64,000 nucleotides of DNA. Origin: Verrucomicrobiota bacterium (GTDB lineage Bacteria; Verrucomicrobiota; Verrucomicrobiia; Opitutales; UBA953). The stretch spans positions 1 to 64,000 of the forward strand of contig SUVQ01000002.1 of NCBI GenBank assembly GCA_015061905.1, given 5' to 3'. Below the pieces are notes generated by a model. It had not been told where the DNA came from. It ran no database searches and saw only the letters and a list, made by a program, of their open reading frames with translations. Below, in pieces: positions 1 to 64,000 of the stretch. Each line of letters begins with the position of its first letter. Position 1 is the stretch's first letter. The position numbers and the translations under genes are program-made.

Positions 1-1327
1 CGCGAATGTCGGCTGCCAAATCGCCGAGGCGTTCCGCGTCGTTCGTGCAGTGCAAAAGCAACGGAATTTGCTCGGCTTCCTGCGTCGTGAGTTTAACCTG
101 CATGAGCTTTGCGAGGTAATCCGTAATGTCTTTTTGACGCTCGTCAATATCCGCCTCGCGCTTTTCGAGTTGCTTGAGAACCGCCTGATTTTTCTCGTCG
201 TTTTTATTGTAAAGACAGAGCGTGCAATCGACGATTTGCCAGGATTTTTTCAGCATTTTGCGAAGCGCTCCCGCTGTTTGCGCCAGCGCGATGGACGGCG
301 TGTAAAGCAGGTGTTGCTCCAAGCGTTGGAATTTGGTCTGCCCTTTGTCGAGCGGAATGACGCGCTCGCAGATTTTCGCCAGAAGCGGAATAAATCCGAC
401 CAAGACGACGGTCGCCGTAACGTTGAAAAGCGTATGCGCGTTTGCGATTTGGCGCGGCAAATCGTTCCCGTCGGAGAACCACGTTACCGCTTTGAAGAAA
501 ATCGGTTCGCCGTCAATCGTGAACCAGAACGTTACCGCGATAATGACCACGCCGAGCACGTTGAAAAGCGTGTGTGCGAGAGCCGCCTGCTTCGCCACGC
601 GGTTTGCCGTGAGCGACGCGAGCTGCGCCGTAACCGTCGTCCCGATGTTCGAGCCGAGAATCAACGCCACCGCCGTGTAAATATCGACGAGACCGCCGAC
701 ACCGAGCGCGATAACGATCCCGGAAACAGCCGAACTGCTTTGCACGATGAACGTCGCGACCACACCGACGCCGATTGCGCCGAGGAGCGCGAGCGGCGGA
801 ATCACGCCGTCAACGGGAGCGCAGTTAAAGGTTTGGAAAAGCTGCATGAACGCGGGATCGCTCGCCAAGGTTTTGAGCTGGCTGCTCATCGTCGTCATGC
901 CAAGGAAGATAAAGCCGAGCCCGATGACCGTTTCACTCCAATTGCGAATCGAGCGCGCGGGAACGAAGCTCAGCAACAAGCCGAGAATGATCGACGGCAT
1001 GATGATCCATTTGATGTCGAAGGCGACAATTTGCGCAGTAATCGTTGTCCCGATGTTCGCGCCGAAAATAATCGCAATCGCCTGAACGAGCGTCAAAAGC
1101 CCGGCGTTGACGAAGCCGATGACCATGACGGTGCTCGCGCTCGAAGATTGAACCACTGCCGTTACGGTTGCGCCGGAAAGGATTCCGACAAAGCGGTTTG
1201 CGGAGAAGAGGCGCAAGACCGTTCGCATTTTGTCTCCGGCAACATTGTGAAGCCCGTCGCTCATCAATTTCATCCCGAAGATGAAAATCGCTAAGCCACC
1301 GAAAACGTTTAGAAGCAGCATCGTCAT
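1..1327 (-). CDS. Na+/phosphate symporter of the NptA/PhoU-domain family (3' end cut by window)
   Basis: Reading the minus strand from the ATG at 1327 gives a polytopic membrane protein starting MTMLLLNVFGGLAIFIFGMK. It carries two copies of the Na/Pi-cotransporter signature QSSSA, each followed by a GxNIGTT segment, which is the inverted-repeat core that binds Na+ and phosphate (PF02690). After the membrane part the chain becomes charged and helical (KNDEKNQAVLKQLEKREADI), as in the PhoU-like cytoplasmic tail. The stop lies beyond position 1, so the protein is incomplete. It is divergent from efp. Family assignment is firm; whether phosphate is the only substrate cannot be seen. Confidence 0.9.
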   Translation of the reverse strand, partial: MTMLLLNVFGGLAIFIFGMKLMSDGLHNVAGDKMRTVLRLFSANRFVGILSGATVTAVVQSSSASTVMVIGFVNAGLLTLVQAIAIIFGANIGTTITAQIVAFDIKWIIMPSIILGLLLSFVPARSIRNWSETVIGLGFIFLGMTTMSSQLKTLASDPAFMQLFQTFNCAPVDGVIPPLALLGAIGVGVVATFIVQSSSAVSGIVIALGVGGLVDIYTAVALILGSNIGTTVTAQLASLTANRVAKQAALAHTLFNVLGVVIIAVTFWFTIDGEPIFFKAVTWFSDGNDLPRQIANAHTLFNVTATVVLVGFIPLLAKICERVIPLDKGQTKFQRLEQHLLYTPSIALAQTAGALRKMLKKSWQIVDCTLCLYNKNDEKNQAVLKQLEKREADIDERQKDITDYLAKLMQVKLTTQEAEQIPLLLHCTNDAERLGDLAADIR

Positions 1328-1620
1328 GGTGTTAATTGGGTTGGGTTAAATCCTTGAAATAAACTTCAAATGAGAGGCTTCGAGTTTCCCGAGTTTCCTT
1401 CAAAAAGTCAATCTGAAGGAGTAGAGAAGTGGAAAAGTGGAAAAGTGGAAGAGTTCGGTTGTTTCGCTTGCGAAACAGGAAAGGAAGCTTTTTTTTTCAT
1501 AAAAGTAAATCTTTTCGGAGGCTAAACCCTTCCCTTCAATCGGCGCGCGTAAATTTCAATTTACAAACTTGACGCAAATTTCCGTTTCTGCGATTTTTGA
1601 ATCTTTAATTTTTTAATACT
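1328..1620. promoter_or_regulatory. Divergent intergenic region between the symporter and efp
   Basis: No gene is seen here. A short 8-bp tandem repeat (AGTGGAAA, about three copies) lies at 1428-1452. A possible -35 for efp is TTGACG at 1569-1574, with only a weak -10 about 17 bp downstream (1592-1597), so the promoter is tentative. No clear Shine-Dalgarno sequence precedes efp. Confidence 0.35.
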
Positions 1621-2184
1621 ATGGCAAATACCACCGTCAACAACATCAAGCGCAAAAATATCATCCGCTACAACAACGACCTTTGCCTCGTGCTCGAGTG
1701 CCAAGTTCGCACTCCTCCGAACAATGCTTCCTACTGCCAAATGGAACTTCGTTCGCTTTCTTCCGGACGTGTTATTCCGGTTCGCACGAACATCGGAGCT
1801 TCTTTCGACGTTCTCGAAAACAGCATTCGCCCGCTCGAACTGCTCTATCAGGCGGACGGCAACTACGTGTTCTCCGACGCGGAAACGTTTGAAGAATTTC
1901 CGATTCCGGCTTCCACGCTGAAGGACTCCGAAGGGTTCCTCATCGAAGGTCAATCTTACGATATTCTTTTCGTTGAAGAAAAACCGGTTTCCGTCAATCT
2001 TCCCGCTTCCGTGAACGTGAAAGTCGTTGAAGCTCCGCCCGCAATCAAGGGTGATACTTCCGGCAACGCACAAAAGGCAGTTAAAATCGAATCCGGGCTC
2101 ACGGTGATGGTTCCGCTCTTCATCAAGGAAGGCGAAGTTATCCGCGTCAGCACGGAAGACAAAAGCTACCTCGGTCGCGCTTAG
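1621..2184 (+). CDS. efp: Elongation factor P, with Asn at the modified tip position
   Basis: A 187-residue protein of normal EF-P length. It aligns along its length with bacterial EF-P, including the C-terminal KGDTSGNAQKA and VPLFIKEGEVIRV segments of OB domains II and III. EF-P binds between the P and E sites and rescues ribosomes stalled at polyproline. The domain I loop that carries the modifiable Lys34 (PGKG in E. coli) or Arg32 in other bacteria reads TPPNNAS here, placing Asn at residue 34. The protein should therefore not be a substrate for EpmA/EpmB/EpmC or EarP. It is monocistronic, with a terminator 24 bp after the stop. Confidence 0.95.
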   Translation: MANTTVNNIKRKNIIRYNNDLCLVLECQVRTPPNNASYCQMELRSLSSGRVIPVRTNIGASFDVLENSIRPLELLYQADGNYVFSDAETFEEFPIPASTLKDSEGFLIEGQSYDILFVEEKPVSVNLPASVNVKVVEAPPAIKGDTSGNAQKAVKIESGLTVMVPLFIKEGEVIRVSTEDKSYLGRA

Positions 2185-2207
2185 TCGTTAGCGTTCCCGC
2201 CACAAAA

Positions 2208-2244
2208 AACTCCGCGTTCCCGTTTCGGAATGCGGAGTTTTTTT
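2208..2244 (+). terminator. Intrinsic terminator of efp
   Basis: Arms 2208-2220 and 2227-2239 pair over 13 bp with one mismatch and are followed by a T run. The left arm contains one copy of the dispersed octamer CGTTCCCG (2214-2221). A second copy lies just before it (2191-2198). Confidence 0.85.
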
Positions 2245-2287
2245 GTGCGAGGATAAATCGCGAAGTGAAATCGTAATTGCGCAAGAG

Positions 2288-2412
2288 GTTTGAGAAATTG
2301 GAATCAAAAGTTTGAGAAATAGAAAAGTAACGAAAATTTGCAAAAGTTTGAGAAGTAGAGTTTGAGAAATAAAACCGAGAGTTTGAGAAATAAAACCGAG
2401 AGTTTGAGAAAT
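2288..2412 (+). repeat. Left prophage end: six direct copies of GTTTGAGAAAT
   Basis: Copies start at 2288, 2310, 2346 (one mismatch), 2360, 2381 and 2402. Several spacings are 21-22 bp, about two helical turns. The cluster is the inverse of that at the other prophage end and resembles arrays of MuA or TnsB binding sites. Function is inferred from position and symmetry. Confidence 0.75.
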
Positions 2413-2420
2413 AAAAAAGC

Positions 2421-2460
2421 GAGTCTCACGAAAGATAAACCTTCGCGAGACTCTTTTTTT
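2421..2460 (-). terminator. Terminator closing the leftward prophage operon
   Basis: GAGTCTC (2421-2427) pairs with GAGACTC (2447-2453). The stem is flanked by A runs on the left and T runs on the right, so it can work in both directions. It lies just after the last leftward phage gene. Confidence 0.75.
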
Positions 2461-2478
2461 TTAGGAGGAGAAGAAAAA

Positions 2479-2931
2479 TTAATCCTCGTCGTCCTCGTCG
2501 ACTTTTTGCAGGCCGAAAACCTCGAGCATCTTTGAAACGTCGAAGCCTTTTTTGCATCGCCAAGCTCGTTTGACCTCTTTGGCTGCTTTGTGCGCCGTTT
2601 TGAAGTCATGGAAGTAATTTCCCGCCTTTTTGTGCGGATCATCTGCGCCGACATCGCCAATCTTCGCGGCAACACAGCCATCAGAATCAACATAATAAAA
2701 CGCAACCCGAGAATCGTCCGGATGAACTCGAAACTCCTTGGAATCATCGTCAAAGTCCGGATTTTCCCCGGCACTCACCCAGGAACCAGTCCGAGAATCT
2801 CGCATTTGAACGCGAAGCCCAGTGCCAAAAGCAACGATTTCGTCGTAATTATCACCGAGGGACTCGCAAACATCCATTAATGCAGTCTTGTCAAAATACC
2901 CGATCAGCTTCTGTGCGTGCTTCTTTTTCAT
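2479..2931 (-). CDS. Hypothetical phage protein, 150 aa
   Basis: Last gene of the leftward phage strand. The protein begins MKKKHAQKLIGYFDKTALMD, has a mixed alpha/beta middle part and ends in a very acidic tail (KVDEDDED). I do not recognise the family and see no signal peptide or membrane segment. It is separated from the upstream gene by about 70 bp that contain one copy of the dispersed octamer (2964-2971). A minor structural or accessory role is only a guess from position. Confidence 0.7.
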   Translation of the reverse strand: MKKKHAQKLIGYFDKTALMDVCESLGDNYDEIVAFGTGLRVQMRDSRTGSWVSAGENPDFDDDSKEFRVHPDDSRVAFYYVDSDGCVAAKIGDVGADDPHKKAGNYFHDFKTAHKAAKEVKRAWRCKKGFDVSKMLEVFGLQKVDEDDED

Positions 2932-3002
2932 CGTTTGTCCTTTCTTTTTAGGTTAAACCCTCGCGGGAACGGGTTTTAATCCCCGCTCCCGCGAGGCAGA
3001 CG

Positions 3003-3821
3003 TTAGGCTGTTGCCGTGCCGGTCGCTCCGGTCACGGTCGTTGCCGGAAGCCGGGCGAGAATCGCCGCGAGCGTCGCGTTGATCGTGTTAAACGCCCCGG
3101 TGATGGCATTGCTTTGCTGCGCATTGTTGTTGAGCAGGACGCTCGTCTGCGCCGTGGTCAGCAGGTCGCCGATACGCTCCTTCTGAGCCGCAATAATCTC
3201 GTCCTTGTGAGCGAGAAGGTTTGCCGTCTGGAACTCCTGCGCCTGCGCGCGGGTCGCATTACCTTCGTCCTTGACCGCCTGAATAACGGCCGCAAAGTTG
3301 CGTTCCTGCTGGAATCCGAGCTGAGCGAACCCGGTTTGCATCGTGTTCGTCTGCTGCAGAATCGATTTGTCGACGCTGCAGAAACCATCGGCAATCGCCT
3401 GTTTTGTCGAGCAGCAGCATTCGGCGATCTTGTTTTGAATCCCGAGGTTTGCCATATCGACAGAGTGCCCGAGGGTGCACATCTTGTCGCTAAGACTTGC
3501 AGCCGCGGTTTGAACTGCGCTAAGGATCTGATTTTGCGTGAGGGCGCCACATTTGAGCTGACCTTCGATTTCGGAAACTTTTGCTCGAATCGCATCAACC
3601 TGTTGCGAATTGAGCCCCAGCACTTCCGCCGTCGCGTAGCCCATGTTTTGCATGCCGCAACAACCGCCGAAGCGCCCACCGAAGGCTCCGTTGCCGGCAA
3701 AAAGCGAAAGCGCGATCAATCCGAAGATCCACTCTCCCATACTCATGTTGCCGTTGCAGTTTCCGTTACCACCTACCGGGAAGGGGAATCCCCACCCGAA
3801 CCCGTTACCATTTCCATTCAT
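3003..3821 (-). CDS. Gly/Asn-rich, membrane-anchored coiled-coil phage protein
   Basis: The chosen start (3821) has AAGGA upstream and gives 272 residues. The N-terminus is rich in Gly, Asn and Phe, followed by one hydrophobic segment (MSMGEWIFGLIALSLFAG) and Cys-rich patches (GGCCGM, ECCCST). The rest is predicted helical and Gln/Ala-rich with several DEIIAAQKERIGDLL-type heptads. Similar Gly-rich N-terminal membrane proteins occur in gut phages without known function. It could be a holin-like or injection protein, but nothing in the sequence decides this. A longer reading from 4013 is unlikely because the extra part is low-complexity. Confidence 0.65.
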   Translation of the reverse strand: MNGNGNGFGWGFPFPVGGNGNCNGNMSMGEWIFGLIALSLFAGNGAFGGRFGGCCGMQNMGYATAEVLGLNSQQVDAIRAKVSEIEGQLKCGALTQNQILSAVQTAAASLSDKMCTLGHSVDMANLGIQNKIAECCCSTKQAIADGFCSVDKSILQQTNTMQTGFAQLGFQQERNFAAVIQAVKDEGNATRAQAQEFQTANLLAHKDEIIAAQKERIGDLLTTAQTSVLLNNNAQQSNAITGAFNTINATLAAILARLPATTVTGATGTATA

Positions 3822-3982
3822 GGTCTCGTCTATCCTTTCTTTTTCGTTATACATTTTTTTTGTTTCCCAATGCCTCCGGCGGCAGGCTCCTTTTCCCGCC
3901 AATCCCGGCGACGCACGAATACACGCTCCTCGCGAGAGGATAGTCAAGCATCTACTCGCTTTTTTTGAAAAAAAACAAAAAA

Positions 3983-4004
3983 AACTCCCGCGAAGCAGGA
4001 GTTT
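3983..4004 (-). terminator. Terminator after the phage methyltransferase gene
   Basis: AACTCC (3983-3988) pairs with GGAGTT (3998-4003). On the minus strand the stem is followed by a long T run, so it ends leftward transcription from the methyltransferase. The right arm happens to run into TTTGAGAAA, resembling the prophage end repeats. Confidence 0.65.
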
Positions 4005-4016
4005 GAGAAACAAAAA

Positions 4017-4793
4017 CTAAATGGCGAGTGCTGACTGCTCGACAACGGGGAAATCAAGCAAATTCCCACCCTCGGGAGCAACCCCACGAAGACGACTGCG
4101 GGCAATCTCGGCATATTCAGCGGAAAGCTCCACGCCCACGCAATCATGCCCGGAAAGAGTAGCTGCCACCGCCGTTGTCCCAGAGCCTGCAAACGGATCG
4201 AGAATCCTCGATCCCGGTTTCAGGACGCGCATTAAATGACGCATCAGCCCGACCGGTTTTCCGGTCATGTGTAGTTTTTCTGCGGAGCGCAGATGCTCCC
4301 GATAAACACCCGCAGGGCAATCTCGCACTTCCCGGCTTTGTTCCGGACCGAGATCGCCATTGGTCGCGACAACAACATATTCTTGTTGATTTCGAAACGC
4401 CCCGAGAGACGGACGACAGCCCTCGGTTTTATCCCAGACAACTATCCCTCGCCATGTCCAACCGGCCACCTGAACAGCGTCGGAAACCAAAGGGAGTTGC
4501 CGCCAATCCGTGAAAACCATCAGCCAGCCGCCCGGCCGCGTCGCACGAAGTGCGCGACGCATCCATTCCGCGCTCCAAAGCATGTGCGTCCTTTGATCGC
4601 GACCGTCGTTTTGAAACTCGGGATAAACACGCTTAGAATTTCCCATGATGTATTTTTTAGACGGCACCACACGACGCGACGGTGCCCTCAACCCTCCGGA
4701 CGCATATGGCGGATCCGTAATTACAGCATCATACACGCCCGGACTACATTGCGCCAAAAAATCAAAGCAATCTCCGCAAACAATTTCGCTCAT
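4017..4793 (-). CDS. Phage-encoded beta-class DNA methyltransferase (N6-adenine or N4-cytosine)
   Basis: A 258-residue SAM-dependent DNA methylase (PF01555). Catalytic motif IV TDPPY is at residues 26-30 and the SAM-binding motif I DPFAGSGTT at 199-207; this order (IV before I) defines the beta class. DPPY favours adenine methylation. There is no linked restriction enzyme, so it is best read as an orphan methyltransferase that protects phage DNA or modifies its regulation. It lies next to the solitary CRISPR repeat, which starts 61 bp upstream on the opposite strand, so the two may form an anti-defence pair. The recognition site cannot be told from sequence. Confidence 0.92.
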   Translation of the reverse strand: MSEIVCGDCFDFLAQCSPGVYDAVITDPPYASGGLRAPSRRVVPSKKYIMGNSKRVYPEFQNDGRDQRTHMLWSAEWMRRALRATRPGGWLMVFTDWRQLPLVSDAVQVAGWTWRGIVVWDKTEGCRPSLGAFRNQQEYVVVATNGDLGPEQSREVRDCPAGVYREHLRSAEKLHMTGKPVGLMRHLMRVLKPGSRILDPFAGSGTTAVAATLSGHDCVGVELSAEYAEIARSRLRGVAPEGGNLLDFPVVEQSALAI

Positions 4794-4816
4794 CTTTTGC
4801 CTTTTTTGAAATCCAC

Positions 4817-4846
4817 TTGCTATTTTTTTTTCGATTTCGATTTTAT
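4817..4846 (+). promoter_or_regulatory. Candidate promoter of the solitary CRISPR-repeat RNA
   Basis: TTGCTA (4817-4822) and TTTTAT (4841-4846), 18 bp apart, each match the sigma-70 consensus at 4 of 6 positions. A start about 7-8 nt downstream would fall at the first base of the repeat. Matches are modest, in an AT-rich stretch. Confidence 0.4.
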
Positions 4847-4853
4847 TCCTCCC

Positions 4854-4882
4854 GTCGCCCCGAAAGGGGCGCGGATTGAAAC
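4854..4882 (+). CRISPR. Solitary type I-C-like CRISPR repeat unit inside the prophage
   Basis: The 29-nt unit starts GTCGC and ends GCGGATTGAAAC, the two hallmarks of type I-C repeats (commonly GTCGC...GTGGATTGAAAC/T, about 32 nt). Between them, CGCCCC (4856-4861) and GGGGCG (4866-4871) form a perfect 6-bp stem closed by a GAAA tetraloop. Only one copy is present, and no cas gene or spacer array is in the window. The single T-to-C change before GGATTGAAAC and the short loop are the main differences from textbook repeats. Confidence 0.75.
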
Positions 4883-4908
4883 TATTGAATTATTTTTACA
4901 TTCAATAC

Positions 4909-4938
4909 TCCCACCGCTAAACACGGCGGGATTTTTTT
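4909..4938 (+). terminator. Intrinsic terminator of the repeat RNA
   Basis: TCCCACCG (4909-4916) pairs with CGGCGGGA (4924-4931) with one mismatch and is followed directly by seven T. The T run is only on the plus strand, which fixes the transcript direction. Confidence 0.75.
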
Positions 4939-5167
4939 ACGCGTCCGCAGGATTCGTCGCCGCGAAGTCCTCCCTCGGGAACATTTCTTCCTCGGGGACG
5001 TCCTCGACCCCGTAGAACGCAAGCGCATCGGCTCGCGTCGCAAAGAACGTATAGCCGTAGTTCACGCCCTGCGGGGTGTAAGCAATGCGGCACTCGCTCA
5101 ACATATATCGAACGCCGTTCTTATCGCGCACGTTCCCGTTTTCATCCTTCTCGATTTTGTAAACCAT
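4937..5167 (-). CDS. Small tail-fibre-linked protein (MLSECR module), copy 1
   Basis: 76 residues from the ATG at 5167, preceded by AAAGGAA. Residues 21-64 (YMLSECRIAYTP through EEEMFP) are clearly paralogous to the C-terminal part of the protein at 6263-6640. Each copy follows directly after a tail-fibre gene, so the module is probably a fibre assembly chaperone or cap. I know no named family for it. The stop codon overlaps the T run of the plus-strand repeat RNA terminator. Confidence 0.75.
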   Translation of the reverse strand: MVYKIEKDENGNVRDKNGVRYMLSECRIAYTPQGVNYGYTFFATRADALAFYGVEDVPEEEMFPREDFAATNPADA

Positions 5168-5182
5168 CTTCAAAGTTCCTTT

Positions 5183-6259
5183 CTAAAGCTCCACCGTCCA
5201 CCCCTTGGCAACCGCCGCCGCAACGGACGGAGATTCCTGCGTGAGTTCTGCCGCACCGGGCGTTCCCGTGAATGAGATGACGTGCAAAGCACCGTCTGTC
5301 CACGTCGGAAGTGAATCGAGCGTCGCGGATATGTTTTCGGCGGACATTGCCGTGTTCGCAAATGCAGATTGTGCCATTGAACATTTCGGCAAACTTAACG
5401 GTTGATTGAACGAAGTTGCGTTTTGGAGCATATGCGAGCAATTCGTCGCTTTCGGCAAATCTAACACAGAATTAAACGCCGTTGCATATGCGAGCATACG
5501 CGAACAATTCGTCGCGTTAGGTAAGCTTAGCGGTTGATTGAACGCCTTTGCGTAATTCAACAAATACTGACAGCTCGTCGCTTTCGGCAAAATCAGCGGT
5601 TGATTAAATCCAGACACCGTGCTTAACATTGCTAATACATCCGTTGTGTTTGGCAAAAAAACAGGAACATTTGTGGAAGGATAGAATGCACCTTTCCCAA
5701 AACCACCCGTTGACGAAACCACATTAAAATCAATGACAGGACGTGTCGGAGCTATCGAGAAATACGGACTTGTAGATTCAGTTGCACTATTCGTTATCCA
5801 ATACTTTCTTACCGTCGGGTCAGCTTCCCACAATTCCAACGCAACGAAATATTCCGCCCAAAAATCTGACGTTAACGGAGATTTTTTCCCCAAAGATAAA
5901 ACCCACGCCTCGTAATCGACGTAGAGATTCTTCCAGTCCTCAATCAGTCGATTCGGCAAGAGCGCCGTGCTGTCCGCGCCATACTCTTTGATTGCGCGGT
6001 TTACCGTGTCGACGTTTTTCTGCACGCCCGTCATCGCGGCGCGCCCGAGCATATACGTTTTCCAGTCGCCGTCCACGGCGGTCTTCAACCAGTCAATCTC
6101 CGTATCGTGCTTAGCGTCCGCCTGTTCCCGCGCCTGTGCCTCTTCGGTCAGCGCCGTAGCGTCCGCCTTGGTAGCGAGCGCGGTGTCGGTCTCCTGCTTC
6201 GTGTAAACGCCTTGCAAGGCGACGAAGATTTTCTTCAGCAATTCAAGTATCAACTGCAT
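5183..6259 (-). CDS. Tail fibre with BspA-type leucine-rich repeats
   Basis: 358 residues. The N-terminus is a coiled coil with the fibre signature YTKQETDTALATKAD. A middle region follows, and then about five BspA/DUF285-type repeats (FNQPLSLPNATNCSRML and variants) at roughly residues 220-310, which usually mediate surface binding. The C-terminal tail (FTGTPGAAELTQESPSVAAA) is typical of this repeat class in gut phages. It starts just after the stop of the chimeric small gene, with GGAGGAC upstream. The repeats make it the likely receptor-binding protein. Confidence 0.85.
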   Translation of the reverse strand: MQLILELLKKIFVALQGVYTKQETDTALATKADATALTEEAQAREQADAKHDTEIDWLKTAVDGDWKTYMLGRAAMTGVQKNVDTVNRAIKEYGADSTALLPNRLIEDWKNLYVDYEAWVLSLGKKSPLTSDFWAEYFVALELWEADPTVRKYWITNSATESTSPYFSIAPTRPVIDFNVVSSTGGFGKGAFYPSTNVPVFLPNTTDVLAMLSTVSGFNQPLILPKATSCQYLLNYAKAFNQPLSLPNATNCSRMLAYATAFNSVLDLPKATNCSHMLQNATSFNQPLSLPKCSMAQSAFANTAMSAENISATLDSLPTWTDGALHVISFTGTPGAAELTQESPSVAAAVAKGWTVEL

Positions 6260-6262
6260 CTC

Positions 6263-6640
6263 TTAGTCCTCCATGTTAGGAAACAATTCGCTTTCGGGAA
6301 TTTCCTCCACGCCGAACGCGGCTAATGCCGCAGAACGCGACGGGTATTCCGTGTAGCCGTAATTGATTCCTTTCGGCGTGTAAGCAACGCGGCACTCGCT
6401 TAGCATGAAGCGTTCACCCTTGGCGTTCCGCACGTAGCGGAAAAACATCACGAGGTTCTCATTGATGTCGTTGACGACTTCGCATTTCGTGCGCGGCTTT
6501 CCGAGCAGAACGGATAAGCCTCCGGCAAACGGCTCCACGTAAGTTTTGTGCGGCGGCATCAGCGCGAGCAGATACTCCCGCATTTTGGTTTTCCCTCCCG
6601 GATACGGGAAACACGGTAAAGTTATAGTGTTGTTTTTCAT
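6263..6640 (-). CDS. Chimeric small gene: truncated Dam methylase N-terminus fused to the MLSECR module
   Basis: 125 residues from the ATG at 6640. Residues 1-72 match the N-terminus of D12-class adenine methylases: PYPGGKT at 12-18, VEPFAGG at 35-41 and VNDINENLVMFFRYVR at 56-71. The catalytic DPPY half is absent. From about residue 73 the chain switches in frame to the same module as the gene at 4937-5167 (FMLSECRVAYTP through ESELFP). The methylase part cannot be active. It looks like recombination of a fibre-linked module into a dam gene, or the reverse. It sits between two fibre genes. Confidence 0.8.
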   Translation of the reverse strand: MKNNTITLPCFPYPGGKTKMREYLLALMPPHKTYVEPFAGGLSVLLGKPRTKCEVVNDINENLVMFFRYVRNAKGERFMLSECRVAYTPKGINYGYTEYPSRSAALAAFGVEEIPESELFPNMED

Positions 6641-6692
6641 AACGCCCACTGGTGTTGCTCGATTTGTGTATCAAGTCAATCCGGAAGAGATC

Positions 6693-8393
6693 TTACGCAT
6701 TTTCAATTGCCAAAATACGCTCTTCCAGAGAGGACAGCCTTTCGCGCGCCGCTTCAAGTTCGGCTCTTGTCGCTACGGAAGCAACACCTGCCATCGCTGC
6801 GAACCGCAGTTTGATACGCGGAGACCATGAGTTTCCGGCGTTGAGATTATCCGGAGCGTTGAGCGCGTTTGCGATACCGCCGTGGAGCGTAATTGTCCGA
6901 AAAGAAAGTCTTCCGTTGCTTACTCCTGCGGCGGCGGTCTCGGAGTTGACAAAGACAATGGCAATCGTTTCGTCCGCGCTCGGAGGCGTAACGCCGGGAA
7001 CGGGTCTCATGGCAAACGAAATTTCAGCGTTGTGCTCATAATCGTTCCATTTAACGGAGTTTTCCGATTGAGCGGCGACCACCCACGCGCCGTCGACAAT
7101 TTTCAAAACGCGCGCCCAAATCGAAACATCACTATTTTGAACATCTCCGCTCGCACGGTTAAACACGGAAATCTGCGAAACCAAAACCGCGCCGCCGAAA
7201 GCGCCGAGTGCTCGGAGCGTTCCCAAATATCCGAATGCGTTGGCGTTGTTGTTCGCTACGGGTGGAACGGTTTCAAGAAGTGGCGTGCATCGTTCTTTGA
7301 CCTGCCCAAGAGTCGTTGCCTCGTCGTCGTTTTCTGCGGGAACACCGAGTTGGAGAGGAGCACCGAACACCCTGTTTGTCGGAACTCCGTCCGCAGCCAT
7401 TGCCATGAATCCGTTCATTGAGCCGTCCGGCGAGACGGCGAAAATCCGCGACGCAAAATCGCTCAGCTGGAATCCGGAGAAATAACCGCCGTCGACTGCG
7501 GTTGTGACGAAGGTGCGTGCGGAGCCGACATCTATATTGCTTCCGTCGTGCCCGAAAAAAAGCCCTTGGAAAGTGGGTATATCGTCGGTTAAGGCGATCA
7601 CCCCCGATTTATTGCTCGGAAGTTCGATGCGTTGAGAAGAGTCGCCTTGTAAATGCCGGAGTTGGAATACGGTTAGCGTTCCGGTCTTAACGGAATACGG
7701 TTCAATGTTTGTCGCGATAGCCGCTTGGAAGTTGGCGCCGCCTACAACCCGGATCCCGTCGCTGTCTATTTTCCACGCGAGCTTGTTCTTGTTTTTGTCG
7801 TTGTAGTCGATACCGATGCCTTTTTTGAAACTCTTGTATTCAAGGATCTGCTGTGCGCTGCTCAGATTCACATAATTTTCCGCGAGGGCGGTTTTGACGG
7901 ACTCGAGGTCCTCGCGCAATTTTTCCGCCGCCGTCGGCGAAATATCCGGCGGCACGCCGTTATCGAGCGCCGAGGCGGAAACGGAGAGAACCAGTTGCCA
8001 TTCAACTCGCGTCGGGAACGCCGCCGTGTCGTCGGTTACAATCACGCCGCAAAGCAGATTGAGTGTTTCGCGGTCGGCGAAGGCGGCTGCAAGAGCATCC
8101 GTGTTCACGGCGAGGCTGACGGATGCGCACGCAGAAACGCCGTCTTCGCCCGGTTGGGTGTTGACGGTTACGGGGGCGGTGCACAGCACCTCCTTCCGCG
8201 AGCCGTAGGGACGCATGGCGAGGGTTACCGCACTTCCTTCAACGGGAGCAAGCTCGCCGACAAAGGCGATTTTCGCGGTCCCGCGAAAGCCCTGCACGAG
8301 TGGAATCACGCGCGGGAGCGGCTTGTTTTTTGCCGCGTCCGCATAAACACCCGGCGTCGCCGGGAATGTGTTGGTATCAATGTAGATTTTCAT
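6693..8393 (-). CDS. Tail fibre / baseplate-upper protein-like, 566 aa
   Basis: The N-terminal half (residues about 1-150: MKIYIDTNTFPATPGVYADA...) resembles the N-terminal beta domain of upper-baseplate and fibre proteins. It is followed by a fibre-like repetitive region. The C-terminus ends in a strong coiled coil (RAELEAARERLSSLEERILA), as in trimeric fibres. It lies between the 349-aa protein and the first MLSECR-type small gene. Exact receptor-binding residues are not recognisable. Confidence 0.75.
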   Translation of the reverse strand: MKIYIDTNTFPATPGVYADAAKNKPLPRVIPLVQGFRGTAKIAFVGELAPVEGSAVTLAMRPYGSRKEVLCTAPVTVNTQPGEDGVSACASVSLAVNTDALAAAFADRETLNLLCGVIVTDDTAAFPTRVEWQLVLSVSASALDNGVPPDISPTAAEKLREDLESVKTALAENYVNLSSAQQILEYKSFKKGIGIDYNDKNKNKLAWKIDSDGIRVVGGANFQAAIATNIEPYSVKTGTLTVFQLRHLQGDSSQRIELPSNKSGVIALTDDIPTFQGLFFGHDGSNIDVGSARTFVTTAVDGGYFSGFQLSDFASRIFAVSPDGSMNGFMAMAADGVPTNRVFGAPLQLGVPAENDDEATTLGQVKERCTPLLETVPPVANNNANAFGYLGTLRALGAFGGAVLVSQISVFNRASGDVQNSDVSIWARVLKIVDGAWVVAAQSENSVKWNDYEHNAEISFAMRPVPGVTPPSADETIAIVFVNSETAAAGVSNGRLSFRTITLHGGIANALNAPDNLNAGNSWSPRIKLRFAAMAGVASVATRAELEAARERLSSLEERILAIENA

Positions 8394-8411
8394 GGTGTTT
8401 CGAAACTAAAA

Positions 8412-9461
8412 TCAAAGTGCGGACAATATTGAAGGGACAAACAAGTCGCTGTGCCTAAACTGGACAACGCGAACGAAGAAATCTCCGGCATCGGTTTCTT
8501 CAACCGTAACAGAGGCGAGCGCAAAAAACTGCCGCCCCGTTGTTGAACTTCCGGTGCCCGATGATTCGTCCAAAGGTCTTCCCGCAACCGTCGTTGTCAG
8601 GGTGTTTTCAAGGGAAATATCCGCCGCAGATGCGACAAGCGTGTTGCACCACTTGTTAAAGTTACCTTCTTCAAAAAAGACGCCTGTCAGATTCCACGAC
8701 TCGCGCTCAAGCCCTGAGTCTACCGCGACATAATACGTTCCCGCCTGTGCGGGAACGGAAAACTCTCGCGACCTAAATTGCGTCATCGAGGGAGCACTGA
8801 CGCCGAAAAAGACACAGCCCGGAGACATCTTCACCTTGAGCGCACCGTCTTTAATTTCCGCACACACGCGCCACGCGTGGTCGTCGGAATGCTCAAAGCC
8901 CTCCGCGCAGAAGTTTGCCCCGACGTAGATGCCGTCTGCGCTCCATCCGTAGCGTCCGCCGTAATTTCTTTGCAACGGGAAGCAAAAATCACTTTTCAAA
9001 ACCTGCGTAAGCGACACGCTTCCGTCGCCGTCACGAGCAAAGAGCGCGACCGGGAAATACAGGACTCCATTAGCATTTTTCATTTCCTCGACGGTGCCAA
9101 ACACAAGCACCGGCTTCTCGTTCCCGGAACGATGCCCGGCAACGTAAACATGAGGAAAATACGAGTTCATATCGGACTGAGACGGCATGTAAGGCTCCCC
9201 GTCAAGGCTCCCCTCGTACTCCGGCAAGGGAACATTCTTTCCCCACGGGAAAAATACGGAAAACGGCACGCGAATTGCGACGCAACCGGAGACCAAATCC
9301 GTAATATCATATTCCGTGCCGCCAAGGGTAACGTGGCGGAACGGATGACCGTCCACACCCAAAAACACCCCCTCGGAAACACGGAGATATTCGCGCTCGG
9401 ATCCGTCTTCGGATTTTTTCCGCAAAATTGAACCTTTAAACGGATAATCTATGCTTGCCAT
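8412..9461 (-). CDS. Hypothetical tail-module protein, 349 aa
   Basis: The start at 9461 (MASIDYPFKG) has a G-rich site upstream, and the gene overlaps the preceding one by 13 bp. The protein is rich in beta-prone sequence (VTLGGTEYDITDLVSGCVAI) with no coiled coil, signal peptide or membrane helix. I do not recognise a family. Position among fibre and BACON proteins suggests a distal tail or fibre-connector role. Confidence 0.7.
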   Translation of the reverse strand: MASIDYPFKGSILRKKSEDGSEREYLRVSEGVFLGVDGHPFRHVTLGGTEYDITDLVSGCVAIRVPFSVFFPWGKNVPLPEYEGSLDGEPYMPSQSDMNSYFPHVYVAGHRSGNEKPVLVFGTVEEMKNANGVLYFPVALFARDGDGSVSLTQVLKSDFCFPLQRNYGGRYGWSADGIYVGANFCAEGFEHSDDHAWRVCAEIKDGALKVKMSPGCVFFGVSAPSMTQFRSREFSVPAQAGTYYVAVDSGLERESWNLTGVFFEEGNFNKWCNTLVASAADISLENTLTTTVAGRPLDESSGTGSSTTGRQFFALASVTVEETDAGDFFVRVVQFRHSDLFVPSILSAL

Positions 9462-10345
9462 GTATCGATCGCCCCCTCGCACGAAAACCCGACGGAAATG
9501 TCGCTTTTAAGAATCTGTTTTATCTCAACGCCGACAACCGCTCCGCCGTCGTTTTTCACAACGCTCCCCGTCGCGATTAAAAGCCCGTCAAAATCATCGG
9601 GCACTTCCCCGGCGGCAACTGAGACCGAGCTTCCCAATATCACACCGCGCACACGCCAGGGCTCAAGATTGGATCGCGTCAGCGGCCAAAGCGGAGTATT
9701 CGCAAACGCACGCCTTGCCAGCCCCCCGGAAATGTAAACGTAAAACCTGTCCGAATCCACGGGAACGCTAAGACGAGAAAACTGCAACAACGACATCGCC
9801 GGAAACGAGCCGACGTTCGTTCCCGTTACCGAAGCCACAAAATTGCAAGCACCATTGACGCGCAATTTCCACACATCCCCGTCAAGGTATGCCGTCACCT
9901 TCCACGGGTGCGTTGTTTCGACCGTGCGAGCTTTCGGGCACTCGAAGTAAAAGTAACTATCCCGCACATGCACGCCGTTTAGCTCGTTTGCGGCTCCGAC
10001 AAGCATATTGAGCCACTCCGCCGTAATGACGTCGCCGCGTCGCAGTCGGCGAAATTCCCGCCTGCCGAAATTACGACGATCCGCCGACCGGAAGTAATAC
10101 GAATCCCCGACTTTCGTATTACGAGTTTCGCGGAAACGTTTTTCGAGGGTGTCAGCGATCCGGTTTAAAAATTCTGCGGAAATCACATCGCCGCGCATCA
10201 ACGAGCGGATGCGTGCGGAGGGAATGCTCACCCCCGATTCATTCCCGCTTTCCGTCGCGGCACGGGCAAGCGCGTTCAGCCACTCGGCAGAGATGATTCC
10301 GCCACGGCTGATTTTAGCAACGCTTCTGTTCGGGAAATGGTTCAT
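9449..10345 (-). CDS. Hypothetical tail-module protein with three RGDxISAEWLN repeats
   Basis: 298 residues. Three copies of a short helical motif of form RGxIISAEWLNxLxxAA occur at about residues 14-30, 51-67 and 103-119, each with the core ISAE(W/F)LN. The C-terminal half is beta-rich. The start overlaps the stop of the upstream gene (ATGA), so translation is coupled. The function is unknown. The repeats could be docking pegs for three equivalent partners in the tail tip, but that is a guess. Confidence 0.7.
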   Translation of the reverse strand: MNHFPNRSVAKISRGGIISAEWLNALARAATESGNESGVSIPSARIRSLMRGDVISAEFLNRIADTLEKRFRETRNTKVGDSYYFRSADRRNFGRREFRRLRRGDVITAEWLNMLVGAANELNGVHVRDSYFYFECPKARTVETTHPWKVTAYLDGDVWKLRVNGACNFVASVTGTNVGSFPAMSLLQFSRLSVPVDSDRFYVYISGGLARRAFANTPLWPLTRSNLEPWRVRGVILGSSVSVAAGEVPDDFDGLLIATGSVVKNDGGAVVGVEIKQILKSDISVGFSCEGAIDTWQA

Positions 10346-12279
10346 TCGTAGGCCTCGGATTCAATTTCGGCTTTTTGCCATGTCCTTTCTCGCTCGTATT
10401 GCCCGGAGGACGTTTGCTTCAAATCGTCAGACACGAGAAGCCATCTGCCGCCACTGACAAGCGACGATGCGGGTGTTCCGTATTTCCCGACACCGTTGCC
10501 GACGCCGGCCGGTTTAGTGTTTAAAATCTCTGTTCGGGCCACCGTCGCTGTATAGGCAAGAAATGAATCCTGCCCGGATCGCAAGCAGGTCAATACCGCT
10601 TTAGCAGCAGGTGAATTGAGAAACTCATCCTTTGTTTTTTTAGCCCCATCCGACAGAGCGGCAAAAAAGTTGTCCGTCGCCGTCTTTCGTTCGTCGGCAC
10701 TAAGCGTCGGGTCGATCGCCTGTATGTATTTTTTACACCACTCCACGATAATGGCATTGTCTTCCGGTTTTGAGTCGCCAAAGATCGCCTTACACTCGGA
10801 AAGCGGACGTTCCGTTACCGCGTGAGAAACAGCGTCATACCGCGACTCTACGGGAGCTTCCGGTGTCGAATAGTTGTAGGACCTTCCCGCGACAATCTCG
10901 TAACGTATTTCCACAGTGGCGATTTGCCCCTGGTAAGACACGTCCCACCCGCAAATTGCAGGCTTGTTTCTCGACGGCAACGGAACCGGCTGCCACACCG
11001 ACCCGACAAAAAGTGCAGACGTTTTAACAAACTTTACCGCGCGTTCCCGCCGCATTTTTAACGTGATCCTCCAAGATTCGCCGCCCTCGGAATTGACACC
11101 GCCGCTCACGTCGGTTTCCGCGCGAATAACATCGTCTGCGCCTGCTCCGCGCCACCAAATGCGAGACCCGGAATCACTCAGTGTCGGTTTTTCTTCCGTT
11201 CCCCCTCCCGGAGCGTTCCCGCTCGGAATCGATCCCGTCCACTCGTCTTCAGTAACCTCGCCGGTCGTTCCTGCCGCCTGATACACGGTGATTGTTCTGG
11301 ATTCAAAAGTCCCGCCTTCTTCCGTCAGCGTTAGGACACCCGTGCGCTCTACACCGTCTGTGTTTTCCGTGTAGCTAACAACGCCTGCGGTATCAGACGA
11401 TGACAACGATTCCGCCGAAAGCCAAGTTGCGCCGGACGAAACGGAAATCGTCGAACCGGTTGTGCTTCTGCTCGGCACGAAATACGAAAAACTCCCTCCG
11501 GATGCGGGAACACTCATCGTCGTAGGCTCAACGACAAACTCACCGACAGTCGTTGAAGACCCGCTTGACGACTCCGGATAGACAATGGCATACGTTCCCG
11601 GATTCGACACATCCGAGTTTTCCCCTACACCGCAGTAAATGCGAGTTGCGAGACGTAGCGGCGCATAGCCGTCAGTCGAGGTTTCATCGATGACCACAAG
11701 GCAGTCGTCTGTCTCTGTTACGCCGGAACGCAAATTGTAACTCACAACATGACCGCCGGGGCCTCCGAGAACATCCAAGCCGACACTGCCAAGCTCCACT
11801 TCCGCGACAGCGTTCACCCCTTTGGCTATACCTAATTTAGGAACCACGATAGAAGTCCTATGCACCATGTAAACGCCGACGGATGTCGACGGTGTATCAG
11901 CGTCAAGGAGTGCCGTTTCCGTCGCCGAAAGGCAACCTGAAGAACCGGGAAGGTAACTCTGTTCAATATTGCCGATTTCGAAGAACGCATTGGCTGTGCT
12001 GCTCGTGTCTGCACCGTCTGAATAGAACCAGATTGTGTCGGAGCTACGGCTTGAATTTTCGTCATCATCGGGGGCTTTTTCGACCGAAACACGCAGCGCT
12101 CTTGTCCCTTCATAAGGCGTAAATTTAGCGGAAATCCACCCGCAGGTGGTGCCATCCGTTTTCAAGGCAAGAACCGGGTATTCCGCGTCAGAATTCGGCA
12201 CCAGCCCGACATCCGACGCGGCAAAGTAAACATCAGTCTTTTGGGGACCAACATTAAGCCTTGTGCGATAGTCCGCCAT
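10342..12279 (-). CDS. Tail protein with a BACON domain, 645 aa
   Basis: A BACON-type immunoglobulin-like domain occupies about residues 248-336: FVVEPTTMSVPASGGSFSY, then ATWLS and ERTGVLTLTEEGG, ending RTITVYQAA. This domain is common in Bacteroides carbohydrate-active proteins and in crAss-like and other gut phages, where it probably aids mucin or glycan binding. Flanking parts are beta-rich, and the C-terminal 200 residues are more helical. A strong GGAGG lies 12 nt before the start, and the gene overlaps the glycosyltransferase stop (TAATG). Likely a tail-tip or adhesin component. Confidence 0.8.
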   Translation of the reverse strand: MADYRTRLNVGPQKTDVYFAASDVGLVPNSDAEYPVLALKTDGTTCGWISAKFTPYEGTRALRVSVEKAPDDDENSSRSSDTIWFYSDGADTSSTANAFFEIGNIEQSYLPGSSGCLSATETALLDADTPSTSVGVYMVHRTSIVVPKLGIAKGVNAVAEVELGSVGLDVLGGPGGHVVSYNLRSGVTETDDCLVVIDETSTDGYAPLRLATRIYCGVGENSDVSNPGTYAIVYPESSSGSSTTVGEFVVEPTTMSVPASGGSFSYFVPSRSTTGSTISVSSGATWLSAESLSSSDTAGVVSYTENTDGVERTGVLTLTEEGGTFESRTITVYQAAGTTGEVTEDEWTGSIPSGNAPGGGTEEKPTLSDSGSRIWWRGAGADDVIRAETDVSGGVNSEGGESWRITLKMRRERAVKFVKTSALFVGSVWQPVPLPSRNKPAICGWDVSYQGQIATVEIRYEIVAGRSYNYSTPEAPVESRYDAVSHAVTERPLSECKAIFGDSKPEDNAIIVEWCKKYIQAIDPTLSADERKTATDNFFAALSDGAKKTKDEFLNSPAAKAVLTCLRSGQDSFLAYTATVARTEILNTKPAGVGNGVGKYGTPASSLVSGGRWLLVSDDLKQTSSGQYERERTWQKAEIESEAYE

Positions 12280-12977
12280 TATTTTTTAGCCTCCTTTTGA
12301 GGGTTGGACTGAACATAGACCGTCTTCGCAGAAACTTTTGACTCGTCTCCGTCAAACACGGCGAGGCGTTTGTCGATTAGAGAAAAAACAAACGCGTCGT
12401 GGGCCGTCGCAATGCGGGAGAAAAACAAATCTTCATGCCCGTTCGCCGCGTGGATTGCCGCATCAATGACAGCGGGCGGACACGCATCAATTGCCGCAAA
12501 TGCCTCACGGGAAAGCAGGTAGGCGCATCCGTTGCAGAGGTTGGGCACAGGTTTATCTTTCGGAGCGTTCCCGAGCGTTGCGGAGTCGACGGCGTAGCGG
12601 CGCACGGCAACAAATCCGCAACGGGAATCGCGGACCGGATTCGTGAAGCATTCCGGCCGCAGAAAGATTGTGTCGGAATCCAATTTAATGAGCGCATCGA
12701 AATCTTCCGGATCGGTGAAAACAGAGCGGTAGACCCCGCGCATGCCGTGAATCGCCTCAGAATAGCGTAGCGACCCTCCCGCATTAAACCGGTGCGTTAA
12801 AATTTGCTCTTCCGGAAATGCCGATCGCGCCGTGTCCAAGTCGTTTCCATGAACAACGAAAAACACCGTCGGCTCTTTAAAGCCGGTGCGGTTCCAATTT
12901 TCCCGCACGGATGCCGCCGCACGCTTTGCGAGTACGAAATCCCTCGGGAACGTAAAAATAACAATGGCTGTTTTCAT
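12279..12977 (-). CDS. GT-A-fold glycosyltransferase in the tail operon
   Basis: 232 residues with the nucleotide-sugar-binding pattern of GT-A enzymes. The N-terminus is MKTAIVIFTFPRDFVLAKRA. The DxD motif lies in IKLDSDTIFLR, there is an acceptor-loop-like NGCAYLLSREAF, and a late HEDLFF matches the catalytic (G/H)ED motif. It lies inside the tail operon between tape measure and BACON protein, coupled to the latter. It may glycosylate phage tail proteins or the host surface. The donor sugar is not readable. Confidence 0.75.
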   Translation of the reverse strand: MKTAIVIFTFPRDFVLAKRAAASVRENWNRTGFKEPTVFFVVHGNDLDTARSAFPEEQILTHRFNAGGSLRYSEAIHGMRGVYRSVFTDPEDFDALIKLDSDTIFLRPECFTNPVRDSRCGFVAVRRYAVDSATLGNAPKDKPVPNLCNGCAYLLSREAFAAIDACPPAVIDAAIHAANGHEDLFFSRIATAHDAFVFSLIDKRLAVFDGDESKVSAKTVYVQSNPQKEAKK

Positions 12978-12985
12978 CGCTTTAT

Positions 12986-14350
12986 CTAACCGGCACGGGC
13001 GACCGTGCCCTTATCCACTTTTCGTAAAATTTCCTGCGCCGCTTTTGCAATCGCCTCCGTGTTTTTGGCGGTAATATCGATACCTTTCATCACCGGAGAA
13101 CTTGCCATGAGCCCGACGCGCGCGAGGCTATTTCCGGAGCTTTGATACCCACCCGCGAAAACGGCTTCCTGTTCCGCTTTCGCCTGCGCCTCGGCGGACT
13201 TTCGCCTTGCCTCGGCTTCGGCGGCGGCGTCCTTTTCCCGCGCCTCCGTTTCGGATTTCAGCGTTCTTTCCGCGGCAAAAAGCAAATCCTCAAAACGAGC
13301 GATTTCGGCGTTTGCCGAGACGAGCTTCTGCTTCATCCTCTCAAATTCTTCGTCGCTCACAGCACCGTTCGCATTCAAAAGCCGCCCGGCAACACTTGTT
13401 GCGTCGGCGTTTGCCCGCTCCAGGCGTTCCCGTGCCATGCGGATCTTCTCCTCCGTAGTCGCCGACTCATACTCACGCGCAAACTTGCGTTCCCGCGAGG
13501 CGACTGCGGCGTCTTCGATAATCGATTCCGTTTCCGCAGAGCGTGCGGCAGACAAATCCGCCTGCCTTTTTGCGTTTTCGTCGGCAAGCAACTTCGCCTG
13601 TTTTTCTTTCAGCGCGACGATTTGCTTTTCGAGTCGCGCAATCGTGTCTTGGTTTTCCCGGGAGCCGTCAAGCCCGAGGCTGAATTTTTGGACGCGCTCA
13701 AAAAGCTCATTTTCAAGCGCTTTGAGCTTTGCCGTTGCCTCTTCGGATGTGCTCGCTCCCGCAAGATCTCGCGCAAACGCCGCATCGTTAAAACGCCCCT
13801 GATTTTCACGACGAAATTTTTCGGCAGCGCGCGCGGCACGCTCCCGGTATTCGTCCGTGTCGGTCGGATTGATAAACGGAGCGAGCGCATTCCGGTAAAT
13901 CCAATCGCCGACACCGTATCCCGCGCCAAAAATACCAAGCCCCGCTCCAGCCATGCCGATTTTCCCGAGCGTGCCGCCTTGCCCGAGATACGCCAAAGCA
14001 CCGCTTCCGATGGCTCCAAAATTGCCAAGAGCAGCAGCGACCTGCGAAAGCGCGCCCGTGCTTTGCCCCATTGCGCGCGCCGCAAGCGTGAGCGCTCCCG
14101 CGCCCATGCTCATGCCCTGTGAGAATTTGGATCCTGCAGCGGCAAGCTGCTGCGCCTGTTTGGAGACAACGAAGCTCTGTTGCGCAGCGCTTTGTGAAAT
14201 CGCACGGGACCGCAACGCGGCAACATCCTGCCCGGAAACCAGCCCGGCTTTTTGGTAGCGTTGAAGCCGCTCGGTAAGAGCATCGACCTCTGCAGCGACC
14301 TGCTTTGTTCCGGTTGCCTCAAAATTGATCTGTATATCGCCCCTTGCCAT
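12986..14350 (-). CDS. Tail tape-measure protein
   Basis: 454 residues. The start ATG overlaps the stop of the upstream gene (TGATG). Layout is typical of a short tape measure: an N-terminal helical segment (ATGTKQVAAEVDALTERLQR), a Gly/Ala-rich hydrophobic middle (residues about 80-160) for membrane insertion, and a long charged coiled coil rich in Ala, Glu, Arg and Lys. At about 1.5 A per residue it implies a tail of roughly 70 nm. The position after tail tube and assembly genes supports the call. Confidence 0.85.
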   Translation of the reverse strand: MARGDIQINFEATGTKQVAAEVDALTERLQRYQKAGLVSGQDVAALRSRAISQSAAQQSFVVSKQAQQLAAAGSKFSQGMSMGAGALTLAARAMGQSTGALSQVAAALGNFGAIGSGALAYLGQGGTLGKIGMAGAGLGIFGAGYGVGDWIYRNALAPFINPTDTDEYRERAARAAEKFRRENQGRFNDAAFARDLAGASTSEEATAKLKALENELFERVQKFSLGLDGSRENQDTIARLEKQIVALKEKQAKLLADENAKRQADLSAARSAETESIIEDAAVASRERKFAREYESATTEEKIRMARERLERANADATSVAGRLLNANGAVSDEEFERMKQKLVSANAEIARFEDLLFAAERTLKSETEAREKDAAAEAEARRKSAEAQAKAEQEAVFAGGYQSSGNSLARVGLMASSPVMKGIDITAKNTEAIAKAAQEILRKVDKGTVARAG

Positions 14351-14916
14351 CAAAATTTTGCGTTTTTCAAAAATTCTTCAAGTTTCGGCGCGGCGGCCCG
14401 CGTCACATAGGTATCAACCCCTTGCATGCCTTCCCGCTCGCAGGCGGCGGCGTAAAGTGCGTTCGTGCGGCTTGCCGGCATGGCGGCAAATTCGTCGAAA
14501 GGAACATTGTATTCCCGCAGGAAAAACGCCGCAGCCGTTACCCATTCTCCGACCGTCGTATCCGGCGAATTCGCGGCGTGAAATCTGCACACCGACGCGT
14601 TGTAGTAGCCGAGAAGCTCTGAGGCGGCGCGAGCCGCGCTCTGCCACGCCTCGCGGCTTTGCTTAGCGGCAAAATCACGGACGACATGAAGCCCGAAAGA
14701 GCCTTTGCGAAGCTCCCGGACAACGTCGACTGCGGGAACGACCGAAGCCCAAATCAGTGCCCACACAAAGTCCGGATTTTCAAGCGTCGCCGTCTCCAAT
14801 CCGAGAGCCGAAAGCGCAATCATAGACGCATTGGTGAGGCAAAGCTCACACCCGCACCACTCGACGGTTTTACCGACAAGTGCTTCGACTCCCTCGGCTG
14901 GATTGACAACCCCCAT
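14350..14916 (-). CDS. Probable tail assembly chaperone, 188 aa
   Basis: Lies between the tail tube gene and the tape measure, the usual place of gpG/gpGT-type chaperones. The sequence (MGVVNPAEGVEALVGKTVEW...) is mostly helical, with a Cys pair near residue 22. I see no frameshift signal. The role is inferred from synteny only. Confidence 0.55.
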   Translation of the reverse strand: MGVVNPAEGVEALVGKTVEWCGCELCLTNASMIALSALGLETATLENPDFVWALIWASVVPAVDVVRELRKGSFGLHVVRDFAAKQSREAWQSAARAASELLGYYNASVCRFHAANSPDTTVGEWVTAAAFFLREYNVPFDEFAAMPASRTNALYAAACEREGMQGVDTYVTRAAAPKLEEFLKNAKF

Positions 14917-14925
14917 TCAACCGTC

Positions 14926-15375
14926 TTAAGCGGGTACGACCTCGGTTGTATCCACGTCGCCGGCGATAACATCCTCGTCATCGCCCCACGCCTCAAACCA
15001 CTCAACGGAAACCGGCATCATTGCTGACGTCCCGCTGTTGTTGCCCTCGACGCCAACAGTCACGATCTGCAGGGCTTTTCTTTTGTCGTCGTCGTCCGGA
15101 TCAGTGTAAACAACGATGTCTCCGGCACGCGGCTTCTCCCCGGGCGTATAAACAAGCGTGATGTTCCCGGTAAGAGACCTGTTAATGTAAGAGGTCGCCG
15201 CATTGCCACCCATGTTGTCCTTCGTGTGGACAGCTTCGACCGATTCCGTCAGTGATATTTGCGACGTTCCCGACAGATCGACCGCTTTTCCGACGAAGTC
15301 GAGATTGTCCGTAATAGCCCCGACGACCCATGTTTTTTTTCCGCGGCGCTTCACCGCGACATATGTTGTTGCCAT
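14926..15375 (-). CDS. Major tail (tube) protein
   Basis: 149 residues, beginning MATTYVAVKRRGKKTWVVGA. The chain is beta-rich and includes segments such as SLTGNITLVYTPGEKPRAGD that fit tail-tube folds. The C-terminus is acidic. Size and position, before the chaperone and tape measure genes, match siphovirus tube genes. No contractile sheath gene is next to it. Confidence 0.7.
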   Translation of the reverse strand: MATTYVAVKRRGKKTWVVGAITDNLDFVGKAVDLSGTSQISLTESVEAVHTKDNMGGNAATSYINRSLTGNITLVYTPGEKPRAGDIVVYTDPDDDDKRKALQIVTVGVEGNNSGTSAMMPVSVEWFEAWGDDEDVIAGDVDTTEVVPA

Positions 15376-15380
15376 GATAA

Positions 15381-15854
15381 TTATCGATTAGGTTTTAATA
15401 AAAATTGCACATCGAATCTCGCAGAATGGATGTACGACCCCGCGTTTTCATAGATTTCGCTCCCGACGTAAAGAACCGGCATCGGCGTAAAAGGGGCTTC
15501 GTAACAGCTCCTGTCCAGCACGGCGATGATCGCGAGCGCGATATCGCTCGTGGACTTTTTTTTATCGTCGGTAAGCAGCCCGTTGGACGAAACCTCCACC
15601 GTCAGGTGTGCCGTCGCAGAAAGTGCCGCGCCGTTGCGCCTCGGCTCGTCGACCGAGTTGGTGTAAACCGCCACGGTGTGCCCGAGGGCCTTCTGAACAT
15701 TAAACTCAAGTTTTGCCGCAAAGTCTTCTTCGCAGCTCGCCAAGACGGCGAGCGTATCGCCGTCGAGCATGCCGGAGATTTCCGGGATCGAGCGGATTTC
15801 ATCCGCAATTCCGGATTCGACGACCGCGAGCGCGTTAAGATTGTCCTTTGCCAC
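15381..15854 (-). CDS. Tail terminator / gp37-like protein, 157 aa
   Basis: 157 residues, starting MAKDNLNALAVVESGIADEI. The mid-part forms a putative beta-sheet (GHTVAVYTN, LTVEVSS) and ends with RFDVQFLLKP, like the closing strand of tail-terminator proteins. It lies between the gpG-like gene and the tube gene, where Mu-like phages keep gp37. The function is inferred from order. Confidence 0.6.
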   Translation of the reverse strand: MAKDNLNALAVVESGIADEIRSIPEISGMLDGDTLAVLASCEEDFAAKLEFNVQKALGHTVAVYTNSVDEPRRNGAALSATAHLTVEVSSNGLLTDDKKKSTSDIALAIIAVLDRSCYEAPFTPMPVLYVGSEIYENAGSYIHSARFDVQFLLKPNR

Positions 15855-15856
15855 GG

Positions 15857-16429
15857 TTAAATCCTTTCAACTGCGATTTTTGCCGCTTTTTCAGCAGCAG
15901 CGGTTAATTCCGCGTTCCCGGGTAAAACATCCGGATGCGGTTTGTGCGTTACGCTTTTGAGCAGGACAAATGCCGGCTCCGTTGCCTCGCCGTCAATAAT
16001 GCGCCACAGCATCGGCTTCCCGCGCCGGGAACGCACGTATTGTAAGTCTGCGCGCTGGCTAAGGCGCGAGCTCTGCTCCCGCGATACGGCTTTCGCCCAG
16101 TCTGTAATCGGCACGGCAATGCTTTTTGCAAGAACGGGGCGCACCGTGCCGCCCGTCAGCTTGTGCGCCATTTGATACGACGCCACCGTTACCGCACCGC
16201 GCGAGCCGTCCGGAGACACTTCGGAACCCGTCTTTGCTTCGCCCTCTCGGCGGTAAAAATTCGATTGCGGGGAGCGGCTTGAATTGAGCCACATAAAATT
16301 ACGCCGCACCAACTGCGCCGCTTCGCCGACAATGAGAGACATCGCTCTGCGGACAAACCCGCCGGAAACACGCCCAAGCAACGCTTCCGCGCCGGAAAAA
16401 TCCACACGCGCCGAAACAAGCCTGCTCAT
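15857..16429 (-). CDS. Mu gpG-like virion morphogenesis / tail completion protein
   Basis: The start at 16429 has GGAG 11 nt upstream, giving 190 residues. Features of the phage virion morphogenesis family include an N-terminal SARVDFSGAEALLGRV and a basic middle with NFYRREGEAKTGS. The region around AYQMAHKLTGG-like text (here YQMAHKLTGGTVRPVL) is typical. It acts at the head-tail junction. A 120-bp gap with two hairpins precedes it. Confidence 0.7.
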   Translation of the reverse strand: MSRLVSARVDFSGAEALLGRVSGGFVRRAMSLIVGEAAQLVRRNFMWLNSSRSPQSNFYRREGEAKTGSEVSPDGSRGAVTVASYQMAHKLTGGTVRPVLAKSIAVPITDWAKAVSREQSSRLSQRADLQYVRSRRGKPMLWRIIDGEATEPAFVLLKSVTHKPHPDVLPGNAELTAAAEKAAKIAVERI

Positions 16430-16452
16430 CGGCAAGCTCCTTTCCCCGGTCG

Positions 16453-16518
16453 GTTTAAACTCTTCGGCGTTGTCATGCCGAAGAGTTTAAACAAAAAGAG
16501 CGTCCGAGGTTCGGACGC
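16453..16518. other. Two perfect hairpins in the head-tail gene gap
   Basis: A 16-bp perfect inverted repeat (16453-16468 with 16477-16492, loop 8 nt) is followed by an 8-bp one (GCGTCCGA 16500-16507, TCGGACGC 16511-16518, loop 3 nt). Neither is followed by a T run on the leftward strand, so attenuation or RNA processing is as likely as termination. A heptad repeat follows at about 16546-16574. Confidence 0.7.
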
Positions 16519-16555
16519 CCTGCACGGAATGACGTTTTTTTTGAAAGATTAGAGC

Positions 16556-17164
16556 TTAATGCTTAGAGCTTAAAGGAACGAAGCCGCGGAAGCGGATTTT
16601 TTGGTTCGCAACATCATCGGAGCTGTAAACGAAAAACTCTCCGGCGGAGGTTTTGCGGGAAGCGGAAAAGCCCCACTCGCCGAGAGCCTTGACATTTGTC
16701 GGCTCTTCCAAGACAAAGCGGCAAATCTTTTCTTCGTCCGGCTTCAAGCCGGAAAAATCAAAACGGTCCCCGGGATCAAAGAAAACAAGCACCTTATCCG
16801 CCATCACGTGGAGGGCAACGCTCGGTGCGTTTTGCCAGTCGTGTTCAAGCTTCTGCACGGGATCAACCACTACGACCGCGTTCCCGCAGACGGCAATGCG
16901 TTCTTCGCCGAAACGTTTGCGTAGCTGTGCGAGCAATTCCTCGCGGATTCTTGCATCTTTCGGAAGCGTCGAAGCCAAGCCCGTGTTTGAGTAGCTTTTC
17001 TTCTTTCCTTCGGCGACCGTCAGGTTGTAGCGAGGGCGCGGATACTGCGAGTTGATATAGCGGCAAAGCTCCACAACCTCTTCGGACGTTCCCGCCTTAA
17101 GCGTTATCGCGTCGTCCATGAGATTGGCGTAAATCCTATCTTTCGTCTCTTGCGTGAGCTCCAT
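16556..17164 (-). CDS. Hypothetical phage head-completion protein, 202 aa
   Basis: A soluble alpha/beta protein with an N-terminal helix (MELTQETKDRIYANLMDDAI), then NAVVVVDPVQKLEHDWQNAP. It ends with FRGFVPLSSKH. The start overlaps the MuF stop region by one base. I do not recognise it. Position between MuF and the gpG-like gene suggests a connector or minor head role. Confidence 0.65.
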   Translation of the reverse strand: MELTQETKDRIYANLMDDAITLKAGTSEEVVELCRYINSQYPRPRYNLTVAEGKKKSYSNTGLASTLPKDARIREELLAQLRKRFGEERIAVCGNAVVVVDPVQKLEHDWQNAPSVALHVMADKVLVFFDPGDRFDFSGLKPDEEKICRFVLEEPTNVKALGEWGFSASRKTSAGEFFVYSSDDVANQKIRFRGFVPLSSKH

Positions 17165-18504
17165 TATTTACCCCTCATTCTAACGACTTTTCGCAATAGG
17201 TCAAAGGCTCTTTTTCCGTAGCCTTCAATATCGTTCCCGCAAAGATAATAGGCGACGACTTCGCTTAAAAACTCAAACCTATCCTCTTCCGTGTCCGAAG
17301 CGAGCGGCGGGCGGCGTCCGCCTTTGTAGCCTTTGGCTTTCCGGATGTATCCGCGCCACATCTTATTGAGCTCGTCGAACAGCTTCGGATTCGTCTCGAT
17401 TTCCCAGTTAAACATATGGACAACCTCGTGTATCGGCGTAGTGAGCCCGCCGTTTTTGTCGAAGGCATCAAGCGAGAGGCGCATCGCGCCCGTTTTTAAA
17501 TCAATTTCTCCGGCGTAAGTGCCTCGTCGGTCTTTGAGTTTATCCACAATTTCGATGCGCGAAACGCCCGCCGCATCGAGCAAGCCGGACTGCTTTGCAA
17601 ACGCCATCGACTGCGCCACGGCGCGCGCCTGCGCATCACTTGCGAGCGCAATCTCCGCCGGTCGATTTTTGCCGAGAAGCTCAGAAATGTATTTGCGTGC
17701 CTGCCCAACCGTTGCCGCCTTGGAAAGCGGCTCAGGCATCACAATGCTTTTGTCAATCGCGTGCGACGGGAGCTGAGGATTTTTAGGCACTTCCGCCGAA
17801 CCCTGGAACGAAACCGGCTCTCCCGCAGGGCGCTCTCCCGGCTTAATCACGCCAAGGCGTTCCGCTTCGGTAATACTGATTTCGCTAAGCCCCATTCCGG
17901 AGTTAAAGTCAAAGGGCGGCGTAGGCGAGCCGAAACGGGAAATCTTTTGCCACACGGGATCGTCGCGCAGGGCAATCATGCGCCCCGCATAAAGTTTTCC
18001 GCCGGCATCACGCCAGCGTTCCCGCCAGTCGCGCGGTGCCATGCGAGCTTCTTTGCGCACCAATTCCAGGGCGGGATACGCCCACGCGTGATCCGGGTCG
18101 CTCCCGCGCGCAAGCAGGATTTCCGCATCCATGCGCTCCCGCTGAAAATCATAAATCAAGCCGAGGCGGCGCGAGGACGTGATGTCTTCGAGGCTCTTTC
18201 CGGGCACGGGCGTTATCGGCGCAATCCCCATCGCCTCGCGCATCCGCGTAATAAAGTCCGCGCGCCCCAGCCCGCGCTTGTCCGCCGCCGCTCCCGCAAT
18301 GTAGCTCTGCATGCGCTCCAAAAGCTTTGCGTCCGAGACTTTCGCCGAGAAAAACGCCGCATCGTTGATATCCGCCGAGATGCGTTCCCGCTGCGCCGTC
18401 GAAAGCCCGCTCGCATCGATACGCTTTGACAAAAAACGCCGCGTGTCCTGCCCGCGAAACTCGACGCGGACGGCATTCGCAAAAACCAAATACGCCTTAA
18501 GCAC
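17164..18504 (-). CDS. MuF-type minor head protein with C-terminal HExxH metallopeptidase-like domain
   Basis: 446 residues. The middle part (about 120-230) has the MuF/SPP1 gp7 signature: helical ARMAPRDWRERWRDAGGKLY, then FNSGMGLSEISITEAERLGV. The C-terminal part carries HEVVHMFNWE at 359-368, a zinc HExxH motif, with a later SEVVAYYL supplying a candidate third Glu ligand (E415). MuF proteins in temperate phages often carry variable C-terminal toxin or enzyme domains delivered with DNA. Here it may be an injected protease. A degenerate, inactive motif is possible but the Zn ligands look intact. Confidence 0.8.
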   Translation of the reverse strand: MLKAYLVFANAVRVEFRGQDTRRFLSKRIDASGLSTAQRERISADINDAAFFSAKVSDAKLLERMQSYIAGAAADKRGLGRADFITRMREAMGIAPITPVPGKSLEDITSSRRLGLIYDFQRERMDAEILLARGSDPDHAWAYPALELVRKEARMAPRDWRERWRDAGGKLYAGRMIALRDDPVWQKISRFGSPTPPFDFNSGMGLSEISITEAERLGVIKPGERPAGEPVSFQGSAEVPKNPQLPSHAIDKSIVMPEPLSKAATVGQARKYISELLGKNRPAEIALASDAQARAVAQSMAFAKQSGLLDAAGVSRIEIVDKLKDRRGTYAGEIDLKTGAMRLSLDAFDKNGGLTTPIHEVVHMFNWEIETNPKLFDELNKMWRGYIRKAKGYKGGRRPPLASDTEEDRFEFLSEVVAYYLCGNDIEGYGKRAFDLLRKVVRMRGK

Positions 18505-18517
18505 GCCTCTTTAAGCT

Positions 18518-20080
18518 TTAAGCCTTAATCTTTAAACTTTCCTCCAGGGCTTGCGCGACGTCGTCGCGAGAAAGCACTTTTTCGGCAAGCGCGGGGAAAC
18601 GCCGCTTAAACTCCTTGAGAAGCTTCGTAAATTCCTCTTCGCTTTCAGCGGATTCAAGCCGCGCGAGAAACTCTTCCACCCGGGAATACTGCGCACGCTC
18701 GCTTTCGCGCAAATTCAGCCTTCGGGCGGCTTGCGCGAGCGAATCCGATACTTCATTCGCAAACGGAAGCCCAGCCCCTGAAAACGGCATTTCCGCGCTT
18801 TCCGTGCGCTTTAAAATTTTGTCTCCCTCGGCGATTGCCGGAATGCCGAATTTAGCCCGGACATAATTTTCCGGGAGTTCGAGCCCCATCTCGTAGGCGG
18901 CTTTGAGCGTATTGATTTCGGCGGTACGCTCCATTTCGTCGTTGCGCACAAATCGGAAATACGCGAGAGGGCGCACATCCTCGCCGAAAACGAGCTTTAA
19001 AAACGTGTTTCCGATCTGCGCATTAAGCACGCCCTCGACAAACTGCATGTCGGACTCCGCGATCGCGCCCATTTCTTCGCTTTGCGGGTTTGAGCCGGCG
19101 GAATCTCCCGCCTGCGAAAGCGTAGAGAGGTCGCCGCCGCGCCAAAGTGAAATCAGCGTTCGGTCGAGATACTCGATCATCTCTTTGTGCGGCGATCCGG
19201 TCTGCGCAAGCCCGTTTTGGACAACGACGTCGACATCTTTCCCGATAACGCCGCCGAAACGATTTTTCGCATTTCGGACAAGGTTTTCCAACGCTTTCCA
19301 CTCCGCCGAGCCGTAGCTTGCCGAGGTTTTTCCGAAAACAAACGGCACGGCAAAGGTTTCGACCGTCACCGCCCAATCTTCGAGCGGTGTCATTTTTAGC
19401 ATAAACAGCAGGAGCGTGGGGAGCGCGAGCGGCTCGCCCGGAGCGCAGGCAACAACCCACCCGCGCGGATCGAGCTTGTCCCCGCGCAGCATGGACGAGT
19501 TCGACGTGATGATGCGCAGTTCCCGCGTCGTCGCCTCAAAAAATCGCAACGGGCAGTGTATCGTTTTTGCGTGATACGTCCGCTCGCCTTTCGCCGTTGT
19601 CGCCGGAGTCCACTCAATTTCGGCGGCGGCATACTTAAACGCCTGCGCCTGCACGAGCTGGAAAATGAGCGTCTCAATGCCGCAACGCATGTCCGTTGCC
19701 GTTGCGGACGAGGCGACGAGCGTTTTGTAAAAATCATCGAGAAAATCCGCCTGCCGCTTGGCTTCCTCGGAATCGTCGACCGTGGCAATCTCCCAGTCCT
19801 TTCCGGACACGGCACGCCAACGCTTCGGAGCGACCGTGCCGACGATGCCGTCGTAAGCGATCACGCGCTCCATCGTGGGGGCGCACTGCGGGAAATAGCC
19901 CAGCTCGAAATTACGCAACATTGCGCCGTAATCGCGCGGCGTGAGGCTTGCCCAGCGCGATGAATACATCATCCGCGATTGGCGTTCCGCCATTTCGGCG
20001 GCATTTTGCGCCGGGCGATCCGTGATCTCTACGGGCATCGTCCCCGGGTTCGGCTTGGTTGTCGGAATGATTGCGTCCAT
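18518..20080 (-). CDS. Portal protein (Mu gp29/DUF935 family)
   Basis: 520 residues. The portal core is recognisable by SSSRWASLTPRDYGAML-like N-terminal text (YSSRWASLTPRDYGAMLRNF), the KPNPGTMPVEI linker and the long wing/stem region SLWRGGDLSTLSQAGDSAG. That last stretch matches DUF935 portals of Mu-like phages. The C-terminal 80 residues are charged and helical (RESERAQYSRVEEFLARLES). The dodecameric portal forms the DNA gate of the procapsid. It follows the terminase gene as in Mu. Confidence 0.88.
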   Translation of the reverse strand: MDAIIPTTKPNPGTMPVEITDRPAQNAAEMAERQSRMMYSSRWASLTPRDYGAMLRNFELGYFPQCAPTMERVIAYDGIVGTVAPKRWRAVSGKDWEIATVDDSEEAKRQADFLDDFYKTLVASSATATDMRCGIETLIFQLVQAQAFKYAAAEIEWTPATTAKGERTYHAKTIHCPLRFFEATTRELRIITSNSSMLRGDKLDPRGWVVACAPGEPLALPTLLLFMLKMTPLEDWAVTVETFAVPFVFGKTSASYGSAEWKALENLVRNAKNRFGGVIGKDVDVVVQNGLAQTGSPHKEMIEYLDRTLISLWRGGDLSTLSQAGDSAGSNPQSEEMGAIAESDMQFVEGVLNAQIGNTFLKLVFGEDVRPLAYFRFVRNDEMERTAEINTLKAAYEMGLELPENYVRAKFGIPAIAEGDKILKRTESAEMPFSGAGLPFANEVSDSLAQAARRLNLRESERAQYSRVEEFLARLESAESEEEFTKLLKEFKRRFPALAEKVLSRDDVAQALEESLKIKA

Positions 20081-20095
20081 TTTTTTAACTAAAAA

Positions 20096-21490
20096 TTAAT
20101 GCCAGGCGGAGTATTTGTTGCCGGCAAGCCCGGCGGAAAGAACATCCACCGGAGCAACGAGACTTGAACCCGCGCCTTCGTCTCCGGCGGCGAGTGCGAG
20201 CGCGAGTGCGGTTGCGCGGTCGGAGTGCCCGTCCTGATTGCGCGCTGCTAAAAACCGAATCGATCCGGAAACGGATGTCACCTTTTGCATCGCGTGCAAG
20301 TCTTCGCGAAGCTCTCGATAAATCGGAACGCGGACGATGCGCTCCTCAAACGCCGCGCGCATGCGCAAAAAGATGCGATTTTTCAGCGCCGGAGTAAACG
20401 TGCACGCGTCCACACGCCATGCGCCGAACTCTTTTTGCAAATCTTCCGCAAGGTTCATTCCGAGCCCGGTCGCGTCAATCGCGCAGCGCACGACGGCACG
20501 GCGGGAAAGCAGCGAGCGCAGCACTTCTTTTTGCGCGGAAAACTCCGTTTTTGCGAGCTCGATGATGCCGCGCGTCCAAAACACGTCGCCTAATTTTTCA
20601 AGAATGTAAATGACGGTTAAATCCCTGCGGCGACCGATGTCCACGCCGAGATAAAATTGTCCGTCGCCGTTAAGCCGGGAAAAATCAAAGTCCTTTTGCG
20701 CTTCTTCACTTTCGCAAGAGGCGATGAGGTCGTAGGGCAAAAGCACGCTCTGATTATCGATAAACTTGCACTCAAATTCCTGCGCCCATCCGTCCTCGTC
20801 GGCAACCATCTCGCGGAGTTCATCGAGGTCGAGCGTGATTCCGCGCTCGACTTTCCACGCGGCGGCAGCGGTGTAAATGTCCACCATTGAGCAGAGCCAT
20901 TTGGAGTTTTTTTTGGCGTGATTGTCGCGCCACAGCTCGTATCCCTTACGGTCGCGGCCGTTCGGCGTGGTCGTGATGATAATCGGCTTAAAAAAGCCCG
21001 CGAGCGGATTGGTAATCGTTGGGACGAGCGATCTCCACACTTCCTTTTGGTCGTCAAAAAATTCAAACTCATCCAGCGTTACGCCACCGGAAAAACCGCG
21101 CACGGTTTCCGGCTTTCCGGGCACGGCGACAATCGTCGAGCCGTTAGAGAGGCGAATTGACTTCGCCAAAATCAAAGACTCATCGTTCCCGTCCCGCTCG
21201 TGGACGGTTTCCTCGTCGGCAACAGCGAGATCAAAGGCCTTTACCCACATTTTCGTTTTTTCGAGGTGCGCTAAAGCCTGACGCTCGGAGGGCGCGGCAA
21301 TCACGTGAGTGTATCCCGGCTGCTTCTGCGCAAGCGCCATCTCAACGAAGCCGCCCATGTGCGATTTGCCCGTTTGCCGCGACCAAATACCGAGGAAAAA
21401 ACGCCTGCGAAACGACACAATCTCCCGCGCCACCTCGCGCTGGTAGCTCAGCAGATAATCCGAAAAATTGATGCCGAAAGCCTTCGCCAT
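20096..21490 (-). CDS. Terminase large subunit (Mu gp28-like)
   Basis: 464 residues. The Walker A-type site is GIWSRQTGKSHMGGF at about residues 34-48 and Walker B is GGVTLDEFEFF at about 136-145. The RNase H-fold nuclease starts with YLGVDIGRRRDLT in the second half, giving the first catalytic Asp. It powers packaging and cuts the packaged DNA. The gene sits just after the small subunit, with 1 bp between them. Confidence 0.93.
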   Translation of the reverse strand: MAKAFGINFSDYLLSYQREVAREIVSFRRRFFLGIWSRQTGKSHMGGFVEMALAQKQPGYTHVIAAPSERQALAHLEKTKMWVKAFDLAVADEETVHERDGNDESLILAKSIRLSNGSTIVAVPGKPETVRGFSGGVTLDEFEFFDDQKEVWRSLVPTITNPLAGFFKPIIITTTPNGRDRKGYELWRDNHAKKNSKWLCSMVDIYTAAAAWKVERGITLDLDELREMVADEDGWAQEFECKFIDNQSVLLPYDLIASCESEEAQKDFDFSRLNGDGQFYLGVDIGRRRDLTVIYILEKLGDVFWTRGIIELAKTEFSAQKEVLRSLLSRRAVVRCAIDATGLGMNLAEDLQKEFGAWRVDACTFTPALKNRIFLRMRAAFEERIVRVPIYRELREDLHAMQKVTSVSGSIRFLAARNQDGHSDRATALALALAAGDEGAGSSLVAPVDVLSAGLAGNKYSAWH

Positions 21491-21491
21491 G

Positions 21492-22007
21492 TCACATTCC
21501 GAGCATACGGTTGATCTCTTCCCGGATCTTTGCAGGATCGCGCTTATCCTTGGGCTCTTCGCCCATTCCGGCGCGTCGCTCGATTACGGCGACACGCCGC
21601 TCGGACAATTTGATTTTGCGCCCCTCGTTAACGAGGCGCACCAATGCTGCCACGACTTCGTGGTCGGCATTTTCTGCGAGCACATCGAGCGCGCGTTCCT
21701 TGGCGAGGTTCTCTATTGCTTCTTCGACCGTCCCCGCGTCGCCTCCCGCCTTGTAAGCCTCAATTACGCGGCGAGCCACGTCGAGATTCGTTTGCGCACG
21801 GCGCACGATGGTTTCCGCGCGCAGCCAATTCCCAACGGCGGTCGCGGAAATTTTAAGTCCGTCTTTTTCGCGGATGATTTGCGCGAGCTTTTCCGTCGGC
21901 GTCTTTTCGGCAAGCGCAAAAATCGCGTCCCGTCGCGCCGGAGTAAGCAAATTCATTTTGCAATCCGCGCGCATCTTGCGCGCTCCGATACCCTTTCTCG
22001 CCGTCAT
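21492..22007 (-). CDS. Terminase small subunit (Mu gp27/DUF3486-like)
   Basis: 171 residues. A basic N-terminus is followed by an HTH (TPTEKLAQIIREKDGLKISA) and then a helical region (NLDVARRVIEAYKAGGD). The C-terminus ends with RDPAKIREEINRMLGM. This resembles the DUF3486 small terminase family, which recognises the packaging site. Order next to gp28-like and gp29-like genes is the Mu order. Confidence 0.8.
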   Translation of the reverse strand: MTARKGIGARKMRADCKMNLLTPARRDAIFALAEKTPTEKLAQIIREKDGLKISATAVGNWLRAETIVRRAQTNLDVARRVIEAYKAGGDAGTVEEAIENLAKERALDVLAENADHEVVAALVRLVNEGRKIKLSERRVAVIERRAGMGEEPKDKRDPAKIREEINRMLGM

Positions 22008-22011
22008 AAAA

Positions 22012-22266
22012 TCAAAAACCCTCCTCCTCTAAAAAATCGATTCCGTCCGGAGCGACGCGTAAGCGCATCGTTGCCGACACCTTCGACTTCCGCGCCAGCA
22101 AAAAACCGCGATCAAGCAAATACGCGACGCTTTCATCGATTCTTTTTTCCGATATGCGCTTGTCTTCCGTGCGTATCTGCGCGCGGATACATGCCTCCGT
22201 CGTTCCCGCCGCACCGTTGACGCGAACGATGCGCAAAATCAAAATCCTAAGTTCGTCCGTGCTCAT
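22012..22266 (-). CDS. Small winged-helix-like phage protein, 84 aa
   Basis: An N-terminal helix (MSTDELRILILRIVRVNG) is followed by an HTH-like segment (ACIRAQIRTEDKRISEKRID) and a beta wing (KVSATMRLRVAPDGI). This suggests a small winged-helix DNA-binding protein. Mu-like phages keep small genes of this kind before the terminase. It overlaps the upstream gene by 4 bp. Function not known. Confidence 0.65.
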   Translation of the reverse strand: MSTDELRILILRIVRVNGAAGTTEACIRAQIRTEDKRISEKRIDESVAYLLDRGFLLARKSKVSATMRLRVAPDGIDFLEEEGF

Positions 22267-22652
22267 TTCCGCAAGTGTGATTCGATGCTTTCTAAGCGGT
22301 TTTCAAAGCCGCGGAACACGTCCGCCGTCGACTTCCTCATGACTTCCGCGGCGTTGAGAAAATTCTTGTTTTGTTGACGCACAGCCTCCTCCAATCGCGA
22401 AACGGCCTCACGCGTGTCCGCCATATTTGCGGACAGGCGCTCCCGGAACTCGTCGCTGCGCTCCTGCATCGCCGTCATGCGAGACTCAAACTCTTTGCGC
22501 GTGACCGCTTTTTTGTCGCCGTCGGCATCGGGTTTGTTGTTTTTCGGCGGAAAAAATTCGCGCCAGATGCGCACTGCGGTGTGCACGACGACAAGCATCG
22601 CCGCGATACTGCCGAAAACGGCAAAAAACTGTTCCGGTGTGGGCGTGGGCAT
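22263..22652 (-). CDS. DUF2730-like membrane-anchored coiled-coil protein (Mu gp25-like)
   Basis: 129 residues: one N-terminal membrane helix (EQFFAVFGSIAAMLVVVHTA), a basic-acidic linker, and a coiled coil to the end (RLEEAVRQQNKNFLN, ENRLESIESHLRK). Mu gp25/DUF2730 proteins share this layout and lie upstream of the terminase genes. The role is unknown. Confidence 0.65.
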   Translation of the reverse strand: MPTPTPEQFFAVFGSIAAMLVVVHTAVRIWREFFPPKNNKPDADGDKKAVTRKEFESRMTAMQERSDEFRERLSANMADTREAVSRLEEAVRQQNKNFLNAAEVMRKSTADVFRGFENRLESIESHLRK

Positions 22653-22701
22653 TTTTTTTTGAAAAAAGAAGAAAGATTAAAGCTTAAAGATTAAAGACGG
22701 G

Positions 22702-23160
22702 TTAAAAACGCCAGTTGCGCCGGTCCATGCGTGTGCAGCCCCCGATGGCGACACTCGCTCCGTTGTTAGCGGCATTGCTTACCGCCCCCGTTCCCGGATT
22801 TTCAACCGGGATCGCGCAGGTGCGCAACTTATCCAGCGTATCCCGCGCCTTAATCCATGCGTTGTAACGCGGATCTTTGCTTGCCTCGATCGGCATGCCG
22901 ACACGCGTGCCGACGTGGTAAGCCACCATCGAGATCGCGTCGTTAAGCAGGCTGTGCGGGATGCGTGACGGATTCGGATCGAGCGTATTTTTTTCACAGG
23001 CGGCAATTGCCGCGCGCATCTCCGCCAAAACGGCGTCGATGATCTCCTGCAGCAGATCCTGCCCGGGCTCGTGCGTGTCTTTGTCAAAGGTCAAAATCGC
23101 CTGATATTCCTTCGGCGACATGCGCGGTATCACCCGCGCCTTTGTCAATTCGATCCACAT
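22702..23160 (-). CDS. Mu gp36-like (DUF1320-type) protein
   Basis: 152 residues with the mostly helical layout of DUF1320: LLQEIIDAVLAEMRAAIAAC, then LLNDAISMVAYHVGTRVGMP, and a conserved Tyr/Asn stretch KDPRYNAWIKARDTLDKL. In Mu-like phages gp36 follows the capsid genes and helps build the head-tail connector. It is flanked on both sides by heptad-repeat gaps. Confidence 0.7.
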   Translation of the reverse strand: MWIELTKARVIPRMSPKEYQAILTFDKDTHEPGQDLLQEIIDAVLAEMRAAIAACEKNTLDPNPSRIPHSLLNDAISMVAYHVGTRVGMPIEASKDPRYNAWIKARDTLDKLRTCAIPVENPGTGAVSNAANNGASVAIGGCTRMDRRNWRF

Positions 23161-23250
23161 GGTTTTTTTTGAAAGTTGAGGGCTTAATGCTTAAAGCTTA
23201 AAGAAGACGAAAGGATGCCTCTTTAAGCTTTAAGCTCTAAGCTCTAAGCT

Positions 23251-24207
23251 TTATTCGGTCACGGTGATGACGTTTGCGCCCGCGGTCGAGGTAACCTGCA
23301 AGCCCTGCTTGGTGTAAACCGTGATGAGCGTCTTGCGTCCCTGCGCGTGCGGAGATTCGTAAACCGTAAACCCTGCGCCCGAGCGGAACACCTTCATGTT
23401 CGACGCGTCCTCCGTGGACGTTCCCGAAGAATAGGCGAGGTAAATCTTGTCGTTGATAATAAGCGGGAACGAGCCGTCCGCCGCCGCTTGGCGACCGTTC
23501 GGGACGAGCACGTCCACTCCGTAGCGGCTGCCGAACTCCGACGGCGATTTCGGAGCGGCAAGAGCGCCCGCCGTGAGCTTGGATTCCACGCCCGACATAT
23601 ACAGATTCCACGCCTTCGCGCCGATGAGCGCCGTGTTGGGCGTCACGACCTCCGAGGCGAGGATGTCGCGGACCACCGCGCCCAAATCCTGAGTCCCGAC
23701 GGAGACCTCCGTGTCCGTAGCAAACAAATCAAACAGTTCGAGTGTGCGAATAAACGTGGCGCGCTCGATCACGTTAATCAGTTTGCGGACGAGCGCCTCT
23801 TTGTAATTGGTGATGCGGTTAAGATGGTCGTTTTCGACTTCGATGCAGAGCCCGATATCATCGATCAGCCCCGCGCGCTTTTCCGCCTTGTCGGAAACAG
23901 CCTTATAGTCTCCCCCGACGGCACGCTTGAGCTCGTCGTAACCCACCGTCGTCATCGACTGCGACAGCGGCCAATAACGATACTCAAACGCCCCGCTGTT
24001 TTCGACAATCGGCGCATCCGGAGCGATCATGCGGCGAGCCTGAGCGATGTTGCTCTCGCCGCTGACGCGCACGGCAAACTCCGAGAGAAATGTCGACTCG
24101 GTCCCGAGCTGGGTAATGTTCGCAAAAGCAATCTGCCCAGGACGCGCACTTTTAGTGTCTGCGGCGACCCCGCCGAAAGAATTGATAATGTCCTTAATGT
24201 TACGCAT
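23251..24207 (-). CDS. Major capsid protein
   Basis: 318 residues. Position after a decoration protein and a protease/scaffold, plus HK97-like features (an N-terminal arm, the FEYRYWPLSQSMTTVGYDEL segment, and the P-domain end KVFRSGAGFTVYESPHAQGR), mark it as the Mu T-type major head subunit. It should form the procapsid with the I-type scaffold. The stop lies beside an AGCTTAA-type heptad repeat. Confidence 0.85.
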   Translation of the reverse strand: MRNIKDIINSFGGVAADTKSARPGQIAFANITQLGTESTFLSEFAVRVSGESNIAQARRMIAPDAPIVENSGAFEYRYWPLSQSMTTVGYDELKRAVGGDYKAVSDKAEKRAGLIDDIGLCIEVENDHLNRITNYKEALVRKLINVIERATFIRTLELFDLFATDTEVSVGTQDLGAVVRDILASEVVTPNTALIGAKAWNLYMSGVESKLTAGALAAPKSPSEFGSRYGVDVLVPNGRQAAADGSFPLIINDKIYLAYSSGTSTEDASNMKVFRSGAGFTVYESPHAQGRKTLITVYTKQGLQVTSTAGANVITVTE

Positions 24208-24230
24208 TTTCTTTTTTGTCCTTTAAAAAA

Positions 24231-24623
24231 TTAAGCCTTGGGCACATAAACGAGGAACACCTCGACCGCGCCGGGATCCGCGAGCGTTACCGTCTTCGCA
24301 ACCGTGCCGACCTGCCGCGTTCCCGCAGTCGCCGTTACGGCACCGTTTTCCGCCGCGTAAACGGGCATTCCCGCCGTATACGTCCCCGCGACTGCGTTAA
24401 CAATCACGCTTCCGGGCTGATTGCCGGCAAGAGCCGCAGAGACCAGTTTGCCGCGCTCGACCGGGTCCACCAGCGTTACCAGGAGTGCCGCCGCATCGTC
24501 CGCCGCAGACGTCCACGGCACCAACTTGCCGTCGTCATCAAGCACGCACAGCGTGCCCTGTTTCGTCGTCTCATCCGCCACTTCCGCAGAGATGAGCCCC
24601 GAGATATGCGTCGCCTGATCCAT
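24231..24623 (-). CDS. Head decoration protein (DUF2190-like)
   Basis: 130 residues, beta-rich and alanine/valine-rich. It includes VDPVERGKLVSAALAGNQPG and GTYTAGMPVYAAENGAVTAT, typical of the small capsid-stabilising proteins that precede the major capsid gene. The start overlaps the stop of the 59-aa gene by one base. Confidence 0.75.
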   Translation of the reverse strand: MDQATHISGLISAEVADETTKQGTLCVLDDDGKLVPWTSAADDAAALLVTLVDPVERGKLVSAALAGNQPGSVIVNAVAGTYTAGMPVYAAENGAVTATAGTRQVGTVAKTVTLADPGAVEVFLVYVPKA

Positions 24624-24802
24624 TAGTCGCGGGCTCCTTTCTCCGCCTTTTTGGCGTCACGTGCGGCGCGAGCCGCGAATTTACGTTTGGCGATCGCACG
24701 CGCTTCCGCTGCGGGGATCCCCGCATTGGTCAGCTTGTCGGCGTGAGCCTGTTCCTCCGCCGCCGTGTCCGCCGTCTTTCGTTCGTCGTTGTTTTTAGCC
24801 AT
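24623..24802 (-). CDS. Small basic/acidic helical protein, 59 aa
   Basis: The ORF MAKNNDERKTADTAAEEQAH... ends KKAEKGARD and lies between protease and decoration genes. It overlaps the decoration start as TAATG. The sequence is all charged residues and Ala, so probably one long helix or disordered. Likely a minor head or scaffold helper; no family recognised. Confidence 0.65.
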   Translation of the reverse strand: MAKNNDERKTADTAAEEQAHADKLTNAGIPAAEARAIAKRKFAARAARDAKKAEKGARD

Positions 24803-24822
24803 CGTAGTTAACTTTTAATTAC

Positions 24823-25956
24823 CTAAATTTTGTTTGCCGCGGCGAAGAGCTTTGCCCCGTCGTCGGTCGATTTAACGCGGCGCATTGCCTCGTCGGTATC
24901 GATGCTTTCGCCGAGTGCCGCCGCTTTTTTGATTTCCGCGTTGACGGCGTCAAAAAATTTCTTCGTTGCGTCCTTGCGGTCCGCGAATTCCTGTTCGCGG
25001 TTTGCCGCGTCGATTTCCGCCGCGCTCTTTGCCTTTCCGGGCGCAGGGAGCGCGTTCTTCGGGAGCGCGTCCATAACCGCCGCCGTGTTGACAAAGTCCG
25101 CCTTCAAGAGCGCCTCGTAGCTCGCGCGCTGAGCGACCGTGATTTGCCCGTTCGCCGTCGCGACATCGAGTTTTTGCGCGATCGCAAAATCCACCGCAGC
25201 CTGCAACGCCGCGCTGTTTGCTTTCGGCTCCGGCTTTTGGACCTTGTCGTCGTCCTTGTCGTCGGATTTGTCATCGTCCTTGTCGTCGTCCGGCTCCGGC
25301 TTTTGCGGAGGTTCCGCCTTGGATTTAAGCGACGTTGCCGCCGTGATGATTGCCTCGGGGTCGTTTGCCTGTTCCGACGAAATCCCGAGAGCTTCCGCCA
25401 GGCGTTTGAGTTGTTCTTCAGTCATGATGCTTGTATCCAAATTTTCATTGATGGTGTCCGCGTTCGGCAGATTTCCCTTTTTGACAAAGCCGAGGGAGAT
25501 TAGCCGGAACGGCGCGAAGACGTCGCCGCCCTGAGGCTCGCAGAGCCATCTCGGCGAGATCTCAAGGCGGCCGAGGTCGTTTTTCAAAAGTTCAAGGGCG
25601 GGAAATTTGCGAATCGTCGCCCAAAGCCCGTCTGCTCGCGCGTCCAGCTTTTCGACGCGTGCGTAAACTTCCGTATCCTGCGGCTCCGTTCCCGCGTTCG
25701 CGTGGTCCGGGTGCCCGTTGTAGCAGGGCAGAGACGCCTTTGCGAAAGGCAGTTTTTCCAGCAGGCGGCGCACGCTCCCGTTAAATGCGTCCGCCATTTT
25801 TTTGGCAGACTCAAATGTAAAGCGCTGGGTGATACGTTTGCCGTTTCCGTCCACCTGCGGAGCGTCGCAATACGGGGCAATACGCTGTTCAATCAGTTCT
25901 TCCGACGCATTCGCCGCGTCGAAAATTTCCGCAGCACCGATGGTCAAAATCTTCAT
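24823..25956 (-). CDS. Mu I-like capsid maturation protease fused to scaffold
   Basis: The start at 25956 (MKILTIGAAEIFD) has AAGGAG upstream and overlaps the previous stop as ATGA. Residues about 1-150 resemble the Mu I protease (SLPCYNGHPDHANAG... with His-rich catalytic strand, LEISPRWLCEPQGG). A very acidic linker (DDDKDDDKSDDKDDDK) leads into a helical scaffold region to the end. The order protease-scaffold then capsid is the Mu arrangement, in which the C-terminal half acts as scaffold. Confidence 0.85.
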   Translation of the reverse strand: MKILTIGAAEIFDAANASEELIEQRIAPYCDAPQVDGNGKRITQRFTFESAKKMADAFNGSVRRLLEKLPFAKASLPCYNGHPDHANAGTEPQDTEVYARVEKLDARADGLWATIRKFPALELLKNDLGRLEISPRWLCEPQGGDVFAPFRLISLGFVKKGNLPNADTINENLDTSIMTEEQLKRLAEALGISSEQANDPEAIITAATSLKSKAEPPQKPEPDDDKDDDKSDDKDDDKVQKPEPKANSAALQAAVDFAIAQKLDVATANGQITVAQRASYEALLKADFVNTAAVMDALPKNALPAPGKAKSAAEIDAANREQEFADRKDATKKFFDAVNAEIKKAAALGESIDTDEAMRRVKSTDDGAKLFAAANKI

Positions 25957-26441
25957 TGGTTTTGCGCTCCTTCCGGTGCTTCGGTTTTTTCCGGTGTATC
26001 CTGTGCGCAATTACACGCCTCCGGCTCCGTTTTCTTTTTCAAAATTTTCCCGGCAGTCGCCGCGAGCGCGGGAACGATAATCTTTTTTGCCGCCGCCCCC
26101 GTGAGCTTTGCCGCCGCCCCCGTGAGCTTTGCCGCCTTTTTGCCGCCCAAAATAATCAGCGCTCCGCTGCCCGCCACCGCAATCAGATTGAGCGGGAACG
26201 GCAAAAACTCGACGCTTTCGGCAATCGTTTGACCGAGTGCGATCGTCTCCTGCGCCTTGGCTTTCTCGACCTCGATTTGCTCGACAGTCATGCTTTCGAG
26301 CGGCACGCCCGACAGCATATTGCAGCCGCTCAACGCCGCGCACACCAGCAGAGACGATCCGAAAAGCATCGCAACGAGCACGCCTCGTGTCGCTCCCGCA
26401 ATAAATTCCGCACTAACAAGACCTTTTTTTCTTTTTTCCAT
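25953..26441 (-). CDS. Phage lipoprotein-like membrane protein with TGAAAK repeats
   Basis: 162 residues from the ATG at 26441. A hydrophobic helix ends in the lipobox-like LSGCN. A helical region follows, then a second hydrophobic segment (PLNLIAVAGSGALIILGG) and the tandem repeat KLTGAAAKLTGAAAK. It is the first gene of the leftward operon. It could be a spanin, holin helper or superinfection-exclusion lipoprotein; nothing decides between these. No other lysis gene is recognisable nearby. Confidence 0.6.
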   Translation of the reverse strand: MEKRKKGLVSAEFIAGATRGVLVAMLFGSSLLVCAALSGCNMLSGVPLESMTVEQIEVEKAKAQETIALGQTIAESVEFLPFPLNLIAVAGSGALIILGGKKAAKLTGAAAKLTGAAAKKIIVPALAATAGKILKKKTEPEACNCAQDTPEKTEAPEGAQNQ

Positions 26442-26640
26442 AAAAAAAATTAAATCCCGGGACGCGCCGTCGGGAGAGACATGAAAACTCCCGAGGGACA
26501 CGCTACGCCGCCGGGCCGACGACTTAATAAAACAATCACCCTCAAGTCGCCGGAGCTGTTGCCTCTCCCGGCGACGCAAAAAATAATACCCGGTTGTGCG
26601 CAAAAAAATCCGCGCGGTTTGCACGGAATGACGAAAAAAA

Positions 26641-26671
26641 ATAGCTTATGGCTTAAAGCTTAGAGCTTAGA
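26641..26671. repeat. Heptad repeat (GCTTAAA/GCTTAGA family)
   Basis: About four consecutive 7-bp units with the core GCTTA. The same family occurs in the phage gaps at about 16546-16574, 18512-18540, 22670-22697, 23180-23204 and 23221-23251, and in host DNA at 56977-57019. Confidence 0.65.
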
Positions 26672-26711
26672 GCACAGGTCGCGGAAAAAATGATTTTTTT
26701 GCAAAAATGTA

Positions 26712-26772
26712 TTGACAAACGCAAAAATGCAGGCAAAATAAACGCCATAATCACAAACGTGGTTATGGCGTT
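26712..26772 (+). promoter_or_regulatory. Promoter and 14-bp leader hairpin before the 36-aa gene
   Basis: A perfect -35 TTGACA (26712-26717) is followed, after an AT-rich spacer with a poor -10, by a near-perfect stem-loop. Arms 26741-26754 and 26759-26772 pair over 14 bp, with one G-U and an AAAC loop. The stem may be an operator, or a leader structure that controls access to the downstream ribosome-binding site. Confidence 0.6.
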
Positions 26773-26796
26773 CTTTCGTAGGAAGGAGGTGATTGC

Positions 26797-26907
26797 ATGC
26801 CGCAAAACACCGAGAAGCCTTCGGAGAAGATCAAGCGGGCACTTGAGATTCTTCGGCTGGCACTCGAGATCGCGATTTTAATCGCGAGGCTCGCGAGCCG
26901 GCTCTAA
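26797..26907 (+). CDS. 36-aa amphipathic peptide with a full-length Shine-Dalgarno
   Basis: ATG to TAA encodes MPQNTEKPSEKIKRALEI followed by LRLALEIAILIARLASRL, a cationic-hydrophobic helix. AAGGAGGTGAT, an 11-nt perfect complement of the 16S rRNA tail, lies 5 nt before the ATG. Genes around it have weak or no such site. The hairpin leader, strong site and small membrane-prone product resemble holin-like type I toxins of other phyla, but I cannot assign a family. A regulatory leader peptide is an alternative. Confidence 0.6.
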   Translation: MPQNTEKPSEKIKRALEILRLALEIAILIARLASRL

Positions 26908-26916
26908 GGCTTCACC

Positions 26917-26938
26917 GCTCGCCGAAAGGCGGGCGGGC
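26917..26938 (+). other. GAAA-tetraloop hairpin after the 36-aa gene
   Basis: CCGCTCGCC (26917-26925) and GGCGGGCGG (26930-26938) form a 9-bp stem with one G-U and a GAAA loop. No T run follows at once; one occurs from 26962. It may be a weak terminator or stabilising 3' hairpin. Confidence 0.5.
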
Positions 26939-26994
26939 TTCCGATGCCCAAGAACGTCAATCTTTTTTTTCAAAAAAGTCAACACGAAACCATC

Positions 26995-27513
26995 ATGAAA
27001 AACGAATATTTTGACAATCTCGACGAATCCGCCCGCGAAGAGCTCGCAAAACGGCTCGAAGCCGCTAAGGACTGGCGAGGCATTCCCGCCGCCTTTTGGC
27101 GAGAGTTGCTGAAAAACCTCATCGAGTCGGACTCCGTCACGCGCCTCGACTCGCTCGCCGGACTCGAACTCCTCGCCCGCGACGAGGAAAATGCCGAAGC
27201 CCTAAATGAGGGCGAGTTTTGGATTTGCGCGTGGACACACGGTCCGCGCGACGAAGATTTAAACATCCACGGCACCATCGACGAGACCGCCGCTAAATTC
27301 GGCTTAGCCGTCTGCGACTGTTGCCGCGACGGGGAAGCCCGCACATGGCTCATCGGCGGGATTAACGACGGCGAGGCGGCGAAGCGATACGCCGTGATCG
27401 ACCGCGAAGACGGTGCCGTTTACGGCTGCTTTGACGCCCTCGACGAGGCGCGGAAAGCGCGCATCGGCGAGGACATCATCTTTGACCGCGAAACAGGAAA
27501 GGAGCTTAACTAA
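26995..27513 (+). CDS. Hypothetical phage protein, 172 aa
   Basis: The start at 26995 (MKNEYFDNLDESAREEL) is preferred over 26944 because the extra residues are low-complexity. The protein is acidic, with a helical N-terminal half and an alpha/beta second half (FWICAWTHGP, LNIHGTIDETAAKFGLAVCD). No family recognised. It is the first full-length gene of the rightward block and overlaps the following RHH gene (TAATG). Confidence 0.65.
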   Translation: MKNEYFDNLDESAREELAKRLEAAKDWRGIPAAFWRELLKNLIESDSVTRLDSLAGLELLARDEENAEALNEGEFWICAWTHGPRDEDLNIHGTIDETAAKFGLAVCDCCRDGEARTWLIGGINDGEAAKRYAVIDREDGAVYGCFDALDEARKARIGEDIIFDRETGKELN

Positions 27514-27719
27514 TGACACCCAAGCCCCGAAACCCCAAAGCGCGCTACGGAAACACGAATGCCGTGAAAATTCCCGGGCAGCGTCGCATACAAAAGCAAT
27601 ACTCGATGTATCGCGAAACCCTCGAGCTCATCGATGAGATCCGCGCGAAAACCGGCGAGACGGCGAGTGCCGTCGTTGCCCGCGCCATTAAAGAGGCGCA
27701 CAAATCAATAAAATATTGA
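27513..27719 (+). CDS. Small ribbon-helix-helix-like regulator, 68 aa
   Basis: A basic N-terminal arm is followed by RIQKQYSMYRETLELIDEIR and TGETASAVVARAIKEAHKSI. This is the strand-helix-turn-helix spacing of RHH repressors (SxVVxxAIxE). It may bind the inverted repeats at 26741-26772 or the promoter that starts at its own stop (27716). DNA-binding role inferred from pattern. Confidence 0.65.
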   Translation: MTPKPRNPKARYGNTNAVKIPGQRRIQKQYSMYRETLELIDEIRAKTGETASAVVARAIKEAHKSIKY

Positions 27720-27745
27720 CGCGGTAGCATTTGCGGCGGCATAAT
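27716..27745 (+). promoter_or_regulatory. Strong sigma-70-type promoter
   Basis: TTGACG (27716-27721) and CATAAT (27740-27745), each 5 of 6 to consensus, 18 bp apart. The -35 overlaps the RHH stop codon. A start would fall near 27752. Confidence 0.65.
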
Positions 27746-27751
27746 CACCGC

Positions 27752-27867
27752 CGTGAATACTACGCGAGCACAGCCGAGATTTTTCCGACGCGAAATGCGT
27801 CGCTCTTCGGCACAACCTCGCATTCAACGCGTTCCCGTTTTGTTCGGTCGGGAACGCGTTTTGTTTT
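27752..27867 (+). ncRNA. Candidate small phage RNA ending in a motif-built terminator
   Basis: The promoter at 27716-27745 is followed within about 120 bp by an intrinsic terminator (arms 27826-27837 and 27849-27860, then TTGTTTT). No convincing ORF lies between them. An internal hairpin (CGACGC 27787-27792 with GCGTCG 27797-27802) is present. The terminator stem is two facing copies of the dispersed octamer. It could also be a leader for the ASCH gene. Confidence 0.5.
27826..27867 (+). terminator. Terminator made of two inverted CGTTCCCG motifs
   Basis: AACGCGTTCCCG (27826-27837) and its exact complement (27849-27860) flank an 11-nt loop, then a T-rich tail. Confidence 0.8.
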
Positions 27868-27881
27868 CGATCAAACCGAAC

Positions 27882-28206
27882 ATGATAACGAAAAATACAG
27901 ACACACCGCGAAGAAAAACCTCTCTTTATCCCGCTTTGCCGCGAGTGGTTCGAAAAATTCGAGAGAGGCGAAAAAACGAAAGAGTATCGCGTTTACGGAC
28001 CTCGATGGAACGAGAAAACGTGCCAAATCGGTCGCCCGGTCGTTCTTTCTATGGGCTACGGGAAAGCTCGTCGGTTGCACGGCAAAATAGCCGGCTTTCG
28101 CGTGATCGAATTTGAGCATCTTCCCGGCGAGGTCGCCGATTTCTTCCACGCGATCGACGTCGACATTTACGCCGAAATCCAAATCGCACTGCGCAGGGAG
28201 AGATAA
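27882..28206 (+). pseudogene. ASCH-domain protein with a +1 frameshift near the start
   Basis: The reading frame ending at 28206 gives LFIPLCREWFEKFERGEKTK, then EYRVYGPRWNEKTCQIGR and GYGKARRLHGKIAGFRVIEF, a typical ASCH fold (RNA-binding or nuclease-related, common in phages). It has no ATG, GTG or TTG before the conserved part. Reading from ATG 27882 and skipping one A in the A5 run at about 27912-27917 yields an uninterrupted protein. Either a real 1-nt insertion, a sequencing error, or slippage explains it. Confidence 0.65.
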
Positions 28207-28227
28207 CAGACACAATCTACGACCTAA

Positions 28228-28260
28228 AACGTCTCGGAGCTATCCGGGGCGTTTTTTTTT
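28228..28260 (+). terminator. Terminator of the rightward phage block
   Basis: An 11-bp stem (28228-28238 with 28243-28253, two G-U pairs, 4-nt loop) is followed by a run of T. Confidence 0.85.
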
Positions 28261-28475
28261 ATTTCTCAAACTCGCGCACCAAAAATTCCCAAACTTCTGC
28301 TCGCGTCGAAGAGATTTCTCAAACTTCCGAGACGCTTATTTCTCAAACTATTGATTTTTCGCTCTTTCCGGGCGCGCTATTTCTCAAACTACTATCCGGC
28401 GCCAAAAATCGCCCGAAATCCGCTTCAACACTAACCCTCCGTCCGTTTCTCAAACCATTTCACAATTTCTCAAAC
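28261..28475 (-). repeat. Right prophage end: inverted copies of the GTTTGAGAAAT repeat
   Basis: ATTTCTCAAAC starts at 28261, 28314, 28338, 28379 and 28465, with GTTTCTCAAAC at 28445 and a degenerate copy near 28284. Orientation is opposite to the left cluster. The outermost copies of both ends share a longer match (GGTTTGAGAAATTG). No gene lies between 28261 and 28504. Confidence 0.75.
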
Positions 28476-28504
28476 CCTTTGATTTATTTCAAAATTATTC
28501 TTAT

Positions 28505-31500
28505 TTACGCGAAATAATCGACACCGGCGGCGAAGAGCGGTTGGTTTTTGTTGCCGGGGATATTTTTCCCGACATTGTTCCCGCGGCGTTCCGAGTGCCC
28601 CATTTTGCCGAGCACGCGCCCGTCCGGCGAAATAATTCCTTCAATCGCCTGATACGAGCCGTTCGGATTGTAAGCGATATCGTAGCTCGGCGTTCCCGCC
28701 GCATCGCAATACTGGAAAGCGATTTGCCCGTTTGCGGCGAGTTGCGCAACAACTTCCGGTGATGCCGTGAAATTGCCTTCGCCGTGAGACGCGGGAACGG
28801 TAAACACGTCGCCGACGTTCACGTTTGCGAGCCATGGCGATTTTACCGTCGCGACGCGCGTGTGGACGTAGCGCGAGATGTGGCGTCCGATGCGGTTGTG
28901 GAAAAGCGTCGGGCAATCGGCGTCCATATCGCGGATTTCGCCGAACGGCACCAGTCCGAGCTTAATCAGCGCTTGGAAACCGTTGCAAATACCGAGAATC
29001 AAGCCGTCGCGTTCTTTGATGAGCGCATTCGTGGCATCGCGAACCGCCGGATTTTTGAAGACGGAAGCAATGAATTTTCCGGAGCCGTCCGGTTCGTCGC
29101 CGGCGGAGAAGCCTCCCGGAATCATCAGGATTTGCGTGTTCGAAATTTTGTCCGCGAGCGCACGCAAGGATTCGTCAACGGCGGCTGTTGTCAAATTGCG
29201 CACGACGAAAATTTCCGGTTCGGCACCGGCTTCGCGGAATGCACGTGCCGTGTCGTATTCGCAATTCGAGCCCGGGAAAACGGGAATGAGCACACGCGGT
29301 TTCGCCACGCGGATTTTCGCTTTTGCGGGAACGCTTCGTTCCGTGCAGGAGAAAATCTGAGGCGCGGGAGCGGTGTCCGCCGGAGCCGCACGCGTCGGGA
29401 AAACGCTTTCGAGAACGTATTCCCAGACTTTGCGCATTTCCGCCAACGGAACAGATTCCCCGCTCCAAGAAACCTCCGCTTTCCCCTGCGTTTTTCCGAG
29501 AACGCGATGTTCCAAGCCGTCAAGCTCGTCATCCGCGCCGACTTCGAGCACCCAGCTTCCGTATTCGGGAACGAAAAATTTTCCTTCCGGGCGCGCATTG
29601 AGCGCGATGCCGATTTGATTTCCGAGAGCCATTTCCGTGAGTGCGACGGCGATCCCGCCTTCGCGCACCGTGCGTGCGGCAAACACGCGCCCGTCGAGAA
29701 TGAGTTTGTGCAACGCGGAAAGTTTTTCGCGCAAGTCCGCCCAATTCGGCATGCGATCCGGCGTAAGCTTCGCGGGAACGTGAACGAGTTTTGTTCCGAC
29801 TTTTTTCAACTCCGGAGAAATCACCTGCGAAGCCTTCGCGGGAACGATGGCGAAAGAAACCAAGGTCGGCGGAACGTCGAGATTTTTGAACGAACCGGAC
29901 ATCGAGTCTTTCCCGCCGATGGCACCGTTGCCGAGTTCAAGTTGCGCCGTGAACGCGCCGAGCAAGGCGGCAAGCGGCTTGCCCCAGCGCTTCGGATCTT
30001 CACCGAGTTTTTCAAAATATTCCTGAAGCGTCAGGCGCGCGTTGGCGGGATTGCCGCCGGCGGCAACGAGGCGCGCCACGGAATCGACGACGGCAAACGC
30101 CGCGCCGTGCGCCGGAGACCAGCTCGAAACTTCCGGATCGAAGCCGAAGCTCATTAGCGTGCAATCGTCGGTTTCGCCTTCGAGCACCGGAATTTTTGCC
30201 GCCATCGCTTCGGTCGGCGTCGTTTGCGTTTTTCCGCCGAACGGATGCAAAACCGTTCCCGCGCCGATGGATGCGTCGAAGCGTTCCACCAAGCCGCGCT
30301 GTCCGCAACAACGCAAATCGCCGAGCGCATTCAGCCAAGTCGCTTTCGCATCGCCGTTCAGGAGCGGTTTCGGCAGGAACGGATTGGCAATCGGGTCCGG
30401 CGCACAAACGTGCGCGTTCGCTTCCTGCGTCGCTCCGTTTGTGTCGAGAAACGCGCGTAGCAAATCGACAATCGTGTTGCCTTGCCAGAACATGCGCAGG
30501 CGACCGGTGTCGGTAACGTCCGCGACATGCGTGGATTCCAAATTTTCGCGTTCGGCGGCGGCGCGGAATTTTTCCAAATCGGCGGGATCGATGACAACCG
30601 CCATGCGTTCCTGTGATTCGGAAATTGCGAGTTCCGTTCCGTTCAAACCTTCGTATTTACGCGGAACGCGGTCGAGATGAATATCGAGCGACGGTGCGAG
30701 CTCGCCGATGGCAACGGAAACGCCGCCCGCGCCGAAGTCGTTGCAACGCTTGATGAGGCGGGAAACTTCCGCATCGCGGAAAAGGCGTTGTAATTTGCGC
30801 TCGGTCGGAGCGTCGCCTTTTTGAACTTCCGCGCTGTTTTCGAGTGCTTTTTCCGTGTGTTCCTTGGACGATCCCGTCGCGCCGCCGATTCCGTCGCGCC
30901 CGGTGCGTCCGCCGACGAGCACGATAATGTCTCCGGGAGCGGGCGTGCCGCGAACAACGTTTTTCTTCAATCCTGCGGCGACAACGGCTCCGATTTCGAG
31001 ACGCTTGGCAACGTAGCCCGGGTGATAAATTTCGTGAACCATTCCCGTCGCGAGCCCGATTTGGTTCCCGTAGGAAGAATAACCCTGCGCCGCGCCGCGC
31101 ACAATTTTGCGTTGCGGAAGCTTGCCCGGAATCGTTTTGGAGAAAGGCACGCGCGGATCCGCCGCGCCGGTAACGCGCATCGCCTGATAAACGTAGCTGC
31201 GCCCGGAAAGCGGGTCGCGAATCGCGCCGCCGAGGCAGGTTGCCGCGCCGCCGAAAGGTTCGATTTCGGTCGGGTGATTGTGCGTTTCGTTTTTGAACAT
31301 CACGAGCCAGTCTTCCGTCACGCCGTCAACGGTGACGGGAACGACGATGGAGGCGGCGTTAATTTCTTCGGAAACTTCGAGATCGTCGAGCTTGCCCTGC
31401 TTTTTGAGTTCGCGCATCGCGAGCAAAGCAACGTCCATGAGGCAAACGGTTTTTTCTTCGCGACCGAGTGTTTTGCGGAGTTCGAGATAATTTTTCCACG

Positions 31501-32248
31501 CTTTTTCGACGGGAGCGACAAGCGGCGAGTTGTCGAAAGAAACTTTGTTGAGGCGCGTGAGAAACGTGGTGTGGCGGCAGTGGTCGGACCAATATGTGTC
31601 GAGCACTCGGATTTCGGTGAGCGTCGGGTTGCGTTTTTCTTCGTCGCGATAATATTTTTGGACAAAAGAAATGTCCGCATCGCTCATTGCCAAGCCGAGT
31701 TCCTTACGCAAGGCGGAGAGTTCTTCGGCGGATTTTTCGCAGAAATTTTCGATACTCGGAATTGCGGCGGGAGCGGGAATTTCCTGCTTAAGCGTCGCGG
31801 GAACGTCGAGCGAGGCTTCGCGGGAATCGACGGGATTGATGAGGTAAGCTTTGATACGCGCAACGTCTTCTTCGGAAATTTCGCCGCTCAACACATAAAC
31901 GCGCGCGGACGCAATCAGCGGGCGTTCCTTGAGCGTGAGCATCTGCACGCATTGCGCGGCGGAGTCGGCGCGCTGATCGAATTGTCCGGGCAAATATTCC
32001 ACGGCAAAAACCGTATCGTTTTTTCCGCACGGGAGCGTATCTTCAAAAACATCGTCGACTTGGGGTTCCGCGAAAATCGTCGGGAGCGTTTTTCGGAAAT
32101 CTTCGTCCGCGAGCCCGTCAATGTCGTAGCGTTGCGCAATTCGCAAATCCGCCAGCCCGTGGAGTCCGAGCGATTCGCGGAGGTCTTGGAGAATGTGTTT
32201 TGTCTGTTCGCGGAATGCCGCTTTTTTTTCAACGAAAATACGCTTCAT
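28505..32248 (-). CDS. purL: Phosphoribosylformylglycinamidine synthase (long, single-chain PurL)
   Basis: 1247 residues, close to the usual ~1290 of the fused enzyme. It converts FGAR to FGAM with ATP and glutamine in purine synthesis. The N-terminal, linker (TLTEIRVLDTYWSDHCRHTT), synthetase and C-terminal glutamine amidotransferase parts are all present. The last has the nucleophile motif GICNGFQ and PGSNCEYD. It is monocistronic, with a terminator upstream shared with topB. Its stop is about 30 bp from the prophage end repeats, so the phage sits just beyond its 3' end without damaging it. Confidence 0.97.
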   Translation of the reverse strand: MKRIFVEKKAAFREQTKHILQDLRESLGLHGLADLRIAQRYDIDGLADEDFRKTLPTIFAEPQVDDVFEDTLPCGKNDTVFAVEYLPGQFDQRADSAAQCVQMLTLKERPLIASARVYVLSGEISEEDVARIKAYLINPVDSREASLDVPATLKQEIPAPAAIPSIENFCEKSAEELSALRKELGLAMSDADISFVQKYYRDEEKRNPTLTEIRVLDTYWSDHCRHTTFLTRLNKVSFDNSPLVAPVEKAWKNYLELRKTLGREEKTVCLMDVALLAMRELKKQGKLDDLEVSEEINAASIVVPVTVDGVTEDWLVMFKNETHNHPTEIEPFGGAATCLGGAIRDPLSGRSYVYQAMRVTGAADPRVPFSKTIPGKLPQRKIVRGAAQGYSSYGNQIGLATGMVHEIYHPGYVAKRLEIGAVVAAGLKKNVVRGTPAPGDIIVLVGGRTGRDGIGGATGSSKEHTEKALENSAEVQKGDAPTERKLQRLFRDAEVSRLIKRCNDFGAGGVSVAIGELAPSLDIHLDRVPRKYEGLNGTELAISESQERMAVVIDPADLEKFRAAAERENLESTHVADVTDTGRLRMFWQGNTIVDLLRAFLDTNGATQEANAHVCAPDPIANPFLPKPLLNGDAKATWLNALGDLRCCGQRGLVERFDASIGAGTVLHPFGGKTQTTPTEAMAAKIPVLEGETDDCTLMSFGFDPEVSSWSPAHGAAFAVVDSVARLVAAGGNPANARLTLQEYFEKLGEDPKRWGKPLAALLGAFTAQLELGNGAIGGKDSMSGSFKNLDVPPTLVSFAIVPAKASQVISPELKKVGTKLVHVPAKLTPDRMPNWADLREKLSALHKLILDGRVFAARTVREGGIAVALTEMALGNQIGIALNARPEGKFFVPEYGSWVLEVGADDELDGLEHRVLGKTQGKAEVSWSGESVPLAEMRKVWEYVLESVFPTRAAPADTAPAPQIFSCTERSVPAKAKIRVAKPRVLIPVFPGSNCEYDTARAFREAGAEPEIFVVRNLTTAAVDESLRALADKISNTQILMIPGGFSAGDEPDGSGKFIASVFKNPAVRDATNALIKERDGLILGICNGFQALIKLGLVPFGEIRDMDADCPTLFHNRIGRHISRYVHTRVATVKSPWLANVNVGDVFTVPASHGEGNFTASPEVVAQLAANGQIAFQYCDAAGTPSYDIAYNPNGSYQAIEGIISPDGRVLGKMGHSERRGNNVGKNIPGNKNQPLFAAGVDYFA

Positions 32249-32302
32249 AGTGGAAAGAAATTGGTCTTTTGATTGTCTCTCAAACGGGGCTTCGAAGCAA
32301 TG

Positions 32303-32347
32303 AAAAAGGGCGTTCCCGTCATGAATCCCGCGGGAACGCCCTTTTTT
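32303..32347. terminator. Bidirectional terminator from an inverted octamer pair
   Basis: AAAAAGGGCGTTCCCG (32303-32318) pairs with CGGGAACGCCCTTTTT (32331-32346). It lies between topB, whose stop is at 32366, and the start of purL, so it ends topB transcription. Confidence 0.85.
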
Positions 32348-32365
32348 CTCTGATGGCGGCTTTTT

Positions 32366-34984
32366 TTATCCGACTTCAAAATCCGCGTCGGTATTTTTTG
32401 TCGGTTTTTTGATAAGTTTACGCTTTGCGGGGGCTTTTTTCGGCGTTCCCGCAGGCTTCGGTTTCGCTTCGCGCGGAGGAAATTCCCAGCCGAGTTTTCC
32501 GCTCGATTTTAAGACGAGAAACGCATCGAACTTCCGTTTTGTTTTGTTTGAAACGAAGCCGGAAAGCAAATCCGTTTTCTTTGCAGTCAGAAGTTTTTCG
32601 ATTTGTTCGCGCGGGATTTCCAGCCCGAGCAATTTTTTCTTCATAGAAAACGGCTGAACTTTTTTCGCGTCTTTCGGCAACTCTGCGGGATTTACCGCGT
32701 AGCCGGTCGGCGTTTCGTAAACTTTGCACTTCGTTGCGGGATCGATTCCGACCACGGAAGCCGTCGAAAAATCGACGGGACCGGCTTCCTCTTCCTCGCC
32801 TTCGCGCGGCGGGAACACGAAAGTCGTGCGCAACAATCCGCTTTCGTTTTTCTCAAGCTTCAGCGTAGCCGTAAAGTTTTTCCCGAAGCGCGATTTGAAA
32901 TCCGAGAACGGACCGATTTCGCCCTTTTCAAGCAACAAAGCAAGCTCTTCCGGCGTTACATTGTGCCCGCTCGCATTTTTGTAAACGGCGAGCGCGGGAA
33001 ACTCGCGCCCGTTCCCGACCTTGACTTCGTCCTGCGAGCGATACATGCGGTAGTTTTCAATCATCGGCAAACCGTCCGTCGGAGAATTAACGGTGATTTC
33101 CGTCCACTGTTCATCGCTTCCTCCGCTGTTTACGCCGGCGACAATTTGTTGTGTGAGCGCGACGATTCCGCTCATAAATTCCCTGCGGGATAATTTTCCT
33201 TCGGAAACCTGCCGCAACTTGTATTCCCAGTCTCCGGTCATCGCCGGGCTGGTCAAATACTCCACGCCGGCGACTTTTAAAAACGCGATCAGCTGTTCCG
33301 CTTTCACGGTAGGAATCATTTCGCGATTAGCGCGCTCGACGTATTTTGTGCGGATTAAATGGTCGATGATTCCCGCACGTGTCGCCGGGGTGCCGAGCCC
33401 GCGCTCTTTCATCGCCTCGGCGAGTTCTTCGTCTTCGACAAATTTTCCCGCGCTTTCCATCGCGGCGAGCAACGTCGCTTCCGTGTAGCGCGCGGGCGGC
33501 TTCGTCGCTTCTTCCTGTAATTGAAGTTCGTTTACGTTGGCGTTCCCGCCGTCCGCTTCGGAAAGAGCCGGGAGCGCATCTTCCGCCGCTGATCCTTCTT
33601 CTTTTCCGTAAACTTCTTTCCAGCCCGGAGCGACAAGCACTTTTCCTTCCGTTTTAAAATTGTGCTTTCCGGCGAGCGTGGTGATGCGCGTCGTTACGTC
33701 AAACTCCGCAGCCGGATAAAAAACGGCGATAAAGCGGCGCACGATCATATCGTAAATTTTCGCTTCATCCGGCGGGAGCGCACCGGACGGCGGTTGATCC
33801 GTCGGGATAATCGCAAAGTGGTCGCTCACTTCCGCGTTGTTGAAAATACGCCGATTCGGACGCACCCACTTGTTTTCGACGACACGCGAGGCGAAACCGC
33901 CGAAGCGCGTCGAATCAAGCGCGTTCAGCGTGTGATAGCAGGTCGGAATATAATCTTCCGGAAGCGCGCGGGAATCCGTTCGCGGATACGTTGTCGCCTT
34001 GTATTTTTCGTAAAGAGCCTGAGCGATTTGAAGCGTTTTTGTTGCCGGAAAGCCGAAGCGTTTGTTCGCCTCGCGCTGCAAGGTCGTCAAATCGTAGAGA
34101 CGACCGCAAACCTCCGTTGTGCGCTTTTTTTCTTCGGAAACCGTTCCCGCCGGGCACGCTTTGCACTCGGCAAGAATTTGTTCCGCAAGGGCTTTGTCCC
34201 AAATACGATCCGCCCGATCGTCCGGATTTGTTGGAGTTTCGCCCTTTGCCGGTTTTTTGTAATCAGGACGTTGATACAAACCTTCATACGTTCCCGCCGC
34301 GAGCGAAAACTCCGCCGCCAAACGCCAATAGCCTTTCGGAACGAAATTGCGAATATCCAGTTCCCGCTGAACAATGAGCGAAAGCGTCGGCGTTTGAACG
34401 CGACCGACCGTCGATACCTGCCCGGCTCCGGCAGGAGACGTGCGCAACGTTACGGCGCGCGTGCCGTTCATTCCGATGAGCCAATCCGATTCCGAGCGGC
34501 AACGCGCCGCCGCGCACAAGTCCGCCATTTCCGAGCCCTCGCGCAAATGCGCGACACCGTCGCGAATCGCGGCGGGCGTCATACTCGTCAGCCACAAGCG
34601 TTTTACCGGCAATTTGCTTCCGGCGAGCTCATAAATATACGCAAAAATCAATTCGCCTTCGCGCCCGGCGTCGCATCCGTTGACCACGGTTCCCACGTCC
34701 TTGCGCGCCATCAGTTTTTTCAGTTTGAGAAACTGTTCCTTCGCGCCCTTTTCCTTCGATGCTTTTATCTTAAAATCACCCGGAACAATGGGAAGCGTCT
34801 TGCGTGACCAACGTTTGAATTTTGAGTCGTAATCTTCCGGCTCGCAAAGTTCAACCAAATGACCGACCGCCGATGAAATCACGTATTCGTCATTTTCAAA
34901 AACATCTCCCTTCGCGGGAACCTTAATCACTTTTGCAATGTCCTTCGCGACCGACGGTTTCTCGGCAATGATGAGCGTCTTCAT
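32366..34984 (-). CDS. topB: DNA topoisomerase III
   Basis: 872 residues from MKTLIIAEKPSVAKDI at 34984. A TOPRIM domain (VNGCDAGREGELIF) is followed by the type IA core (YPRTDSRALPEDY), whose Tyr is the strand-cleaving residue. The C-terminus has repeated GxF-KxKKKF-type modules (GFVSNKTKRKFDAFLVLKSS) and a basic tail, as in many TopB proteins. It decatenates replication and recombination intermediates. A longer 908-aa reading is possible but the extra N-terminus is not family-like. Confidence 0.95.
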   Translation of the reverse strand: MKTLIIAEKPSVAKDIAKVIKVPAKGDVFENDEYVISSAVGHLVELCEPEDYDSKFKRWSRKTLPIVPGDFKIKASKEKGAKEQFLKLKKLMARKDVGTVVNGCDAGREGELIFAYIYELAGSKLPVKRLWLTSMTPAAIRDGVAHLREGSEMADLCAAARCRSESDWLIGMNGTRAVTLRTSPAGAGQVSTVGRVQTPTLSLIVQRELDIRNFVPKGYWRLAAEFSLAAGTYEGLYQRPDYKKPAKGETPTNPDDRADRIWDKALAEQILAECKACPAGTVSEEKKRTTEVCGRLYDLTTLQREANKRFGFPATKTLQIAQALYEKYKATTYPRTDSRALPEDYIPTCYHTLNALDSTRFGGFASRVVENKWVRPNRRIFNNAEVSDHFAIIPTDQPPSGALPPDEAKIYDMIVRRFIAVFYPAAEFDVTTRITTLAGKHNFKTEGKVLVAPGWKEVYGKEEGSAAEDALPALSEADGGNANVNELQLQEEATKPPARYTEATLLAAMESAGKFVEDEELAEAMKERGLGTPATRAGIIDHLIRTKYVERANREMIPTVKAEQLIAFLKVAGVEYLTSPAMTGDWEYKLRQVSEGKLSRREFMSGIVALTQQIVAGVNSGGSDEQWTEITVNSPTDGLPMIENYRMYRSQDEVKVGNGREFPALAVYKNASGHNVTPEELALLLEKGEIGPFSDFKSRFGKNFTATLKLEKNESGLLRTTFVFPPREGEEEEAGPVDFSTASVVGIDPATKCKVYETPTGYAVNPAELPKDAKKVQPFSMKKKLLGLEIPREQIEKLLTAKKTDLLSGFVSNKTKRKFDAFLVLKSSGKLGWEFPPREAKPKPAGTPKKAPAKRKLIKKPTKNTDADFEVG

Positions 34985-35122
34985 GCTTTTTCTGTAAATA
35001 CTTCTGTGTCTGTGGTCGAAATCCTGATTAACTGAGCCAACTGCTTTTGGAGTTTTGAACGCACATTGGCAAGTAAAAATTGAAATTTGCACTCTTTAAA
35101 TATCTTATTTAGCGTCATTTCC

Positions 35123-35475
35123 ATGTCTGAATATCTGTTTATTGAATACCCGAAATGCACCACCTGCCAGCGTGCAAAAAAATTTCTCGAAGAAAAAACG
35201 TAAAATTTGAAGCCCGCCACATCGTCGAAAACCGCCCGACGGCTGACGAATTGAAAAACTGGATTTCCCGTAGCGGCGTTCCCGTGAAAAAATTTTTCAA
35301 TACTTCCGGTTTGCGCTACAAAGCACTCGCGCTGAAAGACAAACTTCCGCAAATGAGCGACGACGAGCAAATCGCCCTTCTCGCAAGCGACGGCATGCTC
35401 GTGAAGCGACCGCTCCTCATCTCGAAAAACGCCGTGCGCGTGGGCTTCAAACCGAACGAGTGGGAAAATCTCTAA
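35123..35475 (+). pseudogene. ArsC/Spx-family thioredoxin-fold protein with a -1 frameshift
   Basis: From ATG 35123 the frame encodes MSEYLFIEYPKCTTCQRAKK, with the redox CxxC of the ArsC/Spx/YffB family, then stops at TAA after the A6 run near 35187. The rest of the protein (NVKFEARHIVENRPTADELK, then LRYKALALKDKLPQMSDDEQ and RPLLISKNAVRVGFKPNEWE) continues in the -1 frame to 35475. One extra A would restore a complete ~117-aa protein. Disruption, sequencing error or slippage are all possible. Confidence 0.8.
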
Positions 35476-35484
35476 GGCACGCGC

Positions 35485-38163
35485 TCACCGCCATTCGTGC
35501 TTCGGGTAGCGGCCTTTGAGGTCTTTTTTTACGTGTTCGTAAGATGTTTTCCAAAACGCGTCCAAGTCCGCCGTGCGTTGAACCGTGCGCCGCGCCGGAG
35601 ATTGCACTTCGACGATGAGCGGCACGTTCCCGCCGCAAATTCTTAAGCGTTCGCCCGGGCAATCGTAAAGTTCCTGCACCGTCGCGCCGATAACCGCCTC
35701 GCAATCCGCCGTGTAAACGATTTTCGCCGGATGGCGTTTGCGCGGAAGCGAAACCGAATCCGGCAACAGCGAGTCCATCGCCATTTCCTGCTCCTGCGAA
35801 AGCCAACCGCGAAGCGTTTTCCAAACGGATTTTTCGCGAATATCCCTGTAAGCCGTCGCACCGAGACAAAGCTCTTCCACAAGCATGCGCCGCCCGTCAT
35901 CATCAAGCGTCGCGATACCGAGCTCCGGACAATGCTTCGCGGCAAAATTCACTTTGTTAATCCACGCTTCGACCTGCGTATCCCATTTTTCCAAAACAAG
36001 CCGCCCGGCGAGCACCTCGTCCGCAAGCAAGCGCGAAGCCGCATCGCTCGCGACATCCGGCAGGTCCCGCGAGCTCAGCACGAGCCCGCGAAATACGCGT
36101 TCCCGCCGCGTGAGCACGCGCTTTTGCGCCGCATCAAAGCTCACCGTGTCGCGCGTTTCAAAATCTTCGGGAAAATATTTTTCAAGCCAAGCTTCTTCGA
36201 CCGCCGTCGCAAGCGAAAGGAAAACCGTAACTTCACCGCGCGTCTGAATTTCCTCCACTTCCGCCGCGACCAAGAGCCTCGCGTGCCGCACCGCGCTCCC
36301 GCGCCGCAACTCGCCGCTACGCCCGTGAACGAGCTTGCAACGCAGCGTTCCCGCATCAACGCGCCGCGCCAGTTGCGAAACGAAACCGAGCAAAAGGCAT
36401 TGGCGAACGGCATCATAAATATCGGGAGAAACGTCCGGCGCACCCGACGTTCCCGCCGGCAACGTTTCACTTTCGCGGCGTTCCCGCGCAAAAACATTTT
36501 CCGCAATTTTCAAAAACTGCGCCGCGAGCCGATCCGCCTGCCGCGCCGCACCCGCATGAATGCCCCAACGCTTGCAAAACTCGAAATCAAAATCTTTTTT
36601 TCGCGCCATACCGAGCAGTGTCAGGCGATGGAAAAAATCGGAATCCGTTTCGCCGAGCAAATCTTCGCGGTCGTCATTGCGTCGGCGATCGGCGAGTTCG
36701 AGCATAATGTCTCGCCCCTGCGCCATCGCCGCGACAAAGGCGATTTGGCGCAAGCAACCGAGCTCGTTCGCGGCAATCATCATGCGTGCGTAGCGCGGAT
36801 GAAGCGGGAAACGCGCCATCACCGCGCCCGTGCGCGTGAGTTTTCCCGCCGCGTCGAGCGCGCCCGAATCGCGCAGAAGCTCCAACGATTTTTCCAACGC
36901 GTGCGCGTCCGGTTTTTCAAACCACGGGAACGTATCCAAATTTTCAATACCTCCGGCTTTTAAGAGCAAAAGCGTTTCCGAGAGTTCGACACGGCGGATT
37001 TCGGGAACGTCGCGCACGGCGCGATTTTGCTGATCCGCACGCGACCAAAGCCGCACGCAGCGTCCCGGCGCGGTTCGCCCTGCCCGCCCGGCACGCTGGT
37101 CGGCGGAACTTTGCGAAATATTTTCAATAAGAAGCATGTTGATGCCGCGATGCGGATCGTAACGCGCAATGCGCGCCAAGCCAGAATCAATCACGACGCG
37201 CACGCCGGGAATCGTCAGCGACGTTTCCGCAACGTTTGTGGCGACGACGACTTTGCGCGTTCCCGCAGGCGCAGGCGCCACGGCGCGATCCTGCTCGGCG
37301 GCGGAAAGTTCGCCGTAAAGCGGCAGCAGCGCACATCCGCGCCCTTCCGGCGTTCCCGCGATCACCGCAATCGTTTTTGTGATTTCATACGCCCCCGGCA
37401 TGAAAATAAGAAAATCGCCTTCCGCCTCCGCATGAAACGCTTTGCGAAACGCCGCCGCCGCATGATCCCAAACCGCATAGCGCGGCAAAAATCCGTTGCG
37501 CATCTGCGTTCCCGCAAATCCGGTTGCGCCGCCCGCTGCCGAATATTCGATTTCGATGGGGAACGTGCGCCCTTGAGCCGTCAGCGTTTCGCAGGGCGCA
37601 AGCCAAGCGGCGAGCGAATCCGTGTCAAGCGTTGCCGACATCACGATGATGAGCAAATCCGGGCGTGTCGTGCGCTGAAGCTCCAGAGCAAACGCAAGCG
37701 TTAAATCCGAGTAAAGATGCCGCTCGTGAAATTCGTCGAAAACAATCGCGCCGATTTTTTCGGAGTCTGCCGCGTTCCCGCCCAGTAATTGGCGTAGCAA
37801 CAAGCCTTCCGTGACAAATTTGATGCGCGTATCCGCAGATTCGATACGGTCGAAACGAATTTGGTAGCCGACTTCTCCGCCGAGATTTTGCCCGCGTTCC
37901 CGCGCAATGCGCGCGGCGAGCATACGCGTCGGCAGTCGGCGCGGCTGAAGCACGACGATTTGTTTGCCGGCGGGAACGAGCGCGTCGTCGAGCAAAAACT
38001 GCGGAATCTGCGTCGATTTCCCGGACCCGGTAGGCGCTTGGAGAACGATACGCCGAGAGCGCGTGCACGCAGTTTTCAGGCGTTCCCGCAGTTCAAAAAT
38101 AGGCAAATTCTCCGCTCGCTCTTCGCTTGGCATATTCGCCTGAAGATTACGTATCGCGTCCAT
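35485..38163 (-). CDS. hrpB: ATP-dependent RNA helicase HrpB
   Basis: 892 residues. The DExH-box helicase core shows Walker A APTGSGKST near residue 45, the DEFH box in FDEFHERHL, SAT and the QRAGRAGR motif VI. The tail has the HrpB-type end WKTSYEHVKKDLKGRYPKHEW, which separates it from the larger HrpA. Length fits (~810-850 in relatives). It is convergent with the arsC-like gene. The physiological role of HrpB is poorly known. Confidence 0.95.
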   Translation of the reverse strand: MDAIRNLQANMPSEERAENLPIFELRERLKTACTRSRRIVLQAPTGSGKSTQIPQFLLDDALVPAGKQIVVLQPRRLPTRMLAARIARERGQNLGGEVGYQIRFDRIESADTRIKFVTEGLLLRQLLGGNAADSEKIGAIVFDEFHERHLYSDLTLAFALELQRTTRPDLLIIVMSATLDTDSLAAWLAPCETLTAQGRTFPIEIEYSAAGGATGFAGTQMRNGFLPRYAVWDHAAAAFRKAFHAEAEGDFLIFMPGAYEITKTIAVIAGTPEGRGCALLPLYGELSAAEQDRAVAPAPAGTRKVVVATNVAETSLTIPGVRVVIDSGLARIARYDPHRGINMLLIENISQSSADQRAGRAGRTAPGRCVRLWSRADQQNRAVRDVPEIRRVELSETLLLLKAGGIENLDTFPWFEKPDAHALEKSLELLRDSGALDAAGKLTRTGAVMARFPLHPRYARMMIAANELGCLRQIAFVAAMAQGRDIMLELADRRRNDDREDLLGETDSDFFHRLTLLGMARKKDFDFEFCKRWGIHAGAARQADRLAAQFLKIAENVFARERRESETLPAGTSGAPDVSPDIYDAVRQCLLLGFVSQLARRVDAGTLRCKLVHGRSGELRRGSAVRHARLLVAAEVEEIQTRGEVTVFLSLATAVEEAWLEKYFPEDFETRDTVSFDAAQKRVLTRRERVFRGLVLSSRDLPDVASDAASRLLADEVLAGRLVLEKWDTQVEAWINKVNFAAKHCPELGIATLDDDGRRMLVEELCLGATAYRDIREKSVWKTLRGWLSQEQEMAMDSLLPDSVSLPRKRHPAKIVYTADCEAVIGATVQELYDCPGERLRICGGNVPLIVEVQSPARRTVQRTADLDAFWKTSYEHVKKDLKGRYPKHEWR

Positions 38164-38249
38164 AAACGCAAAGCCGTTTTAAAAAAGACCATCTCGTTTT
38201 TTTAATTCCGTGCACGGAAAGAGCCAAACTTCCTGAAGGAATTGTTTCA

Positions 38250-38297
38250 ATCGGAGTTTCAGGAATCAAAACTCCGATTAACCCAATTCCGCTCGCT
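38250..38297. repeat. Palindromic repeat, copy A
   Basis: 48 bp nearly identical (2 mismatches) to 38828-38875, in the same orientation. An internal hairpin pairs ATCGGAGTTT with AAACTCCGAT. The copies flank the GxxExxY gene. A REP-like or non-autonomous element is possible. Confidence 0.8.
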
Positions 38298-38346
38298 AAC
38301 GCTCCGCTTAATGCACGATAGACAAACAACGCCAACGCGGAAGCAC

Positions 38347-38742
38347 TCAGTCGCCGCCACTCCAAATTTTAGAAGTTAAATATTCGTATTGTAGCGAAAG
38401 TTGGGCAAAGTTTATAAGTAATGCGGCTGGGAAACCGGTTGCTCTCAGATAATTTAAAACCTGTGCTCTTTCAATATTCGAGAGACTTTTTATTGCTTTA
38501 AGTTCTACAATTAGGCTCTCTTCACAAACAAAATCCGCACGATAGGTTGATTTCAAAAATTTCCCGTCATAAGAAACTCGGATTTCCTGCTCTCGCACAA
38601 AAGGAACCCCTGCGGCAAGAAGCTCTACCTCCAGCGCATCGCCATAAACTGATTCAAGAAATCCGCATCCAAGCGTCCGATGGACTTTCATTGCCGCCCC
38701 TAAAACAGTATAAGCTAAAGGATTGTCTTTAATTGCCATCAT
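38347..38742 (-). CDS. GxxExxY protein (PD-(D/E)XK-like)
   Basis: 131 residues. The signature G(C)GFLESVYGDALEVEL, EQEIRVSYDGKFL, then YRADFVCEESLIVELKAIKS and IERAQVLNYLRATGFPAALL marks the GxxExxY family. The D...E-x-K arrangement resembles PD-(D/E)XK nucleases. Members are frequent in multiple copies in Verrucomicrobiota and Bacteroidota genomes, but their function is not established. It is flanked on both sides by a 48-bp palindromic repeat (see 38250 and 38828). Confidence 0.9.
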   Translation of the reverse strand: MMAIKDNPLAYTVLGAAMKVHRTLGCGFLESVYGDALEVELLAAGVPFVREQEIRVSYDGKFLKSTYRADFVCEESLIVELKAIKSLSNIERAQVLNYLRATGFPAALLINFAQLSLQYEYLTSKIWSGGD

Positions 38743-38827
38743 TCCTGTTTACATTAAAACATAAAAATCTTCAATCCATACCCCAAAACCCTAATGAATC
38801 GAAGCGTTAGCGAGGACAATTGAAGGA

Positions 38828-38875
38828 ATCGGAGTTTCGGGAATCAAAACTCCGATTGACCCAATTCCGCTCGCT
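38828..38875. repeat. Palindromic repeat, copy B
   Basis: Second copy of the 48-bp element at 38250-38297 (46 of 48 identical, same orientation), lying upstream of the GxxExxY gene. A terminator follows. Confidence 0.8.
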
Positions 38876-38882
38876 TAAAGTA

Positions 38883-38910
38883 AAAATCCCCGCGTTTCAG
38901 CGGGGATTTT
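38883..38910 (-). terminator. Terminator of the sialidase gene
   Basis: AAAATCCCCGC (38883-38893) and GCGGGGATTTT (38900-38910) form an 11-bp perfect stem with a 6-nt loop. A motif copy (CGGGAACG, 38911-38918) follows. Confidence 0.8.
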
Positions 38911-38925
38911 CGGGAACGCGAATTT

Positions 38926-40545
38926 TTATTTCGCGCTTTTGGCTTTTTTAATGTCTTCGCAGGGAATGCTCAGGAAGAAGAGCGTTTTCGAATCGGGCGA
39001 GCCTTCGTAGAGGATGCCGATGGTTTTGTTTTTGTCGTCGTTAAACGCGAGCGTGGAATAACCGGCGCAACGGCGTTCGTCGTAGAGAAGCCCGTCGGAC
39101 CACGTTTTCCCGCCGTCCTTCGAGTATTTAATCGTCATGTTGTCGCGTTTTCCGGAATTCGGATTCGAGAAATACAGATTTTTCCCGTCTGCGGTCAAGA
39201 GTGCCGCTTGGCAAAGATTGCCGGGTTGGCGCAGATTTTCCCCGCTGAATTTTTGCCAAGTTTCGCCCATATCCTTGGTGGTTGCGACGATGCGGGCACC
39301 GGGAGAACCTTGGCGCACGTTGAGCATAACGGAGCCGTCCTTGAGTTGCACGCAGGTGGATTCCGAGCCGCCCCAGGGCATTTTTTTGGAAGAAGTCCAC
39401 GTTTTCCCGCCGTCTTTGGAGTAGACGAGAACGCCCCAAGTGCCTTTTCCTTTGTTGCCCCAAATCTGAGCAGGGAAAATCAGCGTTCCGTTCTTTGTGC
39501 AGATTCCCGCTCCCGGACCTTGGAAAACTAAGCCCCAATCGGCGGTATCGCTATCGCTAAGGCGCTTAATATCGGGGGTGATATTGATGGGTTTTCCCCA
39601 TGTTTTCCCGTCATTTTTCGAGGCGATGAGGAGCATTTGCCCGCATTCCTGCGGAGAAGCCGTTCCCGTGGAGCTTGAGAAAATCGGGTGTCCGCTCTGA
39701 GGAGCCCAGAGAGCGGAAATCCAAACCGTTCCCGTTTTTTCGTCAACGAGAATACCGGGGTCTCCGATTCCTTTTTTTACTTCCATGCCCTTGGAGGACA
39801 AAACGGATTCCGCCGGGCTCCAGCTCCGTCCGCCGTCCGTAGAGCGGCAAACGCCGACGTCGATATTGGCGGGAAGGTCTCCCGCGTGGTTGTAACGAAT
39901 ATCAAAAGTGGCGATGAGGGTTCCCGTTTTCGGGTTTCGGGCAATGGCAGGAATGCGATAATTTTTCGAGCCGAGATCGCCGGCTTTTGCCACTGCGTAG
40001 CCGATGCGCTGATTGACGGGAACGGAGTTTACGATAATCGGTCTGCCGTTAATCATCATTTGCGAGGCGACTGCGGCGATTTTCCCGTTGATGTCCGCAT
40101 TTTTTTTCATGCGAACACTGACCCAAATATTGTTTTCCGTGCCCTGCTTGAGTTCGACGGATTTTTTGCCCCGAATTGTAAGAATCGGGTTTGATTTCGT
40201 GGGTTTTGCCGTTCCGAAAAGCGTTCCCGCTTCAGCATCGTTCCCGCCGACAAATACGTCTACCGCTTCGATATCCGCGACATTTGTCGTTTTGGAAAAA
40301 TCAATTTTGAGAGCCTCAAGCTTGTCCGGACGGGAGGAAGAGGACGGCTGCACCTTGATTTGCAAAATCGGATTGTATTCCATGCGCACCATCACCGGCC
40401 AAACGCCGGATTTGAGCGCGACATCGTTTTGAGCGACAGCCGCGTCAAGCGACATCGGCGAAAAAACGGAAAGTGCGACCAGTGCCGCCACGGACGAACA
40501 TTGAGAAAAAATACGTTTGGAAGTTGTCATTTTGTTATCTGTCAT
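38926..40545 (-). CDS. Secreted exo-alpha-sialidase (GH33)
   Basis: 539 residues from 40545 (another start at 40530 is possible). A signal peptide (about 1-35) is followed by the beta-sandwich N-terminal sialidase-associated domain. The six-bladed propeller has the YRIP arginine motif (KNYRIPAIAR) and Asp boxes STDGGRSW, SKNDGKTW, SKDGGKTW, TKDMGETW and SKDGGKTW. It cleaves terminal sialic acid from host glycans. With the GH20 enzyme at 49936 it points to mucin use. No sialic acid catabolism genes are in the window. Confidence 0.95.
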   Translation of the reverse strand: MTDNKMTTSKRIFSQCSSVAALVALSVFSPMSLDAAVAQNDVALKSGVWPVMVRMEYNPILQIKVQPSSSSRPDKLEALKIDFSKTTNVADIEAVDVFVGGNDAEAGTLFGTAKPTKSNPILTIRGKKSVELKQGTENNIWVSVRMKKNADINGKIAAVASQMMINGRPIIVNSVPVNQRIGYAVAKAGDLGSKNYRIPAIARNPKTGTLIATFDIRYNHAGDLPANIDVGVCRSTDGGRSWSPAESVLSSKGMEVKKGIGDPGILVDEKTGTVWISALWAPQSGHPIFSSSTGTASPQECGQMLLIASKNDGKTWGKPINITPDIKRLSDSDTADWGLVFQGPGAGICTKNGTLIFPAQIWGNKGKGTWGVLVYSKDGGKTWTSSKKMPWGGSESTCVQLKDGSVMLNVRQGSPGARIVATTKDMGETWQKFSGENLRQPGNLCQAALLTADGKNLYFSNPNSGKRDNMTIKYSKDGGKTWSDGLLYDERRCAGYSTLAFNDDKNKTIGILYEGSPDSKTLFFLSIPCEDIKKAKSAK

Positions 40546-40645
40546 AAAAACCGAAGAAGATGATGAGTCATGCGTTCCCGCTTGGCAAAAATAAAAAAGG
40601 AGAAAACCATGCGAACAAAGCGGCAATGCGAACGCTCGGCAAAAT

Positions 40646-41203
40646 TTAATTTGAGGACAAATCCTCAGGCGCACAAAGCATCAGAGCCGCTTCCGGACGG
40701 CGGATTTTTCCGACGAGTTTCCGCCAAAAGCTTTCCGCCCCGCCGGCGTCCCACGCATCGGCGTTCATGCGAACACGCATCCACGTCCCGCGCGCAATCT
40801 CGTCTTCAAGCTGTCCGGGAGCCCACTCGGCGCGCCCGACAAATCCGTAGGCGCGAACGCCCGGATTAAAAATCACATCCCGGATGTCTTCCGTTCTGAC
40901 CCCGACGCGCACATTATGATTCCCGTCCGCAGAAGCGCGGGAACGCAACACGAAGCAAAGTTGCCCCACGCCGACGGGTCCGCCCTCCAACATAGGAATT
41001 TCGCCGAGCGGCGTTCCCGAAAAATTCGGCGAACAGGCTCCGAGCGTCCGGTTCATCGGACGATTTAAAATAAACCCCCTCGCCCCTTTTTCCTTTGAAA
41101 ACTCGACAATCCAAACGACGGAACGCGCAAAAATCCCTTTCACGTTCAGGCGCGCCAAGAGAAAATGCCCTTCAATATCCGTGTAGATTTTCGAGTTTTC
41201 CAT
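40646..41203 (-). CDS. yqgE: YqgE/AlgH family protein (UPF0301)
   Basis: 185 residues of normal family length. The conserved GHFLLARL and ARGFILNRPMNRTL segments are present, then a GGPV motif (LEGGPVGVGQLCFVL) and the C-terminal RVRMNADAWDAGG. These small proteins are conserved but of unresolved function. It lies close to the PA14-like gene; no operon evidence beyond proximity. Confidence 0.9.
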   Translation of the reverse strand: MENSKIYTDIEGHFLLARLNVKGIFARSVVWIVEFSKEKGARGFILNRPMNRTLGACSPNFSGTPLGEIPMLEGGPVGVGQLCFVLRSRASADGNHNVRVGVRTEDIRDVIFNPGVRAYGFVGRAEWAPGQLEDEIARGTWMRVRMNADAWDAGGAESFWRKLVGKIRRPEAALMLCAPEDLSSN

Positions 41204-41217
41204 TGGAAATAGTAAAG

Positions 41218-42570
41218 CTACCGACTGCCTTTTACACCGAAATTCGGTCCGTTTTCCTTGTAGCGCCCTTCGATGAAAAGCATGTCCGAAATTTCAGGAT
41301 TAACGGCTCCGAGCTTGAAAACGGAATACGGAGCATCCGGATTTTTCTCGTCGCGCTCTCCCTTTCTTTCTATGCCTAAGATTGCGCCCGCATAGCCGCC
41401 CGCGCCTTCGCCGAAAGCGACGCAGATTTTATACTTTTTCCCCTTTGAAAGTTTCATCCAGGAACCTTTAAAAAGGTGATTCTGCACGGTGCCGCCGCTT
41501 CCGGAACCTTTGCCGTCGGTTTTCGTATGGTTTTTCGGTTCCCAATTCGCTCCGGCAGGCTCACGCACGGCGTTCCCGTGGCCTTCACCCGGCCAATACG
41601 CGTAAAAAACGGTTTTTTTGTTGAGCCCGACGATGAGCACGTCGTCGCCCATGCCGACGAAGCGATATTCGCCCGTCTCCGGCGGCGTAATTTCTCCGGT
41701 GTAAACGACCAGCCAGCCCGGCGCGTCAAACGGCGGTTTGCCTTCGTCGTCTGCAAACGCGGCGGTTGCCGCCTCCGCTCGAATCGCGTTCTTTGTTTTG
41801 AAATCCTTGTAAATATAAAGCTGATTGCTTTTAAGTTTCGTTCCCGCCTCAAAGTAGCGTTGTTCGAGTTTTCTCACGTCGAAACTGTCGTCAAGCATGC
41901 CGATTGCTTTATGAAGTTCGCTTTTTCGCTTAGCGGCATCGCCCGGCGCGGTTGTGCAATAAGTAACTTTTCCGTCGCGGGAACGCTTCAGGTCGAACAA
42001 GGTGCCGTCGAGGCTCGGTTGCGTGGAAAAACGCGTTCCGAAAGTGGAAACAAAATTGCTTGCGTTGCCGATGCCCACACCTTTTCCGGGACCGATTCCG
42101 CCGCCCGAACCGTCGTCTCCGAACCCGGAAGAAGGTCCGCCCGCTTTCATTCCGCCCAAAGAAGATGCGCCCATTTTCGGCATTTCGGGGAGCGTGAGTG
42201 TCGAACTCGTATTTTTGGACGTGATTTTATTTTGCGTCGCCATATCGCGCGGTTTCGGGCGCATCGGGCGCGTTTTCGAAGGATTTTCCCCGTTCCCGCC
42301 GCCGCCCGCACCGGACAGGAAGAGCGTTTCCGGCTCCGATGCCGGTTTTACGGTCGCCATGACATAGAAGAACGCAAAAAGAATCAGCACGGCGTGAATA
42401 ATCACGGAAACGACGAAACCGTCGCCGCCGAAACTTTTCCATGAAAATTTTTCCCGGCGCGCCAAAGGGTCTTCGCCGTTTTCTTCAATCGCGGCAAGCG
42501 GCTCGCGCTCCACGGTCGGGGCATTCGGTTCGGAGGTATAAGCTTCGTCAGAATTCGAATCTGTTCTCAT
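41218..42570 (-). CDS. Inner-membrane-anchored PA14-like domain protein
   Basis: 450 residues from the ATG at 42570. A cytoplasmic N-terminal tail is followed by one membrane helix (VVSVIIHAVLILFAFFYVMA), a Pro/Gly-rich linker with TonB-like layout, then a region with PA14-type signatures (GWLVVYTGEITPPETGEYRF, GDDVLIVGLN). A TonB-like energiser cannot be excluded, but the C-terminal PA14-like fold argues for a carbohydrate- or envelope-binding role. Similar architectures are common in Verrucomicrobiota. Confidence 0.7.
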   Translation of the reverse strand: MRTDSNSDEAYTSEPNAPTVEREPLAAIEENGEDPLARREKFSWKSFGGDGFVVSVIIHAVLILFAFFYVMATVKPASEPETLFLSGAGGGGNGENPSKTRPMRPKPRDMATQNKITSKNTSSTLTLPEMPKMGASSLGGMKAGGPSSGFGDDGSGGGIGPGKGVGIGNASNFVSTFGTRFSTQPSLDGTLFDLKRSRDGKVTYCTTAPGDAAKRKSELHKAIGMLDDSFDVRKLEQRYFEAGTKLKSNQLYIYKDFKTKNAIRAEAATAAFADDEGKPPFDAPGWLVVYTGEITPPETGEYRFVGMGDDVLIVGLNKKTVFYAYWPGEGHGNAVREPAGANWEPKNHTKTDGKGSGSGGTVQNHLFKGSWMKLSKGKKYKICVAFGEGAGGYAGAILGIERKGERDEKNPDAPYSVFKLGAVNPEISDMLFIEGRYKENGPNFGVKGSR

Positions 42571-42650
42571 AAGCAATCAAGAATTTGAGTTTGGAAAAAA
42601 ATAGGATACGCGAACGGGGAAAGTCGCGGCGGGAAACAGAGCGAAGCCTG

Positions 42651-43154
42651 TCAGAACGCCAAGCGTTCGACGGTGATTCCCGCCGCTTTCAAAAGCGGAA
42701 GCACCAACTCATCGTTGTGGTAATCGTGCAGATATTTTACCGCACCGACTCCGGCGGCGGCGAGAATTTTTGCACAATTAATGCAAGGAAAATGCGTGAT
42801 ATAAATCGTCGCTCCCATGAGGCTGACGCCGCGCTTGGCGGCATCGGCGACAGCGTTTTGCTCGGCGTGAACGGTCGCCTGCTCGTGTCCGTCGCGCACG
42901 CAGGAGCAATGCGGCGTTCCCGGCAGAAAGCCGTTGTATCCGGCGGCGATGATGCGGTTCGGATGCTTGCCGGAGGAAACCGCGAGGCAGCCGACGTGGA
43001 GGCGATCGCAGGCGGAGCGCATGCTGATTAAAACGGCAGCCGCCATGAAATATTCGTCCCAACTCGGGCGGTAATTCATTCCGGAGACCAATGCGTCCAC
43101 GGCGGGAACGATATTTTCCGCGTTTTTCTGTTTTTCGTCAGCCATACTTTTCAT
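42651..43154 (-). CDS. dCMP deaminase family protein
   Basis: 167 residues. The start at 43154 has AAGG upstream. Zinc site motifs of the cytidine/deoxycytidylate deaminase fold are clear: HAEQNAV and PCINCAK, plus the substrate segment NGFLPGTPHCSC typical of dCMP deaminases. It converts dCMP to dUMP for thymidylate synthesis. A B. subtilis homologue lies in the comE operon, but that is not evidence for competence here. Confidence 0.93.
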   Translation of the reverse strand: MKSMADEKQKNAENIVPAVDALVSGMNYRPSWDEYFMAAAVLISMRSACDRLHVGCLAVSSGKHPNRIIAAGYNGFLPGTPHCSCVRDGHEQATVHAEQNAVADAAKRGVSLMGATIYITHFPCINCAKILAAAGVGAVKYLHDYHNDELVLPLLKAAGITVERLAF

Positions 43155-43327
43155 TTTGCCTTGCCGAAGCTCTCTTTCCGAGAAAATTTTAAAAAATCCG
43201 AACGGCACCGCCCCCATGAGGAAAAATCGCGCATAAGCATAACGTTTTTCTACCTCGGTTGAAGCAGATTCACAAACAGCCGAAACGGCTGTTCTCCCGT
43301 TTTTCTTCTCGGAAACGCAAAAAAAAA

Positions 43328-43354
43328 CGTTCCCGCGAGAAAACATCGCGGGAA
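43328..43354 (-). terminator. Terminator of the OMP gene, built on inverted octamers
   Basis: GTTCCCGCGA (43328-43337) and TCGCGGGAAC (43345-43354) pair perfectly with a 7-nt loop. On the minus strand the stem is followed by a T run. It lies just after the OMP gene. Confidence 0.8.
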
Positions 43355-43387
43355 CGCTTCTTTTTTATTCAGTGAAATAACTACGAA

Positions 43388-44221
43388 TTAGTAGCGGAAG
43401 TTAATCCACGCGCCCCACCAGAGGTTGGAGCTGTTGTTGTCCGAATTGTAAACTTGGTCGTCGCCGTCGTTGTTGTAAGCGTAGCGGGCACCGATGCCGA
43501 TATCCGTTCCTTCGTTGATCGGGCAGGAAAGATCCGCCGTGAAAGCGACGTAGCCGTAGTCGTTTCCGCCTTTCATCAGCCCTTTCACCTGATCGCCCAA
43601 AACGTCATTGCAGTCGATGTAGCCGTAAACCGCGCCGAATGCGAGCGTTGCGCCGTTCAGATCAAAGGCTTTCGACAATCCGAGTTCATAAGAAATTTGA
43701 TCGCGATTCCAGTCGTAGCGAACATAAGCCGAGGCTTCGAGATCCCATTCCGGATTACCGTCGACAACCGAAATGGAGTTTCTGATACCGAAAAAGATTT
43801 CATTTCGGCGGTTCAGGGAAGCCCAGTTCATGTTTGCCGCGCCCGCGCGGTCGTTCCAGCCGGTGAATTTGTAGCCGAGATCGAGCGAAAGCGTTTCGCC
43901 GACGGCGACTTCGGAACCGAGCGTGAAGGAACCTTCGTCGGAAACCGGATGATCTCCTTTACGTTTGTTGTCCGTCGGGGACATCCAGAAGAAGTCCGCA
44001 TACGGCGTGAACACGAAATCCGAAGAGGTGCTCGGCGCGAAATACTTGAACGAAATCGACGTCTGCGTATTTTCGTTCACGTGGCGCTTCCCTTCGGAGA
44101 TGTAGCGGCTTTCGAAATCAAATTTCGCGCTGATAGCGAAATCATTTTCCTGAGCGACTTCTTGAGCGAACGCGGAAACGCCGAACGCGGCGACCGCAAC
44201 TGCTGTCATGATTTTTTTCAT
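43388..44221 (-). CDS. Outer-membrane beta-barrel protein
   Basis: 277 residues from MKKIMTAVAVAAFGVSAFAQ, a signal peptide cleaved after AFA. The mature part has alternating strands (FDFESRYISEGKRHV, DYGYVAFTADLSC, GIGARYAYNNDGDD) and ends in an aromatic final residue (NFRY), the usual outer-membrane insertion signal. The family looks like the Gram-negative OM proteins that start with a SRYIS-type strand. Substrate unknown. Confidence 0.8.
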   Translation of the reverse strand: MKKIMTAVAVAAFGVSAFAQEVAQENDFAISAKFDFESRYISEGKRHVNENTQTSISFKYFAPSTSSDFVFTPYADFFWMSPTDNKRKGDHPVSDEGSFTLGSEVAVGETLSLDLGYKFTGWNDRAGAANMNWASLNRRNEIFFGIRNSISVVDGNPEWDLEASAYVRYDWNRDQISYELGLSKAFDLNGATLAFGAVYGYIDCNDVLGDQVKGLMKGGNDYGYVAFTADLSCPINEGTDIGIGARYAYNNDGDDQVYNSDNNSSNLWWGAWINFRY

Positions 44222-44445
44222 TTCTGCGTATCTATAACTTAGGTTTAACAAATGATATTTCGGAAAATATTATTTCGGGAAATGGAATAGGCTTATCAGG
44301 CGAAACACAAGCCGGAATTTTTCACAAAAAGCGTTTCCCGCGCCGAAATTTGTTTTTTTTAAAACGGGAAAATTAACTTCGGGCTTTACTCTATCCGGTG
44401 CGGGTGTTTTCTTCTCTCTTAATCACTACTAATTTAATAGATTTT

Positions 44446-46926
44446 ATGAAAAACCGACTTCTCTTTCTTTTGCGGAAAAGCGGCTTGCCGGCAAAACGCT
44501 TCGCCGGGTTGCTTGCCTTTATTTGCGCCGCAGGAACGGCGCAAGCGGAATTTGTTGATTTGATTGCGCTCAATTCCGTTCCCGAGGACGAAACGGCGGC
44601 AAACGTCGGCATTATTTCTTTGAATAATCCGAACTTGGCTCCGCCGGCGGGATTTGAAAACGGCTTTCAAACCGCGAGGGAAAACGGGCGGCAAATCCGT
44701 TATCATATTATGGACGGCAATCCGAATGCGTGGAGCGCAGTCGTCGGCAACGGCATCGAATATTGGCAAGCTAACGGCGGCGGCGCACTCGGCGTGGAAC
44801 TTTGCGCGGGACCGCGTTCCCGCGGCGTAAAACAGCGTTTTGCGATGGAGGCGAGCAAAGATTTTTGCGGCGGCTATGCCTTGGTTTGGAATCATTACGG
44901 GCGCGTGCCGAAATCGGGAACACTGGACTACAGCTACACGGTGATGATTACGGCGGGCGACCCTTCGGCGGAAGGAGCGCAAACCATCGGGACACCGCTC
45001 GTGATTGAGTCTGCGCGCGTTCCCGCAGGCGGCACGGCGACGGAATGTTTCTTTTTCGGAATCGGGGAAACGGATCTGCCCGCGATTGAAAAAAACGGAC
45101 TCTGGATCAGCATTACGCCGAACACGACGGGAACGTTTTCGGCGGTCGTCAGCAATCTTCGCATCGTAAAAATCTGCATGGCGGTCGATAAAAACCGCGA
45201 CCGGAACGTTTCCTTCGGCGGCGACGATTTTACTTCCGCTTCCGAGCCCTATCGCTTTTGGACAAACAACGATTCCGATAAAAGCGGCATGAGCGAAGAC
45301 GAGGTTTCCGCTATCGACCAAAGCGGCTCCGCCGAACCGGACAGTAACAACGAAAAGCCCGAAAGCATTCGCGATTTGGAAGATTTTTCCCGCTTGCAGA
45401 TTCGTTTTTTCGGCGACGAAAGCGGCATTGATTGGCTTCGCGGACAACTCGCAGACGGCGAAATAAAAACTTCTCTGGTCGTTCACGGCGAAAGCGTTCC
45501 CGCGATTCGTGTCGTGGAGCATTTGGATCCCGACGGCTCGCTCCGTTATCTTTACGATGCCGAAAATGCGGGAAAAGACGTTAGCCTTTCCTCGAAGAAA
45601 TCTTATGTTTCGATTGCCGTTTCCGAAGTTGCAGATTGGACGAAAACGATTCTCGGATGGCTTTGGGGGCTTGTTACGCGCACGGAAAACGAAATGCCCG
45701 AAACGCAAAGCTATTTTCCGCTTAATTTTAACGACAAATCACAGGCGAACTTTCTCTTTGAGGGCATTCAGGAAGGATTAGGGAAATTTACCTTGGTGTT
45801 TTCCCGCTCCGACGCGCATCTTCAGGAAACCGCCTCCGTTTGGCTTGAACTTCTTGATGTCCGGAAAATGTTTGAGCAAGTAGAGTTAGTCGGAACAAAT
45901 TCTTCCGACAGTGAAAAATATTATTGGCGCTCCGATCAATTCGGAAGTTTCCGAAAGCCGTGGGATGAGGAAATCGGGAAGCAAATTGTTTTTATTCACG
46001 GTTGGAATATGGAAAAAGCGGGAACGCGTTCTTATGCGGAAACCGCGTTTAAGCGCCTTTGGTGGCAAAATTACACAGGACGCTTCTCTTCGGTTTATTG
46101 GCCGACACAAACGGGAGCGACTACTTATTGCCCGAGTGAGTTTATTGCGTGGAAATGCGGGAACGCGCTGAGTGATTATTTTGACGTCCTGAAAAACAAC
46201 GGGATGAGTGTAAATGTCATGGCTCACAGCATGGGCAATATTGTTGTCGGAAGCGCGTTAAAAGAAGGTGCAGAGATCGACAAATATGTATTAATGAATG
46301 CGGCGATTCCGGCAGAGTGCTATGACGATAGGAGTGAAATAAAGCAAAAAAAGACAACTAAAACACTTACAAACTTAGGGTTGAAATTCGCCAATACGTT
46401 GAATTGGGCTTGGAACGAATATGACGCGTGGGCACTCCCTTCGCTTGGAGAAGATTCTAATCCCGATGTTACAAGGCTCGCTTATCGAGGATTTCTTAAA
46501 AATATTAAAGGCAATTTCTTTAACTTTTATCTGCCGGAGGATTTTGCTACGGAAGAAGCATGGGAATTTAACAACGCGACACAAAAACCGTGGGACGGCG
46601 TAGGTTGGACTGGCTCTTACTCATATACTCCGGGAAATATTCCTACGAGGGCGAACAGATTTTTTATTTCGCGCAATGTAACGGACAGATATGAGGCGAT
46701 GTCCTTTGTGGATTCAAGTAAGACGAAAGTCGCGGGAACGGAAGGACGAATGCAAGTCAATGGCGGTAAGATAAAAAGCATTAATATGGGAGATTTGCAT
46801 AGAAAAGATGGCTATAATTTCAACCGGACACATAGTGCCCAATTTGTTTGGACGGTTCAAGCGACGTGGAAATTTTGGATAGAATTGAAAAAAGCATTAA
46901 ATGGAGAACTAAATGATGAAAAATAA
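44446..46926 (+). CDS. Secreted alpha/beta-hydrolase (lipase-like) with Ca-binding-like segment
   Basis: 826 residues from 44446. A signal peptide ends AGTAQA. Two Asp-rich segments near residues 246-259 and 275-287 (DKNRDRN; DSDKSGMSEDE) look like EF-hand-type calcium sites. The C-terminal third is an alpha/beta-hydrolase: oxyanion loop FIHGWN around H518/G519 and nucleophile elbow AHSMGN with Ser595. Substrate is unknown (lipid or ester). The stop overlaps the start of the first downstream lipoprotein gene by 14 bp, so they are co-translated. This coupling suggests a matched partner set, possibly protective. Confidence 0.8.
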   Translation: MKNRLLFLLRKSGLPAKRFAGLLAFICAAGTAQAEFVDLIALNSVPEDETAANVGIISLNNPNLAPPAGFENGFQTARENGRQIRYHIMDGNPNAWSAVVGNGIEYWQANGGGALGVELCAGPRSRGVKQRFAMEASKDFCGGYALVWNHYGRVPKSGTLDYSYTVMITAGDPSAEGAQTIGTPLVIESARVPAGGTATECFFFGIGETDLPAIEKNGLWISITPNTTGTFSAVVSNLRIVKICMAVDKNRDRNVSFGGDDFTSASEPYRFWTNNDSDKSGMSEDEVSAIDQSGSAEPDSNNEKPESIRDLEDFSRLQIRFFGDESGIDWLRGQLADGEIKTSLVVHGESVPAIRVVEHLDPDGSLRYLYDAENAGKDVSLSSKKSYVSIAVSEVADWTKTILGWLWGLVTRTENEMPETQSYFPLNFNDKSQANFLFEGIQEGLGKFTLVFSRSDAHLQETASVWLELLDVRKMFEQVELVGTNSSDSEKYYWRSDQFGSFRKPWDEEIGKQIVFIHGWNMEKAGTRSYAETAFKRLWWQNYTGRFSSVYWPTQTGATTYCPSEFIAWKCGNALSDYFDVLKNNGMSVNVMAHSMGNIVVGSALKEGAEIDKYVLMNAAIPAECYDDRSEIKQKKTTKTLTNLGLKFANTLNWAWNEYDAWALPSLGEDSNPDVTRLAYRGFLKNIKGNFFNFYLPEDFATEEAWEFNNATQKPWDGVGWTGSYSYTPGNIPTRANRFFISRNVTDRYEAMSFVDSSKTKVAGTEGRMQVNGGKIKSINMGDLHRKDGYNFNRTHSAQFVWTVQATWKFWIELKKALNGELNDEK

Positions 46927-47878
46927 AAAACGAAAACTTGTAACAATCGGGCTGATTGTTACCCTATTCCTCGGACTCTCGGCTATTATATTTCCGCTTA
47001 CAAGCTGTAACGGGCAATTACTCGACAGAATCCTTGCCAATAAAATTGTTTTCCACGGGCAGGTTCTGGATTTGGACGGCAATCCGGTTCCGAATGCAAA
47101 AATAACTTACTCCGGTTTTAGTGCCGCTCATTATGAGAACGCTTGGACAGGCGGCGGTCCGCCGGACAAAATCAAATACGCCGACGAAAACGGATGCTTC
47201 GAAATTCGGGAAACCGGAGGAAGTTTGTATGTAAAGTGCACACATCCGGAATATTACGGATCTGAATCTTCGGCTCAGAAATTCGGCTACGGACTTCAGG
47301 TCGGGAATGAGCCGGCGTGGGATTCTCAAAATCCGGCGATTTTTCGCTTACGTAAAAAAGGGATTTGTGAGCCGTTATATTTTTCCTGCGGGGAGATGAT
47401 GAACAAGGGAAACGCATGGACTGCTCTTGGGAACGGGGAGAGGATTGTGATTGACCTTGCTCGGGGGCGACGGAGAGAAACCGACACAAGCATCTATATT
47501 TCGTATCAGTGCGAAAAAGACAAAGATCAGGAGCGGAATTACGACTGGGAATACACATTGCGTATTCCCGGCGGCGGATTTATCGAAAAGCAGGAAAACT
47601 TTGACTTTATCGCACCGGAAGACGGATACCAAGAAGAGATAAAAATCGGCTACCTTAAAGATGATGAATCTTGGAGCTATTTTAAGCGGTGCTTCTATTT
47701 CGTAAAATTCCCCAACGGGCTTTACGGAATTTTTGAAATTAGTGCCGAATCCAGAAGGAGAGGCGTATTTCTCTTCCAAGCACTCGTCAACCCTAATCCG
47801 GCTTCCCGGAATTTGGAATACGAATACGAAAAACAAATTAACAAAAACCAAGGTGGAGACAGCTATTGGCGAATATAA
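46913..47878 (+). CDS. Lipoprotein with carboxypeptidase-regulatory-like domain, copy 1 (full length)
   Basis: 321 residues. GGAG lies 6 nt before the ATG that overlaps the hydrolase. The lipobox is LTSC (Cys32). A CarboxypepD_reg-type beta domain follows: VFHGQVLDLDGNPVPNAKIT and CFEIRETGGSLYVKCTHPEY. The C-terminal half is shared with copy 3 only (YTLRIPGGGF, LKFPNGLYGIFE, NPNPASRNLEYEYEKQIN). Function not known; a membrane-tethered antagonist or receptor for the hydrolase is possible. Confidence 0.8.
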   Translation: MMKNKKRKLVTIGLIVTLFLGLSAIIFPLTSCNGQLLDRILANKIVFHGQVLDLDGNPVPNAKITYSGFSAAHYENAWTGGGPPDKIKYADENGCFEIRETGGSLYVKCTHPEYYGSESSAQKFGYGLQVGNEPAWDSQNPAIFRLRKKGICEPLYFSCGEMMNKGNAWTALGNGERIVIDLARGRRRETDTSIYISYQCEKDKDQERNYDWEYTLRIPGGGFIEKQENFDFIAPEDGYQEEIKIGYLKDDESWSYFKRCFYFVKFPNGLYGIFEISAESRRRGVFLFQALVNPNPASRNLEYEYEKQINKNQGGDSYWRI

Positions 47879-47879
47879 A

Positions 47880-48287
47880 ATGCAATTTATTAGAAAAATT
47901 GTTTTTTTGTTCTTCGCGGGAACGCTTACGGGAATTTTGTTCTTCTGCGCCTCCTGCGGGACGGGAGTGCCACTGCTCGACAGAATCCTTGCCAATAAGA
48001 TTGTTTTTCACGGGCAGGTTTTGGATTTGGACGGCAATCCGGTTCCGAATGCAAAAATAACTTACTCCGGTTTTAGTGCCGCTCATTATGAGAACGCTTG
48101 GACGGGCGGCGGGTCGCCGGACAAAATCAAACACGCCGACGAAAACGGATGCTTCGAAATTCGGGAAACCGGAGGAAGTTTGTATGTAAAGTGCACGCAT
48201 CCGGAATATTACGGCTCAGAATCCTCGGTACAGAAATTCGGCTATGGGCTTCAGGTCGGGAAAGACATCGTTCGGACATTTTTATAG
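47880..48287 (+). CDS. Truncated paralogue, copy 2
   Basis: 135 residues, starting one base after copy 1. The signal sequence ends FCASC (lipobox Cys26). From LLDRILANKIVFHGQVLDLD to about YGLQVGKD the sequence is nearly identical to copy 1, also at the DNA level. It then ends abruptly (IVRTFL), lacking the C-terminal half. It is either a decayed duplicate or a short functional form. Confidence 0.75.
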   Translation: MQFIRKIVFLFFAGTLTGILFFCASCGTGVPLLDRILANKIVFHGQVLDLDGNPVPNAKITYSGFSAAHYENAWTGGGSPDKIKHADENGCFEIRETGGSLYVKCTHPEYYGSESSVQKFGYGLQVGKDIVRTFL

Positions 48288-48377
48288 ACCTTATTAATCC
48301 CAAACCGACAGCAACAAAAATTGAGAGAAATAAGGATCGAAAACTGTAAAATACACGCAGATAAAAAATCAAATCTT

Positions 48378-49379
48378 GTGAAAAGAAAATGGTTTATAAT
48401 TTTAATCGTCTTAATCTTCACGGGAGCAGCAGGATTTTATCTGTTTTTAAAAAAATACGATGCACTAATACTTTGTAAAAAAGTCGGCATTTCGCTGGAA
48501 GAATATTTCTTTTTGGCTCAGGATGAGATTCTTCAAATATGTGGTCAAAATGTTGGATTTCATGGAGTTGTTTTGGATCAGAACAACACTCCCGTGGCAG
48601 ATGCCAAGATAGAGTATATCTTAATGGATTTTGAGAACTTTCTTCGAACCGCCTCGTTGAAAAATACAAAAAAGAATTTTACGAAGACAGACTCCAATGG
48701 TCGTTTCCATATTTCAGGAACCGGAGGTTCGTTAACCTGTTTCGCTTCGCATCCGGATTACTATCTAACCCAAGAATCAAGTCATTCCCGAGGGCACTCT
48801 TTCCGTGAGAAAAAACTTTCTCATAACGACTCCGAAAATCCGTTTATTTTTCGGCTTCATAAAAAAGGAATCTGCGAGCCGCTGTATTACTCGTGTAGCT
48901 ACGTTATCGGGAAAGGCGAAGCATGGATCCCTATTCCGGAAGACGGACTTACAATAAACCTTGCAACCGGAAAAGTCGGAGAAAGTAATACAAGCATTTA
49001 TATTTTTCGCCAAAGCGACAGAAAACCGGGAGAGCATGCCGGCTACAGTTGGGGCTACACATTGCGGATTCCGGGAGGAGGTTTCGTGAAAAATCCCGAC
49101 CGCTTCAGTTTTATTGCTCCGGAAAACGGATATGTTGAAGAGATTAGCTTTAGCGCGGAGGGAAAGAATCACGCGTGGGAGTTCGAGCAAAAACATCACT
49201 ATTTCTTAAAGTTTCCGAATGGGCTATATGGAATTTTCGAAATCCAAGCGACCGCCTCCGGGAGAATAATTTTCCAGGCACTTATCAATCCGAATCCGGC
49301 GTCCCGCAACTTGGAATACGAATATGAAAAACAAATCAATAAAAACTCAAGAGGAGACAAGTATCATTCTCGCTTATGA
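48378..49379 (+). CDS. Divergent full-length paralogue, copy 3
   Basis: 333 residues from the GTG at 48378 (a TTG at 48321 is possible). An N-terminal membrane helix (FIILIVLIFTGAAGFYLFLK) has no lipobox Cys. The regulatory-like domain is diverged (GFHGVVLDQNNTPVADAKIE). The C-terminal half keeps the pattern of copy 1 (YTLRIPGGGFVKNPDRFSFI). The start of copy 4 overlaps its stop (ATGA). Confidence 0.78.
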   Translation: MKRKWFIILIVLIFTGAAGFYLFLKKYDALILCKKVGISLEEYFFLAQDEILQICGQNVGFHGVVLDQNNTPVADAKIEYILMDFENFLRTASLKNTKKNFTKTDSNGRFHISGTGGSLTCFASHPDYYLTQESSHSRGHSFREKKLSHNDSENPFIFRLHKKGICEPLYYSCSYVIGKGEAWIPIPEDGLTINLATGKVGESNTSIYIFRQSDRKPGEHAGYSWGYTLRIPGGGFVKNPDRFSFIAPENGYVEEISFSAEGKNHAWEFEQKHHYFLKFPNGLYGIFEIQATASGRIIFQALINPNPASRNLEYEYEKQINKNSRGDKYHSRL

Positions 49380-49873
49380 CAATTCGTTTCCTTCTGATAA
49401 ACCTTAAAATTGCCCTAATCTTTGCGGGAACGCTTACGGGAATTTTGTCCTTTTGCGTTTCTTGCGGGACGGGAACGCCACTGCTCGACAGGATTCTTGC
49501 CAACAAGATTGTTTTCCACGGGCAGGTTCTGGATTTGGACGGCAATCCGGTTCCGAATGCAAAAATAACTTACTCCGGTTTTAGTGCCGCTCATTATGAG
49601 AACGCTTGGACGGGCGGCGGTCCACCGGACAAAATCAAATACGCCGACGAAAACGGACGCTTTGAAATTCGCGAAACCGGATTCACTTTTGACGCCCTCG
49701 TTTATCCGAAGCTTGCTTCCCGACCTACGGAATATACACGCCACAAGCATTTGCGTCTTAGCGGCTTTGCGCGATGCCCCCATTCCCGCCTGAAACAATT
49801 TCCGTGCGGTTCGGTGTTTTCCGCGGTTCTTTTTTGGAGAAAATTCGCGCCAAGACACAAAGGCACGAAGTAA
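49376..49873 (+). CDS. Truncated paralogue, copy 4, with unrelated tail
   Basis: 165 residues. Signal and lipobox (FCVSC, Cys30) and the regulatory-like domain are nearly identical to copies 1 and 2 up to RFEIRETG. Afterwards the frame runs into unrelated, basic sequence (RHKHLRLSGFARCPHSRLKQ) to a chance stop. This looks like a duplicate cut by a recombination event. Probably non-functional, though the secreted domain is complete up to the break. Confidence 0.65.
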   Translation: MTIRFLLINLKIALIFAGTLTGILSFCVSCGTGTPLLDRILANKIVFHGQVLDLDGNPVPNAKITYSGFSAAHYENAWTGGGPPDKIKYADENGRFEIRETGFTFDALVYPKLASRPTEYTRHKHLRLSGFARCPHSRLKQFPCGSVFSAVLFWRKFAPRHKGTK

Positions 49874-49876
49874 AAA

Positions 49877-49911
49877 AAGCGTTCCCGCCGTGTAAGGAGG
49901 CGGGAACGCTT
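49877..49911 (-). terminator. Terminator of the hexosaminidase gene, built on inverted octamers
   Basis: AAGCGTTCCCGCC (49877-49889) and GGCGGGAACGCTT (49899-49911) pair perfectly. The T run is on the minus strand. It also separates the convergent lipoprotein array. Confidence 0.85.
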
Positions 49912-49935
49912 CAAGGTCCGACAGCGCGCAATCTT

Positions 49936-52863
49936 TTATTTCGCAAGAATCGGGTAAATTTCCGCCATGGAGCCGTAATCGCCCACGCCGTCGAGGATGA
50001 CGAGGCGAAGTGCGTCCGTTGTAATTTTCGGGAACTTCAGCGTTTTCATTTCGCGGGACGGGGCTTTTTCGCGGAACTCGGCGACGCGTTTCCAAAATCC
50101 GTTTTCGGTTTTTGCCAAAAGCGCGAGGTGCTTCACGTTCCCGTTGTCTCCGCTTTGGCGCGGCAGGAATTTGAGCGCATTGATTGCAAGCGGTTTTTTG
50201 AAGGTAACGTTAATTTCAAACGGCGGAATATCGCTTACGCCCTTGGTATCGTATTTGGAATGCCAATACGTTGTTTCGTCGCCGTCCCAGAGCGCGGAGG
50301 CATCGCCGTCGGCACCTTTCCCGTGTTCGCTGTTGGCGGTAACGTCCTTAATTTCGGATTCGGGAACGGCGTTTTTGACGGTCGTTTTGGTGATGCGGGT
50401 AATTTTCAGGGCTTTGATTTCCACTCCGCAATTTTCCGAACCGATTTTTTCGAGCGGGAAAACAAAAGACGTGAATTTGTGCGCATCCGGGAAAAGGTCA
50501 CGCACGGGAGCACCGATTTCTTTGTCGTTCACAAAAAGCGTGAGCGTGCGCTTTTCGGCGACGAAGTGCAGCTTCACGGTTTTTCCCTTCGGCAAGGCAT
50601 ACGGGAACGTGTATTTCCAGGTGTCGCGCGTGATGCCGACCTGCCCCGTTTTGCCGTCGACAAAAATTTCTCCCGACGGTCCGGCGAACAGCACCTGCTT
50701 CCCGCCGATGGCTTTTTTCGTGCGTTTCACGACCAAGTCCGCCGTAAAATTCGGAGCGATGCCTTCGATTCCCGTTTCAAGCGTTTTCCCGGCGGGAACG
50801 TTCTTTTTGAGCTCAAAAAGAACGTCGCTACCGTCTGCGGATTCCACGGCGTATTCCGGATTGGAAAGCGGCGCGTAGCTGACGTTTTTAACGAGTTTTT
50901 GGAAATCGCGGAAGCTGATGTCTTCTCCGGTGTTCCAGGTTTTTTCCGCAAAAACGGCGCAACTTTGTCGAATGCGGTCGAACAGATCGTAATCCGTCAA
51001 GCCCAAGTCGCGGCAGAACGAATTGTCGTTCCAAACCGCCCACGACGCGCCGAGCATTTTCGGGAAGCCGGGAACGACTTCTTCCTTTTGCGACATTTTG
51101 TGCGGGTGCCAGTTTTGCGAATAGAGGAAATTCAGGTCGAGCAAGTCGCCGTAGCCGCCGCGATTGCCGTTCCCGTTCGGGACGACGTAAGTCCAAACGT
51201 CGATAATGTTGACGAGGTCGAAATTATGTTCGAGCGCGAGGAGCGGATTTTGCCAACCGTGGTTCCACACGTTGATTTGCGCTCCCGTGCCGTCTACGGG
51301 CGTTTTTCCTTTTTTAACGGAAAGGCTTCCCCAAAGGCGCGGCGTGTATCCGCGGCTTTTCACGTATTTAATCATCGCGTCGGCAAAAGCGCGGTAATCT
51401 TCCGGATCGCCGTAATATTCGTCGGTGCCGAAGTGAATCACCGGCGTGCGGAAAACGGGTTCTTCGCCGTTTTTGCCGACGAGATATTCGTCGAAAACGG
51501 ATTGCACGAAATCGAGCGTTTCTTCGCGGTAGGTTTTGCCCGTTTTTTCGTCAAAAATATCGTCCGAAGCGTCGAGCATCGCGGTGCGCTCAACATCATG
51601 CGCCTTCGTTACCTTGCCGCGATACATAAGATCCGGGCGCACGCGGACAAAGCTCATGGCGTGGCCGGGAACGTCAAACTCGGGAACGACGGTTACGCCG
51701 TAAAGTTTTGCCAAATCGATGAGTTCGCCGAATTCCTTTTTCGTGTAGTAAAGATCGGTGGCGGTGAGCGGCGTGCCGTCTTTGCCGACAACGTCGGATT
51801 CGAGGCGGAACGCGGTCGGCGCGGCGGCGAGAATTTCCTCGCAGGCGGCTTTTTTCTGTGCGGGCGTCGCGTCTTTGCCGTTCGGAATCTGCGTGTAGTT
51901 GTGCATCCAAATGAAATTGTCGTTCAAATGGAGGTGGTAGTCGTTCATTTTGTAATACGCCATCGTTTTGAGGACGTCTTTGACGGCTTTGAGCGAAGCC
52001 GGCTTGCGCCCGAGGTCATACATGAAGCCGCGGAGCGGATACTGCGGATAGTCGACGGCGATCCCGCACGGGAACGTATTGTTGTTCTGTTTGAAAACCT
52101 GAAGCACGGAGCGCGTGCCCCAAAATGCGCCGATCGGATCCGTGGCGACGATGTAAAGCCCGTCGCTCATCGCGCCGAGAATATAACCTTCTTTTCCTAA
52201 ATTTGCGCTATCGGAATCCCCGGAAGAGACCTCGACCATGAGGTTGATGTCATTTTTCCCCGGACGCGCGCGGTCGAGCACCGCGATTTCACGCCCGAAA
52301 ATTTCGGAAAGTTCGCTTGCGAAAAGCTCGGCGCGTTCCCGCAAAGTCGGGTTGCCGACATTCGCGCATTCGGCGGGAACGATGACGGCGAAATCCTCGG
52401 AGGGAACAAATTTTCCTTCGCCGCCGCGCCATTCCTGAAGCGCAGGAACGACGGCGGGCTTCGCGTTGCGGTCGGCTTCGGCGGAGAAATTTTTCGCAAC
52501 GGGAACGGAAAGTTCAAAGGTCGGCGTTACGGCTTTATTGCCTGCGGCATCCGTGAGTTCAAAAGTAACCTTGGTGGTTTTCGGCGAGAGCGGATTGCGG
52601 ATTTTTCCGTCAAACCCGATCAGCTGCTCGTAGGTCGTTCCGACGATTTTCGCGGAAACGCCGGCGGGAAGATTTTTGTAAACGAGCTTGGTCCCCGAAA
52701 TATCGAGATTTTGCTCCGGAGAAAAGTTTTTGGCGATTGCCGCAATGCCGGTTGCGACGTCCTGCGCGCAGGCGGGAACGCAAACGAACGGGGTGAAGTC
52801 GGCACCGGAAAATCCGGCGAGGGCGATTGCCGCAAAGACGGCTGCGTAGGTTGTTTTTTTCAT
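49936..52863 (-). CDS. Secreted beta-N-acetylhexosaminidase (GH20) with CBM32-like tail
   Basis: 975 residues from the ATG at 52863. A signal peptide is followed by a beta-sandwich and a GH20 N-terminal domain. The (beta/alpha)8 catalytic domain shows YKMNDYHLHLND, GVTVVPEFDVPGHAMSF and the catalytic Asp-Glu pair in HFGTDEYYGD. A C-terminal F5/8-type (CBM32-like) domain ends the chain (WHSKYDTKG, PFEINVTFKKPLAINALKFL). It removes terminal GlcNAc/GalNAc, as needed on mucin or chitin-like glycans. Complements the sialidase at 38926. Confidence 0.93.
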   Translation of the reverse strand: MKKTTYAAVFAAIALAGFSGADFTPFVCVPACAQDVATGIAAIAKNFSPEQNLDISGTKLVYKNLPAGVSAKIVGTTYEQLIGFDGKIRNPLSPKTTKVTFELTDAAGNKAVTPTFELSVPVAKNFSAEADRNAKPAVVPALQEWRGGEGKFVPSEDFAVIVPAECANVGNPTLRERAELFASELSEIFGREIAVLDRARPGKNDINLMVEVSSGDSDSANLGKEGYILGAMSDGLYIVATDPIGAFWGTRSVLQVFKQNNNTFPCGIAVDYPQYPLRGFMYDLGRKPASLKAVKDVLKTMAYYKMNDYHLHLNDNFIWMHNYTQIPNGKDATPAQKKAACEEILAAAPTAFRLESDVVGKDGTPLTATDLYYTKKEFGELIDLAKLYGVTVVPEFDVPGHAMSFVRVRPDLMYRGKVTKAHDVERTAMLDASDDIFDEKTGKTYREETLDFVQSVFDEYLVGKNGEEPVFRTPVIHFGTDEYYGDPEDYRAFADAMIKYVKSRGYTPRLWGSLSVKKGKTPVDGTGAQINVWNHGWQNPLLALEHNFDLVNIIDVWTYVVPNGNGNRGGYGDLLDLNFLYSQNWHPHKMSQKEEVVPGFPKMLGASWAVWNDNSFCRDLGLTDYDLFDRIRQSCAVFAEKTWNTGEDISFRDFQKLVKNVSYAPLSNPEYAVESADGSDVLFELKKNVPAGKTLETGIEGIAPNFTADLVVKRTKKAIGGKQVLFAGPSGEIFVDGKTGQVGITRDTWKYTFPYALPKGKTVKLHFVAEKRTLTLFVNDKEIGAPVRDLFPDAHKFTSFVFPLEKIGSENCGVEIKALKITRITKTTVKNAVPESEIKDVTANSEHGKGADGDASALWDGDETTYWHSKYDTKGVSDIPPFEINVTFKKPLAINALKFLPRQSGDNGNVKHLALLAKTENGFWKRVAEFREKAPSREMKTLKFPKITTDALRLVILDGVGDYGSMAEIYPILAK

Positions 52864-53289
52864 AGATTTCGTTTCAAGGGGAAAATTGCCGAGAACAGTA
52901 AAGATTAAGAAAAAAGAGAGCAAGAAAAGTTTATGGGAAATGGGTGTTGGGAACTGGTAACTGGTAACCGGGAGCCGGGAGCTCGTAACCGGGAAATGGG
53001 GACTGGAAATCGGGAAATGGGGACTGGGAATCGGGAAATGGTGTGCCTACGCTTGCCTGTCTTCGCCGTTTGATTTTGCTGTTTCTCGAAAATTCGAAAC
53101 CCGACAAGGTTCCCGCCGGAAACACAATTTTTAAGGGAATCTCTATAAATAGAGTTTCTGATGAGAGCTGAGAGACGGTAGGTGTTTGCAACTCGCTTCG
53201 CGAAAAAGGTTTTCTAAATCCTTTTCCCGCTTGCGGGAACGCATTTACCTCTAAGCTCTCAGCCGCATCAGCGCGACACTCAAAAAAAA
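52864..53289. repeat. Intergenic region with a 7-bp tandem repeat array
   Basis: No gene is seen between the hexosaminidase and dsbD. At 52933-53037 fifteen consecutive heptads follow the consensus (A/C/T)(T/C)GGGAA, such as CTGGTAA, CCGGGAG and ATGGGGA, with strict 7-bp phase. One octamer copy (53232-53239) lies beyond it. Confidence 0.8.
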
Positions 53290-55446
53290 CTATTCCGCCT
53301 CGATTTCGTCCAGCCCGGCGGAGACCGTCTCCGGTCCCGAAAAAAGTTCGCCGAGAATAACCGGCTCTTTTCCTTCTTTGAGGAACACGTTTACGGGAAC
53401 GGCGGCGCGCCCGTATTTTTGGAGCTCTCCGGCGATTGCGGCATTTTTATTTGTCCAATCCGCGCGCATTTTAACCACGCCCGCATCGTCCAAGCGTTTT
53501 TTCAATTCGGAATCGTCGTAGACGCGTTTGTTCACTTGGCAGGTTGCGCACCAACGCGCCGTAAAATCGATGTAGACGACTTTGCCCTCTTCGAGTGCTT
53601 TTCTCTGCGCCTCCGGAGACCATTCCACCCAATCGCTGTTCGCTTTCTTTCCGTAGAGCAAATCTGCGGAATAAACGACGGTTCCGACAAAAAGCAATCC
53701 CGCGACGAGCGTTCCCGCGATGCGAGCGAAGCGGGAACGCCACGGCGTCGCCCACTTCCCGTAAATCCAGCACGCAAGCGCGATAACGGAAAGCGAAATC
53801 AGCAAATTCCGTTGCACGAAAGCATCTTCGATCTGCCCCATCAAAACCCACACAAAATACAGCGCGGGAGCGTAAAGCAAAAACGCCATTGCCTGCTTGA
53901 ACGTTTCCATCCACGCGCCGGGCTTCGGCAAAAATTTCAAAAGCGCGGGAACGCAGGACAAAATCACATACGGCGCGGCAAGCCCGGCGGCAATTGCCGT
54001 AAACAGCGCAAACGAAGGGACGAGCGGCAAAGTCAGCGCACTGCCGAGCGCCGGAGCCAAAAACGGAGCCGCGCACGGCGTTGCAATAATCACCGCGAGC
54101 ACGCCGGAGAAAAACGAGCCCGCATAGCCGGATTTTTCCGTCAGCGAGCCGCCGACACTCGTTGCACCGACGCCAAATTCAAAAACGCCCGACATAGACA
54201 GCCCGAAAACGAGCATCAGCAAAATCATTCCGTAAACAAAACCCGGCTCCTGAAGCTGGAAGCCCCAGCCGAGCTGCTCGCCGCCGCTTCGCAAAACGGC
54301 AAGCACGCCGGCAAGTATCCAAAACGAAACGAGCACGCCCGCGCCGAACACGAATCCGTGGCGCGCGACTTTCTTTTTGTCCGTTCCCGCTTTACCCACA
54401 AAGTGCATGATTTTAAGCCCGAGCACCGGGAAAACGCAGGGCATTAAATTCAAAATCAAACCTCCCGCAAACGCCACGGCAAGCAATCCGAGAAACGCGA
54501 AATCGAGCGAAAATTCTTCCGCAGGAATGCCGGAATTTTGCGTTCCCGCCGCAGACGTCGCGTTTCCGGCGGAAAATGTTTCGGCGAGCACTGCGATTGC
54601 ACTCCCGTCAGGCGCAACAAGCACGCCGGAAAGTTCGCTCGGATTCGCGATTTTCTCGCCTTCGCGGAGCGAGAGCGTAAAAACAAATGAGCCGTTTCTC
54701 TCGACGGGAACGACGGTTGCCGCCGTCGCCGCAAATTTTTCGCTTTCCGGAAAGAAGCGGGAATCGGGCGGGAACGCGACGCCGTCGGTTCTTTTCAAAG
54801 AAATTTCAACCGCGCCGGGCTTTTCCGAAAACGTTGCGGAAAGAAGCTCGGGGTCCAACGGAAGCGGAAACGCTTTTGCCGCTTCGCGAAATTCCGGCAA
54901 ATCTTCGGCTCCGCGCAAATCTTTCGTCAAATCAATCTCGACGGAGATTTCCTTATCCTGCGGGAAACAGCCGTTGTCGTCGCACGCAAGCCACGAAGCC
55001 GTTCCCGTGAGCGTAAGTTTTGTCGCGGGAAAATTTTTCGGAACCCGGAAATCGATTTCGACGTAGGCGACATTTTCGTAAACGTAGCTTCCCAGCCCCT
55101 GAAGCTCGTAATATTTCGGCGTGCTCCAATCCCAACTGAAGAAATTCACGCCTTCGGGAACGCCTTTCCACTCGACGCTGAGCGGCATACCGGCTTCACC
55201 CGGATTTTTCCAGTAAAGGTGCCAGCCGGGTTCCATCGTCATTTTAAGGAGCACCGAAAAACAGCGTGTATCGGTGTCTCCATACTCTTTAACACCGACG
55301 ACTTCGACGTCTGTTGTTTTCGCCGTTTGCGCCGATGCGTCAAACGAGCCCCACGGCGTATCCGAAAAAGAAAAATCGTAATCCTGTGCCGCCGCGCCGA
55401 CGCAGGCAAGAGCCCAGCACAAACCCGCAAGAAAGAATTTTTTCAT
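53290..55446 (-). CDS. dsbD: Thiol:disulfide interchange protein DsbD-like
   Basis: 718 residues. The signal peptide (MKKFFLAGLCWALACVGAAA) is followed by the periplasmic alpha domain with a Cys pair (SWLACDDNGCFPQ). A membrane domain with about eight helices has conserved PCVFPV and TPCAAPF-like Cys (IATPCAAPFLAPALG). The C-terminal thioredoxin domain has WCATC near residue 635. It moves electrons from cytoplasmic thioredoxin to periplasmic reductants. Named by architecture; the alpha domain is of the longer, Verrucomicrobia/ScsB-like type, so ScsB is an alternative. Confidence 0.88.
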   Translation of the reverse strand: MKKFFLAGLCWALACVGAAAQDYDFSFSDTPWGSFDASAQTAKTTDVEVVGVKEYGDTDTRCFSVLLKMTMEPGWHLYWKNPGEAGMPLSVEWKGVPEGVNFFSWDWSTPKYYELQGLGSYVYENVAYVEIDFRVPKNFPATKLTLTGTASWLACDDNGCFPQDKEISVEIDLTKDLRGAEDLPEFREAAKAFPLPLDPELLSATFSEKPGAVEISLKRTDGVAFPPDSRFFPESEKFAATAATVVPVERNGSFVFTLSLREGEKIANPSELSGVLVAPDGSAIAVLAETFSAGNATSAAGTQNSGIPAEEFSLDFAFLGLLAVAFAGGLILNLMPCVFPVLGLKIMHFVGKAGTDKKKVARHGFVFGAGVLVSFWILAGVLAVLRSGGEQLGWGFQLQEPGFVYGMILLMLVFGLSMSGVFEFGVGATSVGGSLTEKSGYAGSFFSGVLAVIIATPCAAPFLAPALGSALTLPLVPSFALFTAIAAGLAAPYVILSCVPALLKFLPKPGAWMETFKQAMAFLLYAPALYFVWVLMGQIEDAFVQRNLLISLSVIALACWIYGKWATPWRSRFARIAGTLVAGLLFVGTVVYSADLLYGKKANSDWVEWSPEAQRKALEEGKVVYIDFTARWCATCQVNKRVYDDSELKKRLDDAGVVKMRADWTNKNAAIAGELQKYGRAAVPVNVFLKEGKEPVILGELFSGPETVSAGLDEIEAE

Positions 55447-55499
55447 AAAATTGAGATCAAAAAAAAGAACGGAGAGTTAAAAATGCGGAAGGAATTTTC

Positions 55500-55799
55500 T
55501 TAATTTTTTCCGGATTGAGCTCGCTCTTCCGCTTCTATGCGCGCCCGAATCGCTTTTCGCTCTTCGTCTTCAATGCGCTTACGGCGCGCTTCCGGGCTTT
55601 CCTCGTCATCGAGAACCGCCTTAAACTCATCTTCGATTTCTTCGCTGGCTTTTTTAAATTCGCGGCGGGCTTTTCCCAAGCCGCGCGCCAATTCCGGCAA
55701 TTTTTTTCCGCCGAAAATCAGCAAAATTAAAACCAAAACGATAATGAGCGCCGTCGGAGTAAACGCCGCCAACATTTGCATGTGGGATAATTGTTCCAT
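55500..55799 (-). CDS. tatA: Sec-independent protein translocase subunit TatA/TatE
   Basis: 99 residues from MEQLSHMQML at 55799. One short membrane helix (TPTALIIVLVLILLIFGG) is followed by FGGKKLPELARGLGKARREF, the defining hinge and amphipathic helix of TatA, and a charged tail. It forms the twin-arginine export pore with TatC, which is not in the window. TatB identity is less likely because of the FGGKKLPEL motif. Confidence 0.92.
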   Translation of the reverse strand: MEQLSHMQMLAAFTPTALIIVLVLILLIFGGKKLPELARGLGKARREFKKASEEIEDEFKAVLDDEESPEARRKRIEDEERKAIRARIEAEERAQSGKN

Positions 55800-55992
55800 C
55801 GTCGTATAAATTCGGTGCAGGATTATGTGTTTTCGAATTATAAGCGGCAACGCATTTTATTTTCGCCCGAAAGAAAACCCGGGAAATGCGTTCCCGCAAA
55901 AAAAAACAATTACAACCAAAACAATCGTTCTAATTTTTATTTGCATCGGCGAAAGCTTTGCGTTTTCATTCGTCGCCTATTTAAAACGTAAA

Positions 55993-56946
55993 ATGCAACT
56001 CCCAAACCGAATTTTAGCAGTTTTATGCACACTCGTTCCCGCGGCGGCACTTTTTGCGGGAACACCGGGAGAAAATCGGGAGAGCGAAGAGCGGCGCGTT
56101 TACACGCCGGCTCGCGAGCAAGTCCGCGCCCGAGAGCACCTCATCACTCCGTTTTACGCTTACTACGCACAGGGTCTGCCCGCCGGGCTTTCCTCCGGCG
56201 GAAAAATGGCGTATTCGACCTACGGAACCGGGTGCGCATGGCGCTACGTTCATCCGGAAAAAACGCGCATCGCCCTAACCTCGCTGGATTATCGCCGCAC
56301 GGATTTCCGCTTTTCCGGCGGAGCCGCAACGCCTTTTCGCCACACGGACTCCGTGCGCGCAAGCACTTATCAGGAATTTATTAATCCGGACAACGGCTTG
56401 GCACTCGCCGCCATCGTTTCCGGCTCCATGGCGGCGGAAGATTCCGTCGCGCTTTCGGACGGCGCGAGCGGGCTTTTCGGGCTCGCCTGCAAACAGTATT
56501 TTTCTGAAACGACTTCGGTCGCGCTCGGGCTTTCTGCTCTGTATCGCACGGACCGGGAACGCTGGTTTTGCGCACCGTTTGTTTCCGTGGACTGGCGAAT
56601 TGCACCCAACTGGAATCTGCGAACACTCAACGGGCTTGCGCTCACTTGGGACGTTCACGGAAGCAACGCGTTTTTAATTGATTTTTCCGTCAATTACGAA
56701 GATTCCGCGTTCGCGGTCGATACCGCCGACGATGCCGCCGCGTCGCGCGGAGCCTACCGCAGGCGAAGCGTTCCCGTGAGCATTTCGGGAACGTGGAATT
56801 TTTCCGAAAATCTTTTTTTCAACCTCGGCGTCACGCTCAACACTTGGTCCGAATTCCGTTTTTACCGCGACGGCAACAGAACCGACGAAAAATTTACGAC
56901 GGATCCGACGCTTGAATTTTCCCTTCAAGCCGGCTGGCGATTCTAA
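55993..56946 (+). CDS. Outer-membrane beta-barrel protein, 317 aa
   Basis: A signal peptide (MQLPNRILAVLCTLVPAAAL) is cleaved near FAG. The mature chain has alternating beta strands throughout (ERWFCAPFVSVDWRIAPNW, FSENLFFNLGVTLNTWSEFR) and ends WRF, the usual OM-insertion signature. No transport family recognised. It is divergent from tatA and upstream of clpB, separated by heptad repeats. Confidence 0.75.
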   Translation: MQLPNRILAVLCTLVPAAALFAGTPGENRESEERRVYTPAREQVRAREHLITPFYAYYAQGLPAGLSSGGKMAYSTYGTGCAWRYVHPEKTRIALTSLDYRRTDFRFSGGAATPFRHTDSVRASTYQEFINPDNGLALAAIVSGSMAAEDSVALSDGASGLFGLACKQYFSETTSVALGLSALYRTDRERWFCAPFVSVDWRIAPNWNLRTLNGLALTWDVHGSNAFLIDFSVNYEDSAFAVDTADDAAASRGAYRRRSVPVSISGTWNFSENLFFNLGVTLNTWSEFRFYRDGNRTDEKFTTDPTLEFSLQAGWRF

Positions 56947-56976
56947 TGCCCTGCCCAAGCGGGGAGCCGGACTTCC

Positions 56977-57019
56977 TTAATCTTTAATCTCTAATCTTTC
57001 ATCTTTAACCTCTAATTTT
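56977..57019. repeat. Heptad repeats between the OM protein gene and clpB
   Basis: About six units of the type (T)CTTTAA/TCTCTAA, which read as AGATTAA-family heptads on the other strand. They belong to the same family as in the prophage gaps. Confidence 0.65.
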
Positions 57020-57035
57020 CTCCAAACTTTCCGAT

Positions 57036-57052
57036 TTGGCACGGCTTTTGCT
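57036..57052 (+). promoter_or_regulatory. Sigma-54 (RpoN) promoter of clpB
   Basis: TTGGCACG, four bases, then TTGCT: all fixed positions of the -24/-12 consensus match, with GG (57038-57039) and GC (57050-57051) 12 bp apart. The predicted start is about 57063, seven bases before the ATG, partly overlapping AAAGG (57061-57065). A very short leader is implied. Confidence 0.7.
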
Positions 57053-57069
57053 GACGCTTTAAAGGTATT

Positions 57070-59676
57070 ATGGATTTCAATAAATTTACCGAAAAAAGCC
57101 GCGAAGCCATTACTTCCGCTCAAACGATTATGTCCGAGCACGGGAACCCGATGCTCGAAACCTGGCATTTGCTCGCCGCGTTACTCAAGCAGGACGGCGG
57201 TATCGTTCCCGCGCTTCTTGCGAAGATGAAAATCGACAATGTCGGTTTTTCACAAAATATCGAGCGCGAGCTTGCCCGCCTTCCGCGCGTGAGCGGCGGC
57301 GGGAACGTGCAACAAGGCGCGGCTTCGGGAACGATTCAAAAAGTCCTCGCCAAATCCGTCGAAGAAGCCCGCGCGCTCAACGACGATTTCGTCAGCACGG
57401 AGCATCTTTTCCTCGCGCTCCTTGCCGCCGCTCCGGAAATGAAGGAAATTTTTAGGGCTTTCGACATTTCCCGCAACGCCGTGCTCGCCGCGCTCAAGGA
57501 ATTGCGCGGAAACCAGCGCGTAACGAGCGACAACCCGGAAGCGACTTACGATGCACTCGGCAAATACGGCGTCGATTTGGTCGAAATGGCGCGCAAAGGC
57601 AAGCTCGATCCCGTCATCGGGCGCGACGAGGAAATTCGCCGCGTCATCCAAATTCTTTCCCGCAAAACGAAAAATAATCCCGTGCTCATCGGCGAGCCCG
57701 GCGTCGGCAAAACCGCCATCGTCGAAGGCTTGGCGCAACGCATCGTGCGAGGCGACGTTCCCGAAGGCTTGCGCGACAAAACCGTCTTTTCCCTCGACAT
57801 GGGCTCGCTGCTCGCGGGAGCGAAATATCGCGGCGAATTTGAAGAACGCCTCAAAGCCGTTTTGACCGAAATCAAAAAATCCGACGGGCGCATTTTGCTT
57901 TTTATTGACGAACTTCACACGCTTGTCGGCGCGGGCAAAACCGACGGAGCAATGGACGCCGGGAACATGCTCAAGCCGATGCTCGCACGCGGCGAATTGC
58001 ACTGCATCGGCGCAACCACGCTCGACGAACACCGCAAATACATCGAAAAAGATGCCGCGCTCGAACGCCGATTCCAAAGCGTGCTCGTTGAGCCGCCGAG
58101 CGTCGAAGACACCATTTCAATTCTGCGCGGCTTGCGGGAACGCTTCGAGGTGCACCACGGCGTGCGCATCATGGACAGCGCCATGGTCGAAGCCGCCGTG
58201 CTTTCCAACCGCTACATTTCCGACCGCTTTTTGCCCGACAAGGCGATCGACCTCGTCGACGAAGCCTGCGCGCAAATCCGCACCGAAATGGACTCGATGC
58301 CGGAAGAGCTTGATTCGCTTTCCCGCCGCGTCATGCAACTCGAAATCGAAGAAACGGCATTAAAAAAAGAAACCGACGAAGCGTCGAAAATCCGCCTCGA
58401 AGCTCTGCGCAAGGAATTGACGGAAGCGCGTTCCGAAGCGACCGCTCTGCGCGCGCGCTGGGAAGCGGAAAAGGAAAGCGTCGGAAAAATCCAAAAAATC
58501 CGCGCCGAACTCGAAACCGCGCGCCACGACGCGGAAGCCGCCGAGCGTTCCCGAGATTACAACAAAGTCGGCGAACTGCGCTACGGGAAAATTCCGCAGC
58601 TGGAAGCCGATTTGAAAAAATACGAAAAAATCGCCGAAGAAAAATCCGGCGGGAACGACAAGCTTTTCCGTGAAACGGTTTCGCCCGACGAAGTCGCCGA
58701 AGTCGTCGCGCGCTGGACGGGCATTCCCGCTTCAAAATTGCTCGAAGGCGAAAAACAAAAATTGCTCGGTCTTCAAAGCGAACTCGAAAAACAGGTCATC
58801 GGGCAGGAAGAACCCGTGCGCCTCGTTTCCGAAGCGATTCTGCGTTCCCGCGCCGGCGTGCAGGATCCGCGCCGCCCGGTCGGAAGTTTCCTCTTTCTCG
58901 GACCGACCGGCGTCGGCAAAACCGAGCTCGCCAAGAGCCTTGCGCGTCAGCTTTTCGACAGCGAAGACGCGATGATTCGCATCGATATGTCCGAATACAT
59001 GGAAAAGCATTCCGTGTCGCGCTTAGTCGGTGCGCCGCCGGGCTACGTAGGTTTTGAGGAAGGCGGGCAACTCACCGAAGCCATTCGCCGCAAACCGTAT
59101 TCCGTCGTTTTGCTCGACGAAATCGAAAAAGCGCATCCGGATGTATTTAATATTTTATTACAAATTCTCGACGACGGGCGTTTGACTGACGGACAGGGAC
59201 GCACGGTCGATTGCCGCAACGCCGTGTTTATTCTCACGTCCAACATCGGCTCGCGCTTCCTCGTCGAAGGCGTGGAAAACGACGCGATTCCGGAACGCGT
59301 GCGGGAACAGGTAATGGCGGAACTGCGCGCCGGATTTCGCCCGGAATTTTTGAATCGCATCGACGACATCGTTTTGTTCAAACCGCTCGGGTTGAAGCAA
59401 ATTTCCGCGATTGTCGATTTGATGATTGCGTCGCTGAACAAACGCTTGGAAGAACACCGCATTACGGTTGCGCTCGACAAATCCGCCCACGCGTGGATTG
59501 CCGAAAACGGCTACGATCCCGTTTACGGAGCGCGTCCGCTGCGTCGTTTTATCCAAAAAGAAATTGAAACGCCGCTGGCAAAAGCGATTATCGGCGGGAA
59601 CGTCGCCGACGGGCAAACGGTGAAATTTTCCAAACCGAAATCCGAAGAATCCGGATTAAAACTCTCCGCCAAGTAA
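57070..59676 (+). CDS. clpB: ATP-dependent disaggregase ClpB
   Basis: 868 residues, the usual ClpB size. The Clp-N domain starts [23 protein letters not shown]1 has Walker A GEPGVGKT and Walker [15 protein letters not shown]. The long coiled-coil M-domain (about 410-540) distinguishes ClpB from ClpA/ClpC. NBD2 has [12 protein letters not shown] and [13 protein letters not shown]. It rescues aggregated proteins with DnaK/GrpE. Several dispersed octamers fall in loop regions ([21 protein letters not shown]). Expression seems to come from the sigma-54-type promoter. Confidence 0.97.
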
Positions 59677-59690
59677 ATTAGAAACAAATT

Positions 59691-59736
59691 GTCGGCACGT
59701 TGAAAGCGATGCGTTTGTCGCGTTCAACGTGCCGAC
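59691..59736. other. Long inverted repeat after clpB
   Basis: GTCGGCACGTTGAA (59691-59704) pairs perfectly with 59723-59736, with a partial inner stem. No T run follows, so it may be a 3' stabiliser or a factor-dependent terminator. Confidence 0.6.
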
Positions 59737-59803
59737 TGCTTGTTGAGGAAATTTTCGCTACAACGCGTTCCCGTCGAAGCAAAAATTTTCTTTTTTTTCA
59801 AAA

Positions 59804-62491
59804 TTACTTGCGGCGGCGTCGCAAAGCGACAAGCGTGAGCGCGCCCAAGCCCGCAAGTAAGCCGAATGCCGACGGCTCCGGAATAAACGTAATCCCCCAG
59901 CCGCCCGCGACGTTCCCGTAGGTGTAACCCAAATCACTTCCCCGGACAACGACGTCCGACACATTCCCCAAATCGTAGTTCCCGCCGATAAGCGTAATCA
60001 CGTCGCCGACACCGTATTCGCCGTTGTGATCGAGAACGACGTTAATCGTTGTCGCCAAGGCGGTAAACGTTGCGGCTTCGGCGGCAAACGTTGCGGCTTC
60101 GGCGACGGAAATTACGGCATCCTGCATTGCACGCGTCTCCGGTTTTTTGATGTAGAACGTCAGCTCGTTCCCTTCAAATACGGTGTTTCCCGCAAGCTCA
60201 ACTTTTGCCGTCGTTACGATTCCGTTTGCATCCTCGCTTCCGATTTTCCACGTTTCGGCGGCAATCGTTCCCGCGTTGAGCAAAAACTCACCCTGCGTGA
60301 AATGAAGCGTTCCCGCAACGGAAACATTCCCCGCAAGTTGCGCCGATCCGAGCGAAGCGATCGTCATATCGCCGTCGGACGCAAGCGCGTCGCCACCCGT
60401 TGCGTCAATTGTCGCGCCGTCTGCCAGCGAAACGGACGTTCCCGTTCCCGCCCAAATTCCGACGAGCTTCCCGGGTCCGGAAACGCTTACATTTTTTACG
60501 GAGACCTTCGCCTCTCTCGTTACATACACGCCGTAGGCAGTTCCGCTTTCGTCGGAGCTTTCCGTTCTCTTAACCTTGATTGTCGCAGAACTCAAATCCC
60601 ACTCCGACAAGCCGTTGACATACGCACCGTAAGCCGTTCCGCAAAATGAAAGAACGTCGACATCTCCCGTGAAATTGCTGAATTCTCCAGTCGCGCTATT
60701 ATCGACAAAAATACCGTATGCGCTCCCGCCGACAGGGCTTGAGTGTGCTACGATTTTCTTCAGGCTTGTAGCGTCCACTTCCGCCGCATTGAACAAATAG
60801 ACGCCGTAGGCGTTGTAAGAATCTTTCGCCGTGAGCGTTGTAAGATTGCTCACCTTGGCGGCTCCCGCAGCATACAGCCCGTAAGCGTTCCCGCTCGGGC
60901 TAATCGCCGTAAATTCATTTCCTTCGTAATCGTAAGTCTTGTCATAGCCTACAAAAAGCCCGTAAGCATTCGCATCTGTCGTAGCCGTGTTATAGGCGTA
61001 AGCGACAATTTGCGAATTCGTAATCTCCAAGCCGGACGAATCTTTGTTTGTGTGATTGAAGATCCCGACCCCGCCGTCGTCTGCGCTCCCGCCGCTTTCC
61101 GCATCGCCGGAAACGTTCTTCCCGTAAGCCAAACCGTAACTGTCCCGCCCGTCCCCCGGCTTGACGGTGATTGACGAATCATCGACTTTAAAATCGACAT
61201 CTTTTCCGATGAGAATCCCGGCGGTGCGTCCGCAGTCGGACTCTTCAAGCATGGTGGTAAACGTTTCCGCCGTAATATCCAAACGGCTTATCGTTGTCCC
61301 TGCGGACATTGTTTCCGTTCCCGTGTTGTCGTAAACGAATCCGGCGGCGGAACCGTAGGAAGAAGTGGCGGAAATCTTCAAATCGCTCATCGAGGCGACC
61401 GAAGCGCCGTTGTGCATGTAAACGCCAATCGCCATGTTTTCCGGATTCTGAGATTTGCTCTCCACCGAAATATCGTAATTCGCGAGTGCGCCGGAAACGT
61501 TCCCGCCTTTGGTTTCGCCGGTTACGTTCCCGTCTGAGTCGAATGTGCTTTCCCCGCCCAAGAGAATGCCGATCGAGGCTGTGTAAGATGTTACGGAGAG
61601 CTTTGCTTTTTTGGCGCTCCCGTCAGAATTCGTTATCCTGTTTCCGTCTGCGTCGATTGAACCGTCGATGCTTCCCGCTGTTTTGGCTAAATAAATTCCG
61701 GCGGCGACTCCGCTTTCGCCCGCCGAGACGGTCAGGTCCGCCAAGATGTTTCCCCCGTAAACGCCGCCCTTAACACCGAACGCGTTCCCGCGTGTGCTTG
61801 AAACGCTTCCGTGAAGCTCAAGGTTCTTGTCTATGTGCGCGTTCCCGTCCTGAACAATTCCGTAAGCCGTTGCGCCGCTTCCCGTTGCCGAAATATTAAC
61901 GCCGTTTAATTTCACGCTCTCGTAAAAATACGGCGGTTCGCTTGTGTCTGAGCCTTTTTGCCAAATCCCGGCGACGCTTGCGTTGTCTTCGAAATACGAA
62001 ACGTCCACCTTTTCCGAGACTGCGATCTTGCCAAGCCCTTGTCTTGCACCGTTCCCGGCTTGTTCGTGGTAAATCCCGCAAACCGCCTCTTTCCCGGAAT
62101 ACGGCGAATAGACTTCAATTCCTTTTACTTCGATGTGTCCGCTATTCGATGCCTCCGGATAAAGGTCTTTAATATGATAGCCGGTAACAATGTCATCTCC
62201 CGAGTATCCTCCTCCATCCGTAAAAGTAATCCCGTCGCCCGTTTGCGCCTCATTATTATGCCCGTAAATCAGAACTTTCTCGTCAACGCCGTCCGTAGCA
62301 TTAATCAGAATCTTTATGAGCTTTGCCTCAATCTTCACTGCGTCCCCGATGATATGAATTAAGGCTCTAACCGCAGCAGACGTCGCGCCGCCCAATTCCG
62401 GCACTGCGCCTGTGTCGGTTTCCTCTGCGCAGAGTGTAGCGGCAGCGAAAAGTGTGAATACGGAGATCCCGGCGAGTTTTTTTAAACACAT
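59804..62491 (-). CDS. Secreted, beta-repeat surface protein with PEP-CTERM anchor
   Basis: 895 residues. A signal peptide (CLKKLAGISVFTLFAAATLC) is followed by a long Gly/Ser/Ala/Val-rich region. It has many repeats of the form ...AYGIYV.. or ..NAYGLYAAG.. (such as GTAYGAYVNGLSEW and ANAYGLFVGYDK), a parallel beta-helix pattern similar to autotransporter/adhesin passengers. The C-terminus has the PEP-CTERM motif (FIPEPSAFGLLAGLGALTLVALRRRRK: Pro-Glu-Pro, helix, Arg tail) for exosortase-type sorting. Upstream are four 17-bp direct repeats. Likely an extracellular matrix or adhesion protein. Confidence 0.85.
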   Translation of the reverse strand: MCLKKLAGISVFTLFAAATLCAEETDTGAVPELGGATSAAVRALIHIIGDAVKIEAKLIKILINATDGVDEKVLIYGHNNEAQTGDGITFTDGGGYSGDDIVTGYHIKDLYPEASNSGHIEVKGIEVYSPYSGKEAVCGIYHEQAGNGARQGLGKIAVSEKVDVSYFEDNASVAGIWQKGSDTSEPPYFYESVKLNGVNISATGSGATAYGIVQDGNAHIDKNLELHGSVSSTRGNAFGVKGGVYGGNILADLTVSAGESGVAAGIYLAKTAGSIDGSIDADGNRITNSDGSAKKAKLSVTSYTASIGILLGGESTFDSDGNVTGETKGGNVSGALANYDISVESKSQNPENMAIGVYMHNGASVASMSDLKISATSSYGSAAGFVYDNTGTETMSAGTTISRLDITAETFTTMLEESDCGRTAGILIGKDVDFKVDDSSITVKPGDGRDSYGLAYGKNVSGDAESGGSADDGGVGIFNHTNKDSSGLEITNSQIVAYAYNTATTDANAYGLFVGYDKTYDYEGNEFTAISPSGNAYGLYAAGAAKVSNLTTLTAKDSYNAYGVYLFNAAEVDATSLKKIVAHSSPVGGSAYGIFVDNSATGEFSNFTGDVDVLSFCGTAYGAYVNGLSEWDLSSATIKVKRTESSDESGTAYGVYVTREAKVSVKNVSVSGPGKLVGIWAGTGTSVSLADGATIDATGGDALASDGDMTIASLGSAQLAGNVSVAGTLHFTQGEFLLNAGTIAAETWKIGSEDANGIVTTAKVELAGNTVFEGNELTFYIKKPETRAMQDAVISVAEAATFAAEAATFTALATTINVVLDHNGEYGVGDVITLIGGNYDLGNVSDVVVRGSDLGYTYGNVAGGWGITFIPEPSAFGLLAGLGALTLVALRRRRK

Positions 62492-62492
62492 A

Positions 62493-62560
62493 TTAAGTAA
62501 TGTTATTTTTTAAGTAGTATTATCTTTTAAGTAATATTATCTTTTAAGTAGTGTTTTTGA
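62493..62560. repeat. Four tandem 17-bp direct repeats upstream of the PEP-CTERM gene
   Basis: TTAAGTA(A/G)T(A/G)TTATCTT-type units start at 62493, 62510, 62527 and 62544. They lie just before the start codon at 62491 in the 5' region. They could be operator sites or a slippage-prone tract. Confidence 0.75.
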
Positions 62561-62650
62561 TTATCGGGTTTTTCACAAACCGTCAAACAGAAAAAGAAAC
62601 AAAACGAGCGAACGAACGAGAACGTTTACAACATGCCCGAAAAAAAATTT

Positions 62651-62694
62651 TCCCCGCAAAACGTTCCCGTGCACACGGGAACGCCTTGCGGGGA
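62651..62694 (-). terminator. Terminator of gdhA, with nested octamer pair
   Basis: An outer stem TCCCCGCAA (62651-62659) / TTGCGGGGA (62686-62694) encloses an inner perfect stem, CGTTCCCGTG (62662-62671) / CACGGGAACG (62674-62683), with a 2-nt gap. On the minus strand a long T run follows. Confidence 0.8.
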
Positions 62695-62723
62695 CTTGTT
62701 TCAGAAGCTATCCGCTTCTTTTT

Positions 62724-64000
<1,277 letters not shown>

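What the first reader, a model, noticed from the sequence alone, without database searches (positions are those of the whole stretch)
26712..26938. 36-aa amphipathic peptide with hairpin leader and perfect anti-SD match
A perfect TTGACA, a 14-bp stem in the leader, an 11-nt perfect match to the 16S tail and a 36-residue cationic-hydrophobic helix stand out in a genome whose genes show weak ribosome-binding sites. This resembles holin-like type I toxins, and it is too short for most gene callers.
Basis: partly seen in the sequence, partly recalled or inferred. Interest (0 to 1): 0.6.

Follow-up and report, generated by a model that had tools for sequence, protein, structure and literature searches.

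The report
Self-folding mRNA for membrane-helix peptide
In a gut bacterium's prophage, a short RNA that folds its own start site away encodes a 36-residue helical peptide that looks like a growth-stopping membrane toxin; four diverged copies in two related species keep the fold, so it is probably a new family of self-silenced toxin-like genes, though toxicity has not been tested.

Summary
In detail: TTGACA (26712), a 14-bp leader stem (26741-26772), AAGGAGGTGAT (26783) and a 36-aa ORF (26797-26907). It is more than chance. A sister prophage (Opitutales MAG RGIG9148) is about 80% identical up to the promoter, diverges completely across the element, and still has at the same spot a TTGACA promoter, a hairpin of different sequence and a small amphipathic-helix ORF. 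Three further copies lie elsewhere in that genome and in a third species. The copies share a ~215-nt RNA fold: a 5' hairpin at the transcript start, GTTCTTT paired with the 3' end (hiding ribosome site and start), and a hairpin after the stop. All five fold far better than shuffles (z -5 to -9.3), with compensatory changes. No match in Pfam, NCBIfam, PHROGs or Rfam.

Best reading: a new family of type-I-toxin-like genes, a self-sequestered mRNA for a membrane-inserting helix, working like H. pylori aapA or hok. No antisense RNA is shown, so it cannot be filed as type I toxin-antitoxin. The perfect anti-SD is peculiar to the window copy, and 'holin-like' is not supported. Distribution appears narrow (3 of 8 species of one genus). 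Functional claims are inference.

The parts
26712..26717 (+). -35 box TTGACA
   Evidence: at nearly the same distance (28-32 nt) before the hairpin in L037 (TTGACA), L041 (CTGACA), L038 (TTGGCA); degenerate in L040
26734..26739 (+). -10 box CAAAAT (16-nt spacer)
   Evidence: AAAAAT in L037, CAAATT in L038, poor in L041
26741..26772 (+). 5' hairpin at the predicted transcript start, 14 bp (11 bp when the long-range helix forms)
   Evidence: same place with different but self-complementary sequence in all four relatives; 6 of 11 pairs changed on both sides among the four
26770..26785 (+). 5' arm of the long-range helix GTTCTT-T-CGT-A-GGAAG (takes in the 5' part of the SD)
   Evidence: GTTCTTT invariant in all five copies
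26783..26793 (+). AAGGAGGTGAT, 11-nt canonical anti-SD match; mostly paired in the predicted fold
   Evidence: window copy only
26797..26907 (+). 36-aa ORF MPQNTEKPSEKIKRALEILRLALEIAILIARLASRL, amphipathic helix
   Evidence: relatives L009:9787-9888 and in L040, L041, L038
26915..26936 (+). 3' GC-rich hairpin just after the stop codon (GAAA loop)
   Evidence: a GC hairpin at the same place in the other copies
26938..26955 (+). 3' arm of the long-range helix CTTCC...ATG...AAGAAC
   Evidence: AAAGAAC/AAAGGAC in the other copies, whose 13-bp helix is 100% paired with 3 doubly changed pairs
26977..26982 (-). TTGACT on the minus strand, conserved in 4 of 5 copies; possible -35 of an antisense RNA (unproven)
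   Evidence: and the 3' flanks printed
26995..27513 (+). adjacent phage gene of unknown function (172 aa from the homologue's start codon; ORF 26944-27513), 71% identical in the sister prophage; context, not part of the element

Best explanation
A stand-alone gene of about 250 nt. A sigma-70-type promoter makes a ~215-nt RNA that begins with a stable hairpin. GTTCTTT just after the hairpin pairs with the RNA's 3' end, and this helix plus local hairpins lock up the ribosome-binding site and start codon, so the full-length RNA would be translation-inert. Release (for example by 3'-end trimming, or before the 3' end is made) would allow translation of a 33-36-residue cationic amphipathic helix that inserts in the membrane and slows or stops growth. 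Shown by computation: promoter position, hairpins, long-range pairing, compensatory change, amphipathic helix, several copies in differing gene neighbourhoods. Inferred: that the peptide is made, that it is membrane-active or toxic, that the lock is opened by processing, and that an antisense RNA is the antitoxin.
For: The sister prophage is 81% identical up to 26742 and 71% from 26974, but in between only the anatomy is kept. Relatives of the sister's peptide at E 2e-8, 1e-4 and 3e-3 in two other species of the genus, all with the same layout. All five RNAs fold at z -5.0 to -9.3 against 200 dinucleotide shuffles, with about 12 expected long-range pairs and a mostly paired SD/start region in each, including the window copy, which was not used for the consensus; 120 random segments of the window gave mean z -0.4, and the most extreme was this element. 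On the four strict copies 95.8% of cells pair, 16 of 54 pairs changed on both sides, no shuffle reached the covariation score, and sliding the partners destroys it. Amino-acid change is conservative: pN/pS 0.41-0.81 in six pairs, and the ORF frame scores best of six frames in four of six pairs. Copies lie in a prophage and in three chromosomal gaps with different neighbours. Known systems use this logic: aapA3 mRNA of 225 nt with a 5'-3' long-distance interaction hiding the SD, 30-aa toxin, several chromosomal copies (PMC6733600).
Against: No expression, toxicity or antisense data. One copy (L040) is frame-shifted by one A after its ATG and has a weak promoter, so it is decayed, mis-assembled or shows that the peptide is dispensable. 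Starts are mixed (ATG, ATG, GTG, GTG) and only the window has a good SD. pN/pS is below 1 but not low, on 26 codons. The window copy itself is not recovered by the peptide profile and gets only 9.9 bits from the RNA model, so its kinship rests on synteny and anatomy. With a longer 5' end its fold flips to a local SD-hiding hairpin instead of the long-range helix. Narrow spread: 3 of 8 genomes of the genus, none convincing in 384 genomes of the class.
Confidence: 0.6

Rival explanations
1. A structured non-coding RNA (regulatory or scaffold RNA); the ORF is a passenger or vestige of a once-coding RNA.
For: Folding is extreme even inside the ORF (helix 4 lies within codons, 4 of 18 pairs doubly changed); L040 has lost its frame while keeping the fold; start codons and SD are not conserved.
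Against: Four of five copies keep a start codon and open frame; changes are mostly between I, L and V with the pattern of polar residues kept; pN/pS < 1; the window copy combines the frame with an 11-nt SD ending 3 nt before the ATG.
Confidence: 0.17
2. A phage-side membrane peptide with another job (superinfection exclusion, lysis timing or anti-holin), expressed from a prophage accessory locus near the right end of the phage.
For: Two of five copies sit at the same place in a Mu-like prophage, in the window 1.3 kb from its right-end repeat array, next to genes of unknown function: the usual place for accessory genes.
Against: Three copies (two species) are in intergenic regions between chromosomal genes without phage genes around them; no holin or lysis family match.
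Confidence: 0.12
3. A leader/attenuator: the 5' hairpin followed by GTTCTTT acts as an intrinsic terminator or RNA switch controlling downstream genes, and the peptide is a leader peptide.
For: The scan calls the L037 hairpin terminator-like on both strands; a hairpin of the same sequence type is terminator-like elsewhere (L070); a phage gene follows in the same direction in the two prophage copies.
Against: In L041 and L038 the downstream genes point the other way, so there is nothing to attenuate; the RNA closes on itself; no codon run or ligand-sensing logic in the peptide.
Confidence: 0.08

Closest known systems
aapA/IsoA type I toxin-antitoxin (Helicobacter pylori; PMC6733600, PMC8309996)
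   Same: Transcript length (~215 vs 225 nt), about 30-residue amphipathic helix with charged ends, several chromosomal copies, 5'-3' long-distance pairing that hides the SD, local SD-hiding hairpins.
   Different: No sequence relation tested or found; very strong hairpin at the 5' end; antisense RNA not shown; Verrucomicrobiota and a Mu-like prophage.
TisB (tisB/istR-1, E. coli; PMC11449926, PMC8309996)
   Same: 29 aa; polar residues spaced along one narrow stripe (D5, K12, Q19, D22, K26, K29). L038 aligns LQLVLVILQIIEAILKLLR to LKLIVAALQLLDAVLKYLK (TisB letters from memory; no better score in 2000 composition shuffles). tisB mRNA also has an inhibitory 5' structure.
   Different: No family-model match in Pfam at E <= 1 or NCBIfam at E <= 10; TisB is reported only from Enterobacteriaceae; tisB is controlled by a standby site and a trans antisense RNA, not by 5'-3' closure; the window copy's similarity is marginal (p about 0.05).
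hok/sok
   Same: Toxin mRNA silenced by pairing between its two ends, with metastable hairpins (literature as summarised in PMC6733600).
   Different: Hok is a larger peptide with one transmembrane segment and a coupled second frame (own knowledge); no similarity seen.
Holin-like type I toxins (Hol_Tox/Fst-type)
   Same: Small, helical, near phage genes.
   Different: No family match; hydrophobic face interrupted by a stripe of charged residues rather than one hydrophobic span.

Membership tests
Type I toxin-antitoxin system | Small (<60 aa) hydrophobic or amphipathic peptide gene | tested here: met
   33-36 aa, predicted helix
Type I toxin-antitoxin system | Peptide is toxic when expressed | not testable with these tools
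   needs an expression assay
Type I toxin-antitoxin system | Antisense RNA antitoxin | tested here: inconclusive
   Minus-strand TTGACT conserved in 4 of 5, no consistent -10; hairpin is terminator-like on the minus strand in L037. No RNA-seq available
Type I toxin-antitoxin system | Toxin mRNA fold that blocks translation (usual, not universal) | tested here: met
   Prediction only: SD/start mostly paired, long-range helix in all five, compensatory changes
TisB family | Match to a curated family model | tested here: not met
   No TisB match in Pfam (E <= 1) or NCBIfam (E <= 10)
AapA family | Sequence homology to AapA peptides | not tested
   No AapA sequence was compared directly; library scans returned nothing
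Holin-like toxin (Hol_Tox) | Match to a family model | tested here: not met
Any Rfam RNA family | Score above the gathering cut-off | tested here: not met
   none at gathering in the window; only chance-level hits at E 0.6-0.8 on the copies

The most novel reading that the evidence does not exclude
A dispersed, dual-function RNA gene family of Opitutales: codons of the membrane peptide are themselves arms of a conserved RNA fold, so one 215-nt sequence is selected both as peptide and as self-locking RNA, and it is shared between chromosomes and a Mu-like prophage. It may be the first such family known in Verrucomicrobiota.
Probability: 0.3. Interest if true: 0.72.

Novelty: new member of a known kind. 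Interest (0 to 1): 0.55.

Why it matters
Type I toxin genes are too short and too fast-changing for sequence search, and the library searched held no paper describing one from Verrucomicrobiota. Here two sister prophages caught the gene in mid-divergence: letters gone, fold and helix kept. That suggests a way to find more (same position between syntenic genes, 5'-3' closed RNA), and it offers a compact, testable case of whether self-sequestering toxin mRNAs arose repeatedly.

Tried and rejected
Direct searches with the 36-aa peptide: phages, 57 relatives (only itself plus a chance hit); viral contigs refuses so short a query. Scans of viral contigs with the neighbouring gene and the capsid and with a DNA pattern: no relatives. 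Phage and plasmid tblastn with other members: none. Class-wide peptide-profile hits at E 0.008-0.09: the short-frame ones were inspected and lack the anatomy, the rest lie in long ORFs. RNA-model hits in the window at 43323, 32306 and 2419 look like ordinary terminators. Pattern GTTCTTT-N-MAAGRAC over the genus: six further hits fold like random sequence (z -0.8 to +1.6) and were rejected. Operator palindrome reading of the leader repeat: arm spacing differs between copies and the pairing sits consistently at the RNA 5' end, so RNA is preferred. A first background folding scan timed out and was replaced by a smaller one. An empty-site test at rmuC was uninformative: in the window's genome the gene has a different neighbour and no element.

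Full report
What was checked. The leader folds at -25.7 kcal/mol, z -4.8. Strong SDs are rare here: 6 of 30 genes have 5 or more matching nt and the best of them has 7. The assembly holds no 16S gene, so the anti-SD match is to the canonical tail.

Setting. The window is contig C3 of a 2.08-Mb assembly. The nearest relative with the same phage is Opitutales bacterium RGIG9148 from water-deer rectum, of the same genus, so the host is a Verrucomicrobiota of the gut type. The finding lies in a Mu-like prophage: terminase and portal, weak head-protease and Mu gp36 matches, leftward late genes that begin at 26.45 kb. The prophage is bounded by inverted arrays of GTTTGAGAAAT, six copies at 2288-2412 and six at 28261-28475 (14 matches in the window, chance 2.3), which look like transposase-binding ends. 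The transposase found in the sister prophage (phrog_310) has no match in this genome, so this copy looks defective.

The key comparison. The sister prophage (G005:C14, locus L009) is 81% identical in DNA from 21492 to 26742 and 71% from 26974 to 27908. Exactly between these, where the finding sits, sequence similarity vanishes but the layout does not: TTGACA-16-AAAAAT, an 11-bp hairpin of other sequence at the transcript start (z -4.3), and a 33-aa ORF MRKAEKILRLTVEVIQLILAILRIVEIILSLVR. A search with that peptide found further copies in the genus: G005:C28 (83% identity), G005:C14 at 35.8 kb (61%) and G001:C66 (50%). These lie between chromosomal genes in neighbourhoods unlike the prophage one and unlike each other: SUA5-like/rmuC-like, methylase-like/Kelch-like, thrB-like/symporter-like (names by eye from the translations).

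The shared fold. All copies have hairpin - GTTCTTT - ORF - GC hairpin after the stop - a segment complementary to GTTCTTT. Folding each alone gives the same topology in all five, with about 12 expected long-range pairs between the ends and z of -8.0 (window), -7.1, -5.0, -9.3 and -8.2. Random 219-nt segments of the window average z -0.4, sd 1.5; of 120 drawn, the lowest (-7.2) happened to be this very element. On the alignment of the four strict copies the fold pairs 95.8% of cells, has 16 of 54 pairs changed on both sides, and exceeds all 500 shuffles and all slid controls in covariation score; with only four related sequences this is strong but not a formal proof. In the window the long-range helix is GTTCTT/AAGAAC, CGT/ATG and GGAAG/CTTCC, the last taking up part of the SD, while GGTG/CACC and TTGC/GCAA close a hairpin with the start codon in its loop. 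A competing local hairpin TCTTTC/GAAGGA also hides the SD and wins if the RNA is given extra upstream bases that, from the promoter position, should not be transcribed.

Is the ORF coding? Four of five copies keep a start (ATG, ATG, GTG, GTG) and an open frame. In 26 aligned codons, pN/pS is 0.41 to 0.81 over six pairs; changes per codon position are 47, 36, 52; the ORF frame has the best amino-acid scores in four of six pairs. L040 has an extra A that breaks the frame after its ATG, and a weak promoter; it looks decayed or mis-assembled. The evidence favours coding but is moderate, because RNA structure constrains the same bases.

The peptide. Net charge +3, helix 8-35 predicted with pLDDT 89. 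Polar residues run along one stripe at heptad-like spacing in the members, as in TisB, whose D5, K12, Q19, D22, K26 and K29 are described in PMC11449926. Ungapped alignment to TisB beats composition shuffles at p about 0.0005 (L038) to 0.05 (window), with the TisB letters taken from memory; family models do not match. I take this as likeness of mechanism, not membership.

Mechanism. The best parallel is aapA of H. pylori: a 225-nt mRNA whose 5'-3' interaction hides the SD, activated by 3' trimming and repressed by an antisense RNA read from the opposite strand (PMC6733600). The present family has the mRNA half of this. For the antisense half there is only a hint: on the minus strand TTGACT is kept about 235-240 nt downstream of the element start in the window, L037 and L041 and also near there in L040 by eye, but no -10 agrees, and the 5' hairpin reads as a terminator on the minus strand in one copy.

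Spread. The peptide profile finds nothing convincing in 79 genomes of the family or 384 of the class beyond G005 and G001; the RNA model finds the same four copies; a pattern for the long-range helix finds only the five known elements plus chance hits. The window copy is missed by the profile and scores 9.9 bits with the RNA model, so its membership rests on exact synteny with L037 and on anatomy.

Verdict. A real, conserved small gene family with a self-closing RNA and an amphipathic helix; most likely a type-I-toxin-like module of a family not in the libraries searched. Toxicity, translation and antitoxin are untested.

Noticed in passing
2288-2412 and 28261-28475: Inverted arrays of six GTTTGAGAAAT 11-mers each, facing one another at the two ends of the Mu-like prophage; probably transposase-binding ends that delimit a ~26-kb element. 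The sister prophage has the left array too (L030:6040-6143).
   Followed up: partly
27908-28261: The window's prophage lacks the early region (transposase and others) that follows in the sister prophage, and no homologue of that transposase is in the genome: a defective copy that kept both end arrays.
   Followed up: partly
16546-16572, 18512-18524, 22674-22693, 23188-23250, 26643-26676: Tandem heptads of AGCTTAR type in prophage intergenic regions, including just upstream of the TTGACA promoter; 17 near-matches versus 0.5 expected, also at other genome places. Could be a phage regulator's binding sites.
   Followed up: partly
16453-16492: 18-bp hairpin (GGTTTAAACTCTTCGGC...GCCGAAGAGTTTAAAC) at the edge of the stretch of prophage DNA most conserved with the sister prophage (93%, 16454-16542); a segment overlapping it has the second most extreme fold of the window sample.
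   Followed up: no
L040:1487-1590: One chromosomal copy has seven A's where the phage copy has six, breaking the frame: decay, assembly error or possible slippage site.
   Followed up: no
26995-27719: Two small phage genes (172 and 68 aa, the second weakly ribbon-helix-helix-like) follow the element in both prophages; the first has no annotated relative found.
   Followed up: partly
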